NCBI GenBank assembly: GCA_003349885.1
Contig: QFXC01000011.1
Location: 798,900 to 862,899, forward strand
Length of the DNA: 64,000 bases
Origin: an endosymbiont of Galathealinum brachiosum
GTDB taxonomy: Bacteria > Pseudomonadota > Gammaproteobacteria > SZUA-229
Direction of reading: 5' to 3'
In this document: piece after piece, positions 1 to 64,000 of the stretch
Numbering within the stretch: position 1 is the first letter of the stretch
Layout: the number at the start of each line of letters is the position of its first letter
Program-made: the position numbers and the translations under genes
The notes under the pieces: model-generated
What the model was told of the DNA's origin: nothing
The model's input: only the letters and a program-made list of their open reading frames with translations
Database searches by the model: none

Positions 1-2
1 GC

Positions 3-1019
3 CTGGTAAAAGCCTATGTGCCTGAAGATGCCATGAAAAGGTGGCTGGGCGGGTCAGGTTTCTCAGCCGTGGGGCGTGCAGCCCTGTTTGGTGCGCCTGT
101 ACCACTTTGTTCCTGCAGTGTTTTACCCGCGGCTATTGGACTGCATCGAGCTGGAGCATCAAAAGAAGCGACAGTCTCTTTTTTAATTTCTACACCTGAA
201 ACCAGTATCGATTCTGTTGCGGTTACTTATGCTTTAATGGGGCCAGTCATGGCAATTTACAGGCCTGTTTCTGCTTTAGTCAGTGCTATTGTGACAGGCA
301 TGATGGTGGCATTTGTAAAGGATGAAGATATTAAGCAATCAACCCATACAGTTGATATTAATAAAGATGATGGTAGTTGTAGCGCTGAGTCAGATGTGAG
401 TTCGTGCTGTTCATCTGCTGATAGTGAGCAAAGTACTTGCTGTGAATCATCCCTTAAACATGAAAATGATGGAAAGTTAAAGCGGGCGTTGCGTTATGCT
501 GCAACCGATTTACTGGATGATATATCCAGCTGGATGGCATTTGGTATTGTATTTGCCGGTATTATGATGACGCTTATTCCTGATGGCTGGCTGGCTCAAT
601 GGGGGCAGGGCTTAACGGCTATGTTAGTGATGTTACTGGTCGGAATTCCTATGTATATATGTGCAGTTGCATCGACACCCGTTGCTGCAGGTTTGTTAGT
701 GGCGGGAGTTTCCCCCGGTGCAGTGCTGGTGTTTCTTCTGGTGGGGCCGGCTACAAATATTGCAGGAATAATGCTGGTTAAAAAAGAGCTGGGAAATAGA
801 GTGACAATGATATATTTAGCGGGTATCTCTATTGTTAGTTTAGTTATGGGGCTGTTACTGGAATGGGGTTTATCAAGTTTTAGTCTGCAGATAGATACCA
901 GCTTACTGCATCAGCATAATTTTATGCCCTATGAGTTGAGTCTGGCAGGAGCTATTTTATTACTCGCGTTAATCATCCCTAAAATTCGAAATACACTGAT
1001 CCCTTTTTTTTCTAAATAG
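3..1019 (+). CDS. SO_0444-family Cu/Zn efflux permease (5' end outside window)
   Basis: The reading frame is open to the window edge, so the protein starts upstream; codons before the first internal GTG (18) read LVKAY, which fits the family. The permease resembles the DUF318/ArsP fold: two halves of several membrane helices each carry a conserved signature. The first is PVPLCSCSVLPAA followed by SFLISTPETSIDS, and the second is PMYICAVASTPVAAG followed by LVGPATNIAG. Between them lies a hydrophilic loop holding five cysteines, including two CC pairs (around residues 120-145 of the visible part), a plausible soft-metal binding loop. Family members are annotated as copper/zinc efflux transporters in the inner membrane; the substrate here is inferred from family only. 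Confidence 0.82.
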   Translation: MVKAYVPEDAMKRWLGGSGFSAVGRAALFGAPVPLCSCSVLPAAIGLHRAGASKEATVSFLISTPETSIDSVAVTYALMGPVMAIYRPVSALVSAIVTGMMVAFVKDEDIKQSTHTVDINKDDGSCSAESDVSSCCSSADSEQSTCCESSLKHENDGKLKRALRYAATDLLDDISSWMAFGIVFAGIMMTLIPDGWLAQWGQGLTAMLVMLLVGIPMYICAVASTPVAAGLLVAGVSPGAVLVFLLVGPATNIAGIMLVKKELGNRVTMIYLAGISIVSLVMGLLLEWGLSSFSLQIDTSLLHQHNFMPYELSLAGAILLLALIIPKIRNTLIPFFSK

Positions 1020-1094
1020 TAGCTATATCTGAGTAGAGCTCTTTACAAGTCTTTTTTAGCTGGTATAAATAGGGTTATAAACTTTGAGGCACCT

Positions 1095-1505
1095 ATGATT
1101 AACGCTAAAACCCTGAAAAAAACGACACAATTGAGTCGTTATATTATTTTACTTTCGTCCTTGCTGGTATTGCTAGCTTTTACACAAGCTGTATTTGCTG
1201 AAGGAATATTTGAAGACAGGAAGAAAGCGCAACATAAATTAACTGGAGCAGATCTTAATCGTATTAAGGCTGAGCATCAGTTGAAATTTGGTCAGACATC
1301 AAGTTCTTCGCCTTCATATAAATCAAATAATCCCTGGGAAAAGAAAAAGAAAACGACTCAATCACCGAAAGCCAAAGCGAATTGGGGTGAGTGCCGGGAT
1401 TATGCTTTACATAAGCGCAATCGTTGTTACCGTGAAGGTCGTGATGCTTACCGTTGTGAGCAGATGTATGAAACACGCTCAAGGCTCTGTGATAACAGTT
1501 TGTAG
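1095..1505 (+). CDS. small secreted cysteine-containing protein, unknown function
   Basis: A 136-residue protein with a clear N-terminal signal peptide: a basic start (KTLKKTTQLSR), a hydrophobic core (IILLSSLLVLLAFTQA) and a likely cut after VFA near residue 35. The middle is lysine- and serine-rich (PWEKKKKTTQ). The C-terminal 45 residues hold four cysteines (WGECRDYALHKRNRCYREGRDAYRCEQMYETRSRLC split over the segment) at regular spacing, suggesting two disulfides in the periplasm. A GAGGCACC stretch precedes the ATG at 1095 as a weak ribosome site. It follows the permease by 75 bases and may be transcribed with it. I recognise no family. Confidence 0.6.
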   Translation: MINAKTLKKTTQLSRYIILLSSLLVLLAFTQAVFAEGIFEDRKKAQHKLTGADLNRIKAEHQLKFGQTSSSSPSYKSNNPWEKKKKTTQSPKAKANWGECRDYALHKRNRCYREGRDAYRCEQMYETRSRLCDNSL

Positions 1506-1541
1506 GTTAAAGTTGCTGTAGTTGTTTTGTTCGGATTAAAA

Positions 1542-2141
1542 CTACAAAGCCTGTCTTATTAAATATTGAGATAACTCTAGAGCATTTGACTGCTCCTCGG
1601 TTAACTCGTTGTCCTTTTCAGCTTGTGCGGCATTTTCCTTGCTAAGTAATGTTTCCAGCACAGCCGATAAGGCATGAATTCTTTCCTGCGCGATAATCAT
1701 TTCTAACATACGGCAATATGGCTTTATTAAATCAATGAAGTGAACCGCATCTAAAAGTTTAAGGCAGCGCTGTTCATTGTTTTTAGATGTATAAAATAAA
1801 GCAAGACTTTGGTCGCATTGATAATCAGTCTGATCGAAGTCTGCTAATTCCTGTTTGGTCTGCTGAAGACAGCTCAGCAGGCTATTCAGGCAGGATTCAA
1901 TTTCCATTCGCTCATTATAACTGGTGCGTTGTATAAACTGGTTACGATTCGCTGTAATTGTTAAAAATTGAATTGCCAGTGTGTCAATGGCATGAACGAG
2001 TGTTTTAACTGTGTACTCCTGTTCGGAGCCCAGTGTCAGATTAGTGTTAAATCCCAGTTGTTGAAGCTTTATCAGGAGGGCGTTGTTCACAGTTTTTAAG
2101 CTGACTAACAGTGAATTAATTGAAGCGATGGACTTTGCCAT
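1542..2141 (-). CDS. unknown helical protein
   Basis: A 199-residue protein without signal peptide or membrane segment, predicted largely helical from its leucine/glutamine-rich heptad-like spacing (for example LLIKLQQLGF, LLSCLQQTKQELADF). It has cysteines but no metal-binding pattern that I can name. The gene is transcribed away from the DnaA-box cluster, its start lying 120 bases from the nearest box, so the boxes could sit in its promoter region. Convergent with the small secreted protein gene (36-base gap). No family recognised; reality as a gene is supported by length and the even codon use. Confidence 0.55.
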   Translation of the reverse strand: MAKSIASINSLLVSLKTVNNALLIKLQQLGFNTNLTLGSEQEYTVKTLVHAIDTLAIQFLTITANRNQFIQRTSYNERMEIESCLNSLLSCLQQTKQELADFDQTDYQCDQSLALFYTSKNNEQRCLKLLDAVHFIDLIKPYCRMLEMIIAQERIHALSAVLETLLSKENAAQAEKDNELTEEQSNALELSQYLIRQAL

Positions 2142-2261
2142 TTAAGTTATGATCCTTCAGTTGACGCTTTTAGTGTTTTAAGTGGGTCTAACTTTCTGAA
2201 GCTATATTTTGTTATCATTTTATGAAGATCTGCTTTCCTGCAGAACAGCTCCCATCCACGC

Positions 2262-2398
2262 TGTGGATAACTTAACTTAATTAGACTTCCATGTGATGCT
2301 TAAATCAATTGACCTACTATATATTGTGGAAATTTTGGGGTCAATAACTATCTACTGTGGATAAGGTTGTTTAAAAAAATAGTATAAGCTGTGGATAA
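2262..2398 (-). promoter_or_regulatory. cluster of three perfect DnaA boxes
   Basis: TGTGGATAA, the complement of the DnaA consensus TTATCCACA, occurs three times in the same orientation at 2262-2270, 2356-2364 and 2390-2398. About 0.5 copies of an exact 9-mer (both strands) would be expected in 64 kb at equal base frequencies, so three in 137 bases is not chance. An AT-rich run (TTTAAAAAAATAGTATAAG) lies between boxes two and three, and GATC occurs at 2151 and 2227. The intergenic region (2142-2529) holds no gene. None of the usual oriC neighbours (dnaA, dnaN, mnmG, parAB, atp) is in the window, so it may be an origin, a DnaA-titrating or reactivating locus, or a DnaA-controlled promoter. 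Confidence 0.7.
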
Positions 2399-2529
2399 GT
2401 CTGTGAATTGCCCGCTGATAAAGGGCTGGAGTGCTGCTCAAAAAACAACCTGAAAATGAAGCTGATTAAATTTCTGACCAGCGGTAGGGGGTAAATTGTT
2501 TAATATATTTGAAGAAATTGAGTCTGGTT

Positions 2530-2949
2530 CTAATAGTTTAGCGCAAGTAGATAAATGGCATAACCTGCACCAGCAAACTGAGAAAGATGGAGCAGGTTTT
2601 GTAAATGAGTAAAAGACTGGTGTGTGCGATCGTTAATAATATTGTATTGGTCATCACAGGCTTTCAATAAACCTTTTAAAATATGTGAAAGATTGAAAAC
2701 ATAACTTACTGTAAGAATGGTAAGCATAAGAGTGGCGGTATGATCTTTGATTAGTGCAGCGCATAAACCAGCAATTAAACAAAGAATGGAGTTTAGTCGA
2801 TACAGACGACGATAGATAAATAAACTGTCGTTAATGTTTTTTTTATTTTTTAAGTGAGTGTTATATAACAGGGTCACCATTAAAAAACTGCCCATACTTG
2901 CGCCGGTTAAGGTTGCAGCGATTAATGTGAATAAATGGTAGATATCCAT
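2530..2949 (-). CDS. unknown small integral membrane protein
   Basis: A 139-residue protein with about four hydrophobic segments (roughly residues 5-28, 52-68, 71-92 and 120-137), the second and third joined by a short LIKDHTA turn and a basic cytoplasmic-looking loop (LKNKKN) after the first. No signal peptide cleavage site is obvious and no ribosome site is clear before the ATG at 2949. It is separated from the upstream sulfur transporter gene by a strong terminator-like hairpin, so it probably has its own promoter in 2950-3043. No family recognised. Confidence 0.55.
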   Translation of the reverse strand: MDIYHLFTLIAATLTGASMGSFLMVTLLYNTHLKNKKNINDSLFIYRRLYRLNSILCLIAGLCAALIKDHTATLMLTILTVSYVFNLSHILKGLLKACDDQYNIINDRTHQSFTHLQNLLHLSQFAGAGYAIYLLALNY

Positions 2950-3043
2950 TTATAGAGTGTATCACTGAATTTTATAGTTACACTATATAAAAGAAACAAA
3001 TTATTTAAGTAGGATGTGATGTGTAGGAATTCAAAAAATAGAT

Positions 3044-3096
3044 TTTCACACTAGAGTAACTGTATCTTAAATTGTCACAGGTGCTCTAGTGTGAAA
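3044..3096 (-). terminator. long hairpin, likely terminator of the sulfur transporter gene
   Basis: A 13-bp perfect inverted repeat (TTTCACACTAGAG at 3044-3056, CTCTAGTGTGAAA at 3084-3096) continues inward through a wobble and a mismatch to a second stem CTGT/ACAG with a 13-base loop. On the minus strand the hairpin is followed by CTATTTTTTG, a U-rich tract, and it lies just after the stop of the YeeE/YedE gene. Confidence 0.65.
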
Positions 3097-3117
3097 GTAC
3101 ATTTGATATTTTATTTT

Positions 3118-4317
3118 CTAATAGTTTTCAAGCATACGTAATTTTGATGGCAGTAATTTTAGATCAACCAGAGAGCTGGAAAGTGCTTTAATAAAAGTAG
3201 CTTCATCTTCATGAATGATTCGGTAGTATTGGATTTTCATTGTTAATGCGCTTCCAAATACGATTGAACACAGCGCTAACATTGAGCCAATAGATAACGT
3301 AGAAACACCAGTAATGCCCTGTCCGATAGTGCAGCCCATTGCCAGTACGCCACCTGTTCCCATAAGGGCTGCGCCTATTACGTGTTGAAGCATATCAGCG
3401 ATAGAAGTAAACCATTCAAAACGAAAGCTTCTACTTAAAATAGCATAAACAAAAGACCCTGTGATAATGCCTGCTAAGGCAGCCATACCAAAACTAATTA
3501 ATGAGGTATTACCTGGAGACATTACGTAGAAAAATGTTTCACCCATCGGGTTTATAAATGTTAATGACTGTGTTGCAACACCGACGGGAATGTCATCCAT
3601 AAACTCAGCGGTTTCTTTCCATTCGTCCCCAATAGCGCTTCCAGTAAAGTACCAGGCTGCAAGAACAGCGCTGCCTACAATAAAACCACTAAATATGTGT
3701 TCATGTTGTTTTCTAAAATCGGCTGATTTAAAAATAACTCCAATCAGGATAGCGGCAAAAATAGCTCCTATAAAATTGCGGCTTATATCTACTTCCTTGC
3801 CTGTTACAGCAGAAACTATAGAGCCCAGGTCCTGGCCGCTAATGTTATAAGTGCTGAGATCGATAGTGGTTGCAAGTACCCAGGGGTAAAACAGAACCTC
3901 GTAAAATGATGTCTTAGACATGAGATAGGCAAACATACCTGCAATGGTAAGCACGACTATAGACTTCATATTGCCACCACCGATACGGATGAGTGTTTTA
4001 TTTCCACAGCCTGAAGCTAGCGTCATGCCAATACCAAATATCAGGCCACCAACAATAAAGCGTAACCAGGCGAAACCTTCAGAGCGATAAGGTGGCAGGG
4101 TAGAATCAACGCTGATTAAACCCGTTGCTTCGAGTATAAGGACACCGATAAGCGCAACAGTAATTGCAAATAACCATGAACGTAAGCGATTTTTGTCGCC
4201 CATGTTTACCCAGTCAGAGACTGCGCCCATGGTGCAAAAATTAGTTTTATTAACAATTGCACCCATAATAAAAGCAATGCAAAAAGCGATAAGTAACATA
4301 TATGTGGTGATTTCCAT
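3118..4317 (-). CDS. YeeE/YedE family sulfur-compound transporter
   Basis: An inner-membrane protein of about 399 residues with around nine to ten helices. It carries the family's repeated cysteine signatures: NKTNFCTMGAVSDW near the N-terminus, ASGCGNKTLIRIGGGNMKS near residue 105 and GGVLAMGCTIGQGITGVSTL near residue 325. In the characterised member TsuA such cysteines line a thiosulfate uptake path, so import of thiosulfate or a related sulfur species is inferred. Three ATG codons are stacked at 4323, 4320 and 4317; AGAGGA ends one base before the first, so the third (4317) has the best spacing and is chosen. No TusA-like partner gene is adjacent. Confidence 0.88.
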   Translation of the reverse strand: MEITTYMLLIAFCIAFIMGAIVNKTNFCTMGAVSDWVNMGDKNRLRSWLFAITVALIGVLILEATGLISVDSTLPPYRSEGFAWLRFIVGGLIFGIGMTLASGCGNKTLIRIGGGNMKSIVVLTIAGMFAYLMSKTSFYEVLFYPWVLATTIDLSTYNISGQDLGSIVSAVTGKEVDISRNFIGAIFAAILIGVIFKSADFRKQHEHIFSGFIVGSAVLAAWYFTGSAIGDEWKETAEFMDDIPVGVATQSLTFINPMGETFFYVMSPGNTSLISFGMAALAGIITGSFVYAILSRSFRFEWFTSIADMLQHVIGAALMGTGGVLAMGCTIGQGITGVSTLSIGSMLALCSIVFGSALTMKIQYYRIIHEDEATFIKALSSSLVDLKLLPSKLRMLENY

Positions 4318-4627
4318 CATCATTCCTCTAAATTATTGCTCGGAAAAAACGAACAAATACAATAGATACAGATAACATATCTACATAAAATTAAGGCAAG
4401 TGTGCTGATGATGAAAATAGTTACAGGCCAATTATGAGCCTGTGTAAACCTCAAATATGGTGAGGTGTTACGTAATTAGAAACAGGTCAATCTATGTCGA
4501 CTCTGTATAGTGAAGCGAATGATAACCGGTATAATTGCCTGATTGCAAGTTTCAAGAGAAGCATTTTGATGGTTATATAAGAGTTACGGCCATAAAAAAT
4601 AATAGTATGTGTTTAAGTTTCATGAAT
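4318..4627. other. intergenic, transporter promoter region
   Basis: No convincing gene. It must hold the minus-strand promoter of the YeeE/YedE gene. A short hairpin (CCTC/GAGG, 4449-4465) is visible. A 28-codon plus-strand frame at 4494-4580 has only a weak ribosome site and was not called. Confidence 0.4.
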
Positions 4628-5206
4628 TTAACTTGAACTTGCTCTGGCCGAAACGATATAACGTTGTGAGCCACCAGGTACGATAGAATCAAACGGATAG
4701 CAGGTAACTAGATGTATATATTCACCTGACTGGTCATTTAAAAAACGTGCATTATCCATTTCTACAATTTTTGTAGAAATAACTTTAAAAATTATATTGT
4801 CAGATTGAGCTGTATCTATGACGATATTGTCATCAGGTTTTAGATATTTTAAAAAATTAAAATGAGTATCACGATGAGCACTGATCAAACTGTTACCTTT
4901 GACACCGGGCATTACAGAAGCAAAATTATGGCCTGGACCGAAAGCAAGTGTTCGACCGCTATCTCCGGCTAGTACGATTAAATCAATATCTAATCGGGGC
5001 ACCTTAAGGCGGGCAATTGGCCAGGTGTCAGCCCATGGCCATGGTTTGCTTTTTGTTTTTCCTGATTTTACATTACTCCACGCCTGTTCAAGTAATTGCT
5101 GAGCAACAAATGCTTTTACATGAACATAGGTTCCCTGAGCAATGAACCAGCATCCGGGTATAAATAAAAATATAATTATATATGGTTTTCCGGGTATGTT
5201 TTTCAT
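4628..5206 (-). CDS. class GN sortase (proteobacterial dedicated sortase)
   Basis: A 192-residue membrane-anchored transpeptidase: N-terminal hydrophobic anchor (residues 9-27), then the sortase fold with catalytic His111 (SAHRDTHF), Cys169 (LVTCYPF) and Arg182 (GGSQRYIV), all present. The family cleaves a C-terminal sorting signal and transfers the substrate; in Gram-negatives the acceptor is not well defined. The frame is open 26 codons further upstream, but ATG 5206 has AAGGTGG six bases before it and begins one base after the stop of the substrate gene, so it is translationally coupled to it. The sortase and substrate genes form a two-gene operon, the usual arrangement of this system. Confidence 0.93.
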   Translation of the reverse strand: MKNIPGKPYIIIFLFIPGCWFIAQGTYVHVKAFVAQQLLEQAWSNVKSGKTKSKPWPWADTWPIARLKVPRLDIDLIVLAGDSGRTLAFGPGHNFASVMPGVKGNSLISAHRDTHFNFLKYLKPDDNIVIDTAQSDNIIFKVISTKIVEMDNARFLNDQSGEYIHLVTCYPFDSIVPGGSQRYIVSARASSS

Positions 5207-5207
5207 T

Positions 5208-7406
5208 TTACACCACCTTTTTTTCTGACGAGCCTGAAAGGGTGTTTTCAGTGCTGCGTAATAAAATAGTGAGTGCCAATGCAAGCATTAATAAAGTTAT
5301 TCCGAATAGTAAATTTAATTCGGCTGATGTTGCCGTTTGCGCTAAACGACCGAAACTCTGTTTAGTGCTTTGACCGTGTGGGAGATTAACTGGAATTTGA
5401 TGTGTATTGAATTTTGAATGATTCGGTCGTGCGGGTGTTTTATCAACAGCAATAAGACTGGTGTGTTTACTAACTAAATGGTGTGTGAGTGCAATATTGA
5501 TAATTTCAGAACGCACCCGTTCTTTGTCAGCACCTTCGTGAAGGCTGTCAGATAAAGCACTAATTTTATTGCGTGCCCAGAAAGCGCCTATCCCATTGCT
5601 CGGTTTGCTGTTGTTCAACTGTAATTTTGCAGACCAGGGTGAAAGTGCGCGTGTACCACTAACTATTATTTCATTTAATGGTTTGTCTGATCTTATCGCG
5701 AGGACAACAGGTTCACCATGGTATAAGTCTGGTATACGATTTGGCCATACTTCAGTTGTTATATTGTCTTCGGTATGTATTTGAATATCTGTCATAACCG
5801 GACTTTCAAGTTTAGCGAATAAGGATGACATTTTTTCATGCACCTCATTTACATTGCTTATGTAAGTGAAACTACCACGACCAAACTTTGCTGCTTTACG
5901 CATGAAATAGCTGTTGGGCGCAGAGCCGATACCAATTGTAAATAAACGACTATTTCCGAGGCTTTTGTGGATGATGTCGAATAGTGCTGTCTCATTTTCA
6001 ACACTACCATCGGTAAGGAAAATAACCTGATGAACATAATTTTTTTCATGATTGTTTTTTAAGGCCAGTTTTAATGCTGGAGCCATTTCAGTGCCACCAT
6101 CTGCATGAAGGTTATTTACATAATTTTTGGCTGATAAAATATTCTGGAAGCTGGCCATCTTCGAATTAGAGAAAAGCTGATCAGTTACTGAGTTGAACTG
6201 GATAATGTTGAATTTGTCATGTAAACGTAATCTGTCTAAAGCTATCAGGAGTGATTGTTTAGCCTGGTCCATAGAAACACCATACATGGAACCTGAAGTG
6301 TCAATAATATAAGTAACATCTCTCGCTAGTGGTTGTCCGCTAAACTTATCTCCCCCTGGTGGTACTAGCATTACCATTTGAAAATTATTGTTTTTTATCT
6401 TTTCATTAAATACAGCCGCTTTTGGGGTATGGTTAGATTCTGGTGTCCATACCAGTTCAAAGTCTCGATCCGAATATGTGTCTCCCTCTGTAAGTGAGAT
6501 ATGAATTATGTCGTTTGTCTGATGTTTGTTGATAGTGTGATAACGGCTAAATAAATTTTCTAAAGGAAATCCAGGCTTTAAATCAATTTTAATAGAAACA
6601 GGGTTTATTTTTTGTTTATTGTTATTGATGAAAGGAGTAATGCTCGAAGCATCCGGCACTTGTAGTGTATTGTGTGCCCAGCCAGATTCGGCGAGAGGTA
6701 TTGTTTCATTGATCGCTTTACCGGGAATATATCGAGGTGTAATTGCCATCGGGAAGCGCAGGCTGAAATTTCCCTGATCATAATGAAGTGTTTGCTGGTA
6801 TTCAATTTCAATAACAATGGTTTCACCAGGGCCAATATTGGCAACTTGATTAGTGAATAAATTTGGACGCTGTTGTTCAATTAGAGCTGTTTTTTTGCCT
6901 TCTTTTTGTGCCTTTTTATACAGGCGTTTTGCCTCCTGCTTTTCTTTGATCTCTCCCTCAATTATGCGATTACCAATACGCATTCTCATATGATCAACAG
7001 CAGAATTTTCAGGCAAAGGGAAAACATAAATAGCTTCAATCCAGCTATCATTCGGGTTTTTGAAATATTGCTTTACATGGTTGCGAGATATCATTCCGGA
7101 TACGTGCATATCAACAACCGTACGTAATAAAGGCATTTGGTGATAAAGGTTTCCATTAGCTGATTTCACTACAAGACTGCCTTCACTTATTTTGTCGAGA
7201 GTGATTTGAGGTAGTTCGGAGGTTGCGTTATTTGCGTAAACCTGATTAGTCAGTAACAATAGAAAAAGAGCTAAAGCCAGCAAAAGCACAGTCATGATTA
7301 AACGTTGGAACCATATCGCTAACCCTGATTTTTTAGGCTTGTATTTATCATCCAGATACTCGCGACGGGGACGACGTTTAAAAAAATGTTTATTAATTGT
7401 TAACAT
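5208..7406 (-). CDS. marine proteobacterial sortase target protein (VIT and vWA domains)
   Basis: A 732-residue surface or periplasmic protein. Basic N-terminus and signal/anchor helix at about 30-55; VIT domain at about 80-215; von Willebrand A domain from about 360 with a complete MIDAS pattern (IDTSGSM, DGGTEMAPAL, FLTDGS); C-terminal sorting region of RLAQTATSAE (about 687-696), a hydrophobic helix, and a tail ending in EKK. The expected sorting motif in this family is LPxT-like; here the proline is replaced, giving LAQTA. It is encoded directly before the sortase and is presumably its only substrate in this locus. The vWA/VIT pair suggests metal-dependent protein binding, but the ligand is unknown. 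Confidence 0.93.
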   Translation of the reverse strand: MLTINKHFFKRRPRREYLDDKYKPKKSGLAIWFQRLIMTVLLLALALFLLLLTNQVYANNATSELPQITLDKISEGSLVVKSANGNLYHQMPLLRTVVDMHVSGMISRNHVKQYFKNPNDSWIEAIYVFPLPENSAVDHMRMRIGNRIIEGEIKEKQEAKRLYKKAQKEGKKTALIEQQRPNLFTNQVANIGPGETIVIEIEYQQTLHYDQGNFSLRFPMAITPRYIPGKAINETIPLAESGWAHNTLQVPDASSITPFINNNKQKINPVSIKIDLKPGFPLENLFSRYHTINKHQTNDIIHISLTEGDTYSDRDFELVWTPESNHTPKAAVFNEKIKNNNFQMVMLVPPGGDKFSGQPLARDVTYIIDTSGSMYGVSMDQAKQSLLIALDRLRLHDKFNIIQFNSVTDQLFSNSKMASFQNILSAKNYVNNLHADGGTEMAPALKLALKNNHEKNYVHQVIFLTDGSVENETALFDIIHKSLGNSRLFTIGIGSAPNSYFMRKAAKFGRGSFTYISNVNEVHEKMSSLFAKLESPVMTDIQIHTEDNITTEVWPNRIPDLYHGEPVVLAIRSDKPLNEIIVSGTRALSPWSAKLQLNNSKPSNGIGAFWARNKISALSDSLHEGADKERVRSEIINIALTHHLVSKHTSLIAVDKTPARPNHSKFNTHQIPVNLPHGQSTKQSFGRLAQTATSAELNLLFGITLLMLALALTILLRSTENTLSGSSEKKVV

Positions 7407-7624
7407 GCAGATCTCCTTTTGATTGAACCATGTTGTTTAATGCTATTTAAAACCATAAGAATGTCATTTAGACGGTTGATATCTGGCATCCTGATGATGA
7501 AAAATGACGAATTATGGCAACCGGCTTAAACGTATAAAGGCAGTCTGTTTAATGTGTTAGGGTATAGGCTCTTCTAATGATGGAAGTGATAAAACAACTA
7601 GAAAAGTGAAGAGAACTGTTAAAA
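7407..7624. promoter_or_regulatory. divergent promoter region between sortase operon and pdsRS
   Basis: A 218-base AT-rich gap between the starts of the sortase-substrate gene (minus) and pdsR (plus), so it must carry both promoters. PdsR, an OmpR-type regulator made next to it, is the obvious candidate to bind here, but I could not identify a clear direct-repeat operator by eye. The minus gene has AGGAGATC as its ribosome site about 8 bases from its ATG. Confidence 0.5.
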
Positions 7625-8317
7625 ATGTCACAGCATATAGCGATAGTAGAGGATGAACCTTCAATAAGGGAAAATTATGCCGATGCGTTTAAGCAAATGG
7701 GATATGAGGTTTCAATGTATGGGGGCAGGGAAGAAGCGATCAATGCATTTAGTAGTAGATTGCCCGATTTAGCGCTATTAGATATTGGTCTTGAGGATGA
7801 TGCAGAAGGCGGGTTTGAGGTGTGTAGAGTTTTACGTAACAAATCTGAAACCGTACCCATTATTTTTTTAACTGCTCGTGACAGTGATCTGGATATTATT
7901 TCAGGCCTGAGGTTGGGGGCTGATGATTATCTAACTAAAGATATAAGTTTACCTAATCTTTGTGCAAGAGTTGCTGCGCTGTTTAGGCGAATGAATGCAA
8001 TCACTGCAACACCTTCAGCTGAAGATGTGTTGAAGCGTGGAGCTCTGCATATAGATATGAATAGATTCACAGTAGACTGGAATCAGCAAAGAGTCGATTT
8101 AACATTAACTGAATTGTGGGTGGTGCATACGTTAGCACAACATCCAGGGCATGTGAAAAATAGAGATCAGTTAATGGAAGATGCACGTATTGTTGTTGAT
8201 GATGCGACAATAACATCGCATATAAAACGCATCAGAAATAAATTTATAAAAGTGGATGATAGCTTTAGTTCTATTGAAACTGTTTATGGTATGGGTTATC
8301 GCTGGCTTGAAAATTAG
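7625..8317 (+). CDS. pdsR: sortase-system response regulator PdsR
   Basis: A 230-residue OmpR/PhoB-class regulator. The receiver domain (about 1-120) has the acidic pair D10/E11, phosphoacceptor Asp53 (LALLDIGLE), Thr in LTARD and Lys in YLTKD. The C-terminal winged-helix domain (about 135-228) ends in the typical ETVYGMGYRW. Its place, divergent from the sortase and substrate genes and overlapping the next kinase gene, matches the proteobacterial dedicated sortase system response regulator. It presumably controls the sortase operon and pdsO. Assignment to the dedicated family rests on context plus overall similarity. Confidence 0.88.
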   Translation: MSQHIAIVEDEPSIRENYADAFKQMGYEVSMYGGREEAINAFSSRLPDLALLDIGLEDDAEGGFEVCRVLRNKSETVPIIFLTARDSDLDIISGLRLGADDYLTKDISLPNLCARVAALFRRMNAITATPSAEDVLKRGALHIDMNRFTVDWNQQRVDLTLTELWVVHTLAQHPGHVKNRDQLMEDARIVVDDATITSHIKRIRNKFIKVDDSFSSIETVYGMGYRWLEN

Positions 8318-10436
8318 AATAACTATTAGAAGTAAATTATTAATTATCTCTGCAGTGTTATTTGTCGTGCCATGGATAGGTGTTCAATATATTCAGGATA
8401 TGGAAAATTTCTTACGGATTAACCAGGAAGAAAACTTATTAGGTAAAGCACAGATTGTTGCAGCTGTATTGCAGGGGCAGTCAGAGATATTCAAGTCTCG
8501 AGAAAATTCAGCTATAAATGGTGGAGACTCTAAAAACAGTGTTAATAACTCATCTCATGTATATGTTCGGCCAATAAAAAGAGCTATCCAGCTTGATGGT
8601 TATATGGATGACTGGCTTGATTATGATGGCAAGTCAAAATTAATAAAATCTGAGAATCCTTTGTCATTTCAATATAAGTATTATTTAGCCAGTTACAAAA
8701 AATATTTGTATATGGTGTTAGAAGTGAAAGATGATCAGCTGGTTTACAGAAAAGCCAATAGTTTAAGTCTGGATAAAAATGATCACGTAATTATAAAATT
8801 GCGAAATAAGGAAGGCGAGTTCAAAACCTATTTTATTGCGACGGAATCACCCGGCTGGATTAATGCACATAGAATGGAGCGATATCAATCTGATGAATGG
8901 GTGAGTAAAGCACCAGAATTACGAATTAAGGGAGAATGGCAGGAAACACCCGATGGTTATAATGTTGAAATAAGAGTGCCACTTTCGTTAATAGGTGACG
9001 GTTTTTCCTTTTTTGTTGCAGATGTTGATGATGAGAGGAATCGAGGTCTGGTTGAGGTTCTAGGTGAAAGTAAGATTACTGAGGCTCTGGGCTCAATAAT
9101 TATACCGTCTCCAAAAATAGAGGAAATGTTAAAACGGATAGTAAGGCCTGCTTCGCGTACCTGGGTTATTGATCAGAAATACAGGGTACTAGCTGTTGCA
9201 GGGAATATTAGAGAAAATGGTGTATCTAAAAACGAGATAGCTGAAAAAGAGGAAGGGGTACTCAGTAAAGTTGTTAGTGTGATTTATGGTTTATTGCTTA
9301 AACAGCCAGCTCATAATTTTAAAGATGAATTATCGAGCGTCTCTTATTTACGGGGTTCAGTCGTTCAGTCGGCATTAGAGGGAGAACCGTCAACAAGTTG
9401 GCGTGATACGCCAGATAAGCAGGTAAGGATAATAACAGCAAGTTATCCTGTGGTTGTAAATGGTGAGCCAATAGGTGCGATAGCGATAGAGGAAACCAGT
9501 AATGCTATTTTAATTTTACAAAATAGAGCCATGGAAATTTTAATTAATTTAAGTGTGCTTACCTTTCTTATAACCGTTATTGTTTTATTGAGTTATGCAA
9601 CCCGATTATCGGTACGAATCAGGCGATTAAGGGATGAGACAGAACAGGCAATAACAACTGAAGGCCGTATCGAGAAAACTTTTAAAATAACTAAATCAAC
9701 AGATGAAATTGGCGATTTGAGTAGAAGTTTTTCAGGTATGTTGTCCCGTCTTGCTGAATATAATCGTTACCTTGAAACGATGGCAGGTAAGTTATCTCAT
9801 GAACTACGTACGCCAATAACTGTTGTACGCTCATCACTTGAAAATTTACAAATGACAGAATCTGATGAGGCGAGGAGTGTATATATACAAAGAGCCAGTG
9901 AAGGCATGGGCCGATTGAGTGATATTTTAACAAGAATGAGTGAGGCGACAAGACTTGAGCAGACGTTACAATCTGAAACTATGCAGGATGTTGATTTATG
10001 TGAATTAACTGAAAGTTGTGTTGCCGGTTACCGTATGGCGTATCCTGATGTGGATTTTGTGATGGAGAGTGATTCGATACAGCAATGTTATATTTCAGGT
10101 GTTCCTGAGTTGCTGGCGCAGATGTTAGATAAGCTGGTATCTAATGCGGTGGATTTTCATATTGAGTCAACGCCTGTCACTTTGAAAGTAAACATGTATA
10201 AAAACAGAATACAATTAAGTGTGGTTAATAAGGGAGAAAACTTACCTGATTCTATGCGTGAAAATTTATTTGAATCGATGGTTTCAGTCAGGAGTAAAAG
10301 AGGAGACAGGCCTCATCTTGGATTGGGGTTGTATATTGTTCGGATGATTGTTGAGTTTCATCGTGGGAGTGTGCAGGCGGTGAATCTTGAGGGTGAGTCT
10401 GGTGTTATGGTCTTATTGGATTTTCCTTTGAGGTAG
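8307..10436 (+). CDS. pdsS: sortase-system sensor histidine kinase PdsS
   Basis: A membrane histidine kinase of 709 residues if it starts at TTG 8307, where KIRITIRSKLLIISAV resembles the usual family N-terminus; the start would overlap pdsR by 11 bases. ATG 8286 and 8256 are upstream alternatives, none with a clear ribosome site. Helix 1 is at about 10-28; a long periplasmic part includes a CBM9-like module beginning IQLDGYMDDWLDY; helix 2 at about 408-430; HAMP; HisKA with phosphoacceptor His in KLSHELRTP (about 498); ATPase domain with NAVDF and HLGLGLYIVRMIVE. The sensed signal is unknown; the CBM9-like module suggests a carbohydrate or related envelope ligand. Confidence 0.87.
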   Translation: MKIRITIRSKLLIISAVLFVVPWIGVQYIQDMENFLRINQEENLLGKAQIVAAVLQGQSEIFKSRENSAINGGDSKNSVNNSSHVYVRPIKRAIQLDGYMDDWLDYDGKSKLIKSENPLSFQYKYYLASYKKYLYMVLEVKDDQLVYRKANSLSLDKNDHVIIKLRNKEGEFKTYFIATESPGWINAHRMERYQSDEWVSKAPELRIKGEWQETPDGYNVEIRVPLSLIGDGFSFFVADVDDERNRGLVEVLGESKITEALGSIIIPSPKIEEMLKRIVRPASRTWVIDQKYRVLAVAGNIRENGVSKNEIAEKEEGVLSKVVSVIYGLLLKQPAHNFKDELSSVSYLRGSVVQSALEGEPSTSWRDTPDKQVRIITASYPVVVNGEPIGAIAIEETSNAILILQNRAMEILINLSVLTFLITVIVLLSYATRLSVRIRRLRDETEQAITTEGRIEKTFKITKSTDEIGDLSRSFSGMLSRLAEYNRYLETMAGKLSHELRTPITVVRSSLENLQMTESDEARSVYIQRASEGMGRLSDILTRMSEATRLEQTLQSETMQDVDLCELTESCVAGYRMAYPDVDFVMESDSIQQCYISGVPELLAQMLDKLVSNAVDFHIESTPVTLKVNMYKNRIQLSVVNKGENLPDSMRENLFESMVSVRSKRGDRPHLGLGLYIVRMIVEFHRGSVQAVNLEGESGVMVLLDFPLR

Positions 10437-10458
10437 TGTTTTATTAAACCCCTGACAT

Positions 10459-10576
10459 CATGGGAATTAGATGTCTGTGTTTTGGTCTGCTAAAGGATTG
10501 CTAGCTCTACTCTTTATGGGACGTGAATTCTATGTGGTCGCCAGCGCGGTGATACCATAGAGATCTAATTCCCATG
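10459..10576. repeat. 118-bp element bounded by a 14-bp perfect inverted repeat
   Basis: CATGGGAATTAGAT (10459-10472) and its exact complement ATCTAATTCCCATG (10563-10576) flank a 90-base core that is less AT-rich than its surroundings (CGCCAGCGCGGTGATACC). It lies between pdsS and pdsO in a 351-base gap (10437-10787) that otherwise shows only an AT-rich leader and the 10-bp palindrome TGTGATCACA at about 10588-10597. It could be a non-autonomous mobile element (MITE-like) or an RNA structure. No second copy was noticed in the window and no target duplication is obvious. Confidence 0.5.
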
Positions 10577-10787
10577 AGGACTGGAGATTGTGATCACACT
10601 CAAAGCTGAAATTGTTTAAATAATTTAATTACGAACAAATAAACTGCCATAATTCATAATAATTCACCCGCAATTCAGCATATTTCAGTCATCAGAAAAA
10701 CACATCACCACTTCATACTTATCCTCAAGTTAACAATAAAACAGATTGTTAATATTTTTAAACCCAAACAAGACCGAGGAAAAAATT

Positions 10788-11429
10788 ATGAAAATTTCAA
10801 ATAAAAAAATATATCCAGCCGTTATTGCTTTAAGTGTGCCTTTGTTGATATTAGGTGGTTGTGCAGGTGACGATAGAGTGAAATTGACGCCTGATTCTAC
10901 ATTGGCTGTAAATGAAACGTTTGAGCAAAGCGATGAAATTCAGATTAAGCAGGATGAAATCGATAATTTAATAACGGAGCTACCTGCACAGGAAATGAAT
11001 GAAGTTATCGAGACACCAGAGCCAGTAGAGTCGGCTATTGAACTTGCAATAGAAGAAAAATCAGCAATAGAAGTAATGACGCCAAAACCAGAGGGAGGGA
11101 TTATTAGTTTTGCATTTGATAAGTCAGTTATAGAAGCCGAATATGGGGAATTGCTTTGGCAACACGCCCAGTATCTCAAGGAGAATAAAAATTTAGTTCT
11201 TAATATTAGCGGTCATACTGATAGTTCAGGTGCACGAATATATAACGAAAAATTAAGTAAAGATCGAGCAGATCAGGTGGCGAAAATTCTCATGGACTTT
11301 GGTGTGGCAGAAGACAGAATTAAGGTGATTGGAAATGCAAGCGATCTTCCACTGGCAGGTGCTATTCACCATAGGGAGCATCGGAGAGTAGAGCTGGATT
11401 ATCAGGATCAACAAATGGTTAGCAATTAA
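10788..11429 (+). CDS. pdsO: sortase-system OmpA-family lipoprotein PdsO
   Basis: A 213-residue lipoprotein. ATG 10788 is chosen because CCGAGGA lies about 9 bases before it, and the resulting N-terminus is a lipoprotein signal with lipobox LGGC (Cys25). A 75-residue acidic linker rich in Glu, Pro and Ala precedes a C-terminal OmpA-type peptidoglycan-binding domain (about 100-205): ISFAFDKSVI, ISGHTDSSGARIYNEKLSKD, RADQVAKILMDFGV and REHRRVELDY. Downstream of pdsRS this matches the OmpA-family member of dedicated sortase systems. It probably ties the outer membrane to the cell wall and could be a docking point for the sorted protein; that role is inference. Confidence 0.85.
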   Translation: MKISNKKIYPAVIALSVPLLILGGCAGDDRVKLTPDSTLAVNETFEQSDEIQIKQDEIDNLITELPAQEMNEVIETPEPVESAIELAIEEKSAIEVMTPKPEGGIISFAFDKSVIEAEYGELLWQHAQYLKENKNLVLNISGHTDSSGARIYNEKLSKDRADQVAKILMDFGVAEDRIKVIGNASDLPLAGAIHHREHRRVELDYQDQQMVSN

Positions 11430-11606
11430 TACTTAGCAACTGAAAGGAGGGTGCTAGTGAGGTTCATTAATTCGGGTTGGGTTAATGGGCCTTTATGTTT
11501 TATATAAGAATTAATACGACGCGTGAATATTGTCGTTGCCTGATAAATCTCTATTGTTTTTAATGTCTGTGTTAAAATTTTGTACATTCAATTTAGTGAG
11601 ATTCAG

Positions 11607-12383
11607 ATGAAAAAACTTCTTGATATTATGGCGGCATTAAGGAATCCGGAAACAGGCTGCCCGTGGGATATAAAGCAGACTTTTAAAACAGTTGTTCCTT
11701 ACACTTTAGAAGAGGCCTATGAGGTGGCTGATGCCATTGAAAATGGTGATATGGATGAGCTTAAATCAGAACTTGGTGATTTGCTGTTTCAGGTTGTATT
11801 TTATGCGCAGATGGCTAAAGAGCAGGGCGATTTTGATTTTAATGATGTAGTTGATGCGGTAAGTGATAAGTTAATTAACAGACACCCTCATGTTTTTGCG
11901 GGTGTTGAATGTAAAGATGAGAAAATTTTACATGAGGCCTGGGAGAAATCTAAGGCGAATGAAAGAGATACTCAGTCATCTGAAAATAAAGCATCTATTC
12001 TTGATGGAGTTGCCAGAGCACTACCGGCTTTAAAGAGAGCGCAAAAATTACAGAAACGCGCAGCAAGGGAAGGTTTTGACTGGCCGGATATAGAGCCGGT
12101 TTTAGCTAAAATAGAAGAAGAAGTAGGTGAGTTACGCAGTGCGATTAAGGAAGACTCAACAGAAGCTGTTTTTGAAGAGTCAGGGGATGTTTTATTTAGT
12201 TGCGTGAACCTGTTAAGGCATTTAAATGTAGATGCAGAGGAGTCTTTAAGAGGCTGCAATCAAAAATTTGAAAAACGTTTTGGTTATATTGAAAGGTCGT
12301 TGATTCAGCAGGATAGATCCTTTCAGGAATGCTCACTTGATGAGCTGGAAGGTTTGTGGCAGAAAGCTAAAAACGAAGCTTGA
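11607..12383 (+). CDS. mazG: nucleoside triphosphate pyrophosphohydrolase MazG
   Basis: A 258-residue all-helical NTP pyrophosphatase with two MazG repeats. The first has GCPWDIKQTF, TLEEAYEVADAI and ELGDLLFQVVFYAQMA (the EExxE...ExxD metal site). The second has KIEEEVGELRSAI and FEESGDVLFSCVNLLRHL. It hydrolyses (d)NTPs to monophosphates, clearing aberrant nucleotides and affecting ppGpp levels in E. coli. The frame is open to TTG 11580, but ATG 11607, preceded by GTGAGATT, fits the family N-terminus. It converges on the transglycosylase gene with a 15-base gap. Confidence 0.93.
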   Translation: MKKLLDIMAALRNPETGCPWDIKQTFKTVVPYTLEEAYEVADAIENGDMDELKSELGDLLFQVVFYAQMAKEQGDFDFNDVVDAVSDKLINRHPHVFAGVECKDEKILHEAWEKSKANERDTQSSENKASILDGVARALPALKRAQKLQKRAAREGFDWPDIEPVLAKIEEEVGELRSAIKEDSTEAVFEESGDVLFSCVNLLRHLNVDAEESLRGCNQKFEKRFGYIERSLIQQDRSFQECSLDELEGLWQKAKNEA

Positions 12384-12398
12384 AAAAAACTGCAGAAA

Positions 12399-14504
12399 TC
12401 AAGTCTCGTTTGCTATCAGCGTTATATAAGCCTGATAGCGATTACGAATTTCTCTCACGTAAGCAACGGGCTCTCTGCCCCGAACATAACCATGGCGTGA
12501 TTTTTTGTAGTATTTTTTCTTTGATAAAAGCAGCATTGCTTTTTCTACATTATCAAACCATTTGTTCGGATTTAACCCTTGTTGTCTGGCAAGGCGACGT
12601 GCATCTTTTACGTGCCCCTGACCTGCGTTATAGGCAGCTAGTGTAAACCACATTCGGTCCTTAACATTAAGCTCTTCTTCAAACCTGTCTCTAACCCAGT
12701 TCAGGTACTGTACACCTGCTTTAATACCGAGTTCGGGGTCTTTAAGGTTGCTTATGCCCATTTCTTTTGCTGTCCTGGGCATTACCTGCATTAGTCCCCG
12801 GGCACCTGCCCAGGACTTTGCTTTAGGGTTAAACCGGCTTTCCTGATACATTTGTGCAATAATCATACGCCAGTCAAAATCATGCTTTTGTGCATATTTT
12901 TTTATCAGACTGTCATAGGGTGAAAGGGTGCCGTCAGGGTTTAAATCTATGCGTTGAGAACGATATTTTTTTATTTTATGTTTATTTTTAAAATATTTGT
13001 CATACGTTATATTGTAAAAAAGTGATTTGTATTGTTTTTTAATATACTGATCGACAGCAGTAATTAATTTTGGATTATTGTCGCGCATAGCCCAGGCATT
13101 GTTACGAACATCGCCTAGAACAAGAGCCGCCTGAATGTCATCTCGCCAGGTAAGTTCAATATCTACCAGGTGATTATCAGCAAGTGTAAGATCAAATTCT
13201 CCACTTGCGACCTGAGCGATAATTTCTTCTGTTTCCATTGTTTCTGGTGCGCTGAGTAAATTAAATTTCAAACCTGTATTTTGTAATGCCTGAAGTGTTT
13301 CCCAATAAGCGCTGGATTTCCGTACATAAATACTGCGCCCTGCCAGATCGTCAACTGATTCAATCGTATTGTCATTTAAACGGCTGACAATAATTTCAGA
13401 TGTTTTGTGGTGTGCTCTGCTGAAAGCTATACCACGCTTTTTACGTATATCTGTAACGGTTAGGAAGCTTGCAATAATATCGCCCTTGCCCTCCAGTAGC
13501 ATGGGGATTTGAGCTTCATGACTAGGAGCACTGATTATCTCTAAGCGTAATTTGTGTTGTTTGGCAAAGTTTTTAACAAGCTCATATTCAAAACCCAGTA
13601 ATTCACCGCGCCAGAGAAAATAGGATGCGGCGTTATTCCGGGTAATAACACGCAGTGTTTTACGTTTTTTTATTCCATCAAAATCATCTGTAAAAATGCT
13701 TTCATGTCTTGTTGTTAATTGCTGATGAGTTAGAAACTGGTTAATGGCTTTAAGCAATTCGAGGTTGTCTTTTCGTATTGCCCAGGCCAGAGCCCTGTCT
13801 TCACTTAATGCAAGGCTGACTTTAAAGTCGTCCCGGTAGCCTGCCAGAATACCCAGTATATTACTGTCCATAACAGCCAGATCTATTTGTTTGCTGACAA
13901 GCTGATCAATAATTTGATCGGTAGAGAGGTGTCCGGGAAGAATTTTGCTTTTAATAAGCGGCTGTTTTTCCTGAAGTTTTTCAACTGTCTCCTGATATGA
14001 GGATTTTTCACGATAAGCGATGGTTCTGCCATTGAGGCTTTTGAGAGTGCCTGTTTTTTTATCATCAATTCGGCTTACAATGCGTTCAATACTGTGCTCG
14101 AGTGGCACGGTGAAGTTAACCTGCTCTTTACGAGATGATGTAATGGTCAAGTTGGCGGCAATCAAATCACCGTGCCCTTTTTTTAATTCTGGAATTAAAT
14201 TTTCAAACTTTTCAACATGTACGAATACAGGCTCCAGCCCTAATTGTTCAGCCAGTTTTATCGCCATTTCCTGTTCACTGCTAAAAGAGCTGCCTTTACG
14301 GGGTAACCACCTCTCATCCATCGGCATGACTAAAATACGTAACTGGCCATGTTCTTTAATGGCGGAAAGGTCACCGGTTTCCGTATAGCTTTCTATCGCA
14401 GGCAGGGTGTTTGTTGTGATATCAGTCGTTTCATCAGAACAGCTGGTAAGTAGAGTAGTGATAAAGAAAAACAGGGGAAGGAATAAACGAGAAATGATAG
14501 TCAT
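12399..14504 (-). CDS. MltF-like membrane-bound lytic transglycosylase with two solute-binding domains
   Basis: A lipoprotein of about 701 residues. Start at 14504 gives a signal peptide with lipobox LTSC (Cys21), whereas the longer frame would add 30 unneeded residues. Two tandem SBP_bac_3 (amino-acid-binding-like) domains occupy roughly 40-275 (LRILVMPMDERWLP...) and 285-505 (LRVITRNNAASYFLW...), each with the SYRK/SAYWETLQAL pattern. A C-terminal SLT domain follows at about 535-690 with catalytic Glu in MYQESRF, then GLMQVMPRTA and AYNAGQGHV. Classical MltF has one binding domain and about 500 residues. It cleaves peptidoglycan glycan strands at the outer membrane; the doubled sensor part implies allosteric control by muropeptides or amino acids. 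Confidence 0.88.
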   Translation of the reverse strand: MTIISRLFLPLFFFITTLLTSCSDETTDITTNTLPAIESYTETGDLSAIKEHGQLRILVMPMDERWLPRKGSSFSSEQEMAIKLAEQLGLEPVFVHVEKFENLIPELKKGHGDLIAANLTITSSRKEQVNFTVPLEHSIERIVSRIDDKKTGTLKSLNGRTIAYREKSSYQETVEKLQEKQPLIKSKILPGHLSTDQIIDQLVSKQIDLAVMDSNILGILAGYRDDFKVSLALSEDRALAWAIRKDNLELLKAINQFLTHQQLTTRHESIFTDDFDGIKKRKTLRVITRNNAASYFLWRGELLGFEYELVKNFAKQHKLRLEIISAPSHEAQIPMLLEGKGDIIASFLTVTDIRKKRGIAFSRAHHKTSEIIVSRLNDNTIESVDDLAGRSIYVRKSSAYWETLQALQNTGLKFNLLSAPETMETEEIIAQVASGEFDLTLADNHLVDIELTWRDDIQAALVLGDVRNNAWAMRDNNPKLITAVDQYIKKQYKSLFYNITYDKYFKNKHKIKKYRSQRIDLNPDGTLSPYDSLIKKYAQKHDFDWRMIIAQMYQESRFNPKAKSWAGARGLMQVMPRTAKEMGISNLKDPELGIKAGVQYLNWVRDRFEEELNVKDRMWFTLAAYNAGQGHVKDARRLARQQGLNPNKWFDNVEKAMLLLSKKKYYKKSRHGYVRGREPVAYVREIRNRYQAYITLIANET

Positions 14505-14637
14505 AATTAATTGCTTACATAAAGCGAACAGGATTATTTTGGATGTATAAGAGCATAACGAAAATAAATGTTGTTCGATACAGGTTATAAGCAATTAATA
14601 GGGGTGTCCTGTTAAGGAATAAGTTTATAATAGCCAA

Positions 14638-16362
14638 ATGTATCTCGATCACTTTGGGCTTCTGGAAGCCCCTTTTTCTATTGCCCCTGATCCACGCTAT
14701 CTCTATATGAGTGAGCGTCACCGTGAGGCGTTGGCGCATCTTTTATATGGGATGGAGTCTGACGGCGCCTTTATTCTACTCACAGGTGATGTGGGAACGG
14801 GTAAAACGACGGTGAGTCGGTGTTTGCTGGAGCAGGTGCCGGATGACACTAATCTTGCGTTGGTGCTCAATCCCAAACTAACCTCTATTGAATTGTTGCA
14901 GGTTATTTGTGATGAATTGCGTATTTCATATGAAAAAGACGATTTATCGGTTAAATCACTGGTTGATTATATTAATCGTTATTTGCTTGGTGCGCATGCA
15001 ACGGGCAAAAAAACTGTTGTATTAATTGAAGAAGCCCAGAATCTGGATCTTGATGTATTAGAGCAATTACGCTTATTAACCAATCTTGAAACTAATGAGC
15101 GTAAGCTTTTGCAGGTGATTTTACTGGGTCAGCCTGAGTTCCTGGATGTGCTTGATCGTCAGGAATTATCTCAGTTGGCGCAGCGCATAACCGCGCGTTT
15201 CCATCTTACGCCTTTAAAATTAAATGAAGTTGAAGAATATATATCACACCGGCTGGCAGTAGCAGGTTGCAGGCGTCCATTGTTTTCTCATTCAGTAACT
15301 AAGCAGTTATACCATTACAGCGGTGGTGTGCCGCGCCTGATTAATGTTATCTGTGATAGGGCATTATTAGGCTGTTTTGTTCAAAATCATCATCAGGTTG
15401 ATAAAACAACGTTGATTAATTCGGCCAGAGAAGTGCTGGGTGATAATAAAGCACAGGCAATTAAGGAAAAGATAACGCCTCGATTTTATAAATTATCTTT
15501 AATGATTGCAGCGGTCGTTGTTGCAGCTGTTGCAATTAATTCATATTTTGATATTCAGCTAAAACATCCATCTATAGTTAGTGTAAAAACAGATACTCGA
15601 AAAGAACTGAAAGCAGAGCCAGTAACTCAGGTGGATGAAGTTAAGAGAGTAATTTCTCCTCGCGAAATTAAGCCGGATGTCGAGCAACTGAATGATCAGG
15701 TTATGGATAGTGTGGCACCTGTTATTAAGAATGAGCCCGTTACTCAGGTTTCAATTCAGTGGCCTGATAGTAATCATCGATTGCGCAGTAACTTACAGTC
15801 ATATCAGTCTTTATTTAAAAGCTGGGAATTAGATTACAATATATCAACCGATGCGACACCGTGCTTTTATGCGGAAACAAAGGGTTTATCCTGTTTGCAT
15901 GGGAACGCGGATGTAGACGCGTTAAGGCAGTTAAATCGTCCAGCCGTTTTGACTTTTTATAATGATTTAAATCAGCAGCAATACATAACATTAACAGGTC
16001 TGGATGATTCGTCTGCAAGAATAGTGATGGCCGGTAAAGTGCAAATTATTACACTGGAGCAGTTAGGTGATTACTGGAAGGGTGAATTCTCATTATTGTG
16101 GCGCGCACCTCCCGGTTATCAGGATTTAATCATGCCGGGAAATGCGGGAAAAGTCGTTTCATGGTTAAGTAAGAGAATGAATGAAATTAATCAGAATCCT
16201 GAAAAAACTCAGCATAATTATTATGACAGGGAGTTAGTTGAACAGGTCAAAGCATTTCAGTTACGCCAGGGTCTTAAGAATGATGGTGTAGTAGGTGTAA
16301 AAACGCTGATTCAGATTAATCATATCGTTGGTTTAAAAGCGCCGCTACTGGGGGCAGGTTAA
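14638..16362 (+). CDS. gspA: general secretion AAA ATPase GspA (ExeA-like)
   Basis: A 574-residue inner-membrane protein. N-terminal AAA ATPase with the family opening YLDHFGLLEAPFSIAPDPRY, Walker A GDVGTGKTT (50-58), Walker B VVLIEEAQNL (about 127-136) and arginine-finger region RITARFHLTPL. One membrane helix lies at about 283-300. The periplasmic part holds a C39-peptidase-like segment (about 390-490) and a C-terminal peptidoglycan-binding motif (VEQVKAFQLRQGLKNDGVVG, about 540-560). With GspB it remodels peptidoglycan so the type II secretion secretin can assemble. The gene next door encodes GspB, overlapping by one base. No other gsp gene is in the window. Confidence 0.9.
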   Translation: MYLDHFGLLEAPFSIAPDPRYLYMSERHREALAHLLYGMESDGAFILLTGDVGTGKTTVSRCLLEQVPDDTNLALVLNPKLTSIELLQVICDELRISYEKDDLSVKSLVDYINRYLLGAHATGKKTVVLIEEAQNLDLDVLEQLRLLTNLETNERKLLQVILLGQPEFLDVLDRQELSQLAQRITARFHLTPLKLNEVEEYISHRLAVAGCRRPLFSHSVTKQLYHYSGGVPRLINVICDRALLGCFVQNHHQVDKTTLINSAREVLGDNKAQAIKEKITPRFYKLSLMIAAVVVAAVAINSYFDIQLKHPSIVSVKTDTRKELKAEPVTQVDEVKRVISPREIKPDVEQLNDQVMDSVAPVIKNEPVTQVSIQWPDSNHRLRSNLQSYQSLFKSWELDYNISTDATPCFYAETKGLSCLHGNADVDALRQLNRPAVLTFYNDLNQQQYITLTGLDDSSARIVMAGKVQIITLEQLGDYWKGEFSLLWRAPPGYQDLIMPGNAGKVVSWLSKRMNEINQNPEKTQHNYYDRELVEQVKAFQLRQGLKNDGVVGVKTLIQINHIVGLKAPLLGAG

Positions 16363-17063
16363 TGTCGTATATACTAGATGCGCTTAAAAAATCAGATAGT
16401 GAGCGTAAACGAGGTGATGTGCCTAATTTACAAACTGTGCATATACCGATTAATGCCGATCAGCCAACCCCGTGGGCATTGTATGGCTTCATATCGGTTT
16501 TATTGCTGGTGCTGGCTTTTGTAATTGGTCTGGTAATCTCAGATAAAGAACCGGTAACAATTATTCAGGTTGCTGAAACAGGCAGGCAAATTAAACCTGT
16601 ATTAAAGCCTGTTTTGAAAGAGGCTAGCAGGGTAAATAAGAATTCTGAATTGCAATATTCGAAAAAAATACCGCAAAAAATCACTGAGCAGAAAACGTCA
16701 CAGTTAAAAGCAGCAAGAATAGAAGTAACGCAGAAAAGAGCTAAAGAGCCTGTAATTGAGTTGCAGCAAACAAATAGAGTGCAAGTTGAATCAGTCGTAG
16801 CACTACCTGATATAAGTAATATTCCATATTTACATGAGTTACCAGAATATCAGCAACAATCTGTGCCTGAAATGCATTTTGCCGGGCATGTGTATTCTAC
16901 TAGTGCGCAAAGTCGCTCTATTATTATCAATAATTCAGCAATGTCAGAGGGTGATACGGTAGTGCAGGGTATTAATGTGGTAAAAATTACGTCAAGTGGG
17001 GTTGTTTTTAGTTTGCATGATAATTACTTCAGAATGGATATTCTGCAGGATTGGTCGTTTTAG
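16362..17063 (+). CDS. gspB: general secretion pathway protein GspB
   Basis: A 233-residue bitopic protein. It opens with the diagnostic MSYILDALKKSDSERKRG, has a membrane helix at about 34-55, a lysine/glutamine-rich periplasmic linker (about 65-145) and a C-terminal GspB domain (about 155-233: LPDISNIPYLHELP..., AGHVYSTSAQSRSIIIN, VVFSLHDNYFRMDI). It partners GspA in placing the secretin. The ATG shares a base with the stop of gspA (TAATG), a sign of translational coupling. Confidence 0.9.
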   Translation: MSYILDALKKSDSERKRGDVPNLQTVHIPINADQPTPWALYGFISVLLLVLAFVIGLVISDKEPVTIIQVAETGRQIKPVLKPVLKEASRVNKNSELQYSKKIPQKITEQKTSQLKAARIEVTQKRAKEPVIELQQTNRVQVESVVALPDISNIPYLHELPEYQQQSVPEMHFAGHVYSTSAQSRSIIINNSAMSEGDTVVQGINVVKITSSGVVFSLHDNYFRMDILQDWSF

Positions 17064-17072
17064 TGAAAGACG

Positions 17073-17134
17073 AATCTGGTATGAGATTCAAAATTGAAAT
17101 TAAAACGTAAAAAATCTGGTATAGCATTGAAAAT
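17073..17134. repeat. imperfect direct repeat upstream of the PilH-like gene
   Basis: Two 22-base units (17073-17094 and 17113-17134) begin AATCTGGTAT and end with ATTNAAAAT, matching at 18 of 22 positions with a 40-base period. The first unit is also part of GAATC...GATTC dyad symmetry. They lie between gspB and the response-regulator gene and could bind a regulator. Confidence 0.35.
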
Positions 17135-17255
17135 ATTACTATTATTCCTATAAGGCTTTATTTTTTATAGTTTTAGTCTAATCTTATAAACAATAGAATC
17201 GTAAAGAATTCTGTTTATATAAGAGTTTGTTTAACTAGTTTAACTGGAATGATGC

Positions 17256-17615
17256 ATGGCAAAAATATTGGTTGTAGATGATTCACAAACGCAGGTTCAG
17301 GCAATTATTAAAATTTTAAATAAAAATGGCCATGAAACCATTACAGCTGAAGATGGTGATTCGGCTGTGGCAGTTGCACGTGATGAACTACCAGATTTAA
17401 TTTTAATGGATGTGGTTATGCCTGGTCTTAACGGTTTTCAGGCTACACGCCATATTACAAAAACGGAAGGAACGCAGCATATACCGGTTATTATGCTGAG
17501 TAGTAAAGATCAGGAAACGGATAAAGTATGGGCTGAAAGACAGGGTGCAAGTGGTTATATTATTAAACCTGCTTCAGAAGATGAATTAATGTCAGCTATT
17601 AATAAACTTTTATAG
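17256..17615 (+). CDS. PilH-like single-domain response regulator
   Basis: A 119-residue stand-alone receiver: acidic pocket D8/D9, phosphoacceptor Asp52 (LILMDVVMPGLNGFQATR), Ser in MLSSK and Lys in YIIKPAS. The motif GLNGFQATRHI and the trailing KVWAERQGASGYI are typical of PilG/PilH/PixH-type regulators that act with twitching-motility chemosensory clusters. No pil or che gene lies beside it, so the partner kinase is elsewhere. A similar receiver is encoded at 50.67 kb. Confidence 0.87.
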   Translation: MAKILVVDDSQTQVQAIIKILNKNGHETITAEDGDSAVAVARDELPDLILMDVVMPGLNGFQATRHITKTEGTQHIPVIMLSSKDQETDKVWAERQGASGYIIKPASEDELMSAINKLL

Positions 17616-17661
17616 TTTATATGAGTTTTAAATAGACCGGATCGAGTAAGATGATCCATCT

Positions 17662-17681
17662 GAACATCAGGTCTGATGTTC
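17662..17681. other. hairpin upstream of lemA
   Basis: GAACATCA (17662-17669), a 4-base loop GGTC, and TGATGTTC (17674-17681) form an 8-bp perfect stem between the response regulator gene and lemA. There is no U-tract, so it is not a classical terminator; it may be a 5' UTR structure or an operator. Confidence 0.35.
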
Positions 17682-17737
17682 ATCAGTAAGCTGGTTTTAG
17701 TCGTGAGTCTATCGTTTTTAAATTTAATGGAGTTAAT

Positions 17738-18334
17738 ATGTCAACTGGTAGCATGATCACATTGGGTCTAATTGTTGTTTTTATAATTTACCTGATTGCG
17801 ATTTATAATAATCTGGTCGCTTTTAGAAATAAATTTAAAAATGGTTTTGCTAATATTGATAATCAACTTCAATTACGCTATGACCTTATACCTAATTTAA
17901 TAGAAACAGCAAAAGCATATATGAGTCATGAAAAAGAAACACTGACTCGAGTTATTGAAGCGAGAAATAAGGCATCCGCAGTTTCTAAAGAAGCTGCGTT
18001 GCATCCGGATGATGCAGTAGCGATGAAAAATCTTGCGGCGGCAGAAACTGCGTTATCAGGTTCTATGTTACAGTTTTTTGCATTAACGGAAAGCTACCCT
18101 GATATTAAGGCAAATCAGACAATGGAAAAGTTAATGGAAGAGCTAAGTACAACAGAAAATAAAGTAGCTTTTTCACGTCAACGTTATAATGACGATGTAA
18201 TGCAATACAATACTTATCGAGAGCAGTTTCCTAATTTTATTATCGCAAATAATGCGGGCTTTAAAGAAGCTGCCTTGTTTGAAATAGAAAATGAAGAATA
18301 CAAAAAACCTGTTAAGGTCGATTTTAATAATTAA
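17738..18334 (+). CDS. lemA: LemA family protein
   Basis: A 198-residue protein with one N-terminal membrane helix (about 6-26) and a long helical domain with the family core NNLVAFRNKFKNGFANIDNQ, LRYDLIPNLIETAKAYM and AFSRQRYNDDV. LemA proteins are membrane-anchored helical-bundle proteins of uncertain role, often encoded beside an M48 protease, as here. The ATG follows TGGAGTTAAT, a good ribosome site. The protease gene starts ten bases after the stop, so the two form an operon. Confidence 0.92.
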   Translation: MSTGSMITLGLIVVFIIYLIAIYNNLVAFRNKFKNGFANIDNQLQLRYDLIPNLIETAKAYMSHEKETLTRVIEARNKASAVSKEAALHPDDAVAMKNLAAAETALSGSMLQFFALTESYPDIKANQTMEKLMEELSTTENKVAFSRQRYNDDVMQYNTYREQFPNFIIANNAGFKEAALFEIENEEYKKPVKVDFNN

Positions 18335-18344
18335 GCTATAAAAA

Positions 18345-20300
18345 GTGGACTTTTTTTCGCAACAGGAAAAGGCAAAGCGTTATACGAAAATACTTTTGTT
18401 ATATTTTTTAATTGCAGTCACATTCATTGTAGTGGCTGTAAATGTTGTTATTTATTATTTTTTTATCTTCCTTGAATTCTATCCTTATACACCGCAAGAC
18501 TGGTTTTCTAGCTCAATGGTGTTTTATGTTTCTATTACAACCTGTTTTTTAATACTATCAGGTAGTTTATTTCGCTGGTTTAAACTTAAATCTGGTGGTC
18601 AAGCGGTTGCTTTGATGGTTGGGGCGAAAAAAATTGATCTGCATACCTCAGATATAAAGCAGCGCCAGTTAATTAATGTGGTTGAAGAAATGTCGATTGC
18701 ATCAGGTGTGCCAGTCCCGGAATTGTATTTATTAGAAAGAGAGTCAGGTATTAATGCATTTGTTGCCGGTTATTTACCAACTGAGGCGGTAATGGTTGTT
18801 ACTGCAGGCGCAGTTGAAAACTTTACAAGAGAAGAGCTGCAAGGAGTGGTCGCTCACGAATATAGCCACATATTAAATGGTGATATGCAAATTAATATTC
18901 ACTTATTATCTATGCTTGCAGGTATTTTAATGATCAGCTCTGTTGGTCATCTCTTAATGAATAGTGATAATCATCTGGTTAGAAATCGCAATTTTAGTGC
19001 TTTAATGGTGTTAGGTTTTTTGTTGTCATTAATAGGTTATATAGGTGTCTTATCTGGCCGTTTGATAAAGGCTGCTGTTTCCCGACAGAGGGAATACCTT
19101 GCGGATGCTGCGGCAGTACAGTTTACACGAAATCCGGGAGGAATAGCATCCGCGTTAAATAAAATACGTAATGTGAAAGCAGGTTCTCGATTGAATAATA
19201 TTTATTCAGAAGATTTGAGTCATATGTTTTTTGCGCAATCATTAAAAATGAAATTGACTAGTTGGCTGGCAACTCATCCGTCATTAATATTACGCATAAA
19301 ACGAATTGACCCCGGGTTTGTTGCAAGGATAAAAGCCAGAAAACTTAATGTAAAAAATAAAGAAACAAACTCACAAAAGAATATGGGAGAACTAAACGAA
19401 CTAGTATCATCAATAGACTCCATAGTGAGTTTTCCTGAGAATATGGAGTCAGTTCCTGCGATTGTTACGGCTCATGAATTTGCAGAATCAGCAGGCAATA
19501 TTAGTCAGGCGCATATGGAGTTTGCTACTGTGGTTCACCAGTCATTCAGTTTTGAATTAATGCAGGCAGTGCATAAGGTTGAATCGGCAAAGATGTTAGT
19601 GCTTAACCTGATTTTAGTTAGGATGAATATTGACTCAGGCTTTGAGTTTTTAAAAAAACACCTGAATAAAAATGAGTTGAATGTTTTAAAAAAATTTAAT
19701 TCCGAGATAAAGCGGCTCGAAAATTATAAACGATTGCCTTTGTTAGAGTTATTGTTACCAACGCTTAAATTAATGACAGATTCTGAAAAAACAGACTATC
19801 TTATTCTATGTGAAAAATTTATTAAAAGTGATGGTCGTTATACATTGTTTGAATTTGTTTTTTTAAGTTTATTAAAGCAGCATCTGGCGTTTGAATCTGG
19901 AAAAGAGATAACAGTAAAACATCATTCATATAAGCAGGTTAATAAAGAGTTGCAGTTACTTTTTTCTATTATGTCACATAGCAGTCGATCTCTGTCTGAA
20001 CTTCGTCATGAGTCTTATAATAAAGTGGTAAAATATTTCCCTATGAGCACTTTAGATAAAACATCTGGTGAGTTATTTAATTTGCTTGATTTTAAGGAAA
20101 TAACACCCAAAAAAATATCAGCGGCTTTGAAAGCTCTGGCACAGTTGTCGCCATTACTAAAGCGAGGTGTTATAGAAGCGAGTGCAGACATTGCTATGCA
20201 TGATGGTCAGTTAAAATATACCGAAGCGGAGCTGCTACGCGTCATAGCTGACATACTAGGCTGTCCTTTGCCTCCTCTGTTGCCTCAGGCCGTGAATTAG
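18345..20300 (+). CDS. M48-family membrane zinc protease with long C-terminal extension
   Basis: A 651-residue membrane protease. GTG start at 18345 gives the usual N-terminus (MDFFSQQEKAKRYTKILLLY). Helices lie at about 16-42 and 58-76, the zinc motif HEYSH at 171-175 with the third ligand in REYLADAAAV (about 248), and two more helices at about 184-200 and 214-232. Beyond about residue 330 an extra 320 residues carry no protease motif and end in a TerB-like helical stretch (DIAMHDGQLKYTEAELLRVI). HtpX itself is about 290 residues. It probably degrades misfolded membrane proteins together with LemA; the function of the extension is unknown. Confidence 0.87.
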   Translation: MDFFSQQEKAKRYTKILLLYFLIAVTFIVVAVNVVIYYFFIFLEFYPYTPQDWFSSSMVFYVSITTCFLILSGSLFRWFKLKSGGQAVALMVGAKKIDLHTSDIKQRQLINVVEEMSIASGVPVPELYLLERESGINAFVAGYLPTEAVMVVTAGAVENFTREELQGVVAHEYSHILNGDMQINIHLLSMLAGILMISSVGHLLMNSDNHLVRNRNFSALMVLGFLLSLIGYIGVLSGRLIKAAVSRQREYLADAAAVQFTRNPGGIASALNKIRNVKAGSRLNNIYSEDLSHMFFAQSLKMKLTSWLATHPSLILRIKRIDPGFVARIKARKLNVKNKETNSQKNMGELNELVSSIDSIVSFPENMESVPAIVTAHEFAESAGNISQAHMEFATVVHQSFSFELMQAVHKVESAKMLVLNLILVRMNIDSGFEFLKKHLNKNELNVLKKFNSEIKRLENYKRLPLLELLLPTLKLMTDSEKTDYLILCEKFIKSDGRYTLFEFVFLSLLKQHLAFESGKEITVKHHSYKQVNKELQLLFSIMSHSSRSLSELRHESYNKVVKYFPMSTLDKTSGELFNLLDFKEITPKKISAALKALAQLSPLLKRGVIEASADIAMHDGQLKYTEAELLRVIADILGCPLPPLLPQAVN

Positions 20301-20347
20301 CTTATTAAGCATGTGGTGCGTTTATTAATACCGTTAGTCATGTCTGT

Positions 20348-20363
20348 TGTGATAGAAGTCACA
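20348..20363 (+). promoter_or_regulatory. perfect CRP binding site
   Basis: TGTGATAGAAGTCACA matches the consensus TGTGA-N6-TCACA at all ten half-site positions. GATAAT at 20403-20408 could be a -10 element, giving a start near 20415-20417 and placing the site centre (20355.5) at about -60 to -61.5, the class I activation position. The window encodes a CRP with conserved DNA-contact residues (32.8 kb). The first ATG downstream with a ribosome site is the 25-residue membrane peptide at 20443; dusA follows. Confidence 0.65.
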
Positions 20364-20442
20364 GCTAATAAGTCTTTAACTACATAATTAAAGTTTTAGG
20401 ACGATAATAGAATTACATCCATTATAAAAAGAGAGCAGAGTC

Positions 20443-20520
20443 ATGCAGATTGCACAATATGTACTGATAACAGCAACTTTTTTTGTGTTAATACTCGCTT
20501 ACGCTATAGGAAATCTCTAA
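20443..20520 (+). CDS. 25-residue single-helix membrane micropeptide
   Basis: ATG 20443 is preceded by AAGAGAGCAGAG and opens a 25-codon frame ending in TAA at 20520. The peptide begins MQIAQYVLITATFF and ends LAYAIGNL; nearly the whole chain is one hydrophobic helix with small polar caps, like the micropeptide subunits of membrane complexes (CydX, KdpF class), though it matches none that I recognise. It lies downstream of a perfect CRP site and 44 bases before dusA. Size, codon content, ribosome site and regulatory context support it, but it is unproven. Confidence 0.5.
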   Translation: MQIAQYVLITATFFVLILAYAIGNL

Positions 20521-20564
20521 GTTTGGTATAATTGTTCGCCAGAGTCGTTACCAAGCTTAAATAG

Positions 20565-21524
20565 ATGAATCGAAAATTTTCAGTCGCGCCCATGCTGGAC
20601 TGGACAGACCGGCATGAACGTTTTTTTCTACGCCTTATTAGTCAGCATACCCTTCTTTATACCGAGATGATTACCACCGGTGCTTTGATTCATGGTGATC
20701 GTTCGCGTCATCTTGACTTTAATTATGAAGAGCATCCAGTGGCTATTCAGTTAGGCGGCAGTGATCCTGTTGATTTGGCAGAATGCGCAAAAATGTCTGA
20801 AGATCATGGCTATGATGAGATCAATCTAAATGTAGGGTGTCCAAGTAATCGAGTTCAGTCTGGTATGTTCGGTGCGTGTTTAATGGCAAAACCGAAACTG
20901 GTGGCAGAGTGTGTGGCCGCGATGCAAGATGTGGTGGATATTCCTGTTACAGTAAAGCATCGAATAGGTATTGATGAAAATGAAACAGTTGAAGAGCTAT
21001 TTGAATTTGTAGAAGTGGTAGCAAAATCCGGTTGCAAATCATTTATAGTGCATGCGAGAAAAGCCTGGTTAAATGGCTTAAGTCCAAAACAAAATCGTGA
21101 TATTCCACCCTTACGTTACGACGTGGTTCATTTGTTAAAACAAACCATGCCAGAGCTTGAAATTATTATAAATGGGGGTATCTGTGATCTGGATACGGCT
21201 GAAAATCAGTTAAAGTATATTGATGGAATTATGATGGGGCGTGAGGTATATCATAATCCGTATATCCTGGCCGAAGTAGACCAGCGTTTTTATCAGTCTG
21301 AAACGCCAGTACTTTCAAGGCAGCAAATTATGGAGTTAATGTTCCCATATGTTGAAAAGGAGTTAGCAAAAGGTTTGCGTCTGCATACAATGACACGACA
21401 TATTCTGGGTTTATATAATGGCTTGCCCGGCGCGAAAAAATGGCGCCGATTTTTATCTGAAAATGCGACAAAACGTGAAGCCGGAATTGATGTGCTGTAT
21501 AAGTCGCTAGAGTGTCTTGGTTAA
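20565..21524 (+). CDS. dusA: tRNA-dihydrouridine(20/20a) synthase DusA
   Basis: A 319-residue FMN enzyme reducing uridines 20/20a in the tRNA D-loop with NADPH. The N-terminus RKFSVAPMLDWTDRHERFFLR is the DusA type. The FMN/TIM barrel motifs are IQLGGSDP, INLNVGCPSNRVQSG with the catalytic Cys105 in MFGACLMA, TVKHRIGID, FIVHARKAW and INGGI. Length equals the family norm. A TATAAT at 20527-20532 lies in the 44 bases before it, though without a clear -35. Confidence 0.95.
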   Translation: MNRKFSVAPMLDWTDRHERFFLRLISQHTLLYTEMITTGALIHGDRSRHLDFNYEEHPVAIQLGGSDPVDLAECAKMSEDHGYDEINLNVGCPSNRVQSGMFGACLMAKPKLVAECVAAMQDVVDIPVTVKHRIGIDENETVEELFEFVEVVAKSGCKSFIVHARKAWLNGLSPKQNRDIPPLRYDVVHLLKQTMPELEIIINGGICDLDTAENQLKYIDGIMMGREVYHNPYILAEVDQRFYQSETPVLSRQQIMELMFPYVEKELAKGLRLHTMTRHILGLYNGLPGAKKWRRFLSENATKREAGIDVLYKSLECLG

Positions 21525-21566
21525 TTCGCTTGCTTACTAGTGAGTTATCTCGTTTTTTGTGAAAAT

Positions 21567-22637
21567 ATGAATCGAAAAATAATTCACATTGATATGGATG
21601 CTTTTTTTGCGGCAGTAGAGCAAAGAGATTTTCCAGAACTGAGAGGTCAGCCTGTTGTTGTAGGTGGTAAGCCTGATAGCAGAGGGGTTGTTGCTACTTG
21701 TAGTTATGAGGCCCGTAAGTTTGGTATCCATTCAGCCATGCCAGCTTCTCGTGCTTATCAGTTATGCCCGCACGCTAGATTTGTGCCCCCCCGTTTTCCA
21801 GCGTACAAACAGGCCTCTGAAGATATTCATAAAGTTTTTCATCAGTACACCGATATAATTGAACCGTTGTCACTGGATGAAGCTTATCTTGATGTAACAG
21901 AATCCGATATTTGTAACGGCTCCGCAACCTTAATGGCCAGGGATATAAGAGCTAATATTCACAAAACAATACAGTTAACTGCTTCGGCAGGTATTGCTTA
22001 TAATAAATTCCTGGCAAAACTGGCTTCTGATCAAAATAAACCTGATGGTCAATATCTAATAAAACCCGGTGAAGCTGAGTTGTATTTAAAAACATTACCA
22101 ATAGGTCGTTTTTACGGAGTAGGTAAAGTTACTGAGGCTAAGATGCAGGCTTCCGGAATTCAAACAGGTGGCGATTTAAAAAACAAATCGCTGTCTGAAT
22201 TGCAAAGTCTATTTGGTAACTCAGCAGAGTATTATTATAATATTTCACGTGGTATTGATGATCGTCCTGTCATGTCGACACGGATACGTAAATCTCTAGG
22301 TTCTGAGACAACTTTTCAAAGTGATATTTCAGATACAAAAGAAATGTTAGATCATTTGCTGCTGCTGTTAGATGAAGTGCTGAAAAGTATGGAAAAAAGA
22401 GAATTATTGGCATATACGATAACAATTAAGGTAAAATACGCCAGCTTTAGGCAGGTAACAAGAAGTTATACCAGTGACGCTGTTATATCTGTGCATGATA
22501 AAGCCAGAGAATTGATTCCAGTTCTTCTGGCTAAAACTGAAGTTAATAAAAAGAGTGTTCGTTTACTGGGGCTATCTTTTTCTAATCTAATCAGTTATGA
22601 GGATCATACTGATAGTGGTCAGTTACCATTATTTTGA
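21567..22637 (+). CDS. dinB: DNA polymerase IV DinB
   Basis: A 356-residue Y-family translesion polymerase. The frame is open to GTG 21540, but ATG 21567 gives the normal N-terminus (MNRKIIHIDMDAFFAAVEQRD). Catalytic carboxylates are in HIDMDAFFA and LSLDEAYLD; the steric-gate region, GVATCSYEARKFGI and the thumb/little-finger segments are intact. The C-terminus QLPLF is the beta-clamp binding motif. No LexA-type operator was recognised immediately upstream. Confidence 0.95.
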   Translation: MNRKIIHIDMDAFFAAVEQRDFPELRGQPVVVGGKPDSRGVVATCSYEARKFGIHSAMPASRAYQLCPHARFVPPRFPAYKQASEDIHKVFHQYTDIIEPLSLDEAYLDVTESDICNGSATLMARDIRANIHKTIQLTASAGIAYNKFLAKLASDQNKPDGQYLIKPGEAELYLKTLPIGRFYGVGKVTEAKMQASGIQTGGDLKNKSLSELQSLFGNSAEYYYNISRGIDDRPVMSTRIRKSLGSETTFQSDISDTKEMLDHLLLLLDEVLKSMEKRELLAYTITIKVKYASFRQVTRSYTSDAVISVHDKARELIPVLLAKTEVNKKSVRLLGLSFSNLISYEDHTDSGQLPLF

Positions 22638-22646
22638 TTTCTCCTG

Positions 22647-22668
22647 ATTCTGAAGTTTCAGAATTTTT
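22647..22668 (+). terminator. probable dinB terminator
   Basis: ATTCTGAA (22647-22654) and TTCAGAAT (22657-22664) form an 8-bp stem with a tight loop, followed by TTTTAT, ten bases after the dinB stop. Confidence 0.5.
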
Positions 22669-22805
22669 ATATGGATTTGAAAATTTTCTGATGATTTTTA
22701 TCATAATGTGTTTTTATTTCTGTGTTATATCGGGTTTTGTGAGCGCAGGGTTTCCCATGATATTTGTCAGTATGTAATAAATTAAATGTTTAAAGAGGAA
22801 TTAAT

Positions 22806-23633
22806 ATGTTTGATCAATTATCTGCAGATAACCTGCAAAAACTAATCGAAATTTATGTGATCCCATGGGGGATTAGTGGTGTACAGGCGCTTATTGTGTT
22901 TGTGATTGGTAAGTGGCTCGTTACAAAACTTTCAATGCTGGTGGGCAAAACATTACGACATTCAAAAATGGATGAAATGCTAGTTGATTTTGTTGAGTCG
23001 TTAATGGGTTGGGCGTTGATGTTAGTTGTCATTATCGCAGCCTTGAGTCAACTGGGTATTGACACCACGTCGTTAATTGCATTGTTGGGTGCAGCAGGTC
23101 TGGCAATAGGTTTAGCGCTTAAAGATTCATTAAGTAATTTTGCAGCGGGTGTTATGTTACTAGTGTTTCGCCCGTTCCGTATTAAGGATTATGTGAGTGT
23201 TGCGGGTGTTGATGGGACGGTAGAAAAAATACATGTATTTACGACTACAATTCTGACGCCAGATAATAAGGAAAATATTATCCCTAATTCAGCTGTCTAT
23301 GGCGGTGTTATTACTAATTATTCTGCAAAAGAGACACGTCGTGTCGATATGGTTTTTGGTATTGGTTATGGAGATGACATTAAAAAAGCAAAAGAAGTAT
23401 TGGTGGATATTGTTACATCACATGAAAAAACATTATCTGATCCGGCTCCTCTAGTTGTTGTTAGTGAGCTTGCCGATAGTAGTGTTAATTTTACAGTGAG
23501 AGCATGGAGTAAGACAGCTGATTACTGGGCAGTTTACTTTGATTGCCAGGAACAGGTAAAAATTGCTTTTGATGCAGCTAATATCAGTATCCCATATCCG
23601 CAAATGGATATTCATACTGATAAGGTAGCTTAA
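22806..23633 (+). CDS. mscS: small-conductance mechanosensitive channel MscS
   Basis: A 275-residue inner-membrane channel close to E. coli MscS in length. Three helices lie at about 20-42, 62-84 and 88-120; the pore helix carries the glycine/alanine pattern ALLGAAGLAIGLALKDSLSNFAAGVMLL. The beta domain follows (FRPFRIKDYVSVAGVDGTVEKI, TPDNKENIIPNSAVYGGVI), then the alpha/beta cage. It releases osmolytes under hypoosmotic shock. ATG follows AAAGAGGAATTAAT, a strong ribosome site. Confidence 0.94.
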   Translation: MFDQLSADNLQKLIEIYVIPWGISGVQALIVFVIGKWLVTKLSMLVGKTLRHSKMDEMLVDFVESLMGWALMLVVIIAALSQLGIDTTSLIALLGAAGLAIGLALKDSLSNFAAGVMLLVFRPFRIKDYVSVAGVDGTVEKIHVFTTTILTPDNKENIIPNSAVYGGVITNYSAKETRRVDMVFGIGYGDDIKKAKEVLVDIVTSHEKTLSDPAPLVVVSELADSSVNFTVRAWSKTADYWAVYFDCQEQVKIAFDAANISIPYPQMDIHTDKVA

Positions 23634-23680
23634 TAAAATTTAGTATCAATAATTAAAAATAATAAAATTCAGGATTTAAA

Positions 23681-24385
23681 ATGTTAAATAATAAAATATT
23701 TTCTCTGTTATTGTTAAGTGCAGTAGCATCTTCAACGGTATGTGCGGGTGAATGGACAGGTGAAGGTGAGTTTGGTTTTACTTCGACATCAGGTAACACT
23801 GACTCTAAGAACCTAAATGCAAAATTAGGTATTGGTAAGAAACATGATAAGTGGGAGCATAATGCCAAACTTGAGTTATTGAAAGCTTCAGCTGATGGAG
23901 CTGATAGCGCAGATAGTATGGTGCTTACTGAAAAATCTGAATACAGATTTGTAGAAAAAACCTTTGCCTATGGTAAGTTAAGGCATGAAGAAGATGAGTT
24001 CAGTGGTTTTGATCATCAGTCTGTTATTTCATTTGGTGCAGGGCATGTCTTCATTGACGGTGGGAAACATAATCTTGAAGGATCAGTCGGTATTGGTTAT
24101 CGAGATCTTGAAACCGATGCGGGTACTGAAGAGCAGGAGGCTATCATTGATGGTGAGCTCAAATATGCATATAAAATTAGTGAAACATCAGAGTTTAATC
24201 AAAATTTTTATATTGAGTCGGGTGATTCCAATACATATTCAAAATCAGAAACTTTTTTGAAACTGGTTATCGTAGGTAATCTGGGTGCAAAGTTTGGCTA
24301 TGAAGTTAAACGTAATTCAGATGTGCCTGTGGGGACAGATAAGACGGATACGATAACTACTGTTACTCTGGTTTACACGTTTTAA
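23681..24385 (+). CDS. DUF481 outer-membrane protein (YdiY-like)
   Basis: A 234-residue protein with a signal peptide cut after VCA (about residue 22) and then a beta-rich chain in the DUF481 pattern: GEWTGEGEFGFTSTSGNTDS, KWEHNAKLELLKA, EKTFAYGKLRHEEDEFSGFD and a C-terminal strand ending TVTLVYTF with aromatic terminus, as in outer-membrane barrels. Family members such as YdiY are salt- or acid-inducible; the biochemical role is not known. It follows mscS by 47 bases in the same direction, so a shared osmotic role is possible. Confidence 0.88.
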   Translation: MLNNKIFSLLLLSAVASSTVCAGEWTGEGEFGFTSTSGNTDSKNLNAKLGIGKKHDKWEHNAKLELLKASADGADSADSMVLTEKSEYRFVEKTFAYGKLRHEEDEFSGFDHQSVISFGAGHVFIDGGKHNLEGSVGIGYRDLETDAGTEEQEAIIDGELKYAYKISETSEFNQNFYIESGDSNTYSKSETFLKLVIVGNLGAKFGYEVKRNSDVPVGTDKTDTITTVTLVYTF

Positions 24386-24461
24386 TTAATTTAGAATGAG
24401 TCTAGTCAGTTAATAAATTTCGACTATATTAAAAAGCTGGCACTGTGTTTTTTTGAAATAG

Positions 24462-25508
24462 GTGATTATGCTTTTTATAAATATGCTAAATAAAAACCAA
24501 TATGAACTTTTTTTAAAGTTCGTGTTAGTTTTAGCTTTATTTATAAATGTAGTTCATGCATCAGATTTATCAGTTTACGAAGAGTGCGTATTAAGCAAGA
24601 CATTAAATGCTGATTCTGACAAGCTGATTTCTGAAATAGTTAAATTTTGTAAAAGTTCAGACGATGAAATATTATCTAATACCGGGTTATCTGATAAAAT
24701 CTCTTTTTTAGATGCACGACTAAATATTGATCGAAGTAATCAGTTTAAGCCATTTACATTAATGGCATTCAAACCTAATTATATTATTCCAGTTGCTTAT
24801 AATCATGCAGGATATGATTCAAGTTTATACCAGCAAATTCCTGGCGAAGAAGACGTATCTTTTGATAAAACTGAAGCGCAGTTTCAAATCAGTATAAAAA
24901 CACCGCTAGCAGTTAATTTATTTAATAGAGATATTAGTCTTTATACGGGTTATACGAATCGTTCTTTCTGGCAGGTTTATAATGATAAAATATCCAGACC
25001 GTTCAGGGAAACTAATCACGAACCGGAGCTCTGGTTGCAATCTATTAGTAGTATTGATCTTTTAGGTTTTGATAATCGTATAAATATGCTTGGTGTTTCA
25101 CACCAGTCTAATGGACGCAGTAACACATTATCCAGAAGTTGGAACAGGCTTTATGCAAAATTTGCTTTTGAAAAAGAATCATTTGTTTTTGTTGTTAAAC
25201 TCTGGAGTCGTTTTCATGAGAGTTCAGTTACAGATGATAATCCAGATATAACCGATTACATGGGTCATGGCGAGTTTCGTGTGATTTTTAAAAATGAAAA
25301 TCATACATTTAACTTTATGTCGCGAAATAATATTGAATCAAAATTTGAGCGAGGAGCTACAGAATTAAGCTGGAGTTTTCCGATTGGTAAAAGGAAAGAC
25401 TTGAGGGCTTATATTCAGGTGTTTTCAGGGTATGGAGAAAGTCTGATTGATTATAACCAGTCTGTAAATCGAGTTGGTTTTGGTATTTCACTATCTGACT
25501 GGTTGTAA
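24462..25508 (+). CDS. pldA: outer membrane phospholipase A (OMPLA)
   Basis: A calcium-dependent outer-membrane phospholipase of 348 residues. After a signal peptide (ending VVHA near residue 33) and a poorly conserved segment comes the barrel, with the catalytic region GVSHQSNGRSNTLSRSWNRLY supplying His, Ser and the calcium/Asn environment; the C-terminal strand ends in ISLSDWL. Possible starts are GTG 24462, ATG 24468 and ATG 24483; AGGTGA is too close for the second, so the exact start is uncertain. It is convergent with the DUF3187 gene, with only three bases between the stops. Confidence 0.92.
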   Translation: MIMLFINMLNKNQYELFLKFVLVLALFINVVHASDLSVYEECVLSKTLNADSDKLISEIVKFCKSSDDEILSNTGLSDKISFLDARLNIDRSNQFKPFTLMAFKPNYIIPVAYNHAGYDSSLYQQIPGEEDVSFDKTEAQFQISIKTPLAVNLFNRDISLYTGYTNRSFWQVYNDKISRPFRETNHEPELWLQSISSIDLLGFDNRINMLGVSHQSNGRSNTLSRSWNRLYAKFAFEKESFVFVVKLWSRFHESSVTDDNPDITDYMGHGEFRVIFKNENHTFNFMSRNNIESKFERGATELSWSFPIGKRKDLRAYIQVFSGYGESLIDYNQSVNRVGFGISLSDWL

Positions 25509-25511
25509 TGG

Positions 25512-26510
25512 TTATAAATAAATCCACCAGCTAATATTAAAGTTTACATCTGGTGATGAGCCTTCTTTGATATCTTCTGCAATTGCAAAATCGAGTTTTT
25601 GTTTGCTGTTAATAGTGTAGCTTCCACCAAACGTAAGTTGTATTACCTGATTTAAAAAATCAAGTTTAGAGTCATAAAGAGCGCTATGAACATCGAGTTG
25701 CGCTTTTAGTTCTATCTCATTCCAGAGCTGAAATTTAATACCGGCATTAGCAAAACCTGCCCAGTTTTTATGAATATCTGTAAAAACGTCGCTATCACCC
25801 ATATATAACAAACCACCCTGTCCGTAAAGCCAGCGTGTGTCAGTTAACCTGTAACTCATCGATGCCCAGCTTGCTACATCCGTCGCGCCGCTGCCGGTAA
25901 GTTTGTCTTCATTGCCGGTGGGTAACTTAATGCTGAGCCAGTAACTAAGAGCGCTTCGATTTGTTAAATGAGCCTGCCATGCGAGCTGAAATGAAATGTC
26001 ACCTAATGCATTCTGGCGGCTATTTATGTTTACCTGATTTTGATTGTTGAGGTTGTAATCAATATTAATCTGCTCATGTGGAAAATCAGGGCGAATATTT
26101 TCAGGCAAACCGAGTGCCTGATGATATGAGTCTATGGGTGAATCAAGAAAACCGCCGCTATGAACAATATAGGGTAGTTGTACTCTGAGCATCCAGTTTT
26201 CTTTAAGATTAGTGTCGTATAAAAAATTAACGTGCCAGGTTTCAATATCAATGAACAGGTTTTCACTATTGCTGGTTTGAGAATTTATGGTATTGCTGAT
26301 GTTGAATGAGCTAATCCAGCGTGACTGGTTGTTTTCCAGTAGTTTTGCAGGGCTTGCTAAGGGTAATCCGTAAATGAGTGAGAAAGGGCTTTCATTACGG
26401 GTTGAAAAAGGGGAGGGGTGCTGCGCGAAGCTATTATTGCTTAATGTAAAAAAAAGAAGCAAAAAAAACCCGCTAATTTTGCAATCAGCAGGTTTTTTGG
26501 TATTACGCAT
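25512..26510 (-). CDS. DUF3187 family outer-membrane-like protein
   Basis: A 332-residue protein with signal peptide (FFLLLFFTLSNNSFA, cut near residue 29) followed by the DUF3187 pattern: SPFSLIYGLPLASPAKLL, MLRVQLPYIVHSGGFLD, GLPENIRPDFP, WLSIKLPTGNEDKLTGSGATD and a terminal aromatic strand ending in SWWIYL, consistent with an outer-membrane barrel. Function unknown for the family. It starts nine bases after the cytochrome c stop and is probably cotranscribed with it. Confidence 0.87.
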   Translation of the reverse strand: MRNTKKPADCKISGFFLLLFFTLSNNSFAQHPSPFSTRNESPFSLIYGLPLASPAKLLENNQSRWISSFNISNTINSQTSNSENLFIDIETWHVNFLYDTNLKENWMLRVQLPYIVHSGGFLDSPIDSYHQALGLPENIRPDFPHEQINIDYNLNNQNQVNINSRQNALGDISFQLAWQAHLTNRSALSYWLSIKLPTGNEDKLTGSGATDVASWASMSYRLTDTRWLYGQGGLLYMGDSDVFTDIHKNWAGFANAGIKFQLWNEIELKAQLDVHSALYDSKLDFLNQVIQLTFGGSYTINSKQKLDFAIAEDIKEGSSPDVNFNISWWIYL

Positions 26511-26519
26511 TAACAGGTC

Positions 26520-26831
26520 TTACTTCATACCTGCATAGTATGCCGCAATATTAGCCATGTCCGCATCAGTCAGAGGCTTAGACATTGCGTTCATAGTAGG
26601 GTCTTTACGAGTACCTGATTTGAATGCTTTAAGCTGCTTAACAACATAAGCTGCTTTCTGGCCTTTCAGATTTGGATAAGTTGGTACAGCGCTTATACCT
26701 GCTTGGCCATGACATGCCGCACAGCTAGCTGCTTTTGTTTTGCCTTTAGCTGCATCGCCAGCTGCCATAGCTGAAGAAGCTGATACTGCTAGTACAGACG
26801 CAGCCAGCATAGTTAATACTTGCTTTCTCAT
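26520..26831 (-). CDS. class I c-type cytochrome
   Basis: A 103-residue monohaem cytochrome. Signal peptide 1-23 ending SAMA; haem motif CAACH at 37-41; axial Met likely in TMNAMSKPL (around residue 83); C-terminal helix [15 protein letters not shown]. Similar to small periplasmic cytochromes c553/c4-half that carry electrons to terminal oxidases. GGAGAT lies about six bases before the ATG, and a short hairpin (TCGTGT/ACACGA, 26848-26863) sits just upstream in the leader. Confidence 0.93.
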
Positions 26832-27201
26832 TGATTATCTCCAGGTCGTGTTAATACACGATTATTAAATTAGCAGCGGAATTTTCTCAGAGCGTGGGCT
26901 TAATGTAAATCAAGATTTTCTGATATTGGGCATTATGTAGCTTATAATGTGAAATAGTTTAGAAAATTCAAAGGTTTGCATCGATTTATATGTGAGTAAA
27001 ATTAGTTAATTTGATATTTTTGGTCATAAATCAGGGTCATAATTATTATTAAACAGGGCGAAATTAATGAAAATCAGACTAATTTTGAATAATAGTTGCT
27101 GTAAACCGGCTGAATCAGCTGAAAATCATGTCATATTCGGGTAAAGTGTGCGGCTTATTTAACTTGGCACCTATTTACACGCTACTGGTGAGGAAACAAA
27201 C
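26832..27201. other. divergent intergenic region between cytochrome c and rpe
   Basis: About 370 AT-rich bases carrying the two divergent promoters. It holds the leader hairpin at 26848-26863 and a 25-codon frame at 27067-27144 containing adjacent cysteines, with a poor ribosome site (not called). The rpe ribosome site GTGAGGAAAC lies before 27202. Confidence 0.45.
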
Positions 27202-27888
27202 ATGGCTGATTTTAAAATTGCACCATCTATTCTATCTGCTGACTTTGCACGCTTAGGCGAAGAAGTTGACAATGTACTTAAATCTGGCGCGGATATCGTG
27301 CATTTTGACGTAATGGATAACCATTATGTGCCTAACTTAACAATAGGCCCCCTGGTATGTGATGCATTACGTAAACATGGCGTAACAGCTGAAATCGACG
27401 TTCACCTAATGGTAAAGCCTGTTGATCGTATCATTCCTGATTTTGCTGAAGCTGGTGCAAGTTATATTACTTTTCATCCAGAAGCATCTGAGCACGTAGA
27501 TCGCACATTACAGATGATTCGTGAATTGGGTTGTAAGTCGGGTTTAGTATTTAACCCAGCAACACCTTTAGATTGTTTAAAGCATGTAATGGATAAAGTT
27601 GACGTTATTTTATTAATGTCAGTTAATCCTGGTTTTGGTGGTCAGTCATTTATTCCTGAAACACTGAATAAATTACGTGAAGCTCGTAAATTAATTGATG
27701 AGTCTGGTTTTGATATACGTTTAGAAATTGACGGTGGCGTAAAAGTAGATAACATCCGTGAAATAGCTGAAGCCGGTGCAGATATGTTTGTTGCAGGTTC
27801 TGCAATCTTTGGTGCTAAGAATGAATCTGATGCAAATGTATATGACACAGTAGTTGGCAAGATGCGTGATGAGCTAGCGAAAGCTTAA
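27202..27888 (+). CDS. rpe: ribulose-phosphate 3-epimerase
   Basis: A 228-residue TIM-barrel metalloenzyme interconverting ribulose 5-phosphate and xylulose 5-phosphate in the pentose phosphate pathway. Motifs: [33 protein letters not shown] (metal Asp/His), [21 protein letters not shown] and the phosphate site [11 protein letters not shown]...VAGSAIFG. It heads the rpe-gph-trpEGDC run, an arrangement known from other gammaproteobacteria. The partner isomerase rpiA is encoded at 60.6 kb. Confidence 0.96.
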
Positions 27889-27957
27889 TCATATTTTAAA
27901 ATAGGTCAGTTGTATCTGGCCTATTTTAAATAGTTATAGAAAACCCTCATAGGATTT

Positions 27958-28635
27958 ATGATGATACAAAAACCAAAAATGGTACTAATCGATGTTGATG
28001 GTACATTAGTTGATAGTGTGCCAGATTTGGCTTATTGCGTTGATGAGATGATGAAGCAGCTTGGCATGCCAGAACACGGTGAAACCAGGGTACGTAATTG
28101 GGTAGGAAATGGTGTAGAGCGTTTAACTCGCCGTGCATTAATTGGCCAGTTAGATGGTGAACCAGATGATGCTTTATTTGAAAAAGCCTATCCAATATTT
28201 TTAGATTTATATGATAAAAATGTATGTGAGCGTAGCTGTTTATATGATGGTGTACGTGAAGCATTAGATTTTTTAAAATCTACCGATGTTAAAATCGGTT
28301 GTGTAACCAATAAAAATGCACAGTTTACTTTGCCTATTTTAGAAAAATTAGGTATTAAAGATGATTTTGAAATCATTGTTTGTGGTGATACATTAACCAA
28401 AAAGAAACCTGACCCTTTACCGCTGTTACATTCGGCTGAGCAATTAGGTGTTAAACCTGAAGAATCATTAATGTTAGGTGATTCTATGTCAGATGTTAAG
28501 GCTGCTCGTGCAGCTGAATTTAACATTATCTGCATGTCGTATGGTTATAATCATGGGGAAGATATTCGTGATTACAACCCTGATGCAGTTGTTGATTCAA
28601 TGGCAGAGATTAAAACAATAATAGATTGGGGTTAA
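27958..28635 (+). CDS. gph: phosphoglycolate phosphatase
   Basis: A 225-residue HAD phosphatase: motif I LIDVDGTLVDS with nucleophile and acid Asp, motif II CVTNKN, motif III KKKPDPLP and motif IV MLGDSMSDVKAAR. It hydrolyses 2-phosphoglycolate from DNA end repair or from RuBisCO oxygenation; no RuBisCO gene is in the window. Two ATG codons abut (27958, 27961); AGGA four bases before the first makes the second equally likely. It lies 69 bases after rpe. Confidence 0.94.
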   Translation: MMIQKPKMVLIDVDGTLVDSVPDLAYCVDEMMKQLGMPEHGETRVRNWVGNGVERLTRRALIGQLDGEPDDALFEKAYPIFLDLYDKNVCERSCLYDGVREALDFLKSTDVKIGCVTNKNAQFTLPILEKLGIKDDFEIIVCGDTLTKKKPDPLPLLHSAEQLGVKPEESLMLGDSMSDVKAARAAEFNIICMSYGYNHGEDIRDYNPDAVVDSMAEIKTIIDWG

Positions 28636-28643
28636 CCCTTAAA

Positions 28644-28665
28644 TCCCCCTTAATCTCAAGGGGGA
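28644..28665 (+). promoter_or_regulatory. hairpin that masks the leader-peptide ribosome site upstream of trpE
   Basis: TCCCCCTT (28644-28651), loop AATCTC, and AAGGGGGA (28658-28665) form an 8-bp GC-rich stem whose 3' arm overlaps the Shine-Dalgarno GGGGAGG (28661-28667). It lies after gph and before the candidate leader peptide. No U-tract follows, so it is not an ordinary gph terminator. ATG TAA at 28671-28676 makes a start-stop pair three bases past the ribosome site. Confidence 0.45.
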
Positions 28666-28679
28666 GGAATATGTAAAAT

Positions 28680-28733
28680 ATGAGAGTTTTCAGATCAACA
28701 GATAAAGTTTTATATACCTATTGGCGATGGTAG
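28680..28733 (+). CDS. candidate tryptophan leader peptide (TrpL-like)
   Basis: A 17-codon frame, MRVFRSTDKVLYTYWRW followed by TAG, lies 52 bases before trpE. It ends with two Trp codons out of three, a strong bias given that Trp is about 1% of residues, and matches the logic of a leader whose translation senses charged tRNA-Trp. GATGG, which overlaps the last Trp codon, can pair with CCATC (28738-28742) just past the stop. I do not see a GC-rich terminator with U-tract between the leader and trpE, so the mechanism is unclear. The ribosome site is 12 bases away, a little long. Confidence 0.45.
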   Translation: MRVFRSTDKVLYTYWRW

Positions 28734-28785
28734 CTATCCATCTTTGTATACGCATATATAAAATTAAATTGTCTGGAAAATAATC

Positions 28786-30273
28786 ATGACATTAGAAGAA
28801 TTTGAAAAACTTAAAAGTAAAAACCACACTCATATCCCATTAGTACGTGAAGTACTAGCTGATCTTGATACCCCTTTAAGTGCCTACCTGAAATTGGCCA
28901 ATGCGCCCTATAGCTATCTATTTGAGTCCGTTCATGGCGGAGAAAAATGGGGACGATATTCTATTATTGGCTTACCTTGTATCAAGCGTATAAAGATTTC
29001 AGGTAAAAAAATCACAATAGAAAATGGTTACGAAAATTCTGAAATACTTGAAGTGGAAGATCCACTGGCATGGATTGAAGAATATCAGCAATCATTTAAT
29101 GTTGCAGAAATAGATGGCTTACCAAAATTTACTGGTGGTTTAGTCGGATATTTTGGTTATGAAACAATTCGTTATATAGAGCCAAAATTGGCAGGCGTTG
29201 AAAAGCCAGATATTTTGGAAACACCAGATATACTATTAATGGTGTCTGAAGAAGTAGTTGTGTTTGATAATTTAAGTGGAAAATTATATTTTATTGTATT
29301 GGTTGATCCAGATAAAACAGATGCATATGAGTTCGGTCAGAAACGATTAAAATCATTAGAGCGACAGTTACATCAGACTGTTCCTACGTATCATCCATCA
29401 GAAAAAAGTGTAAAAGTTAAAGAAGAAGATTTTGTTTCTGGTTTTACTGAGGCAGGTTATAAAGAAGCTGTTGCTAAAGCCAAACAATATATTGTTGATG
29501 GTGATGTTATGCAGGTTGTGTTGTCGCAGCGCATGAGTATTCCGTTTAGTGCTGAACCTTTAGATTTATATCGCTCGTTGCGCAGCTTAAACCCTTCCCC
29601 TTATATGTATTTCTTAAACCTGGATGATCATCATGTGGTGGGCTCTTCTCCAGAAATTTTAGTGCGTTTAGAGGATGACGAAGTAACTGTAAGGCCTATT
29701 GCTGGAACTCGACCCAGGGGCGCAACTGAAACGGAAGATATTGCTTTAGAAAAAGAGTTATTAGCAGATCCTAAAGAATTAGCAGAACATTTGATGTTAA
29801 TTGACCTGGGTAGAAATGATGCGGGCCGAGTTAGTAAGATTGGTACAGTTGAATTAACCGATAAAATGATTGTTGAACGTTATTCACATGTAATGCACAT
29901 AGTTTCGAATGTGACGGGTGAATTAAAAGATAAACTTTCTGCGATGGATGTATTAAGAGCAACATTCCCCGCAGGTACCGTAAGTGGGGCGCCAAAAATA
30001 CGTGCCATGGAAATTATTGATGAATTAGAGCCGGTTAAACGTGGTATTTATTCAGGTGCGGTAGGTTATCTTTCGTGGAACGGCAATATGGATACAGCTA
30101 TTGCTATACGTACTGCTGTAATCAAAAATAAAACATTAAATATTCAGGCAGGAGCGGGCATTGTTTATGATTCTATTCCACAAAGTGAGTGGGATGAAAC
30201 CATGAATAAAGGGCGTGCGGTCTTCCGCGCAGTGGCAATGGCGGAAGCCGGTTTAGACGGCTCGCATAGGTAA
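28786..30273 (+). CDS. trpE: anthranilate synthase component I
   Basis: A 495-residue chorismate-utilising enzyme forming anthranilate with ammonia supplied by TrpG. The N-terminal domain holds the feedback-binding segment with [18 protein letters not shown]. The C-terminal catalytic domain has [66 protein letters not shown] and [16 protein letters not shown]. Full length. First structural gene of the trp run; trpG follows after six bases. Confidence 0.97.
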
Positions 30274-30279
30274 GTTAAA

Positions 30280-30858
30280 ATGATGTTAATGATAGATAAC
30301 TATGATTCGTTTACCTATAATCTGGTGCAATATTTAGGTGAACTTGGTGCTGATGTACAAGTGCTTAGGAATGATCAAATTAACTTGCAGGAAATTGAAA
30401 GTTTAAAACCTGAAAGAATAATGATATCACCTGGGCCATGCACACCGAATGAGGCAGGCGTTTCTATGCAAACGATTGAAAAGTTTGCTGGTAAATTACC
30501 TATCTTAGGTGTGTGTTTAGGGCATCAGAGTATTGGTCAGGTATTTGGTGGGAAAATCATCCATGCTAAAAAAATCATGCATGGTAAAACATCAATGATT
30601 CATCATAATAATAAGGGTGTTTTCTCTGGTCTTACTAATCCATATGAAGCAACACGTTATCACTCCTTGGTTATAGAAAAAGAAAGTTTGCCTGATTGTT
30701 TAGAGATAACGGCATGGACAGAAAATGATGATGGCAGTATCGATGAAATAATGGGCGTTCGTCATAAAGAATATAATATTGAAGGTGTGCAATTTCACCC
30801 TGAGTCTATATTGACTGAACACGGGCATGATTTGTTGAAAAACTTTTTAGAGAGCTAA
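30280..30858 (+). CDS. trpG: anthranilate synthase component II (glutamine amidotransferase)
   Basis: A 192-residue class I amidotransferase: [19 protein letters not shown], oxyanion region [13 protein letters not shown], nucleophile Cys in [16 protein letters not shown], and the His/Glu pair in [13 protein letters not shown]. It delivers ammonia to TrpE and, in many bacteria, also to PabB. Six bases after trpE, so cotranscribed. Confidence 0.97.
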
Positions 30859-30895
30859 AGGTTCATTCGTTACGAATGTAAAAGGTATTAATCTT

Positions 30896-31912
30896 ATGGA
30901 CATGCAATCCGCAATAAAAGCAGTAACCGAAAAACAAAACCTAAGTCGTGATGAAATGACGCAGGTAATGAATTTAATCATGACCGGTCAAGCCACAGAT
31001 TCTCAAATTGGTGGTTTCTTAATTGGTTTACGTATGAAAGGTGAGTCGATTGATGAGGTGACAGCTGCCGCTTCTGTGATGCGTGAACTCTCTACTAAAG
31101 TTGAAGTGCCCGATGAATACCTGGTTGATACTTGCGGTACTGGTGGAGACTCATCTGGTAGTTTTAATATATCTACTGCTTCTGTTTTTGTAACAGCCGC
31201 CGCTGGTGCACATGTAGCCAAACATGGCAATCGAAGTGTCTCAAGTAAATCTGGAAGTGCAGATGTATTAGAAACTGCTGGTGTTAATCTGGATATTACA
31301 CCAGAGCAAGTTTCTGAATGCATTAAAAATATTGGCGCAGGTTTTTTGTTTGCTATAAAACATCATGGCGCAATGAAGCATGCCATTGGTCCAAGAAAAG
31401 AAATGGCGGTACGCACAATTTTTAATGTGCTCGGTCCTTTAACAAATCCTGCCTCTGCGCCTAATCAGGTTATTGGTGTGTTTAGTAAAGACTGGGTTGA
31501 GCCTTTAGCCCAGGTTTTAAAGCAGTTAGGTAGCCATCATGTAATGATAGTGCATGCAGATGATGGTATGGATGAGATAAGTATTGCTAGTGCGACTTCA
31601 GTTGCTGAATTAAAAGATGGTGAAATTACAACTTATAGTATTAAGCCTGAAGATTTCTCGATGCAACGAGCTGAATTGACAAGCATAAAAGCCAGGGATT
31701 CAGAGGATAGTTTAACTATCATTAAATCTGTATTTGAGAATCAGGAAGGCCCGGCTAAAGACATTGTTTGTTTGAATGCAGGTGCAGCAATTTATGTGTC
31801 CGGGCTTGCCGGTTCATTGGCGGAAGGTATAGAGAAGGCTCAAGCAGCTGTGGCTGAAGGCAAAGCGAAAGAGAAGTTCGAAGCGCTGATTTCTTATAGT
31901 AATAATTTTTAA
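30896..31912 (+). CDS. trpD: anthranilate phosphoribosyltransferase
   Basis: A 338-residue enzyme joining anthranilate to PRPP. Motifs: DTCGTGGDSSGSFNISTA (PRPP loop), KHGNRSVSSKSGSADVLE, FAIKHHGAMKHAIGPRKEM, RTIFNVLGPLTNP and DGMDEIS. Full length; the start at 30896 lies 37 bases after trpG. In some species TrpD is fused to TrpG; here it is separate. Confidence 0.97.
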   Translation: MDMQSAIKAVTEKQNLSRDEMTQVMNLIMTGQATDSQIGGFLIGLRMKGESIDEVTAAASVMRELSTKVEVPDEYLVDTCGTGGDSSGSFNISTASVFVTAAAGAHVAKHGNRSVSSKSGSADVLETAGVNLDITPEQVSECIKNIGAGFLFAIKHHGAMKHAIGPRKEMAVRTIFNVLGPLTNPASAPNQVIGVFSKDWVEPLAQVLKQLGSHHVMIVHADDGMDEISIASATSVAELKDGEITTYSIKPEDFSMQRAELTSIKARDSEDSLTIIKSVFENQEGPAKDIVCLNAGAAIYVSGLAGSLAEGIEKAQAAVAEGKAKEKFEALISYSNNF

Positions 31913-31991
31913 AATGAATTGAACGAGCCTGAATTTATTCATCATTAGCTTTAGCTGATGATGAGGAAGGTAAAAATTAAATAGTGATTTT

Positions 31992-32789
31992 ATGAGTAAT
32001 ACACCAGATATACTAAAAAAAATTCTAAAACGTAAAGTTGAAGAAATTACTGAAGCTGCAGCAAAAGAATCATTGGTTGATTTAAGTGAACGAGCAGAAC
32101 TTGCGTTGCCTGTACGTGGTTTTATTCAGTCAATTGAAGATAAAATAACTGCGGGTGAAGCAGCTGTTATAGCGGAAATAAAAAAAGCATCCCCTAGTAA
32201 AGGTGTAATGCGTGAGAACTTTATTCCAGCTGAAATAGCAAAAAGTTATGAAAAAGGCGGTGCAGCATGCCTATCGATTTTAACTGACCGTGATTACTTT
32301 CAGGGTTCACCTGAGTTTTTAATGCAAGCGCGTGAATCTGTGAGTCTCCCTGTTATTCGTAAAGATTTTATTATTGATCCATATCAGGTCTATGAAGCCA
32401 GAGCGATGAATGCAGACTGTATTTTATTGATTGTCTCGGCTTTGGGTGATGCCATGTTGAATGAGCTTTTAGTGTTGGCGCATCATTTGCAAATGGATGT
32501 ATTAATGGAAGTGCATGATAGAGAAGAAATGCAGCGTGCAATTCAAAGTGGTGCAAGGTTAATAGGTGTGAACAATCGTAATTTACGCACCTTCGAAATG
32601 GATCTTCAAACTACATTGGGTATGCTGGATATGTTGCCTGAAGATCGAATTCTGGTAACAGAAAGTGGCATCCATACACCAGACCATGTAAAACTGATGC
32701 GTGACAATGATGTGAATAGTTTTCTGGTGGGTGAGGCTTTTATGCGCGCTGATGAGCCAGGTGAAAAACTGGCTGAGTTATTTGGTTGA
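31992..32789 (+). CDS. trpC: indole-3-glycerol-phosphate synthase
   Basis: A 265-residue TIM-barrel enzyme closing the indole ring. Motifs: [82 protein letters not shown] and LVTESGI. It is monofunctional (no TrpF domain); trpF, trpB and trpA are not in the window, as is common in gammaproteobacteria of the Pseudomonas type. It ends just before a bidirectional hairpin facing crp. Confidence 0.97.
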
Positions 32790-32794
32790 TGTTA

Positions 32795-32817
32795 AACGCT
32801 TCCTGTCAGGAAGCGTT
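32795..32817. terminator. bidirectional hairpin between trpC and crp
   Basis: AACGCTTCCT (32795-32804), a 3-base loop and AGGAAGCGTT (32808-32817) form a 10-bp perfect stem in the 32-base gap between the convergent stops. U-tracts on either side are short (ATAATTATT on the plus strand). Confidence 0.6.
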
Positions 32818-32821
32818 ATAA

Positions 32822-33511
32822 TTATTCAGGTGATTCAGCTTTGGCTTCTTTCTCTGCTTTATGTTTGGCTATATGTTCTTCATCATGTACCACAATGGTT
32901 TTACCATGTGCATAAATGAGTTTGTCTTCCTCAAGTTCTTTTAATACGCGTCCTGCCATTTCACGGGAGCAACCAACAATTTTAGCAATATCCTGACGTG
33001 TGATTTTAATTTGCATGCCATCGGGATGAGTCATTGCATCCGGTTGTTCGCTAAGTTCCAGTAGTGTCCTTGCAATACGGCCAGATACATCGAGAAATAT
33101 CAGGTCGCGTACTTTCTGACTGGTCCTAATTAGACGATCAAATATCTGTCCGGATAACATAAATAGAATTTCAGGGTCTTCACTTACCAGTTTTCTAAAC
33201 TGGGTATATGAAATTTCAGCAATTTCGCAGGCCGATTTAGCTACAATCTTTGCACTGCGTTCAAGATCATCCTTAAAAAGACCTGCTTCACCAAAAAAAT
33301 CACCTGCATTGAGATACGCCAGGATTATTTCTGACCCATCTTCGTTTTCTGCGAGTACGCTAACCGAGCCCTTAATGATATAGTAGAGGCTGTGTGGCTT
33401 ATCACCTTCGTGAATGATATTCTTTTTAGCCGGGTACGTCTTACGGTGGCAGTGATTTAGAAATAAATCTAGCGAAGGGTTTGAATTGTCTACTTTAGGT
33501 AACAGGCTCAT
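32822..33511 (-). CDS. crp: cAMP receptor protein (Crp/Vfr)
   Basis: A 230-residue global regulator. ATG 33511 ([11 protein letters not shown]) is chosen; the frame is open 35 codons upstream without family similarity. The cAMP pocket is conserved ([14 protein letters not shown]; then [24 protein letters not shown] split across the dimer helix), and the DNA-binding part matches E. coli closely: [19 protein letters not shown] and [16 protein letters not shown], with the Arg-Glu-...-Arg contacts for TGTGA sites. A charged tail ([14 protein letters not shown]) of about 15 residues is additional. A perfect target site occurs at 20.35 kb. It is divergent from the OsmC-like gene. Confidence 0.94.
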
Positions 33512-33636
33512 AGTTTCCGTATCATTTTTGATGGGAGCTTTTGAATTATAGACGATTTTTACGTGAGCCCGTATATATATTCTGTTAATTAACACAATAT
33601 ATGAAATATTAAGCAAATAATTTTTAGGTGAAAAGC

Positions 33637-34053
33637 ATGAAAGCCAGAGTTAAATGGTTAGATAATATGTCATTTGTAGGAGAAACGGGCAGTGGCCACT
33701 CGGTTGTGATGGATGGTGCTCCGGAATCTGGTGGCAGAAATCTGGCTGCCAGACCAATGGAAATGGTGTTAATCGGCATGGGTGGTTGTACTGCTTTTGA
33801 TGTGGTCATGATACTCCAGAAAGCACGTCAGCCAATAAATGACTGTATTGTTGAGCTGAGCGCTGAACGATCAGAAGAAATTCCCAAGGTTTTTACAAAA
33901 ATACATGCCCATTATATTGTTAAAGGTAGTGGTTTAAGTGAAAAACAGGTAGAAAAAGCAGTGAATCTGACGGCAGAAAAATACTGTTCGGTATCTATTA
34001 TGCTTGCTGCTACTGCTGAGGTTACCCACGACTTTGAAATAATAGACGGCTAA
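33637..34053 (+). CDS. OsmC-like protein (YhfA type)
   Basis: A 138-residue OsmC-fold protein. ATG 33637 has AGGTGA six bases upstream. Redox cysteines sit in [10 protein letters not shown] (about 49) and KYCSVSIML (about 112), the usual pair of peroxidase-type OsmC proteins. E. coli yhfA also lies divergent from crp, so this linkage is conserved. It probably reduces organic hydroperoxides, but YhfA-type proteins are not well characterised. Confidence 0.88.
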
Positions 34054-34111
34054 ATGCTGGTTATTGATCACATGGTTTTTGAATTTTAATTTAATTGTTA
34101 GAAATAAATAA

Positions 34112-35785
34112 ATGCTAAATAATACAACGCAGGAAACTTTCAATAGCCTGCAAGAACAATACTATAGTGCCTGGTTTCGTTTTCACCCTGAGATGGCTGT
34201 TCATATTGGTGTGAGTGGATATGAAGAATATTTGACACCATTTAGTGATGAAGAGATTGGTGCTTTAATTTCTTTAAATAAGAAAATTATTTTCTCTTTA
34301 GAAGAGTTGACCATATCTGAGCTGACAATTAATCAGCAAATGGATTACAGTATTTTATATAATGCGGCAAGTATAGAGCTGCATGAGCTTATCGAACGTG
34401 ACTGGCGTTTTTTGATGCCGCAAAAATACCTTCCTTTAGAAGCGATCCATCAATTAATTAATCGGCCAGTAGATAATCTCCATCAGGCCATGAAACGTCG
34501 TTTGAAAAGCGTGCCTGAGTATCTACGCTCAGCAAAAAACTACCTGTTACAGCAGCCGGAAAACATACCTGAAAATTGGGTGCTGGATGCAATTTCAGGA
34601 GCAAATGCAGGTGCTATTTATTTTCGAGATCTGGCTCGTAATCCAGAAATAATACATAAATTTAAAAATCCAGCACGTTTACAGCCTGTGTTTGATGAGG
34701 CTGCACATGCTATGGAAGAGTTTGAAAGATTCCTGCGTAAAGATATTCAGCCAGTGGCGAAGGGCTCTTTTTCCTGTGGTAAAAATCACTTTAATACACT
34801 GTTAAATAACTGGCATTGTCTGGGTGTGGATGCAGAAAAATTATATGAATTTGGAGAGTCTCTGTTTAATCAGACTCAACAGGAATTAAAGGAACTATGT
34901 AAATCATTACCCGGTTCTGACGATATAGAAGAGCAGCTGGCAAGAATTCGTCATCAGCATCCTGATGCTAAAGGAGAGCATTTGATGAATGCTTATCGCA
35001 GTCGAATGAAAGCTGCTTATAACTTTGTAGTTGAGCAGGGTTTAGTTGCAGTGCCTGAAACTCAGGCGTTAAAAGTAGTGGAAACCCCTGTTTTTCTTCG
35101 TCATGAAATTCCGTTTGCTGCATATGATGAGCCTTCATATAAAGACCCTCAGCAAAAAGGTTATTATTATGTGACTCCCGTCCGTTCTGACGGGCATTTG
35201 CTGGAGCATAACTGGACTTCAATTGACCTTACCTGTGTTCATGAGGCTTTTCCCGGGCATCACTTACAGTTTGTTACCGCAAATAAAAATCCGGAGAACA
35301 GTTTACCCAGACTGTTGAATACATCAGCAACATTTTATGAAGGCTGGGCATTGTATTGTGAAGACATGATGCAGGAGCAGGGTTTTCTCGATCAACCCGA
35401 GCACTACTTTATGATGTTACGTGATCGTTTGTGGCGTGCACTTCGAGTGATGCTTGACGTTGAGTTGCATACACAAAATTTAAGTATTGATAAAGCTGCA
35501 CAGCGCATGTGTGATGTGCTCGGTTTTAGCATTGACCAGGCGAAAGCCGATTTAAGCTGGTATTCACAGTCACCTACAGTACCGATGGGTTATGCCACGG
35601 GCTGGGCTTTAATGAAGGCGCTAAGGGATGAGGAATCGAAGAAGGAAGATTTTAATTTAAAGAACTTTCATGGCCGTTTATTGTCTGTAGGGTCATGTGC
35701 ATTATCATTAGTCATTAAAAATGAGTTTGGCGAACAGGCCTGGATTAATGCTAGAAACAAGGTGTTTAATTTAACAGGTAAATAA
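34112..35785 (+). CDS. DUF885 family metallopeptidase-like protein
   Basis: A 557-residue soluble protein with the DUF885 hallmark CVHEAFPGHHLQ (around residue 375), an HExxH-like zinc site, plus WALYCEDMMQE (second Glu ligand region) and PTVPMGYATGWALMKALRD. No signal peptide. Family members are predicted zinc peptidases of unclear substrate. It is followed 13 bases later by the TerB gene and is probably cotranscribed with it. Confidence 0.86.
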   Translation: MLNNTTQETFNSLQEQYYSAWFRFHPEMAVHIGVSGYEEYLTPFSDEEIGALISLNKKIIFSLEELTISELTINQQMDYSILYNAASIELHELIERDWRFLMPQKYLPLEAIHQLINRPVDNLHQAMKRRLKSVPEYLRSAKNYLLQQPENIPENWVLDAISGANAGAIYFRDLARNPEIIHKFKNPARLQPVFDEAAHAMEEFERFLRKDIQPVAKGSFSCGKNHFNTLLNNWHCLGVDAEKLYEFGESLFNQTQQELKELCKSLPGSDDIEEQLARIRHQHPDAKGEHLMNAYRSRMKAAYNFVVEQGLVAVPETQALKVVETPVFLRHEIPFAAYDEPSYKDPQQKGYYYVTPVRSDGHLLEHNWTSIDLTCVHEAFPGHHLQFVTANKNPENSLPRLLNTSATFYEGWALYCEDMMQEQGFLDQPEHYFMMLRDRLWRALRVMLDVELHTQNLSIDKAAQRMCDVLGFSIDQAKADLSWYSQSPTVPMGYATGWALMKALRDEESKKEDFNLKNFHGRLLSVGSCALSLVIKNEFGEQAWINARNKVFNLTGK

Positions 35786-35798
35786 TAGATGTTCTTTT

Positions 35799-36251
35799 AT
35801 GCTTAAAAAAATACAGTCTTTTTTTGAAAAAAACTTTATGGCGGATAGTGTTAATTCCGTTCCTGATGCACATCAGTTAAATCTGGCAGCATCGGCTCTG
35901 TTAATCGAAATGGTGTTACAGGACGATCATATTGATGAGAAAGAAGTAGTCGTGGTAAAAAAGCTACTAACGGATCAATTTGATTTATCTATAGAAGAGG
36001 CTGATAACCTGTATGTGCTTGCAGAAGAAGAAAAACATCAGGCTACTGATTATCATCAATTTACAAAATTAATTGCTGATCACTATACGCAACCACAAAA
36101 AGTGCAGTTAATAGAGTCTCTCTGGCGTGTGGCATTTGCTGATCAGGTGCTGGATAAATACGAAGAGCATATGATCCGTAGAATTTCTGATTTGATTCAT
36201 GTCTCGCATAAAGATTTTATTATGACAAAACATCGGGTTGAGAGTGAGTAA
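35799..36251 (+). CDS. TerB family protein
   Basis: A 150-residue helical protein of the TerB superfamily: LAASALLIEMVLQDDHIDEKEVVVVKKLL with the acidic metal-binding turn (DDHIDEKE), and the second half LIESLWRVAFADQVLDKYEEHMIRRISDL repeating the acidic pattern. TerB-like proteins bind divalent metal at membranes and occur in stress-response contexts; here no other ter gene is near, so tellurite resistance should not be assumed. Confidence 0.88.
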   Translation: MLKKIQSFFEKNFMADSVNSVPDAHQLNLAASALLIEMVLQDDHIDEKEVVVVKKLLTDQFDLSIEEADNLYVLAEEEKHQATDYHQFTKLIADHYTQPQKVQLIESLWRVAFADQVLDKYEEHMIRRISDLIHVSHKDFIMTKHRVESE

Positions 36252-36312
36252 ACGCTAATAAAATAAATATTCATCCTCAAAGCTATGGCAGATGTTCAGA
36301 TACAGGCATAAA

Positions 36313-36346
36313 AAAACCTCCATCTAATAACTTAGAAGGAGGTTTT
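36313..36346. terminator. bidirectional intrinsic terminator
   Basis: AAAACCTCC (36313-36321) and GGAGGTTTT (36338-36346) form a 9-bp stem. On the minus strand it is followed by a run of T after the 65-residue protein gene, a strong terminator; on the plus strand the tract is shorter and serves terB. Confidence 0.75.
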
Positions 36347-36372
36347 ATATCTCGGGGGAGATGGGATATGAG

Positions 36373-36570
36373 CTAGCGTAGAATTGACTGCTTAGTATCA
36401 CGATTTGCATCCCAGGCTTCATGTACCTGATCAATTGCATTTTTGATGTGATTTTCAGTAATCTGAACAGTATCGCCATTGTCATCTACGATCATGCCGC
36501 CTTTGAAACCGGTTTGAGTGATAGCATAAGCGTATTTACCGCATTCGGCATTTTTTGCTGAGTTAGACAT
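36373..36570 (-). CDS. small unknown protein, 65 residues
   Basis: ATG 36570 gives a 65-residue soluble protein (MSNSAKNAECGKYAYAITQT...); 11 more codons are open upstream but the usual-looking start follows a GGAGAC ribosome site. The middle GGMIVDDNGDTVQITENHI reads like a small beta sheet, followed by an amphipathic helix (NAIDQVHEAWDANRD). One cysteine, no membrane segment. A dedicated terminator follows it, supporting real and perhaps strong expression. No family recognised. Confidence 0.6.
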   Translation of the reverse strand: MSNSAKNAECGKYAYAITQTGFKGGMIVDDNGDTVQITENHIKNAIDQVHEAWDANRDTKQSILR

Positions 36571-36603
36571 TAAAGTCTCCATATAAAGTAATAAATTCTG
36601 CAT

Positions 36604-36865
36604 TTCTAACAGCCCCTTTTATTATTTTTTTTGGCAGGCTGTTACAGATAAAGAATTAATCGGGGTAGATATTATCTCTATCTATCTCGATCAGGCGCGC
36701 GATTATATATTATTTTTATGCAGCAATAAAACCCCTAAGGAGAATTATTTATGAATTAATTTTTCTTATTTAAGCAAAACATGAAATTCGATTTGTTTAT
36801 TTATGCTATCTTGTTGAAATGTATAGTATTAATGTGTTTATTGAAATATTTTAAAAGAGAAGTAA
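36604..36865. other. divergent intergenic region with an orphan ribosome site
   Basis: AT-rich gap between the 65-residue protein and the hydrolase gene. TAAGGAGA at 36736-36743 is one of the best Shine-Dalgarno matches in the window, spaced seven bases before ATG AAT TAA (36751-36759), a two-codon frame. It may be a start-stop leader or the remnant of a lost gene. The hydrolase gene has its own site (AAAAGAGAAGTAA) further on. Confidence 0.4.
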
Positions 36866-37645
36866 ATGAAGGGAAATTTTAAAACACAATCGAGAAAAGT
36901 TCAGTTCAAAGGTTTTGATGGCAGCTTTCTGGAAGGTAATCTGGACTTTCCTTCAGATAAAATGCCGGAGTTGTACGTCATTGTGAGCCATTGTTTTACT
37001 TGTACTAAACAGGTGTTAACTACCGCAAGAATTAGCAGAGGGTTAGCAAAGGCAGGTTATGCTGTATTGTCGTTTGATTTTACCGGTTTAGGTAATAGTG
37101 AAGGTGAGTTTGCTAATACGCATTTTCGCAGCATGGTAAATGATATTGAATGTGCTGCTGCCTGGTTATCAGAGCATTATGAACCTGCAAGTGTTCTTAT
37201 CGGGCATAGTATGGGCGGGACAGCCAGTCTGGCGGCAGCACAGGATAGTTGTTCATCTCTTACCCATATAGAAAAAATAATTACGCTGGCATCTCCGGCA
37301 TACCCCGCTCATGTATTACATCATTTTGGTTCTGCTATGGAGAGTCTGGAAAGAGGTGAGAATGCTGAGATACAGGTTGCTGGCCAGTCATACTCTGTTA
37401 AACCGTCTTTTATAGAAGATGTGCGTTCATTTGATATGGAGGCGCAGATGCGGGGTTGTGATATACCCATTATGGCGGTTCGGGCTGGTGATGATGTTTT
37501 GATTGGCCCGGAGGCTGCAGAGCATATATTGCAGTATACGGAGGCCGAAAAGAAACTCTACCAAATAGAGGGTGCCGATCATTTATTTAGTGATAGAAGT
37601 CATGCCGAGCAGCTTTTAACAGAAGTATTAATCTGGCTGGATTAA
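36866..37645 (+). CDS. alpha/beta hydrolase
   Basis: A 259-residue serine hydrolase: nucleophile in IGHSMGGTAS (Ser about 115), acid in RAGDDVLIGP (about 210) and His in EGADHLFSD (about 234). The segment HCFTCTKQVLTTARISRGLAKAGY followed by FDFTGLGNSEGEFANTHF is typical of the hydrolase half of bifunctional alpha/beta hydrolase-OsmC proteins; here that OsmC half is absent and a separate OsmC-like gene lies 3 kb away. Substrate unknown. It is followed by a small ACAGTG/CACTGT hairpin (37655-37675). Confidence 0.88.
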   Translation: MKGNFKTQSRKVQFKGFDGSFLEGNLDFPSDKMPELYVIVSHCFTCTKQVLTTARISRGLAKAGYAVLSFDFTGLGNSEGEFANTHFRSMVNDIECAAAWLSEHYEPASVLIGHSMGGTASLAAAQDSCSSLTHIEKIITLASPAYPAHVLHHFGSAMESLERGENAEIQVAGQSYSVKPSFIEDVRSFDMEAQMRGCDIPIMAVRAGDDVLIGPEAAEHILQYTEAEKKLYQIEGADHLFSDRSHAEQLLTEVLIWLD

Positions 37646-37730
37646 GCACCCTGTACAGTGATAAAAAACCACTGTTTAATGTCTATACTTATTAGTTGTC
37701 TTTTGTTGATTTCAGTATCAGGTAATTTCC

Positions 37731-38588
37731 ATGGTAGAAGTAAAAACATTTTTTGATAAACAGACGTTTACCTTCACACATCTGGTATTCGATCCTGCGA
37801 GTAAAGATGCGGTCGTATTCGATCCTGTCCTGGATCTGGATACCGTTGGTTGGCGTACTTATAACGATAGCCTGCAGGAACTTGATAGTTTTATTAGTGA
37901 GCATCAGTTAAATCTGCGTTATGTTTTAGATACCCATATACATGCAGATCATCTTAGTGGTATGCAGCATTTGAAAGAAAAATATAAAGCACCTCTGGTT
38001 ATTAATTCGGCCATCACAGTTGTACAGGAAACATTTAAACAGGTATTTAATTTAGGCGATGATTTTAATACCAGTGGCTGTGATTATGATGTGCTGGTAA
38101 AAGATGGTGAACAGCTAAATGCGGGATCAATTAAAATTGATGTATTACATACACCGGGGCATACGCCCGCATGTACAACGTATAAAATAGATAATAATCT
38201 GTTTACGGGAGATGCGTTATTTGTACCGAGCATTGGGACGGGGCGATGTGATTTTCCAAAGGGAAGTGCAAAAGATTTATATCATTCAGTAACAAAAAAA
38301 CTGTATACGCAGCCCGATGAAGCCAGAGTGTTTCCCGGTCATGATTACCCCGGTAACAGAGAGCTTCAAACATTTACGACAATCGGTGAAAGTAAAAAGT
38401 CGAATGTGGACTTGCCTGAAAACCGAAGTGAAGCCGAGTATATTGAATTTATGGAAAACAGGGATAGTAAATTACCCTTACCAAGATTAATTTATCAGGG
38501 TGTACAGGTTAATTTAACCGCGGGTCAGTTGCCGAAAAAAGAATCAAATGGGCAAAGTTATCTGAAAATACCGATTTATAATGATTAG
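37731..38588 (+). CDS. MBL-fold hydrolase, persulfide-dioxygenase-like
   Basis: A 285-residue metallo-beta-lactamase-fold protein with THIHADHLSGM (metal ligands, about 70-76), HTPGHTPACTTY, LFTGDALFVPSIGTGRCDF and FPGHDY. The GTGRCDF segment and overall length resemble ETHE1/Blh-type persulfide dioxygenases, which oxidise glutathione persulfide to sulfite. It would fit with the sulfur transporter at 3.1 kb, but no rhodanese or SQR gene is adjacent, and a glyoxalase II-like hydrolase remains possible. Confidence 0.82.
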   Translation: MVEVKTFFDKQTFTFTHLVFDPASKDAVVFDPVLDLDTVGWRTYNDSLQELDSFISEHQLNLRYVLDTHIHADHLSGMQHLKEKYKAPLVINSAITVVQETFKQVFNLGDDFNTSGCDYDVLVKDGEQLNAGSIKIDVLHTPGHTPACTTYKIDNNLFTGDALFVPSIGTGRCDFPKGSAKDLYHSVTKKLYTQPDEARVFPGHDYPGNRELQTFTTIGESKKSNVDLPENRSEAEYIEFMENRDSKLPLPRLIYQGVQVNLTAGQLPKKESNGQSYLKIPIYND

Positions 38589-38596
38589 GTGTTTTT

Positions 38597-38662
38597 CTAC
38601 AGTGGCGCAGAGGCTTTTATTGAAATTAAATAACCTCTGTGTTCTCGGCATCTTGGTGGCAG
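38597..38662. repeat. palindromic intergenic repeat, CAGAGG/CTCTGTG family, copy 1
   Basis: Left arm around GGCGCAGAGG (38604-38613) and right arm CCTCTGTGTTCTCGGC (38634-38649) to GGTGGCAG (38655-38662), with an AT-rich centre. Sequence style and arms match the copies at 41.96 and 43.54 kb. It lies between the convergent MBL and guanine deaminase genes. Confidence 0.5.
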
Positions 38663-38674
38663 AATCTTTTAAAA

Positions 38675-39157
38675 TTAATATTCTTCGCGGCTATTATTCG
38701 AAAGCCACTCTTCAAAACTTTTATTCGCATCATCATGTTTAGAGTGTTTAATTGAGATACGTCTTTGTGCATATGGCTTAGATAACTCATCATAAATAAA
38801 CTGATCATCAAAGCCAGCTTTTTGAGCGTCTTTAGCGGTTGCGGCATAAACTAGTTCGGGAATGCGTGCCCAGTAAATAGCAGACATGCACATAGGGCAC
38901 GGTTCGCAACTGGAGTAAATAATACAATCGTTTAACTGGTGATTATTTACGTTTTTACAGGCCTCGCGAATAGCGATGATTTCAGCATGAGCAGACGGGT
39001 CACAGTTCTCTGTAACCTGGTTATGCCCCTTACCAATTACGTGGCCATTTTTAACAACTACAGCGCCGAAAGGGCCACCAGTATTTTTTGCAGACTGAAT
39101 AGCGAGATCTATCGCCTGCTGTAGAAAATCCATATCAGACTGATTTTTTTCAGACAT
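38675..39157 (-). CDS. guaD: guanine deaminase
   Basis: A 160-residue zinc deaminase: HAE at 57-59 (SAHAEIIAIREACK) and SSCEPCPMC at 82-90 supply the zinc ligands and catalytic Glu. The remainder (AIYWARIPELVYAATAKDAQKAGFDDQFIYDEL) and the aromatic C-terminus EEY match Bacillus GuaD-type guanine deaminase much better than TadA. It converts guanine to xanthine in purine salvage. Four bases separate it from the upstream STAS gene, suggesting cotranscription. Confidence 0.88.
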   Translation of the reverse strand: MSEKNQSDMDFLQQAIDLAIQSAKNTGGPFGAVVVKNGHVIGKGHNQVTENCDPSAHAEIIAIREACKNVNNHQLNDCIIYSSCEPCPMCMSAIYWARIPELVYAATAKDAQKAGFDDQFIYDELSKPYAQRRISIKHSKHDDANKSFEEWLSNNSREEY

Positions 39158-39161
39158 AAAA

Positions 39162-39464
39162 TCAGGTGATATTAAATTTTAATTCGAAGTTGGCAATATT
39201 TAAAACCTGCTTAATATAATCAGAGCAGTTAATTATATTAATTCGCTGGTCGCTAAAATGCTCATCTAGTAATAACAGCATACCTAAAGCAGATGAGTCC
39301 ATATATTCTGTGTTGGCCAGATCAACTGAAACATTCAAGTTTTTATCGGGCTCTATATCTCTATATGAATCTCTGAAGCCGGGGTGTTCGGAAAAATTAA
39401 ATGAACCAGTTATGCTGATTACAAGGTTGTTATTATTACGATCAAGTTTCTGTGTTACAGACAT
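39162..39464 (-). CDS. STAS-domain protein (anti-sigma factor antagonist-like)
   Basis: A 100-residue single STAS domain. The conserved loop EYMDSSALGMLLLL (about residues 53-66) contains the serine that is phosphorylated in SpoIIAA/RsbV-type proteins. No anti-sigma kinase or PP2C gene is in the window, so its partner is elsewhere; single STAS proteins of this type also work in biofilm or flagellar regulation. It lies between hslO (11 bases upstream) and guaD in a likely three-gene operon. Confidence 0.88.
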   Translation of the reverse strand: MSVTQKLDRNNNNLVISITGSFNFSEHPGFRDSYRDIEPDKNLNVSVDLANTEYMDSSALGMLLLLDEHFSDQRINIINCSDYIKQVLNIANFELKFNIT

Positions 39465-39475
39465 AAGTTTTGTCT

Positions 39476-40369
39476 CTAATGATGGATAGTTGAATTGTTA
39501 GTCTGGCTATTCGATGCAAATAAATTTTCTACATCTACACTATCGAAATTATATTGTGCATTACAAAACTCACAATCGACCTGAATTTTTCCCTGTTCTG
39601 AAACAATATCATGAGCTTCTTTCAGGCCTAACGAAAGAATCATTTTTGCAATACGTTCATTTGAACAGCCGCATCGAAAGCTAAGTGGGGATGGTTCAAA
39701 TAAACGAATATCATCTTCATGAAATAACCGATGAAGGACTTCTTTTGTTGATAAGCTTAACAGTTCTTCTTTGCTAAGTGTATTACCTAAAACTTCAGCA
39801 TGTTCCCAGTCGTGGTGGTCTTCCCCCAGGTTGCTAGGGCTAATGTCCTGTGTTTCAGGAAGTTCCTGCAGTAAAAACCCCGTGCAGGTTTCGCTATTGG
39901 CCGCTAGCCATAATCGAGTGTTTAATTGTTCAGACTGTTTGAAGTAGTTTTCAATAGCATCCTGAATATGTTCGCCTTCCAGAGCGATTATACCCTGATA
40001 GGGTTCGCCTGTTGCTGGCTCGATAGTGATGACCATTGAGCCGGAGCCAAATATATTTCTCAGGTTGTGATCAGGGACGTCGCTGCTCCAGCGAGCCAGG
40101 CCGCGTAAGGTGCCCTCTGATGTTACCTGTACGACCAGTAAGTGCAACGGTCCGTCGCCACGAATCTGTAAGATTAGCGAACCATCATATTTTATGGTGG
40201 CCGATAATAATGCGCAGGCAGCAAAAGCCTCACCCAGAATGCGCTGCACATTCTCAGGGTATTCATAACGATCTAGTGCAGCTTTCCAGGTAGCGTTAAG
40301 GTGTACCATTTCGCCTCGTACCCGAGTGTTTTCAATAATAAATCGATGGAGTGAATCGTTGTCGGGCAT
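39476..40369 (-). CDS. hslO: Hsp33 redox-regulated chaperone
   Basis: A 297-residue holdase activated by oxidation. N-terminal domain with RIIENTRVRGEMVHL-like opening and GDGPLHLLVV; zinc-binding C-terminal motif CGCSNER (about 234-240) and CEFCNAQYNF (about 267-276), the CxC...CxxC pattern that releases zinc upon HOCl or heat/peroxide stress. The length is normal. First gene of a likely hslO-STAS-guaD operon. Confidence 0.95.
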   Translation of the reverse strand: MPDNDSLHRFIIENTRVRGEMVHLNATWKAALDRYEYPENVQRILGEAFAACALLSATIKYDGSLILQIRGDGPLHLLVVQVTSEGTLRGLARWSSDVPDHNLRNIFGSGSMVITIEPATGEPYQGIIALEGEHIQDAIENYFKQSEQLNTRLWLAANSETCTGFLLQELPETQDISPSNLGEDHHDWEHAEVLGNTLSKEELLSLSTKEVLHRLFHEDDIRLFEPSPLSFRCGCSNERIAKMILSLGLKEAHDIVSEQGKIQVDCEFCNAQYNFDSVDVENLFASNSQTNNSTIHH

Positions 40370-40407
40370 AGGGTTTATATCGCTGCTTTATTGTTGTCAT
40401 ACTTCGC

Positions 40408-40469
40408 CGAGATATAAAGCTGGTGCCTACATTTAAGAATGTCCATGTAGGTGCTGGCTATATATCTCG
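40408..40469. repeat. 62-bp palindromic element
   Basis: Two 25-base arms (40408-40432 and 40445-40469) around a 12-base loop. Outer CGAGATATA/TATATCTCG and inner CCTACAT/ATGTAGG stems are perfect; the middle has a few mismatches. It lies in the 136-base gap between gatB (stop) and hslO (start), so it may be the gatB terminator, though no U-tract follows. Confidence 0.6.
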
Positions 40470-40505
40470 TGGAGTGATGAAAATACCTGATTTGAACTCG
40501 TTCTA

Positions 40506-41936
40506 TTATTTTAGTTTATCTTTAAGCATTTTATTTACCTGACCCGGGTTGGCTTTACCCTGTGAGGCTTTCATTACCTGACCAACAAAATAACCGAACA
40601 GTTTGTCCTTGCCAGAACGATACTGTTCTAGCTGGTTAGGGCTGTTAGTAATCACTTCATCTATAATGGCTTCGATGGCAGAATCATCGGTGATTTGCTT
40701 TAAGCCTTTCTTTTCGATAACAGTATCTGCATCGCCTTCACCATTCCACATGCCATTAAATACGTCTTTGGCAATTTTTCCTGAGATGGTATTGTCGCCA
40801 ATTCGTTTTAACATGCCGGCTAGATGTATAGCGGTTACCGGGCACTCAGTAATAGTTAAGTCTTCTTTATTTAAACGCGCAGAAACATCACCGATCATCC
40901 AGTTAGCAGCAAGTTTGGCATCAACAGATTCATTGATAACAATTTCAAAAAAATCTGCCAGTTCGCGAGATGTTGTTAAAATGCCTGCATCATATTCGCT
41001 AAGCCCTAAGTCGCTAACAAAACGCGCTGTTTTTTCATCGGGTAATTCTGGAAGCGTTTTGCGGATTTCTTCAATGTAATTATCATCAAAAACCACGGGT
41101 AATAAATCAGGGTCAGGAAAATAACGATAATCGTTGGCTTCTTCCTTTGAGCGCATAGAACGAGTTTCATGTTTGTCTGCATCATACAGACGGGTTTCCT
41201 GAGTAACTTTACCGCCGTCTTCTATTACGTCAATTTGACGTTCAACTTCGAGGTTGATAGCGCGTTCAACAAAACGGAATGAGTTAATGTTTTTTAACTC
41301 TGCGCGTGTTCCATACTCTTTCTGACCTTTCGGGCGTACTGAAACATTCGCATCACAACGAAAAGATCCTTCCGCCATATTGCCATCACTGATTTCTATG
41401 TACTGCACCAGAGAATGAATTTTTTTCATGTAAGCAACTGCTTCTTTAGCTGAGCGCATATCAGGCTCTGAAACAATTTCCAGTAAAGGTGTGCCTGCAC
41501 GATTTAAATCAATCCCAGTCATGCCATGATAATCTTCGTGTAAAGATTTTCCTGCATCTTCTTCCAGGTGTGCTCTGGTAATGCCGATGGTTTTTTTTGT
41601 GCCATCTTCTAACTCTATATCTATAGAGCCTACGCCAACGATGGGTAGTTCCATTTGCGAGATTTGATAACCTTTTGGAGAGTCCGGATAAAAATAATTT
41701 TTACGTGCAAATACGGAGTTTTTGCAAATCTCCGAACCAGTTGCCAGGCCGAATTTTGTTGCCATACGAATGGCTTCTGCATTAACGACAGGTAGTACGC
41801 CCGGTAAACCCAGGTCAACTGCACAGGCCTGTGTATTCGGCTCGGCGCCAAATGCGGTAGATGCAGATGAAAATATTTTACTTTTCGTACGCAGTTGCGT
41901 ATGTATTTCTAAACCGATTACGGTTTCCCATTCCAT
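40506..41936 (-). CDS. gatB: Asp-tRNA(Asn)/Glu-tRNA(Gln) amidotransferase subunit B
   Basis: A 476-residue subunit that activates Glu-tRNA(Gln) or Asp-tRNA(Asn) with ATP before amidation. Motifs: [84 protein letters not shown] and the zinc/metal region; helical and YqeY-like tail domains end in [14 protein letters not shown]. Last of gatC-gatA-gatB, but separated from gatA by a palindromic repeat. Confidence 0.97.
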
Positions 41937-41961
41937 ATTAGAATGCCTCTTTTATAAAAGA

Positions 41962-42038
41962 TTTGCCACGCAGGCACGGAGATTATAGAGAATTATTCTT
42001 AAATTAAATCTCTGTGCACTCTGTGTCTCTGCGGCTAA
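41962..42038. repeat. palindromic intergenic repeat, CAGAGG/CTCTGTG family, copy 2
   Basis: GCCACGCAGGCACGGAGAT (41965-41983) is the imperfect complement of ATCTCTGTG...CTGTGTCTCTGCGGC (42008-42035), with an AT-rich loop. It fills most of the gatA-gatB gap and would form a long hairpin in the gat transcript. Confidence 0.6.
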
Positions 42039-42041
42039 AAA

Positions 42042-43499
42042 TTATTTAAACTCTTCTGGTATTTGTGTATGCCAGTCTGTTTGCTGCTGGTATTGATGAG
42101 CTACATTAAGTAAGCGGCTTTCATCAAAATGGTTTGCAATAATTTGTAAACCAACCGGCATTTTGTTACTGAAACCTGCTGGCACACTCATGCCAGGTAA
42201 GCCGGCCAGATTAACTGCAATGGTGTAAATGTCTGACAGGTACATAGAAATTGGATCGTCAGATTTTTCACCAATATTAAAAGCTGTTTCAGGTGATGCC
42301 GGCCCCATAATAACGTCTACTTTTTCAAATGCTTTTGTGAAATCATCTGAAATCATACGGCGTAATTGTTGGGCTTTTATGTAGTATGCATCGTAGTAAC
42401 CTGCAGACAGTGCGTAGGTGCCAACTAAAATTCTACGTTTTACTTCTTCACCAAAACCTTCACCGCGAGAACGTTTGTATAAATCCTCAAGGTCTTTAGG
42501 TTCTTCGCAGCGATGACCAAAACGAACGCCATCAAAACGTGATAAATTAGATGAGCATTCTGCTGGCGCTACAACATAGTAAACCGGTACGGCCAGATGT
42601 GTATTTGGTAGACTGATATCAATTATTTCAGCCCCCATTGCTTTGTATTCTTCAATCGCTTTTTGTACGATTTCATTTGTGCCTTCGCTCAATCCTTCAC
42701 CAAAATATTCTTTTGGCAGACCAATTTTTAAACCATCAAGTGGTTTGTTTAAATCAGCCGTGTAATCCGGCACATCTTTTTCCAGAGATGTTGAATCTCT
42801 TGTGTCAAACCCTGACATGGCATTTAAAAGTAAAGCGCAGTCTTCTGCGCTTTGAGCCATCGGTCCTGCCTGATCCAGACTTGATGCAAACGCGATCATT
42901 CCATAACGGGATACGCGGCCATAAGTTGGCTTTAAGCCGGTGATACCACAAAGAGATGCGGGTTGGCGAATTGACCCACCCGTATCTGTACCTGTTGCAG
43001 CGGGGGTTAAGCGCGCTGCAACAGAGGATGCAGATCCACCAGACGACCCACCGGGTACGGCCTTAGTGTTCCACGGGTTTTTAACCGGACCGAAATAGCT
43101 GGTTTCATTAGATGAACCCATAGCAAATTCATCCATATTGGTTTTACCCAGCATAATCACACCAGCCTGCTGCATTTTTTCTACTACAGTTGCATCGTAG
43201 GGTGATTCAAAGTTATCTAGCATCTTTGAGCCGCAGGTGGTTTTTACGCCTTTAGTGCAAAAGATATCTTTATGAGCAAAAGGAATACCGGTTAATGGCC
43301 CGGCATTGCCTGATTTTCGCTTTTCATCAGCAGCGGTTGCTGATTCCAGTGCCTGTTCTGCAGTAACAGTGATAAAACTGTTCAGTTCTGCATCGTGATC
43401 TTTGATGCGTTGTAGAAAATGCTCAGTAAGTTGCACTGAGGTGACCTCACCTGCTTCAAGCATGGCGGATAACTCACTCAATGTTTTAGTGTGGTACAT
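42042..43499 (-). CDS. gatA: Asp-tRNA(Asn)/Glu-tRNA(Gln) amidotransferase subunit A
   Basis: A 485-residue amidase subunit producing ammonia from glutamine. The Lys-cisSer-Ser triad is visible in [28 protein letters not shown] and [13 protein letters not shown]. Further conserved parts are [23 protein letters not shown] and [13 protein letters not shown]. Normal length. The gene follows gatC after 147 bases that contain a palindromic repeat. Confidence 0.97.
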
Positions 43500-43534
43500 A
43501 GCTTATCTCTAGTTTTGTTTTTCTTTAAAAAATT

Positions 43535-43635
43535 TGCAACAGAGGCGCCGAGTGCTCAGAGGTATTTGAAGTTGTTGCACCTGCGGAGCAGTAACTAAAA
43601 CTGTTTTTCTCGGTGTTTTCTGTCGCTTTGTGGCG
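43535..43635. repeat. palindromic intergenic repeat, CAGAGG/CTCTGTG family, copy 3
   Basis: GCAACAGAGGCGCCGAG (43535-43551) and CTCGGTGTTTTCTGTCGC (43609-43626) to TTTGTGGCG are imperfect complements around a 57-base centre. It lies between gatC and gatA. With copy 2 it means that both gat intergenic gaps carry the same kind of element. Confidence 0.55.
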
Positions 43636-43645
43636 AAAAAATATC

Positions 43646-43933
43646 TTACTCAATTACCTGTGGCACAAGATAAAGGCCATCTTCGGTTTTAGGTGCGACT
43701 TTCTGAAAAGTTTCACGTTGATTTTCTTCAAGCACTTCATCCATACGCAGGCGTTGAGAAACATCCATGGGATGAGCCATGGGTTTTACGCCGGTGGTGT
43801 CCACGGCATTCATTTCTTCCACCAGTCCTAATATGCTGGACAGGTTTTTTGCATATTCCTCGATATTTTTTTCATCAATTTCGAGTCGCGCCAGATGCGC
43901 GATGCCTTTCACATCATCGGATCCCAATGACAT
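43646..43933 (-). CDS. gatC: Asp-tRNA(Asn)/Glu-tRNA(Gln) amidotransferase subunit C
   Basis: A 95-residue clamp subunit that stabilises GatA-GatB. ATG 43933 (MSLGSDDVKGIAHLARLEI) is chosen because the family starts there and GGAGAAATAT precedes it; 25 more codons are open upstream. The remaining conserved region is LVEEMNAVDTTGVKPMAHP and the C-terminal DGLYLVPQVIE. First gene of the gat operon; its promoter faces that of mreB. Confidence 0.95.
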   Translation of the reverse strand: MSLGSDDVKGIAHLARLEIDEKNIEEYAKNLSSILGLVEEMNAVDTTGVKPMAHPMDVSQRLRMDEVLEENQRETFQKVAPKTEDGLYLVPQVIE

Positions 43934-44187
43934 ATATTTCTCCGCTTTTTTAATGCCTGTTAGTGACATTAATATCGATTTGATTTGATGTAATTTCAAA
44001 CTTTGCAATCAGAAAACATCAAATGCGTTAAAAACCGCGCAAAATTAGCATATTATGCGTGTTTAAGCCACTGCTATGCTTGCTCTGAACGGTGCTCGTT
44101 GATAGAGTACCGCTAAATCTATAGTAGAGTCTAAAGTAATGCTTCAAATTGAAGTTCTAGGCTTTAATAAATCTTACAAAATAATGA

Positions 44188-45248
<1,061 letters not shown>

Positions 45249-45249
<1 letters not shown>

Positions 45250-45371
45250 ATTATTGCTCATATCACCTCTGTGTGTCCCCAGCTCTTCGTTAGAAAATGG
45301 ACATTTACATTTGTAAACTTACATTTTCTGCCTTGATCTGGGAACACACAGAGGCAATCTGGGCAATAATT
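45249..45371. repeat. nested palindrome between mreB and mreC
   Basis: Four concentric stems: AATTATTGC/GCAATAATT (45249-45257, 45363-45371), CCTCTGTGTGT-CCCAG against CTGGG-ACACACAGAGG (45266-45282, 45338-45354), AGAAAATG/CATTTTCT (45292-45299, 45322-45329) and TTTAC/GTAAA (45304-45317). It fills most of the 227-base gap, is possibly related to the CAGAGG/CTCTGTG repeat family, and could reduce or process the mreB transcript before mreC. Confidence 0.65.
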
Positions 45372-45476
45372 ACCATTGTTCAGGTTGTTGTTGGATTACA
45401 AAATGAAAAACGAATTTTTGATTCGTTTTTTTTTAAATGAATTTTTATTTTTAAACTTCGGGCTTAATGCGGTTTT

Positions 45477-46361
45477 ATGCAGCCATTATTTTTACAGGGT
45501 CCATCGGTAACGTTACGCACCATTTTACTGGTGATAGTCTCTATTGTCGTTATGGTGGCAGATCATCGCTGGCATGCACTGGAAACTGTGCGTAGTGCTA
45601 TTGAAAGTTACGTTGTTTATCCTATTCGTTACACCATAAACCTTCCTTCACGTTTTGTAGAGTGGGGGGATGAATCTTTAAGCTCCCATCAGGAGTTACT
45701 TGACGGTAATCGTAAGTTACAGGAACAGCAATTGCGTGCTCAGGTGAGTTTGCAAAAACTCAGTGTGCTGGAAAAAGAAAACGATCGTTTAAGAAAGATG
45801 TTGAGTGCCCAGCCTAAAGTGGGTGAGCTGGTGCTGGTTGCTGAAATTTTAGCGATCGATCTGGATCCTTATAAACAACAGGTCATACTGAATAAGGGAC
45901 GGAATAAAGATGTGTATATTGGTCAGCCTATAATCGATGCCTGGGGTGTGATGGGGCAGGTGGTTCACATGGGCTCCTTTTCCTCAACGGCACTTCTTAT
46001 ATCTGATCCAAGTCATGCTATACCCGTGCAGGTGAGTCGCAGTGGCTTACGTAGTACGGCGTTTGGTACCGGTAACTCTCAATTGCTGGAGTTGCGTTAT
46101 ATTCCCCATAATGCAGATATTGAAATAGGTGATGTCATTACAACTTCAGGACTGGGTGGGCGTTTCCCGCCTAATTATCCGGTTGGCCGAATTATTTCAG
46201 TGGAACGAGCCGCGGGTGAGTCTTTTGCGACTGTACTGGCTGAGCCTGTTGCGCACCTGGACAGGAGTCGAGAAGTTCTGTTGGTATGGCATAAGTTGCA
46301 GGTAAAGGATGTGGAAATGACTAATTCATCCTCCGCTGTTATTGAAGGTAAGGGAAAATAA
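45477..46361 (+). CDS. mreC: rod shape-determining protein MreC
   Basis: A 294-residue bitopic protein: short cytoplasmic part, membrane helix at about 12-30, coiled coil at about 65-105 (QELLDGNRKLQEQQLRAQVS), then the paired beta-barrel domain with VAEILAIDLDPYKQQVILNKG, GQPIIDAWGVMGQV and DVITTSGLGGRFPPNYPVGRI. It links MreB to PBP2 and RodA in the periplasm. The mreD ATG overlaps its stop by one base. Confidence 0.96.
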   Translation: MQPLFLQGPSVTLRTILLVIVSIVVMVADHRWHALETVRSAIESYVVYPIRYTINLPSRFVEWGDESLSSHQELLDGNRKLQEQQLRAQVSLQKLSVLEKENDRLRKMLSAQPKVGELVLVAEILAIDLDPYKQQVILNKGRNKDVYIGQPIIDAWGVMGQVVHMGSFSSTALLISDPSHAIPVQVSRSGLRSTAFGTGNSQLLELRYIPHNADIEIGDVITTSGLGGRFPPNYPVGRIISVERAAGESFATVLAEPVAHLDRSREVLLVWHKLQVKDVEMTNSSSAVIEGKGK

Positions 46362-46852
46362 TGCGCTCGCAAAATTGTTTTCGTATCGTTATTCCTACCT
46401 TGATTGTTGCGCTCATGCTTCACATGTGGCCTTTACCTGACTGGCTGGATTACGCACGCCCCGAGTGGGCGGTGTTAGTGCTTATGTACTGGGCTCTGGC
46501 GATGCCTGAACAAATAGGTGTAACGGTTGCTTTTGTTGTCGGTTTATTACTTGATGTGACTCAAGGTGCAATTCTGGGGCAGCATGCGGTAGGTCTGGTG
46601 CTGGTTGTATTTGTCATTAATATGCAGTATCAGCGTATTCGAGTGTTTTCACTTGCTCAGCAGGCGTTAGTGGTGCTGTTATTATTGATTATCAAATCAG
46701 TACTGGTGCTTTGGGTTAGCGGTATAGTGGGGCAGGCCCCAGATATTGATTTATATTTTTTACCGGCGTTAACGGGTGCGATTATCTGGCCGTGGTTGTT
46801 TATTTTGCTTCGAGATCTTCGACGGCGGTTTACCGTATCACGTAGTTTTTAA
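46361..46852 (+). CDS. mreD: rod shape-determining protein MreD
   Basis: A 163-residue membrane protein with about five helices; PEWAVLVLMYWALAMPEQIGV and VGLLLDVTQGAILGQHAVGL are the conserved MreD segments. Part of the elongasome with MreB and MreC; coupled to mreC by the TAATG overlap. The 132 bases after it contain a GTCTGC/GCAGAC stem (46893-46930) but no clear terminator. Confidence 0.94.
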   Translation: MRSQNCFRIVIPTLIVALMLHMWPLPDWLDYARPEWAVLVLMYWALAMPEQIGVTVAFVVGLLLDVTQGAILGQHAVGLVLVVFVINMQYQRIRVFSLAQQALVVLLLLIIKSVLVLWVSGIVGQAPDIDLYFLPALTGAIIWPWLFILLRDLRRRFTVSRSF

Positions 46853-46984
46853 TCAGGTGTGGTGGATCTCTCTCAAGGAGTAGCACGGAATCGTCTGCTA
46901 ATCTGATCGGAATTACCACAGGGGGCAGACTTTAAAAAACAAAACCTGACCCAGGGCAAAGTAATCTGGCGTGAAGTGAGCCAT

Positions 46985-48457
46985 CTAATCAACTGGCACG
47001 GTTCGCTCACTGGCCCAATCTCGCAAATCCTGAATCTGTTCTGACATAACAATAGATAGAGGGCGTGTATCTTTTATTTCCTGTAGCATTATGTCTGTGT
47101 TTATTGTTGCTTCGGAGTTATGGCTGGCATAGATAGCTGAAACGACAGCCTGTTCAATTTCAGAACCTGAGAAACCCTCACAGGCTTCGGATATCTGATC
47201 AAAATTAATCTGCGAAGTATCAATGTTTCTTTTATCAAAGTGAATTTTAAAAATATTAGACCGAGTTTCCGTACCAGGTAAATCAACAAAGAATATCTCA
47301 TCTAATCTGCCTTTTCTGATTAGCTCTGGAGGTAGAGCATCTATCTGATTCGCAGTGGCGACAATAAAAACACGGGATTTTTTTTCGGCCATCCAGGTGA
47401 GTAGTGTGCCGAGTAAACGTTTAGACGTGCCCTGATCATCATTGCCTGATGAGATACCTTTTTCTAGTTCGTCTATCCATAATACACAGGGTGACATTAC
47501 CTCAGCTGTCTGTAATGCCAGGCGTAAATTTTTTTCTGTTTCTCCTACGTACTTATCATATAAACGGCCAAAATCCAGACGTAATAAAGGAGTGCCCCAG
47601 ATGCCAGCAACTGCTTTTGCGGCAAGACTTTTGCCGCAGCCCTGTACTCCAAGCAATAAAATACCTTTAGGTATATCGACAGAAGTTTCTGTTTTTTGTG
47701 TAAAAATAGACTGGCGTTGTTTAAGCCAGCTTTTTAGTTTTTTCATGCCGCCCAGTTCTGATAAATGAGCCGTTTCAAATTCAAAAGAAAGAGTATCGTC
47801 CTTGTTAAGTAATTTATATTTTGCCTGCATTACTTCAGGTAAATCAGATTCTGTTATTGCACCGTCATCAATAATTGCGTTTCGAATTAAACGTGTTGCA
47901 TCTCGATGAGTTAATCCAGACAGGTTTTGTATGAGTCTGTTTAACGTTTCTCTGTCTGTACGTACTCGTTGGTTTTCAGATGTTTGCCATTTTTGAGCTT
48001 CATCTCTAATTAATTTTTCCAGTACTTTTGTAGAAGGTAAATTTAGAGAAAAATTAGAAGAGAGTGCGTGCAGATTTCCAGGTAGGGACAACTGATGGCT
48101 GAGTAAAATCAGTTTGCCCTTATTTCCATCAAACATCATGGCTATTTCTTTTAGCAGACGAATGTTAACCGGGTCTTTAAGATAAGGTTCGAAATCTAAC
48201 AGTATATAAATGCCCTGTAATGCAGATGATTTAATATGTTTTAAACCATCCTGAGGGTCAGATACGTGACGTTGTGGATCCAGACTTAAATCCAGTCGTT
48301 GCAGTCCATCGGTTACAGTCCATTTGAAAGTGGGTAAGTAATTTTTATATGAAGCCCTGACAATTAAATCTAAAGCGCGATTCTCTTCATGAGTTTCAAT
48401 GGTGATGATGGGCACATGTCCATGAATTAAAAGCTCAAGATCGCGACTATCCGGCAT
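46985..48457 (-). CDS. Ycf46-like AAA+ ATPase
   Basis: A 490-residue soluble ATPase. The N-terminal half (1-215) is the Ycf46-type domain (LIHGHVPIITIETHEENRALDLI; YILLDFEPYLKDP; LILLSHQLSLP). The AAA module has Walker A GVQGCGKSLAAKA (about 265-277), Walker B VLWIDELEKG, sensor 1 VATANQ, arginine finger RKGRLDE and the GFSGSEIEQAV lid. The cyanobacterial homologue is linked to inorganic-carbon acclimation; in proteobacteria the role is unknown. Divergent from an unknown protein with P-loop remnants, 230 bases away. Confidence 0.85.
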   Translation of the reverse strand: MPDSRDLELLIHGHVPIITIETHEENRALDLIVRASYKNYLPTFKWTVTDGLQRLDLSLDPQRHVSDPQDGLKHIKSSALQGIYILLDFEPYLKDPVNIRLLKEIAMMFDGNKGKLILLSHQLSLPGNLHALSSNFSLNLPSTKVLEKLIRDEAQKWQTSENQRVRTDRETLNRLIQNLSGLTHRDATRLIRNAIIDDGAITESDLPEVMQAKYKLLNKDDTLSFEFETAHLSELGGMKKLKSWLKQRQSIFTQKTETSVDIPKGILLLGVQGCGKSLAAKAVAGIWGTPLLRLDFGRLYDKYVGETEKNLRLALQTAEVMSPCVLWIDELEKGISSGNDDQGTSKRLLGTLLTWMAEKKSRVFIVATANQIDALPPELIRKGRLDEIFFVDLPGTETRSNIFKIHFDKRNIDTSQINFDQISEACEGFSGSEIEQAVVSAIYASHNSEATINTDIMLQEIKDTRPLSIVMSEQIQDLRDWASERTVPVD

Positions 48458-48554
48458 AGGTCTGTCCGTTATAATTTTTATGTGATTCGATAGTAGCTGA
48501 ATATGATGGGGATAATCAAAAAGTTTGTTTAAAAGATAATTCAGCTTAAGCGCA

Positions 48555-48602
48555 TTTCCATCGGGGAAGGGCGCAAAAACCGCGACCTTTCCCCGATGGA
48601 GA
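48555..48602. repeat. short palindromic repeat, GGGGAAAG family, copy 1
   Basis: TTTCCATCGGGGAAGG (48555-48570) and CCTTTCCCCGATGGAG (48586-48601) are near-perfect complements around GCGCAAAAACCGCGA. The right half, from GGGCGCAAAAA to CCCCGATGGAGATGT, is repeated almost exactly at 60558-60595. It lies in the gap between the divergent AAA and unknown genes. Confidence 0.75.
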
Positions 48603-48688
48603 TGTTCCTGAGCAGAGTAAGTTTGCGTTCAATTACATTTTCTTTTATGTTTAGGGTAAATATCGGAATAAGAAATAGTCGAAATAAT

Positions 48689-49540
48689 ATGTATCCACTT
48701 AAACCCCTTCTCTCACAAAATGGTTTCACTTCAAGTGAAAGCTATGATCACGCCGTGCAGTGTTTCTTAAGTAATCCGACAGATCATATTCGTTGTATGC
48801 ATGTTGATGGTGATTGTGGCCGTAAACGCACGGCATTTGCACATGCATTGGCAAATGCATTGTGTGCTTCGCAGATTATGTATTATGAGTTTGGAAAAGA
48901 TAAATCAATTCCACAAATTATACGTATACAGGAAGGTGAGGAAATCATTGAAGAGCCACCGGTCGAGGCTCTGGATCGAATTCTTACGGAAGCCTGTGCT
49001 CAGAGCGAGGCAGAGCAGACAGTACTCATACTGGATCAATTACATAAAACCCAGTTCTTAAATCACATTCGTTTATATGAGTTTTTGCAAACCGGTTTGT
49101 GGCGTTATAGTGATGTGCAGTATCAGGCAAATTTATCCAATTTAAGTGTTTATCTAATATCAGATGAGCCTCTTTATCACTCTCTACAAAGCTGTTCTTT
49201 TCGTTTGTGGATCAGTGAGGTAAATCGGGCTGTGATTACAGTTTCAGCTGAGGACCTGGGTTTAAATGAGCAAAATTGCCAGTGGCTCTTACCTGTGCAG
49301 AAGCTTCTGGGAAAAATAAATCTTTCGCCAACGCTGGAAGAATATCAACGCCTGGCGTTTGATATTGAGCAGCACGTGCATAATAAACAACAACTTAAAG
49401 TGTCATTATTTGGTTGGCTGGAAAATATAGATCGCATAAAACTGGAAAGCGAAGAGTTGCAAACTTATCTCGATGAAGTGCTAGAAGCTATATTGATGGG
49501 TAAGGGGGTAGGGGAGGAAATTGAAATATCAGGTGTTTGA
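48689..49540 (+). CDS. unknown protein with degraded P-loop, divergent from the Ycf46-like ATPase
   Basis: A 283-residue soluble protein starting at ATG 48689 (MYPLKPLLSQNGF); an upstream ATG at 48596 would force translation through the palindromic repeat. MHVDGDCGRKRTAFAHALAN looks like a Walker A region with altered spacing (GDCGRKRT), and TVLILDQLHK like a Walker B strand with Gln where Glu is usual. Then follow YEFLQTGLWRY and a helical C-terminal half. It may be an inactive or divergent AAA/STAND-type partner of the neighbouring ATPase. I recognise no named family. Confidence 0.6.
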   Translation: MYPLKPLLSQNGFTSSESYDHAVQCFLSNPTDHIRCMHVDGDCGRKRTAFAHALANALCASQIMYYEFGKDKSIPQIIRIQEGEEIIEEPPVEALDRILTEACAQSEAEQTVLILDQLHKTQFLNHIRLYEFLQTGLWRYSDVQYQANLSNLSVYLISDEPLYHSLQSCSFRLWISEVNRAVITVSAEDLGLNEQNCQWLLPVQKLLGKINLSPTLEEYQRLAFDIEQHVHNKQQLKVSLFGWLENIDRIKLESEELQTYLDEVLEAILMGKGVGEEIEISGV

Positions 49541-49815
49541 TGATTAGGAACCGGTAATCTGAAAGTGATAGTTTTTTTCTTCTTAACCTTAATATATCGG
49601 CGGTTTTAACGTATCATGCAGTTGTCTGAGTTAAATTTGACCGTTTGTCAGAAAAAAATGGGCTTTGTTAGCAAAGTCCTTGATTAAACAGGAAAAAATA
49701 TCTACATATTAACAAATGATTAAATTTAACCCTTTTTGTGAACCGATTAACAGTGATCATTCAAGTCAGGCACTAGACTAGTGTCTATTGATTGAGGTAT
49801 TTGGTGGTATTTTAC
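49541..49815. other. intergenic region before the paralogue pair
   Basis: No gene seen. It contains a hairpin GGGCTTTG/CAAAGTCC (about 49662-49681) in an AT-rich setting and presumably the promoter of the paralogue pair. Confidence 0.4.
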
Positions 49816-50184
49816 ATGCAGAGTAATGCGCAACTTCAGGAAGAGCCTTTATATCAACGGAATGTGAGTAGCACGGCTAAGCTTTTCAGCTTTAATCGAT
49901 CCGTATTTATGACGGATAGAGTATGGGAAGATTGTGTCGAGTTAGCAGGCGTTAATGGTAGAAGTGTTGATGAGCTGGCTGTTTTGCAGCGTCTAAGACA
50001 TGTCCTTTTTATGGCCTCTAGTGCATTGCATGGGCGTGTAGCAGATCTGGAATGCGAGTTTAGTATTCATCGTGTTCCGAATGATGGTGAAACGTGTCGT
50101 CCTGAACAGACGATTCTTAAGCTTGTTGCGAGTACAAGTGATCAAGATCAGCCGCAGATAATAATCAAACACCCTTGTGAGTAG
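49816..50184 (+). CDS. unknown protein, tandem paralogue A
   Basis: A 122-residue soluble protein; ATG 49816 is preferred over TTG 49792 because GGTGG lies nine bases before it. The core shared with the next gene is SSTAKLFSFNRSVFM, VWEDCVEL and GRSVDELAVLQRLRHVLFMA (continuing SSALHGRVADLE), where the pair is more than 70% alike; N- and C-termini differ. The C-terminus reads as a beta strand (QIIIKH). No signal peptide, no catalytic pattern that I recognise. Stop and next start are about 14 bases apart, so the two are cotranscribed. Confidence 0.62.
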   Translation: MQSNAQLQEEPLYQRNVSSTAKLFSFNRSVFMTDRVWEDCVELAGVNGRSVDELAVLQRLRHVLFMASSALHGRVADLECEFSIHRVPNDGETCRPEQTILKLVASTSDQDQPQIIIKHPCE

Positions 50185-50198
50185 ACGACGTGGTAGCT

Positions 50199-50579
50199 AT
50201 GTTTACAGACGAAAATATACAATTAAATTATGATCAGAGCCCTGATCTTCGAGATGTGACTAGCACAGCTCGCCTGTTTAACTTCAGGCGTCCTGTATTC
50301 ATGTCAACCCAGGTATGGGATGACTGTGTTGAGCTAATGGCAGAAGAAGGTCGTTCTTATGATGAACTTGCTGTATTACAACGTTTGAGGCATGTCTTAT
50401 TTATGGCGGCTAGCGCTCTACACGGGCGTGTTGAAGATCTTGAGTATGACTTCAGAGTTTATCGGGTGGCTAATGATGCCCTGCATGGTCAACGTCAGCC
50501 TGAGCCGGTAAACCTGCATCTTCGTGCTCATAAAGATGAACATAATAGACCAGTTATAACGATTGGTTTTCCAGAATAG
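50199..50579 (+). CDS. unknown protein, tandem paralogue B
   Basis: A 126-residue soluble protein; ATG 50199 is preferred over GTG 50190. It repeats the core of the preceding gene: TSTARLFNFRRPVFM, VWDDCVEL, GRSYDELAVLQRLRHVLFMA and ASALHGRVEDLEYDFRVYR. Codons for identical residues differ at many third positions, so the duplication is old and both copies are kept. Function unknown; the receiver-domain gene follows 86 bases later, so a two-component link is possible. Confidence 0.62.
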   Translation: MFTDENIQLNYDQSPDLRDVTSTARLFNFRRPVFMSTQVWDDCVELMAEEGRSYDELAVLQRLRHVLFMAASALHGRVEDLEYDFRVYRVANDALHGQRQPEPVNLHLRAHKDEHNRPVITIGFPE

Positions 50580-50665
50580 TAAAAAAACTTTAATTTCTGT
50601 CTTTGCAATAATGGATTAATTACTCTTAAGTGTTTAAGGGTTAAATGTAAATTGAGTTCCCAAAA

Positions 50666-51181
50666 ATGAAAAATAAACTACTTAATCGCTGGTTTGGTCA
50701 CGCTGCCAGTGCCAGTGCAGCATCACAGGTAAAACTTCGTGATGGTCTCACAATTCTTATCGTTGATGATTCACGTACCCAGCTTTTTGCTCTGGAAAAA
50801 CTACTTAAAGCTGAAGGTGTAAAAACCTGTACGGCAGAAAATGGTAAGCAGGGAATTCTGATGGCAAGGCACGTTAAGCCTGATTTAATACTAATGGATA
50901 TAGTTATGCCGGAAATCAACGGTTTTCAGGCTACTCGTTATTTGAGTCGTCAGAAAGATACTGGTCATATTCCAATTATTATTATCAGTGGCTCAAATGA
51001 ACAATCAGATAAAACCTGGGGATTAAAACTGGGTGCAAAAGATTATTTACAAAAACCGGTTGATAAAAACTTATTATTGAAAAAAATCAGTCACTGGACT
51101 GCAGAAGTTGGCGTAGAAAAACCTGTGCCAGTTGAGCGTGGTAAAGGTGATCATGGTTCAACTTGGGTGGAAGCAGGGTAG
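50666..51181 (+). CDS. PilG/PilH-like response regulator with N- and C-terminal tails
   Basis: A 171-residue receiver-domain protein. The receiver (about 28-148) has VDDSRTQ, phosphoacceptor Asp in LILMDIVMPEINGFQATR (about 78), Ser in IISGS and Lys in YLQKPVD. It has an extra 27-residue N-terminal segment (KNKLLNRWFGHAASASAAS) and a 20-residue C-terminal tail rich in Glu/Lys/Gly. It resembles the 119-residue regulator at 17.26 kb. Output is probably protein-protein contact. Confidence 0.85.
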   Translation: MKNKLLNRWFGHAASASAASQVKLRDGLTILIVDDSRTQLFALEKLLKAEGVKTCTAENGKQGILMARHVKPDLILMDIVMPEINGFQATRYLSRQKDTGHIPIIIISGSNEQSDKTWGLKLGAKDYLQKPVDKNLLLKKISHWTAEVGVEKPVPVERGKGDHGSTWVEAG

Positions 51182-51265
51182 TTTCTATTTAAGGCGTATT
51201 CTTCGGTGGGGTGTTGCTTCAGAAAGTAATATCTAACCCCGAGAAAATGAATCTGTTTATATTGT

Positions 51266-51904
51266 TTAAATATAGTAAGCCGAGGTTGTCATTACCTTGG
51301 ACATAGCAGCCATTAATTTTTTAACCGGCCATGGCAACTCTGCACCGCCACCTTCAAGAGCCACAGTTGCATGGTGTGCTTCATCCACTTTCATCTGTTT
51401 TAATACCGCTTCACTGCGTAAATCGTTTTTAGGCAGCTTTTCCAGATGTTCGTCCAGATGTCTAATAACCTGATGCTCTGTTTCAGCAACAAATCCAAGG
51501 CTCCATTTATCTCCCAGTAAACCTGCAATTGCACCAATGGCAAATGAACCGCAATACCAGACTGGATTTAGAATGCTTTTCTGGCTGGAGAGTTCTCTCA
51601 GGCGTTGTTCAGTCCATGCGAGGTGGTCATTTTCTTCCAGAGCTGCACGTTTCATGCTCTCCCGTACTTTATCTAATCGAGCGGTTAATGCCTGGCCCTG
51701 ATAAAGCGCCTGTGCAGAGACTTCGCCCGAGTGGTTAACTCGCATTAAGCCAGAGGATAGTTTTCGCTCTGTATCATTGAGTGGGCTTTCGGATGTGTCA
51801 TTAGAGGGGTTTTTGCGCTCAGTTGTGACCGGGTTGCCAAAAATGGTGCGTAGAGCATGGTCAGATTGCACGATAAGCTGGTCAATCGGGTTTAAGTGTC
51901 GCAT
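51266..51904 (-). CDS. coq7: demethoxyubiquinone hydroxylase Coq7
   Basis: A 212-residue di-iron hydroxylase of ubiquinone synthesis, replacing UbiF in many gammaproteobacteria. Iron ligands lie in two repeats: MRVNHSGEVSAQALYQGQ and LEENDHLAWTEQRL; FVAETEHQVIRHLDEHL and MKVDEAHHATVALEGG. Hydrophobic patches near GSFAIGAIAGLLG anchor it to the membrane. The N-terminal 45 residues are a variable linker. It starts two bases after the stop of the preceding Fe-S gene, so the two are coupled. Confidence 0.95.
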   Translation of the reverse strand: MRHLNPIDQLIVQSDHALRTIFGNPVTTERKNPSNDTSESPLNDTERKLSSGLMRVNHSGEVSAQALYQGQALTARLDKVRESMKRAALEENDHLAWTEQRLRELSSQKSILNPVWYCGSFAIGAIAGLLGDKWSLGFVAETEHQVIRHLDEHLEKLPKNDLRSEAVLKQMKVDEAHHATVALEGGGAELPWPVKKLMAAMSKVMTTSAYYI

Positions 51905-51906
51905 TG

Positions 51907-53103
51907 TTATTTCTTCTCGTTACTGATTAGCTGGCTTGCCAGATAACTGATCGGGTGCATTACTTTAATATCAGGATTATACCCGGTTATTGCTGTTTTT
52001 ATATGTAAGCTACAGCCAATATTGTCGCTAATGAATATATTGGTTTGCATTAAATCAAAACTTTTTAATTTTCCCTGTAATAGAGCCTGTGCCTGCTGAG
52101 GGTAGTTGATTGACTGAAGACCTCCGGCGCCACAACAAAGAGATGGATCACTGGACTCAATAATCTGTATCCCTGGTATGCAATTTAACAGCTCGGTATT
52201 TAATGTTTTTAAGCGAAGCATATTTCGGTGGCTACAGCTTTCGTGTAGTGCAACGGGCTGTTTCTGTGTGGAAAAATTTAATGGCTGATGTCGCAATGCT
52301 TCGAGTATAAATGTTCGAGCGTCTTTTATGGCGATATTTTCAGCTTGTTTTAAGCTGGCACCACAGGCGGGGCTAAAAAATAAAATAACCGAAGACTTCT
52401 GTTGCTCAAGCTGTGCCCGGTTTTTATTAAGGAGAGTTTTAGCTGTTTCGAGCTGCCCATTATGCTGGTGCATAGCACCGCAACAAGTTTGTTGTTCGGG
52501 AATATTTACATCAAAACCAAGCTGGTTGAGTATAAATGTGGCATCTTTAATACTGCGATAGTCGGATGACTTTCCGATGCAGCCTGTAAATAATGATACT
52601 TCACCTCGACACTCTTCCTGACTGTTATATGTGCCTGCATAAAAAGATTTCAAATGAGTCGGTTCAACGGTTAATGTATTTTTTGGCAGATCTGTAAAAG
52701 TAGAACCTAATTTTATGAGTTGTTTTAACACCGGTTTGTTGATTATGGATGTTAATGCGTGCAGCCCATCAGGTTTTGCAGCCTGTTTTAGAATAAGTTT
52801 AGTTAACCAGGGTTTTCTGACTGACTGGTTATACTGATTTCTGAATTCATCAATCAGTTGGCCGTAAGGTACCCTGGAAGGGCAGATGGTTTCGCAGTTA
52901 AGGCAGCCCAGGCAGTGATCAATATGTAACAGTGCTTTAGAGTTGATATTGATCTTCTGCTGATTAATGGCCTGCATCAGGGCAACTCTGCCTCTTGGTG
53001 ATTCAGTTTCTGTTTGGTATAACTGGTATGTAGGGCACTGAGGCAGGCACATGCCGCACATTACACATAAATCAGTATCCGAGAGTTTGTTGGCCTTTTT
53101 CAT
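51907..53103 (-). CDS. glcF: glycolate oxidase iron-sulfur subunit-like protein
   Basis: A protein of about 398 residues if started at ATG 53103 (MKKANKLSDTDLCVMCG); 38 more codons are open upstream but overlap the divergent ferredoxin gene. Two 4Fe-4S motifs (CVMCGMCLPQCPTY and CLGCLNCETICPSRVPYG) are followed by two CCG domains (TGCIGKSSD, CCGAMHQHNG; HESCSHRN, CCGAGGLQS). This is the architecture of GlcF. No glcD or glcE is adjacent, so the electron-donating flavoprotein is elsewhere and the substrate is inferred only. Confidence 0.85.
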   Translation of the reverse strand: MKKANKLSDTDLCVMCGMCLPQCPTYQLYQTETESPRGRVALMQAINQQKININSKALLHIDHCLGCLNCETICPSRVPYGQLIDEFRNQYNQSVRKPWLTKLILKQAAKPDGLHALTSIINKPVLKQLIKLGSTFTDLPKNTLTVEPTHLKSFYAGTYNSQEECRGEVSLFTGCIGKSSDYRSIKDATFILNQLGFDVNIPEQQTCCGAMHQHNGQLETAKTLLNKNRAQLEQQKSSVILFFSPACGASLKQAENIAIKDARTFILEALRHQPLNFSTQKQPVALHESCSHRNMLRLKTLNTELLNCIPGIQIIESSDPSLCCGAGGLQSINYPQQAQALLQGKLKSFDLMQTNIFISDNIGCSLHIKTAITGYNPDIKVMHPISYLASQLISNEKK

Positions 53104-53175
53104 CGCGGCTAATCTTAACTTATAACGGTGAAATTTATCATTGTATAATGTGCCTAAATTTAAGGGTTTAAAAAC

Positions 53176-53487
53176 ATGAGTTACTATCAGCATCATATCT
53201 TTTTCTGCACTAATCAACGTGAAGACGGGCGAAGATGTTGTGAGCAGGCAGGCGCGAGTAAGTTACGCGCCTATGCTAAAGCTAAAATAAAATCACTGGG
53301 TATGTCGGGGAAAGGGCGTATTAGAGTTAATACTGCAGGTTGCCTGGACCGATGTGGTCAGGGGCCGGTTATTGTGGTGTACCCGGATGAGACCTGGTAT
53401 CGATATGAAAATGAGAAAGATATTGATGAGATAATCGAGCAGCATCTTGTTAATAATCAACAAGTTAAAAGATTAATGGTAGATTAG
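53176..53487 (+). CDS. thioredoxin-like [2Fe-2S] ferredoxin
   Basis: A 103-residue protein with the thioredoxin-like ferredoxin pattern: HHIFFCTNQREDGRRCCEQ (first two cluster ligands region), then VNTAGCLDRCGQGPVIVVYPD with the closing cysteines. Such proteins carry electrons in the cytoplasm; the partner is unknown. Divergent from the GlcF-like gene; the 72 bases between their starts hold both promoters. Confidence 0.9.
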   Translation: MSYYQHHIFFCTNQREDGRRCCEQAGASKLRAYAKAKIKSLGMSGKGRIRVNTAGCLDRCGQGPVIVVYPDETWYRYENEKDIDEIIEQHLVNNQQVKRLMVD

Positions 53488-53635
53488 ATGATGAGAGTTT
53501 TGAAAATAGGTTGTTAAATAAGCATAAATTATTTGCAAAGTCCGGATATCTATATTAGTATTTGCTTATCTTATGAATTACCAGTAGTGGTTAGTTTCAT
53601 ATTTGTGACTCCTTATTCTCCATATGAGAATTTTT

Positions 53636-53666
53636 AAGCGCAACATCCCCTGTTGCGCTTTTTTTT
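53636..53666 (+). terminator. strong intrinsic terminator upstream of rplM
   Basis: AAGCGCAAC, loop ATCCCCT, GTTGCGC and then eight T. It ends transcription from upstream; since the ferredoxin gene stops 149 bases earlier, the transcript has a long 3' UTR or this region encodes a separate short RNA. A second small stem (TTCTC/GAGAA) lies just before it at about 53616-53630. Confidence 0.85.
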
Positions 53667-53739
53667 GCCTGTAATAAAGCAAAAAAAGACGTTAGAAATA
53701 GCGTCCGGTGCAGTTGCAAAACTTTATTAGTGTTACGGC

Positions 53740-53768
53740 TTGTGTCTGGCCGGCTAATTCTGTATTAT
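53740..53768 (+). promoter_or_regulatory. rplM-rpsI promoter
   Basis: TTGTGT (53740-53745), 17-base spacer, TATTAT (53763-53768), a fair sigma-70 promoter. The expected start near 53775 gives a leader of about 37 bases before the rplM ATG. Confidence 0.55.
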
Positions 53769-53811
53769 ATGCCGCCTTTCGTTGAGTACGAACATTTTAG
53801 GATTTAACAAC

Positions 53812-54240
53812 ATGAAAACATTCAGTGCCAAGCCCGAAACGGTTAAGCGTGACTGGTACGTAGTAGATGCAGACGGTAAAACTCTGGGTCGATTGGCGAC
53901 TGAAATTGCTCGCCGCCTACGCGGTAAGCATAAGCCTGTATACACACCACACGTTGATACAGGTGACTACATAGTAGTTATCAATGCAGAAAAAGTAGCA
54001 GTAACAGGCCGTAAGGCAACAGATAAGATGTATTATCATCACACTGGTTTTCCAGGTGGTATTAAAGAAATATCTTTTGATAAGCTGATCGATAAGAAGC
54101 CTGAAATGGTTATCGAAAAAGCAGTTAAAGGTATGCTACCTAAGAATCCACTGGGACGCGCAATGTACCGTAAGCTAAAAGTTTACGCCGGCCCGGAACA
54201 TCAACATACAGCTCAGCAGCCACAAGTGCTGGACATTTAA
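53812..54240 (+). CDS. rplM: 50S ribosomal protein L13
   Basis: A 142-residue protein. ATG 53812 ([20 protein letters not shown]) matches the normal length and has TTAGGATT before it; a further ten codons are open upstream. Conserved parts: [40 protein letters not shown] and [21 protein letters not shown]. Forms the usual operon with rpsI, 14 bases downstream. Confidence 0.98.
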
Positions 54241-54254
54241 AGTAGAGATATCTC

Positions 54255-54647
54255 ATGGCAGAAACTCAATATTACGCAACAGGTCGACGCAAATCTTCAA
54301 GCGCTCGTGTATTCATGACTGCAGGCAGTGGTGGATTTAAAGTAAACGGTCTTCCGATTGAAAAATATTTCGGTCGTCAAACTTCAATTATGGTTGTTAA
54401 GCAGCCATTAGATATCGTTGAGATGGATGGAAAGTTTGATTTCAATATCACTGTTAAAGGTGGTGGTGATACAGGTCAGTCTGGTGCAATTCGTCACGGT
54501 ATTACTCGTGCACTAATGAAGTATGACGAAAGTCTACGCCCAGCACTACGTAAAGCAGGATTTGTAACACGTGATGCACGTGAAGTAGAACGTAAGAAAG
54601 TGGGTCTGCGTAAAGCACGTCGCGCAACTCAGTTCTCAAAACGTTAA
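54255..54647 (+). CDS. rpsI: 30S ribosomal protein S9
   Basis: A 130-residue protein with [37 protein letters not shown] and the basic C-terminal tail [17 protein letters not shown] that reaches the P site. Normal length. Ends before a strong terminator. Confidence 0.98.
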
Positions 54648-54687
54648 TTTGTTTACTGGCTCTTTTGAGCCGAGCAGATTTAATGTT

Positions 54688-54718
54688 AAAAAAAGCCGGT
54701 CATCGACCGGCTTTTTTT
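54688..54718 (+). terminator. rplM-rpsI terminator
   Basis: AGCCGGT (54694-54700), loop CATCG, ACCGGCT (54706-54712) followed by seven T and preceded by seven A, so it could work in both directions. Confidence 0.92.
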
Positions 54719-55306
54719 GTGTCTGTAATTTATTTTATTTTTTTAAAATTTAATCTTTTAATTTTTAAGGATGGTGCTGGTAGATTAAATTTTTTAACTA
54801 TGATTTGAAGGTGTTGATGTCTTTGTTAATACTTGCAAATAAGGTGTGTTGCTGTTCAAAGGCGGAGTGTATCTTTAAAATGCATAAAATAATAAACATT
54901 AATTAATATATTATTAAATTCTTACATTGCAGCTAAAGTGTTGAGTAGTTGTAGAAAATGACGCTAACATTCGCTAAATCAGCAGAATTAAGTGGGCTAA
55001 TGGTGTTTCATATTAGCGCTCTCTAATGTGTGCCGCTAACGTGAAATATCAATCTTAAATTTATTAAATCAGTTCTAAAGTTATTAAAATAAAACAGTGA
55101 AATAAAATGTAAGCCACGATTGTGTGATGTTTATAACAATTAAAGTTTTAAGTTTTTAATAAAATAGTTTTTTTAAATTTGTAATTAAAAAATAATAAAG
55201 TTATTAATTACGTAAAAAATATTATTTTGTGGTGATTAAAAATTTAATTGATAGCATTAAAGTGCTGTATTTATAGGAGTATTTATCCTTTTTTTTAGTA
55301 AAAAGG
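54719..55306. other. long AT-rich intergenic region before the porin gene
   Basis: Nearly 600 bases without a gene. Runs such as TTTTTAATAAAATAGTTTTTTT and many A-tracts suggest intrinsic curvature and binding by nucleoid proteins. A less AT-rich stretch around 54960-55040 contains GCGCTCTC and repeated CGCTAA(C) motifs (54962, 54972, 55032) that may be regulator sites. Confidence 0.45.
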
Positions 55307-55334
55307 TTGACTAAATTTTGTATTCGTATATAAA
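55307..55334 (+). promoter_or_regulatory. porin promoter
   Basis: TTGACT (55307-55312), a 16-base spacer and TATAAA (55329-55334). The predicted start near 55341 leaves a leader of about 70 bases, suited to small-RNA control as is common for porins. Confidence 0.6.
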
Positions 55335-55410
55335 TACATTAGATTTTTTGTTTGACCACACAAAAAGTTATAGCTATGACAATAAACCACAAATGCAGGA
55401 GTCTTGCATA

Positions 55411-56415
55411 ATGAAAAAACGTTTCCTAGTAGCTGCAGTAGCAGCAACATTAATTTCACCTTTAGCTGCTCAAGCAGACGCAACCGTTTACGGTAACGTC
55501 CACTTAAGTATTGATAGTGTTGATGATGGATCAGTTGGTGCAGCTGATGGTCTTCAAATGAATAGCCGTACTTCATCTATCGGTGTTAAAGGTAAAGAAG
55601 ATCTTGGCGGTGGTATGACTGCACTGTTTAAAGTTGAATTCCAAGTTGATATCGATGATCGTAATACTGGTGATGCAAAAGCTTCATTAACTGATCGTGA
55701 TCAATGGGTTGGATTAAAAGGCGCTATGGGTACGGTTAAGTTCGGTACTATGTCTTCTAACTACAAGCAAATGGGTGGCAAGGTTGACCCATTATATCGT
55801 ACAGGTGTTGAGGGTCGTGCAAGCGGCATGCAGTCAGCACTTCATGGTGGCGCAGGTATTGGTGGTGGTCGTATGACTGACACTTTACAGTACACATCGC
55901 CTAAGATGGGTGGCGTACAGGTAGTATTCAACACAACTTTCACAGCTGCTGATGGTAACGCTGACGAAACTATTGGTTTAGGTGTGCGTTATAAAACCAA
56001 AACTATCTTAGCTTTCTTTGACTATATCGATATGGACACTGATTTTGTTGCAGGTAATCCTCTAGCTACTACTTCTGGTACAGAGTCGGCTATGAAGATT
56101 GGTGGTACATATAAGATGGACACACTGACATTAGGTCTTCAGCACGAACTAACAGCTGACCTATTAGGTGAAGATACTACTTTCTTCAGTGCTGCATACG
56201 GTCTTAACGATAACGACACTGTTGCATTTACATTTGCAACTGCATCTCAAGATGTAGCAACTGGCAATGATGGTGACGGTTTTTCTATTGCATATGATCA
56301 CAAGATGAGCAAGCGTACTAACACATATGTGGCGTACGGTTCTACAGATATGCTGGGTAGTGCAACTAGCGACAATACTGACGTTATATCTTTAGGTCTT
56401 CGTCACAAGTTCTAA
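55411..56415 (+). CDS. Gram-negative general porin
   Basis: A 334-residue outer-membrane porin. ATG 55411 has CAGGAG before it and starts a textbook signal peptide (MKKRFLVAAVAATLISPLAAQA). Mature start ATVYGNVHLSIDSVDD, then NSRTSSIGVKGKEDLGGGMTALFKVE, DRDQWVGLKGAMGTVKFG (constriction loop region follows) and the terminal strand VISLGLRHKF ending in Phe. Sixteen-strand trimeric porin by family. Strong promoter and terminator point to high expression; several codons are of the highly expressed type. Confidence 0.93.
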   Translation: MKKRFLVAAVAATLISPLAAQADATVYGNVHLSIDSVDDGSVGAADGLQMNSRTSSIGVKGKEDLGGGMTALFKVEFQVDIDDRNTGDAKASLTDRDQWVGLKGAMGTVKFGTMSSNYKQMGGKVDPLYRTGVEGRASGMQSALHGGAGIGGGRMTDTLQYTSPKMGGVQVVFNTTFTAADGNADETIGLGVRYKTKTILAFFDYIDMDTDFVAGNPLATTSGTESAMKIGGTYKMDTLTLGLQHELTADLLGEDTTFFSAAYGLNDNDTVAFTFATASQDVATGNDGDGFSIAYDHKMSKRTNTYVAYGSTDMLGSATSDNTDVISLGLRHKF

Positions 56416-56440
56416 ATCGATTTCGATTTTAACTTATGTA

Positions 56441-56469
56441 AAAAAACAGGGCTTCGGCCCTGTTTTTTT
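56441..56469 (+). terminator. porin terminator
   Basis: ACAGGGC, TTCG tetraloop, GCCCTGT, flanked by A-run and T-run: a very stable intrinsic terminator 30 bases after the porin stop. Confidence 0.93.
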
Positions 56470-56557
56470 ATGCCTACAAAAATGACCTACGACTATCTTT
56501 TGATCTTTTATGCTAAAATCTCCAGCCATTAAATAAACTACTGGCAGTTCTCCCAGA

Positions 56558-59500
56558 ATGAGTTCAAACACTCGAATTCGCGAAATACCCTATAACTACA
56601 CTTCTTTCTCTGATCGTGAAATTATTATTCGTTTTCTCGGCGAGCCAATCTGGCAGTTGATAAATGAATTACGTGGTGAGCGTCAAACCGGGCACTCTGC
56701 GCGTATGTTATTTGAAGTGCTGGGTGACATGTGGGTGGTTCAGCGCAATCCGTTTCTGCAGGATGACCTGCTTGAAAATAACAGACGCCGAAAGCAGCTT
56801 ATATCAGCTTTAAATCACCGAATTGAACAAATTGAACAGCGTGCTAATGGAAATCAGAAAGCTATTGAGTTGGCAGCAGCAGCTCGTGGTGCGGTAAATA
56901 CCTTCTCTGACTGGTTTGAAACACAAAATGCACTGCGCACCAGAGCGCTCAGGTCTTTAGCAAAAACCACCAGCAAAGATAATATTGATTTTAGCGGTAT
57001 GGCCAGGGTGAGTCACGTTACAGATGCGACTGACTGGCGGGTAGAGTTTCCATTTGTTGTGTTAACGCCAGATACAGAAGAAGAAGTGCCACAGTTAGTG
57101 AAACGTTGTATCAAGCTTGGCCTGACATTAATCGCCAGGGGTGGCGGTACGGGTTATACCGGTGGTGCAGTGCCGCTTTATCAGAATACAGCCATTATCA
57201 ATACAGAGAAATTACAGGCCATCGGTGCGCTAGAGCATAAGCAGATACCGGGTGTTGAAAAACTGGTGCCCGTTGTAAGAACAGAGGCGGGTGTGGTTAC
57301 TCGCAGGGTCTCTGATGTCGCCGAGCTTCATGGTCATGTCTTTGCAGTGGACCCAACTTCTCAGGATGCATCGACTGTTGGCGGTAATATCGCTATGAAT
57401 GCAGGCGGTAAAAAAGCCGTTATGTGGGGTACGACACTGGATAACCTGGTTTCATGGAGAATGGTGACGGCGGATGGTAACTGGTTAGATGTTGATCGTA
57501 TTAATCATAACCTTGGAAAAATACATCAGCAGGAAGAAGTGCGGTTCAGGTTAAGTCATTTTGATTCCCTTACCCAAAAATTAATTGGTGAGCCTCAAGT
57601 GCTGGAGTTTAAAGGCGCATCATTACGAAAAGAAGGTTTGGGTAAAGATGTGACCGATAAGTTTTTAGGCGGTCTACCCGGCGTTCAGAAAGAAGGTTGT
57701 GATGGCATTATAACGTCGGCACATTTTCTTTTGCACACTATGCCTCAACAGGCACGTACCGTCGCTCTTGAATTTTATGGTCAGGACTTGCAAAAATCTG
57801 TTCCGGCCATCGTCGAGATAAAAGATTATCTGGATAATAATCCCCATGTTTTGCTTTCAGGTCTTGAGCATTTAGATGATCGATATGTGCGTGCGGTTAA
57901 CTATAGCCCGAAAGCCAGTCGCGGATGTTTGCCAAAAATGTTACTGGTAGCGGATATTGTTGGTGAAGATGAATCAGCAGTCAGTGAAGCGGCTTCGCAG
58001 GTTGTGCGTTTGGCGAATGCACGAGATGCGGAAGGTTTTATTGCGGTCAGTGCAGAGGCCAGGAAAAGTTTCTGGTCAGAGCGTAGTCGCACAGCAGCGA
58101 TTGCGGCACATACTAATGCATTTAAAATTAATGAAGATGTCGTTATTCCGTTAGATCGACTGGCTGATTACACGCTAGGTATTGAAACGATGAATGTGTT
58201 TCAGTCGATGAATAATAAGTTGGCGATGCTTGATGCGTTAACCGATTATATAAATAAGGAACAAACGCTACTGGATGAGTCTGATGCTGAGTCGTCACAA
58301 TATTTAATCCCACGTTTTTCTGATGCAGTGAAAATTATTGAGCAGGCTCGTTTACGTTGGAATACTTTATTAAATAATTTCAAAAATAATATACATGATT
58401 TTAAAGAGTATTTGCTGGAAGAAGAAATAAATTCTGCTGCATATAATGACGGGTTGAGTGTAATACAGTCGGTGTTAAATGCAGATGTTAGAATATCATT
58501 TAAAAAAGAAGTTGAAGAGCCTTTAAAGAAATTATTTAGTGGGCATGAACTAAATCATATACACCTGAAATTTGAAGAAATACACAAACAAATTTTATCC
58601 AGTAGAATTTTCGTCGCTCTGCATATGCATGCGGGTGATGGTAATGTTCATACTAATATTCCAGTTAACTCTAACGACTACAATATGATGCAGGAAGCAG
58701 AGCATGTGGTTGACCAGATTATGGAGCTTGCCGCGTCACTAAATGGTGTTATTTCCGGTGAGCATGGAATTGGTTTGACCAAGATGCAATATCTTGAAGG
58801 CTCAATCATTGATGCGTTTGCAGATTATAAAAAGAAAGTTGATCCGGAAGATTATTTTAATAAAGGGAAGCTGCAAAGAGAAACCGGCGGTTTAGAATCG
58901 GCTTACACGCCATCATTAAGATTGCTGAAGCAAGAAGCGTTAATACTTGAAGAAAGTGAATTAGGTGAATTGAATGATGCAATTGCGCATTGTTTACGCT
59001 GTGGTAAATGCAAACCGGAATGCTCTACTCATGTGCCGGCAGCCAATTTATTATATTCACCAAGAAATAAAATTTTAGCCAGTGGTTTAATTACCGAAGC
59101 ATTTTTATATGAAGAGCAAACTCGTCGAGGTGTATCAATCAGACACTTTGATGAAATGAATGATATTGCTGATCACTGTACGATTTGTCATCGTTGTTTA
59201 AATCCTTGCCCGGTTAATATTGATTTTGGTGATGTGACAATAAAAATGCGTCATATCCTTAAAAAACAGGGTAAACGTAGGGAAAATATAGGCACAAAAA
59301 TGTCGATGGCATTTTTGAATGTGACTTCGCCGGGTAAAGTAAAAGCCATGCGTGCGGGGTTAATTCAGGCTGGATATCTTGGTCAACGTTTAATGCATAG
59401 TTCGTTAAAATTAATCCCGGGTGCATTGCCTAAAGCCGACCGGCCTAAATCAACAACAGGTAAACCGGTTATAAAAGAAGAAGTAATTCAGTTCTTTAGT

Positions 59501-60403
59501 AAACCAATGCCAGCGGGAGTACCTACGGGTACGATGCGTTCAGTGCTGGGAATAGAGGATGATAAAACCATTCCGATATTGCGAGATCCGAACAGAACTG
59601 ATGTTAATAGTGAAGCGGTATTTTATTTTCCCGGTTGTGGTTCTGAGCGCCTGTTTAGTCAAATTGGTGTGGCAACGTTAGCCTGGTTGTATGAGCTTGG
59701 GATTCAAACTGTTTTACCGCCCGGCTATTTGTGTTGTGGTTATCCGCAGACATCTTCAGGTGATATCGAAAAAGGAAAACAGATAACGACCAGTAATCGT
59801 GTGTTGTTTCATCGCATGGCAAATACGTTAAATTATCTGGATATTAAAACAGTTGTTGTTTCCTGCGGTACCTGTATAGATCAGTTGCTGAAATATCAGT
59901 TCGAACAAATTTTTCCTGGATGTCGTTTAATAGATATTCATGAATACCTGATGGAGAAAGGTGTAACAATGGATGGTGTGGGGGGAACAAAATATTTATA
60001 TCATGAGCCCTGTCATACGCCAATGAAGCAACACAATGGTACAGATGTAGCAACGGCATTAATGGGTAAAGAAGTGAAGTTATCAGATCGCTGCTGTGGT
60101 GAATCTGGAACTTTTGCAATTTCACGCCCTGATATTTCTGCACAGGTAAAGTATCGTAAGCTTGAAGAATTGAAGTTAGATATTAAAAGCTTAAGTGGTC
60201 ATGAAAAAGCATTAAATAATAATGTAAAAATGCTTACATCGTGCCCGGCATGCCAGCAAGGTTTAGAGCGTTATCGTGAAGATACTAATATGGATGTAGC
60301 TTATATTTTAGTTGAGCTTGCAAAATTTAAGCTCGGTGAAAACTGGCAGAAATCTTATTATGAAAAAGTTAAACAAGGTGGGGTTGAGCGAGTTCTGCTT
60401 TAG
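56558..60403 (+). CDS. DUF3683 FAD-linked oxidoreductase with Fe-S and CCG domains (D-lactate dehydrogenase-like)
   Basis: A 1281-residue fusion protein. Residues 1-115 are the DUF3683 domain ([21 protein letters not shown]). The FAD-binding PCMH domain (about 165-410) has [36 protein letters not shown]. The FAD-oxidase C domain (about 420-790) has [16 protein letters not shown] and [17 protein letters not shown]. Two 4Fe-4S sites follow ([14 protein letters not shown] near 812, [14 protein letters not shown] near 877), then CCG domains with [10 protein letters not shown] and CCGESGTFA. One chain thus combines GlcD- and GlcF-like parts. Probably oxidises a 2-hydroxy acid (D-lactate or similar) and passes electrons to quinone. 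Confidence 0.9.
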
Positions 60404-60442
60404 GTTTTGAGCTGGTATTGTTTGACGTTTGTTTGGTTCAGT

Positions 60443-60591
60443 CTCCACCGGGGAAAGAGCATCTTTCCCGCTCTGTCCCCTGTTGTGATGCCATCAAGAG
60501 TTTTACGGGGTCGACTCACTACACTGTCAGCGCTTAGCGGTATGGGTTAAGGGGACAGGGCGCAAAAAAACGCGACCTTTCCCCGATGGAG
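60443..60591. repeat. 149-bp palindromic element, GGGGAAAG family, copy 2
   Basis: Left arm 60443-60481 (CTCCACCGGGGAAAG ... CTGTCCCCT) and right arm 60550-60591 (AGGGGACAGG ... CTTTCCCCGATGGAG) are inverted repeats of about 40 bases around a 68-base core. The right end repeats the 48.55-kb copy over about 36 bases. It fills most of the gap between the FAD oxidoreductase and rpiA stops. MITE-like in shape, though no target duplication is evident. Confidence 0.75.
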
Positions 60592-60618
60592 ATGTGCCAT
60601 AGCTTGATAACTAAAAAA

Positions 60619-61281
60619 CTATTTAGGCATTACTGTCTTTGCACCATCAGGTGTTCCTAAGATAAGAACATCAGCGCCCTTTCTAGCAAACAAACCACAG
60701 GTTACAACGCCTGCCCAGCTATTGATTTCATCTTCCATTTTAATGGGTTCCATAATGTCCATATCATGAACATCTAAAATTACATTGCCGTTATCAGTAA
60801 TGAAATCTTCACGCCATACAGGGCGGCCACCTAGTGCAACCAGTTTGCGGGCAATGTAACTTCTTGCCATAGGGATTACTTCCACGGGAAGTGGAAATTT
60901 GCCCATTACATCAACCAGCTTGCTTTCGTCAGCAATGCAGACAAATTTCTTACTTGCACCGGCAATAATTTTTTCACGTGTTAGGGCTCCGCCGCCGCCT
61001 TTAATTAAAGACAGGCCGTGATTGGATTCATCTGCGCCATCAACATAAACTGGAATGTAGTCAACGCTGTTTAAATCAAATACCTGAATGCCGCGTTCTT
61101 CCATTAATTTAGTTGAAGCTTCTGAGCTGGATACAGCGCCTTTGATTTTGCCTTTTACTTCTGCAAGGCAATCTATAAAATGATTTACAGTTGAACCTGT
61201 GCCAACACCAATTATTTCATCTTCTATTACATATTCCATGGCTGCTTCTGCAGCTTTACGTTTCATTTCATCTTGTGTCAT
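60619..61281 (-). CDS. rpiA: ribose-5-phosphate isomerase A
   Basis: A 220-residue enzyme interconverting ribose 5-phosphate and ribulose 5-phosphate: [14 protein letters not shown] (phosphate loop), [36 protein letters not shown] (catalytic Asp/Lys/Glu) and VPVEVIP-like region. Normal length. Divergent from ilvA, an arrangement seen in Pseudomonas and E. coli relatives. Confidence 0.97.
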
Positions 61282-61436
61282 CTTGTTTATCCTGTTGTAT
61301 GTCTTTCTAATTCAATTCTTTTAGACCGTGTATCGATGTGTTTTCTTTATATATCTGGCCTGGCATTTCTTTTCAGGCCCGGTCATAGTATTCTTTCTGT
61401 TTAATCTAAAATGTGAATTCTAACCCTTTAAGCCCC

Positions 61437-62963
61437 ATGACTCAAAAATACATTGAAAAAATTCTAACTGCCCGTGTTTATGATGTGGCAATTGAATCGC
61501 CATTAGAAAGAGCCAGGCGCCTAAGTATGCGCCTTGATAACCAGATTTTGCTTAAAAGAGAGGATTTACAGCCTGTATTCTCTTTTAAGTTGCGTGGTGC
61601 TTATAACAAGCTTTATCAGCTAAGTCGAACAACAAAGCTTAAAGGTGTAGTGGCTGCATCTGCGGGTAATCATGCTCAGGGTCTGGCGTTATCGGCAAAC
61701 AAATTGGGTGTAAAAGCGACTATTGTCATGCCGAAGACAACGCCGAAAATTAAAGTTGATTCGGTTCGTTCGTATGGTGCAAAAGCCGTGTTAGTGGGTG
61801 ATACCTATGATGACGCATCGCTTTATGCTCATGAGCTAGCTGAAAAAGAAGGTTTAGCGTATATCCATCCATATGATGACCCTGATGTTATTGCGGGTCA
61901 GGGTACCGTTGCAGCAGAGATACTGCGTCAGTATACGGATGATATAGACGCTATATTTATACCTGTTGGTGGAGGCGGTCTAATTGCGGGTATGGGAGCG
62001 TTTATTAAATATCTGCGCCCGGAAGTAAAAGTTATTGCAGTAGAACCAACTGATGCGGCCTGTCTGGCTGCTGCGATGGAGAAAAAACGTCGTGTTGTCT
62101 TAAATCAGGTTGGTTTGTTTGCTGATGGTGTCGCGGTTAAACAAATTGGTCGTGAGACCTGGCGAATTGCCCGGCAGGTGGTAGATGAGGTTATTACTGT
62201 TAATACAGATGAAATTTGTGCCGCAATAAAAGATATTTTTGATGATACTCGCTCGATTATGGAGCCAGCAGGAGCGCTAGCAGTCGCGGGTATTAAAAAA
62301 TATGTAGAGAATAACAAGGTTCGCAATCAGACGCTTGTAGCTGTGAATAGTGGCGCGAATATGAACTTTGATCGCTTGCGTCATGTTTCAGAGCGAGCTG
62401 AATTAGGTGAGCATCGTGAAGGTTTAATCGGTGTAACCATTCCCGAAGCGCCTGGTAGTTTTTTGCGCTTTTGCCGGTTAATAGGTAAAAAAGGCATTAC
62501 TGAATTTAATTACCGTTATTCAGATAGTCAAAATGCCCATGTGTTTGCGGGTATTCAGTTGGCTGATGGTCTGCCAGAACTTGAAGTGCTGGTTACTAAA
62601 TTAAGAGACAAGTCTTATCCTGTGCTTTGCATGAGTGATAATGAAATGGCTAAATTACATGTTCGTCATATGGTCGGTGGGCACGCTAATAAAATTGAAA
62701 ACGAAGTGTTGTATCGTTTTGAGTTTCCAGAGCGTCCAGGTGCTTTACTGGAGTTTCTTGCGCATATAGGTAAGCGGTGGAATATTAGCCTGTTTCATTA
62801 TCGAAATCATGGCGCGGCGTTTGGTCGTGTGTTGGTGGGGTTACAAGTGCCATTTGATGAGCGTAAAGACGTTAAAGTTTTTCTGGATGATCTGGGTTAT
62901 AACTGGTGGGATGAAAGTGATAATGAGGCTTACCGGATGTTTCTCGGGCCTGCTGAGGATTAG
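61437..62963 (+). CDS. ilvA: threonine ammonia-lyase, biosynthetic
   Basis: A 508-residue PLP enzyme converting threonine to 2-oxobutanoate for isoleucine. ATG 61437 (MTQKYIEKILTARVYDVA) is the family start; GTG 61413 is an alternative. PLP lysine in PVFSFKLRGAYNK, phosphate loop VPVGGGGLIAGM, then two C-terminal ACT-like regulatory domains (about 325-505, each starting with a PGS/PGA motif: IPEAPGSFLRF and FPERPGALLEF) that bind isoleucine and valine. The intergenic gap has a GGCCTG/CAGGCC stem (61357-61379) and no recognisable Ile leader peptide. Confidence 0.96.
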   Translation: MTQKYIEKILTARVYDVAIESPLERARRLSMRLDNQILLKREDLQPVFSFKLRGAYNKLYQLSRTTKLKGVVAASAGNHAQGLALSANKLGVKATIVMPKTTPKIKVDSVRSYGAKAVLVGDTYDDASLYAHELAEKEGLAYIHPYDDPDVIAGQGTVAAEILRQYTDDIDAIFIPVGGGGLIAGMGAFIKYLRPEVKVIAVEPTDAACLAAAMEKKRRVVLNQVGLFADGVAVKQIGRETWRIARQVVDEVITVNTDEICAAIKDIFDDTRSIMEPAGALAVAGIKKYVENNKVRNQTLVAVNSGANMNFDRLRHVSERAELGEHREGLIGVTIPEAPGSFLRFCRLIGKKGITEFNYRYSDSQNAHVFAGIQLADGLPELEVLVTKLRDKSYPVLCMSDNEMAKLHVRHMVGGHANKIENEVLYRFEFPERPGALLEFLAHIGKRWNISLFHYRNHGAAFGRVLVGLQVPFDERKDVKVFLDDLGYNWWDESDNEAYRMFLGPAED

Positions 62964-63167
62964 GGCTGCAATATATACAAAATCATTCGTAGGAGTTAGC
63001 CATATCTATAACATGGGCTGACGATATTTTCTGCGATACGATGCAAAGTGAATTGTAAGTTTTATTATTCGTTACACTCCGACTTCTGATGAAGTTTTTG
63101 CGGATGACAATACTCACTGTTTTACTTTGACGTGTGATTAGAAAGAAATAAAACGTACCCTGGTATT

Positions 63168-64000
63168 TTAATAAATTGACTTACCGCCTTTAGGAAATTG
63201 TCTAAATTTCTTATACGTCCATTGATATTGATGAGGGTTTTCTCTTATTAGTTTTTCTACATCCCGGTTCATCTGTGCTGCTGCCTGTTCCAGATCGAGA
63301 GTACTCAAATCTGTACTTGATTCACGAAAGACCATTTTAAATCCACTGCTATCTTCAAGGCGTTGTGCGTAAGTATATATAACAGCAGCGTTGGTCTTTT
63401 TTGCCAGTTTTGCTAGTAAAGTCATTGTGTAACAGGGAATATTAAAAAATGGAATAAATAAGCCATTATCATCCGGTGCCTGATCCGGTAGCATGCCAAC
63501 GAGTTTTGCCTGTTTCAGAGTTTTGCTCATGGCTCGAATGCCGCTGATGTCGGTTGCAATTAAATTAGCGCCAGTGCGTTGTCTGGCATGTCTGATGAAA
63601 CTGTCTATTTTTGGGTCCTGTTGAGGAGAATACATTGACGTCATCGGGTAATGTTTTGCGAGATATAATCCAGCCAATTCCCAGGAACCGTAATGGGGGG
63701 AGGCTATAATAACGCCTCTACCCTGTTCTCGCGCCTGTCGGATTAAAAACTCATTTTCACTGCCTTTTACCATATTTAATGTTTTTTCAGCATCCTGGTG
63801 CCACAATTTTCCTGATTCCAGAATCACCTTTCCTGTTTCATTGAGGATTTTTCTAACCAGCATAGTTTGTTGTTGTGTATTTAGTTCAGGAAAGCAATGT
63901 TGAATGTTTTTCTCAGTAATTCGGCGTATTCTGCTATTCGTAAGCCAGGTGAGTTTGCCGACGACTCTTCCTAGCAGGTGAATGAGCTTTAAAGGCAGTA
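63168..64000 (-). CDS. LpxL/HtrB-type lipid A acyltransferase (5' end outside window)
   Basis: The frame is open from the stop at 63168 to the window end, beyond the internal ATG 63863; upstream codons read LIHLLGRVVGKLTWLTNSR and RITEKNIQHCFPEL, the usual start of this family, so the gene runs off the window. Catalytic motif SPHYGSWELAG (HX4E), then MYSPQQDPKIDSFI, LPDQAPDDNGLFIPFF and YQWTYKKFRQFPKG. It adds a late acyl chain to lipid A at the inner membrane; which of LpxL, LpxM or LpxP it is cannot be decided. Confidence 0.9.
   Translation of the reverse strand, partial: LPLKLIHLLGRVVGKLTWLTNSRIRRITEKNIQHCFPELNTQQQTMLVRKILNETGKVILESGKLWHQDAEKTLNMVKGSENEFLIRQAREQGRGVIIASPHYGSWELAGLYLAKHYPMTSMYSPQQDPKIDSFIRHARQRTGANLIATDISGIRAMSKTLKQAKLVGMLPDQAPDDNGLFIPFFNIPCYTMTLLAKLAKKTNAAVIYTYAQRLEDSSGFKMVFRESSTDLSTLDLEQAAAQMNRDVEKLIRENPHQYQWTYKKFRQFPKGGKSIY

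Follow-up and report, generated by a model that had tools for sequence, protein, structure and literature searches.

To our knowledge, promoters under DnaA control have been described for a small number of genes, chiefly from Escherichia coli and Bacillus subtilis. In B. subtilis, Sda is a DnaA-dependent small regulator. Its promoter is named in the available part of PMC13220808, which also states for nrdAB that DnaA-ADP or low levels of DnaA-ATP can activate transcription and that high levels of DnaA-ATP repress it. In E. coli, the regulation of nrdA by DnaA has been reported, and ChIP-seq data suggest that nrdD and nrdG are controlled as well; according to the accessible text of the same study, DnaA favours boxes 2-3 bp apart, and reductase operons are among its targets (PMC11317965). 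Both DnaA and NrdR bind the E. coli nrdAB promoter (excerpts of PMC12176259 and PMC11317965). NrdR, under which E. coli nrdAB stands, acts through paired 16-bp boxes that overlap promoters (PMC12176259, as far as the available passages go), and a search for papers with both an NrdR box and a DnaA box listed a single one, a Lactobacillus pan-genome study.

Here, we analysed three DnaA boxes in a 64-kb stretch of DNA (the window, G000:C11:798900-862899) from a 3.77-Mb genome that is assembled in 14 contigs and is 99.5% complete. The boxes occupy the intergenic gap at 2142-2529, between the end of a gene for a 139-aa protein and the start of a gene for a 199-residue protein, both of which are on the minus strand. 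We compared this locus with the described DnaA-controlled promoters and with the known classes of chromosomal DnaA-binding sites.

Conserved DnaA boxes around a predicted promoter

The preliminary description of this DNA had noted three exact boxes in the same orientation, and this was confirmed: all three are on the minus strand, with start-to-start distances of 94 and 34 bp (Table 1). The number of exact boxes in the 64-kb window is ordinary, as the mean in shuffled sequence was 0.86 and at least three were found in 10 of 100 shuffles; genome-wide there are 49. Their clustering is unusual, because a triple within 137 bp arose in only 2 of 20,000 random placements of 46 boxes (the 49 minus the three at oriC). 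The AT-rich run described between the last two boxes is also present, with a G+C content of 24% at 2365-2389 versus 36% for the whole gap. GATC sites do occur nearby, as had been stated, but their number is ordinary (2 found, 1.06 expected).

Table 1. Features of the 199-residue gene and its upstream region (window coordinates)
Feature	Position	Strand	Remarks
Gene of the 199-residue helical protein	1542..2141	-	presumed target of the promoter
DnaA box III, TTATCCACA	2262..2270	-	exact; past the promoter, within the presumed leader; 9/9 columns invariant (5 genus genomes)
Candidate NrdR box 2	2314..2329	-	13/16 to a loose consensus; passes published single-box pattern; covers the -10; 31 bp from box 1
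-10 hexamer, TATAGT	2316..2321	-	17-bp spacer; 6/6 columns invariant in genus
-35 hexamer, TTGACC	2339..2344	-	6/6 columns invariant in genus; TTGAC in 12/12 genomes
Candidate NrdR box 1 (weak)	2345..2360	-	11/16 to a loose consensus; fails published pattern; overlaps DnaA box II
DnaA box II, TTATCCACA	2356..2364	-	exact; 11 bp upstream of the -35; 9/9 columns invariant (5 genus genomes)
Weak partner box, TTTTAAACA	2368..2376	-	register gap 23; 3 mismatches; gap 23 boxed in other genera
DnaA box I, TTATCCACA	2390..2398	-	exact; 45 bp upstream of the -35; 9/9 columns invariant (5 genus genomes)
Weak partner box, CAATTCACA	2402..2410	-	register gap 57; 3 mismatches
Conserved block, CTACCGCTGGTCAGA	2473..2487	-	15/15 columns invariant (5 genus genomes); ends some 75 bp 5' of box I

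The boxes flank what appears to be a sigma70-type promoter, TTGACC-N17-TATAGT, that would read into the 199-residue gene, with a transcription start presumed near 2309. Orthologues of the 199-residue protein were found in 12 of 54 genomes of the family; in a sample of the class they were present in 3 of 369 genomes, all within the family, and none was seen outside it. Across the 12 orthologue loci, the -10 element is TATATAGT in 11 genomes and TATAAAGT in G007.

The boxes are kept in the four other genomes of the genus, which answers the question of conservation raised in the preliminary description. In an alignment of the intergenic region from these genomes and the window genome (61-73% identity), boxes I-III and both promoter hexamers are invariant, compared with 89 of 313 other intergenic columns. 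When sets of three 9-mers were drawn at random 200,000 times, every column of all three was invariant in 61 cases. At a place similar to that of box III, ATATCCACA is found in G008 and G009. With regard to the conserved block further upstream, CCGCTGGTCAG was not found before the 199-residue gene in the other genera. A possible fourth DnaA box, ATTTCCACA at 2325, was also considered and dropped: other genera have CCCCC or CACAC before TATATAGT at this place, which is more in keeping with an NrdR box or with plain spacer.

A box register shared across genera and with a reductase gene

The placement of the boxes relative to the promoter extends well beyond one genus. Across six genera, box-like 9-mers occur at gaps of 11, 23, 34 and 45 bp upstream of the -35, and within 75 bp before the -35, exact boxes are found only at these gaps (11 of 12 genomes). 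When one genome per genus was compared for the six genera (G013 among them), gaps 11, 45, 23 and 34 ranked highest out of 90. The best single-gap mean, 7.0 of 9, was reached by none of 5,000 shuffles and none of 5,000 rotations, and the opposite strand gave no signal. High-affinity boxes are thus consistently placed, as expected of a DnaA-regulated promoter. The strongest such lattice in the window lies exactly at the -35 of the 199-residue gene, scoring 29 of 36, with 21 at the next non-overlapping place; the best scores in controls were 22 in three shuffled windows and 24 in 290,905 other bases of the genome, some of which were counted twice.

In the genus of the window, boxes II and I stand at gaps 11 and 45 of this register, respectively. 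Weak partners, with two to three mismatches or worse, occupy gaps 23, 34 and 57, and tight double boxes are therefore less clear here than in other genera; double boxes at a pitch of 11-12 bp are clear in G006, G007, G008, G018 and G061. A counterpoint is provided by G013, which keeps the gene and the promoter without any recognisable DnaA box. Taken together, conservation, register and placement at the promoter lend good support to the earlier suggestion of a DnaA-regulated promoter for the 199-residue protein. On sequence grounds, we put at roughly three in four the probability that the boxes form a DnaA operator of a sigma70-type, nrdA-type promoter that drives this gene.

The same register is found at a ribonucleotide reductase gene of another family. 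A scan of 369 genomes of the class with the pattern CCACA-N8-38-TTGAC-N15-17-TATATAGT returned matches in six genomes, and the reversed pattern, used as a control, returned one match. Three of the six are at the 199-residue gene (G000, G001 and G006), and those in G102 and G298 fall inside open reading frames or at their edge. The only intergenic match outside the family, in G206, is upstream of a reductase gene: its -35 lies 319 bp before a gene whose product carries an ATP-cone domain and a reductase all-alpha domain. Like the promoter of the 199-residue gene, this promoter combines TTGACC and a TATATAGT -10 with boxes at gaps 11, 23, 34 and 45 (CAATACACA, TTAGCCACA, TTATGCAGT and TTATCCACA, respectively). 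In contrast to the promoter of the 199-residue gene, it drives an ATP-cone reductase, and both of its NrdR boxes pass the published pattern. The reductase parallel draws on this one genome outside the family.

Similarities are also apparent with E. coli nrdAB, where TTATCCACA and TTATGCACT form a box pair at a pitch of 12 bp, reading with the gene near the promoter, and where an NrdR-like box, CCCCTATATATAGTGT, lies downstream, comparable to the candidate NrdR box of the promoter studied here. Nevertheless, the target here is an orphan protein rather than a reductase, there is an additional box III in the leader, and the distance between the boxes and the -35 differs from that in E. coli nrdAB, whose hexamers were picked by eye. 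In the present genome, the only match to a reductase large subunit is a class II NrdJ (C14:20202-21848, with a separate downstream piece); upstream of it are TTACCCACA and TTATCCCCA at 11 bp and also an NrdR-like box. The B. subtilis sda promoter may be comparable, as the gene of a small regulator there likewise has DnaA boxes at its promoter, but the protein is unrelated and the phylum is different.

Alternative readings of the boxes

The preliminary description had also considered a datA-like site, which would titrate DnaA or stimulate ATP hydrolysis, the promoter being incidental. The boxes of the window are same-facing, as are the essential datA boxes (PMC5742627, in the part available), and one pair is similarly spaced in the two loci, with 63 bp from ATTTCCACA to box III and 67 bp from ATATCCACA to TTATCCACA in E. 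coli datA; in addition, a location 350 kb from oriC would suit early doubling. However, in none of the five genus genomes did a consensus scan find an IHF-like site (0-1 mismatch) between the promoter-flanking boxes, whereas the same scan finds an exact site in E. coli datA; a very weak site may have escaped it. Box number and spacing differ from genus to genus, but the promoter and the position of the register relative to the -35 stay constant, and in G007, where the 139-aa gene is on a different contig, the boxes and promoter remain with the 199-residue gene. A datA-like function of the locus is therefore unlikely, and the evidence fits a promoter operator better.

The candidate NrdR boxes were scored against ACACWATATATWGTGT, a loose NrdR consensus. 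By this measure, a pair of boxes 31-32 bp apart, scoring 22-25 of 32, lies over the -35 to -10 region in 11 of the 12 loci, and boxes 1 and 2 are the top-scoring pair in the 64-kb window (24, with 21 at the next non-overlapping place). The left arm of box 1 doubles as a DnaA box. A promoter of the NrdR regulon would carry two boxes 14-17 bp apart that overlap it. Under the published pattern (PMC12051234, section 4.6), a pair was found at none of the 12 loci and box 2 alone at 8 of them; a pair is present in G206, and E. coli nrdA fails the pair pattern in the same way as the 12 loci. The genome does encode nrdR (TIGR00244 over the cut-off at C8:319137-319577). Because the left arm of box 1 is a DnaA box and the published pair pattern is matched at 0 of 12 loci, NrdR is a candidate regulator of this promoter, and judging from these motifs, the odds that it takes part are about even.

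A stronger version of this idea would make NrdR the main regulator of the same architecture, with the DnaA-like boxes used weakly by DnaA or by another factor. This would agree with the recurrence of the candidate pair in 11 of 12 genomes that carry the gene, with the presence of nrdR and with the usual distance of 15-16 bp between NrdR boxes given in the accessible parts of PMC12051234 and PMC12176259. Moreover, the right arm, TTGTGC before the -35, is kept in G013, the genome lacking a DnaA box. In contrast, none of the 12 loci has a box 1 that passes the published pattern, the left arm of box 1 is shared with a DnaA box, and the register runs four box positions upstream, past what NrdR would need. 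We consider it quite improbable that NrdR is the main regulator.

A relocated or second chromosomal origin, another suggestion of the preliminary description, would accord with three perfect boxes and an AT-rich stretch, but it is contradicted by a standard origin region elsewhere on the contig. The one strong full-length DnaA gene is located at C11:451 kb, about 350 kb from the window boxes, and is followed by dnaN, recF and gyrB, with rnpA, yidC and mnmE on the other side (open reading frames named by eye). The 243-bp gap between dnaA and dnaN holds three exact boxes and one TTATTCACA. GC skew was sampled in the dnaA region, in the window and in 20 stretches along contig C11. Every stretch to the left of dnaA has a negative skew and every stretch to the right a positive one, and the sign changes near 450-451 kb within the dnaA piece; at the window, the skew is steadily positive on both sides, with no switch. 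None of the three DnaA-family matches in the genome falls within the window, in line with the earlier remark that no typical oriC gene is present there. Of the two observations that had been named as speaking against the boxes, the first was thus made, as a skew switch and a box cluster exist at dnaA, but the second was not, as the boxes are conserved in close relatives. That the locus itself serves as an origin is very improbable.

A DARS reactivating ADP-DnaA is likewise contradicted, and we give it next to no weight: three intergenic DnaA boxes conserved in relatives are found here and three boxes make up the E. coli cores, but in MG1655 DARS1 and DARS2, we measured one box facing two opposed boxes at 14 and 12 bp, whereas the window boxes all face one direction at 34 and 94 bp, and true DARS geometry is present at three other places in this genome.

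These DARS-like cores are at C11:305815-305849, C11:306160-306194 and C13:587826-587860. The two on C11 are 345 bp apart, beside priA, and the tandem spacing recurs in G001 (346 bp) and in G050, a member of another genus (345 bp). At least one DARS-like core is present in 18 of the 54 family genomes.

Proposed control and possible role of the 199-residue family

The 199-residue protein has no Pfam family over the cut-off and no convincing match in Pfam, NCBIfam, PHROGs or PADLOC; the best weak matches of the family were TIMELESS_C (E 0.00091, for one of 11 members) and JetB (E 0.0055). There was no sequence match in the PDB, and the protein was absent from the phage and plasmid collections searched. 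It is predicted with modest confidence to be all-helical (pLDDT 66), and a Foldseek search with this model gave no match at E 0.001 or better. As the predicted fold is both of modest confidence and unmatched, the protein offers no independent functional hint.

With regard to the gene neighbourhood, a gene for a hydrophobic protein of 125-127 aa (MPWWA... or MPMPWWA...) lies 3' of the 199-residue gene and in the same orientation in three genomes from other genera, and the window genome is without it at this place. Elsewhere in the window, at 4628-7406, adjoining open reading frames resemble, by eye, a sortase and its large vWA-type target. Rfam and tRNA scans of the window gave no hits.

We infer from the register that DnaA molecules would line up head to tail along a helical lattice with a pitch of 11-12 bp, its phase fixed to the -35, and that in this genus it would also occupy box III, 74 bp past the start of the -35 in the presumed leader. 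If control resembles that of E. coli nrdAB, transcription would be aided by DnaA-ADP or by low levels of DnaA-ATP and shut off when DnaA-ATP is high. Such control by the nucleotide state of DnaA would, we propose, make expression of the 199-residue protein follow replication initiation. A further brake may come from dATP-loaded NrdR, which would cover the -35 to -10 region, and box III could serve as a roadblock, an action of DnaA that is described in the accessible text of PMC11317965. On the other hand, a promoter so close to consensus might not need an activator.

Judging from the promoter alone, the function of the protein is probably tied to DNA-precursor supply or to initiation. A more specific proposal, which we put forward tentatively and regard as possible but doubtful, is that the members of the family are new factors that regulate or assist the synthesis of DNA precursors or the initiation of replication, under an nrdA-type promoter controlled by DnaA and NrdR. 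If so, the family might, for instance, target NrdJ, the class II reductase, or DnaA and be made in step with initiation.

In summary, the box register shared across genera links an orphan protein to the regulatory logic of ribonucleotide reductase and gives a concrete, testable function for a protein with no recognisable domain. According to the available part of PMC11317965, the action of DnaA on RNA polymerase is poorly understood, and this holds for activation in particular. The fixed phase between the boxes and the -35 in this family provides a natural comparative data set for that action.
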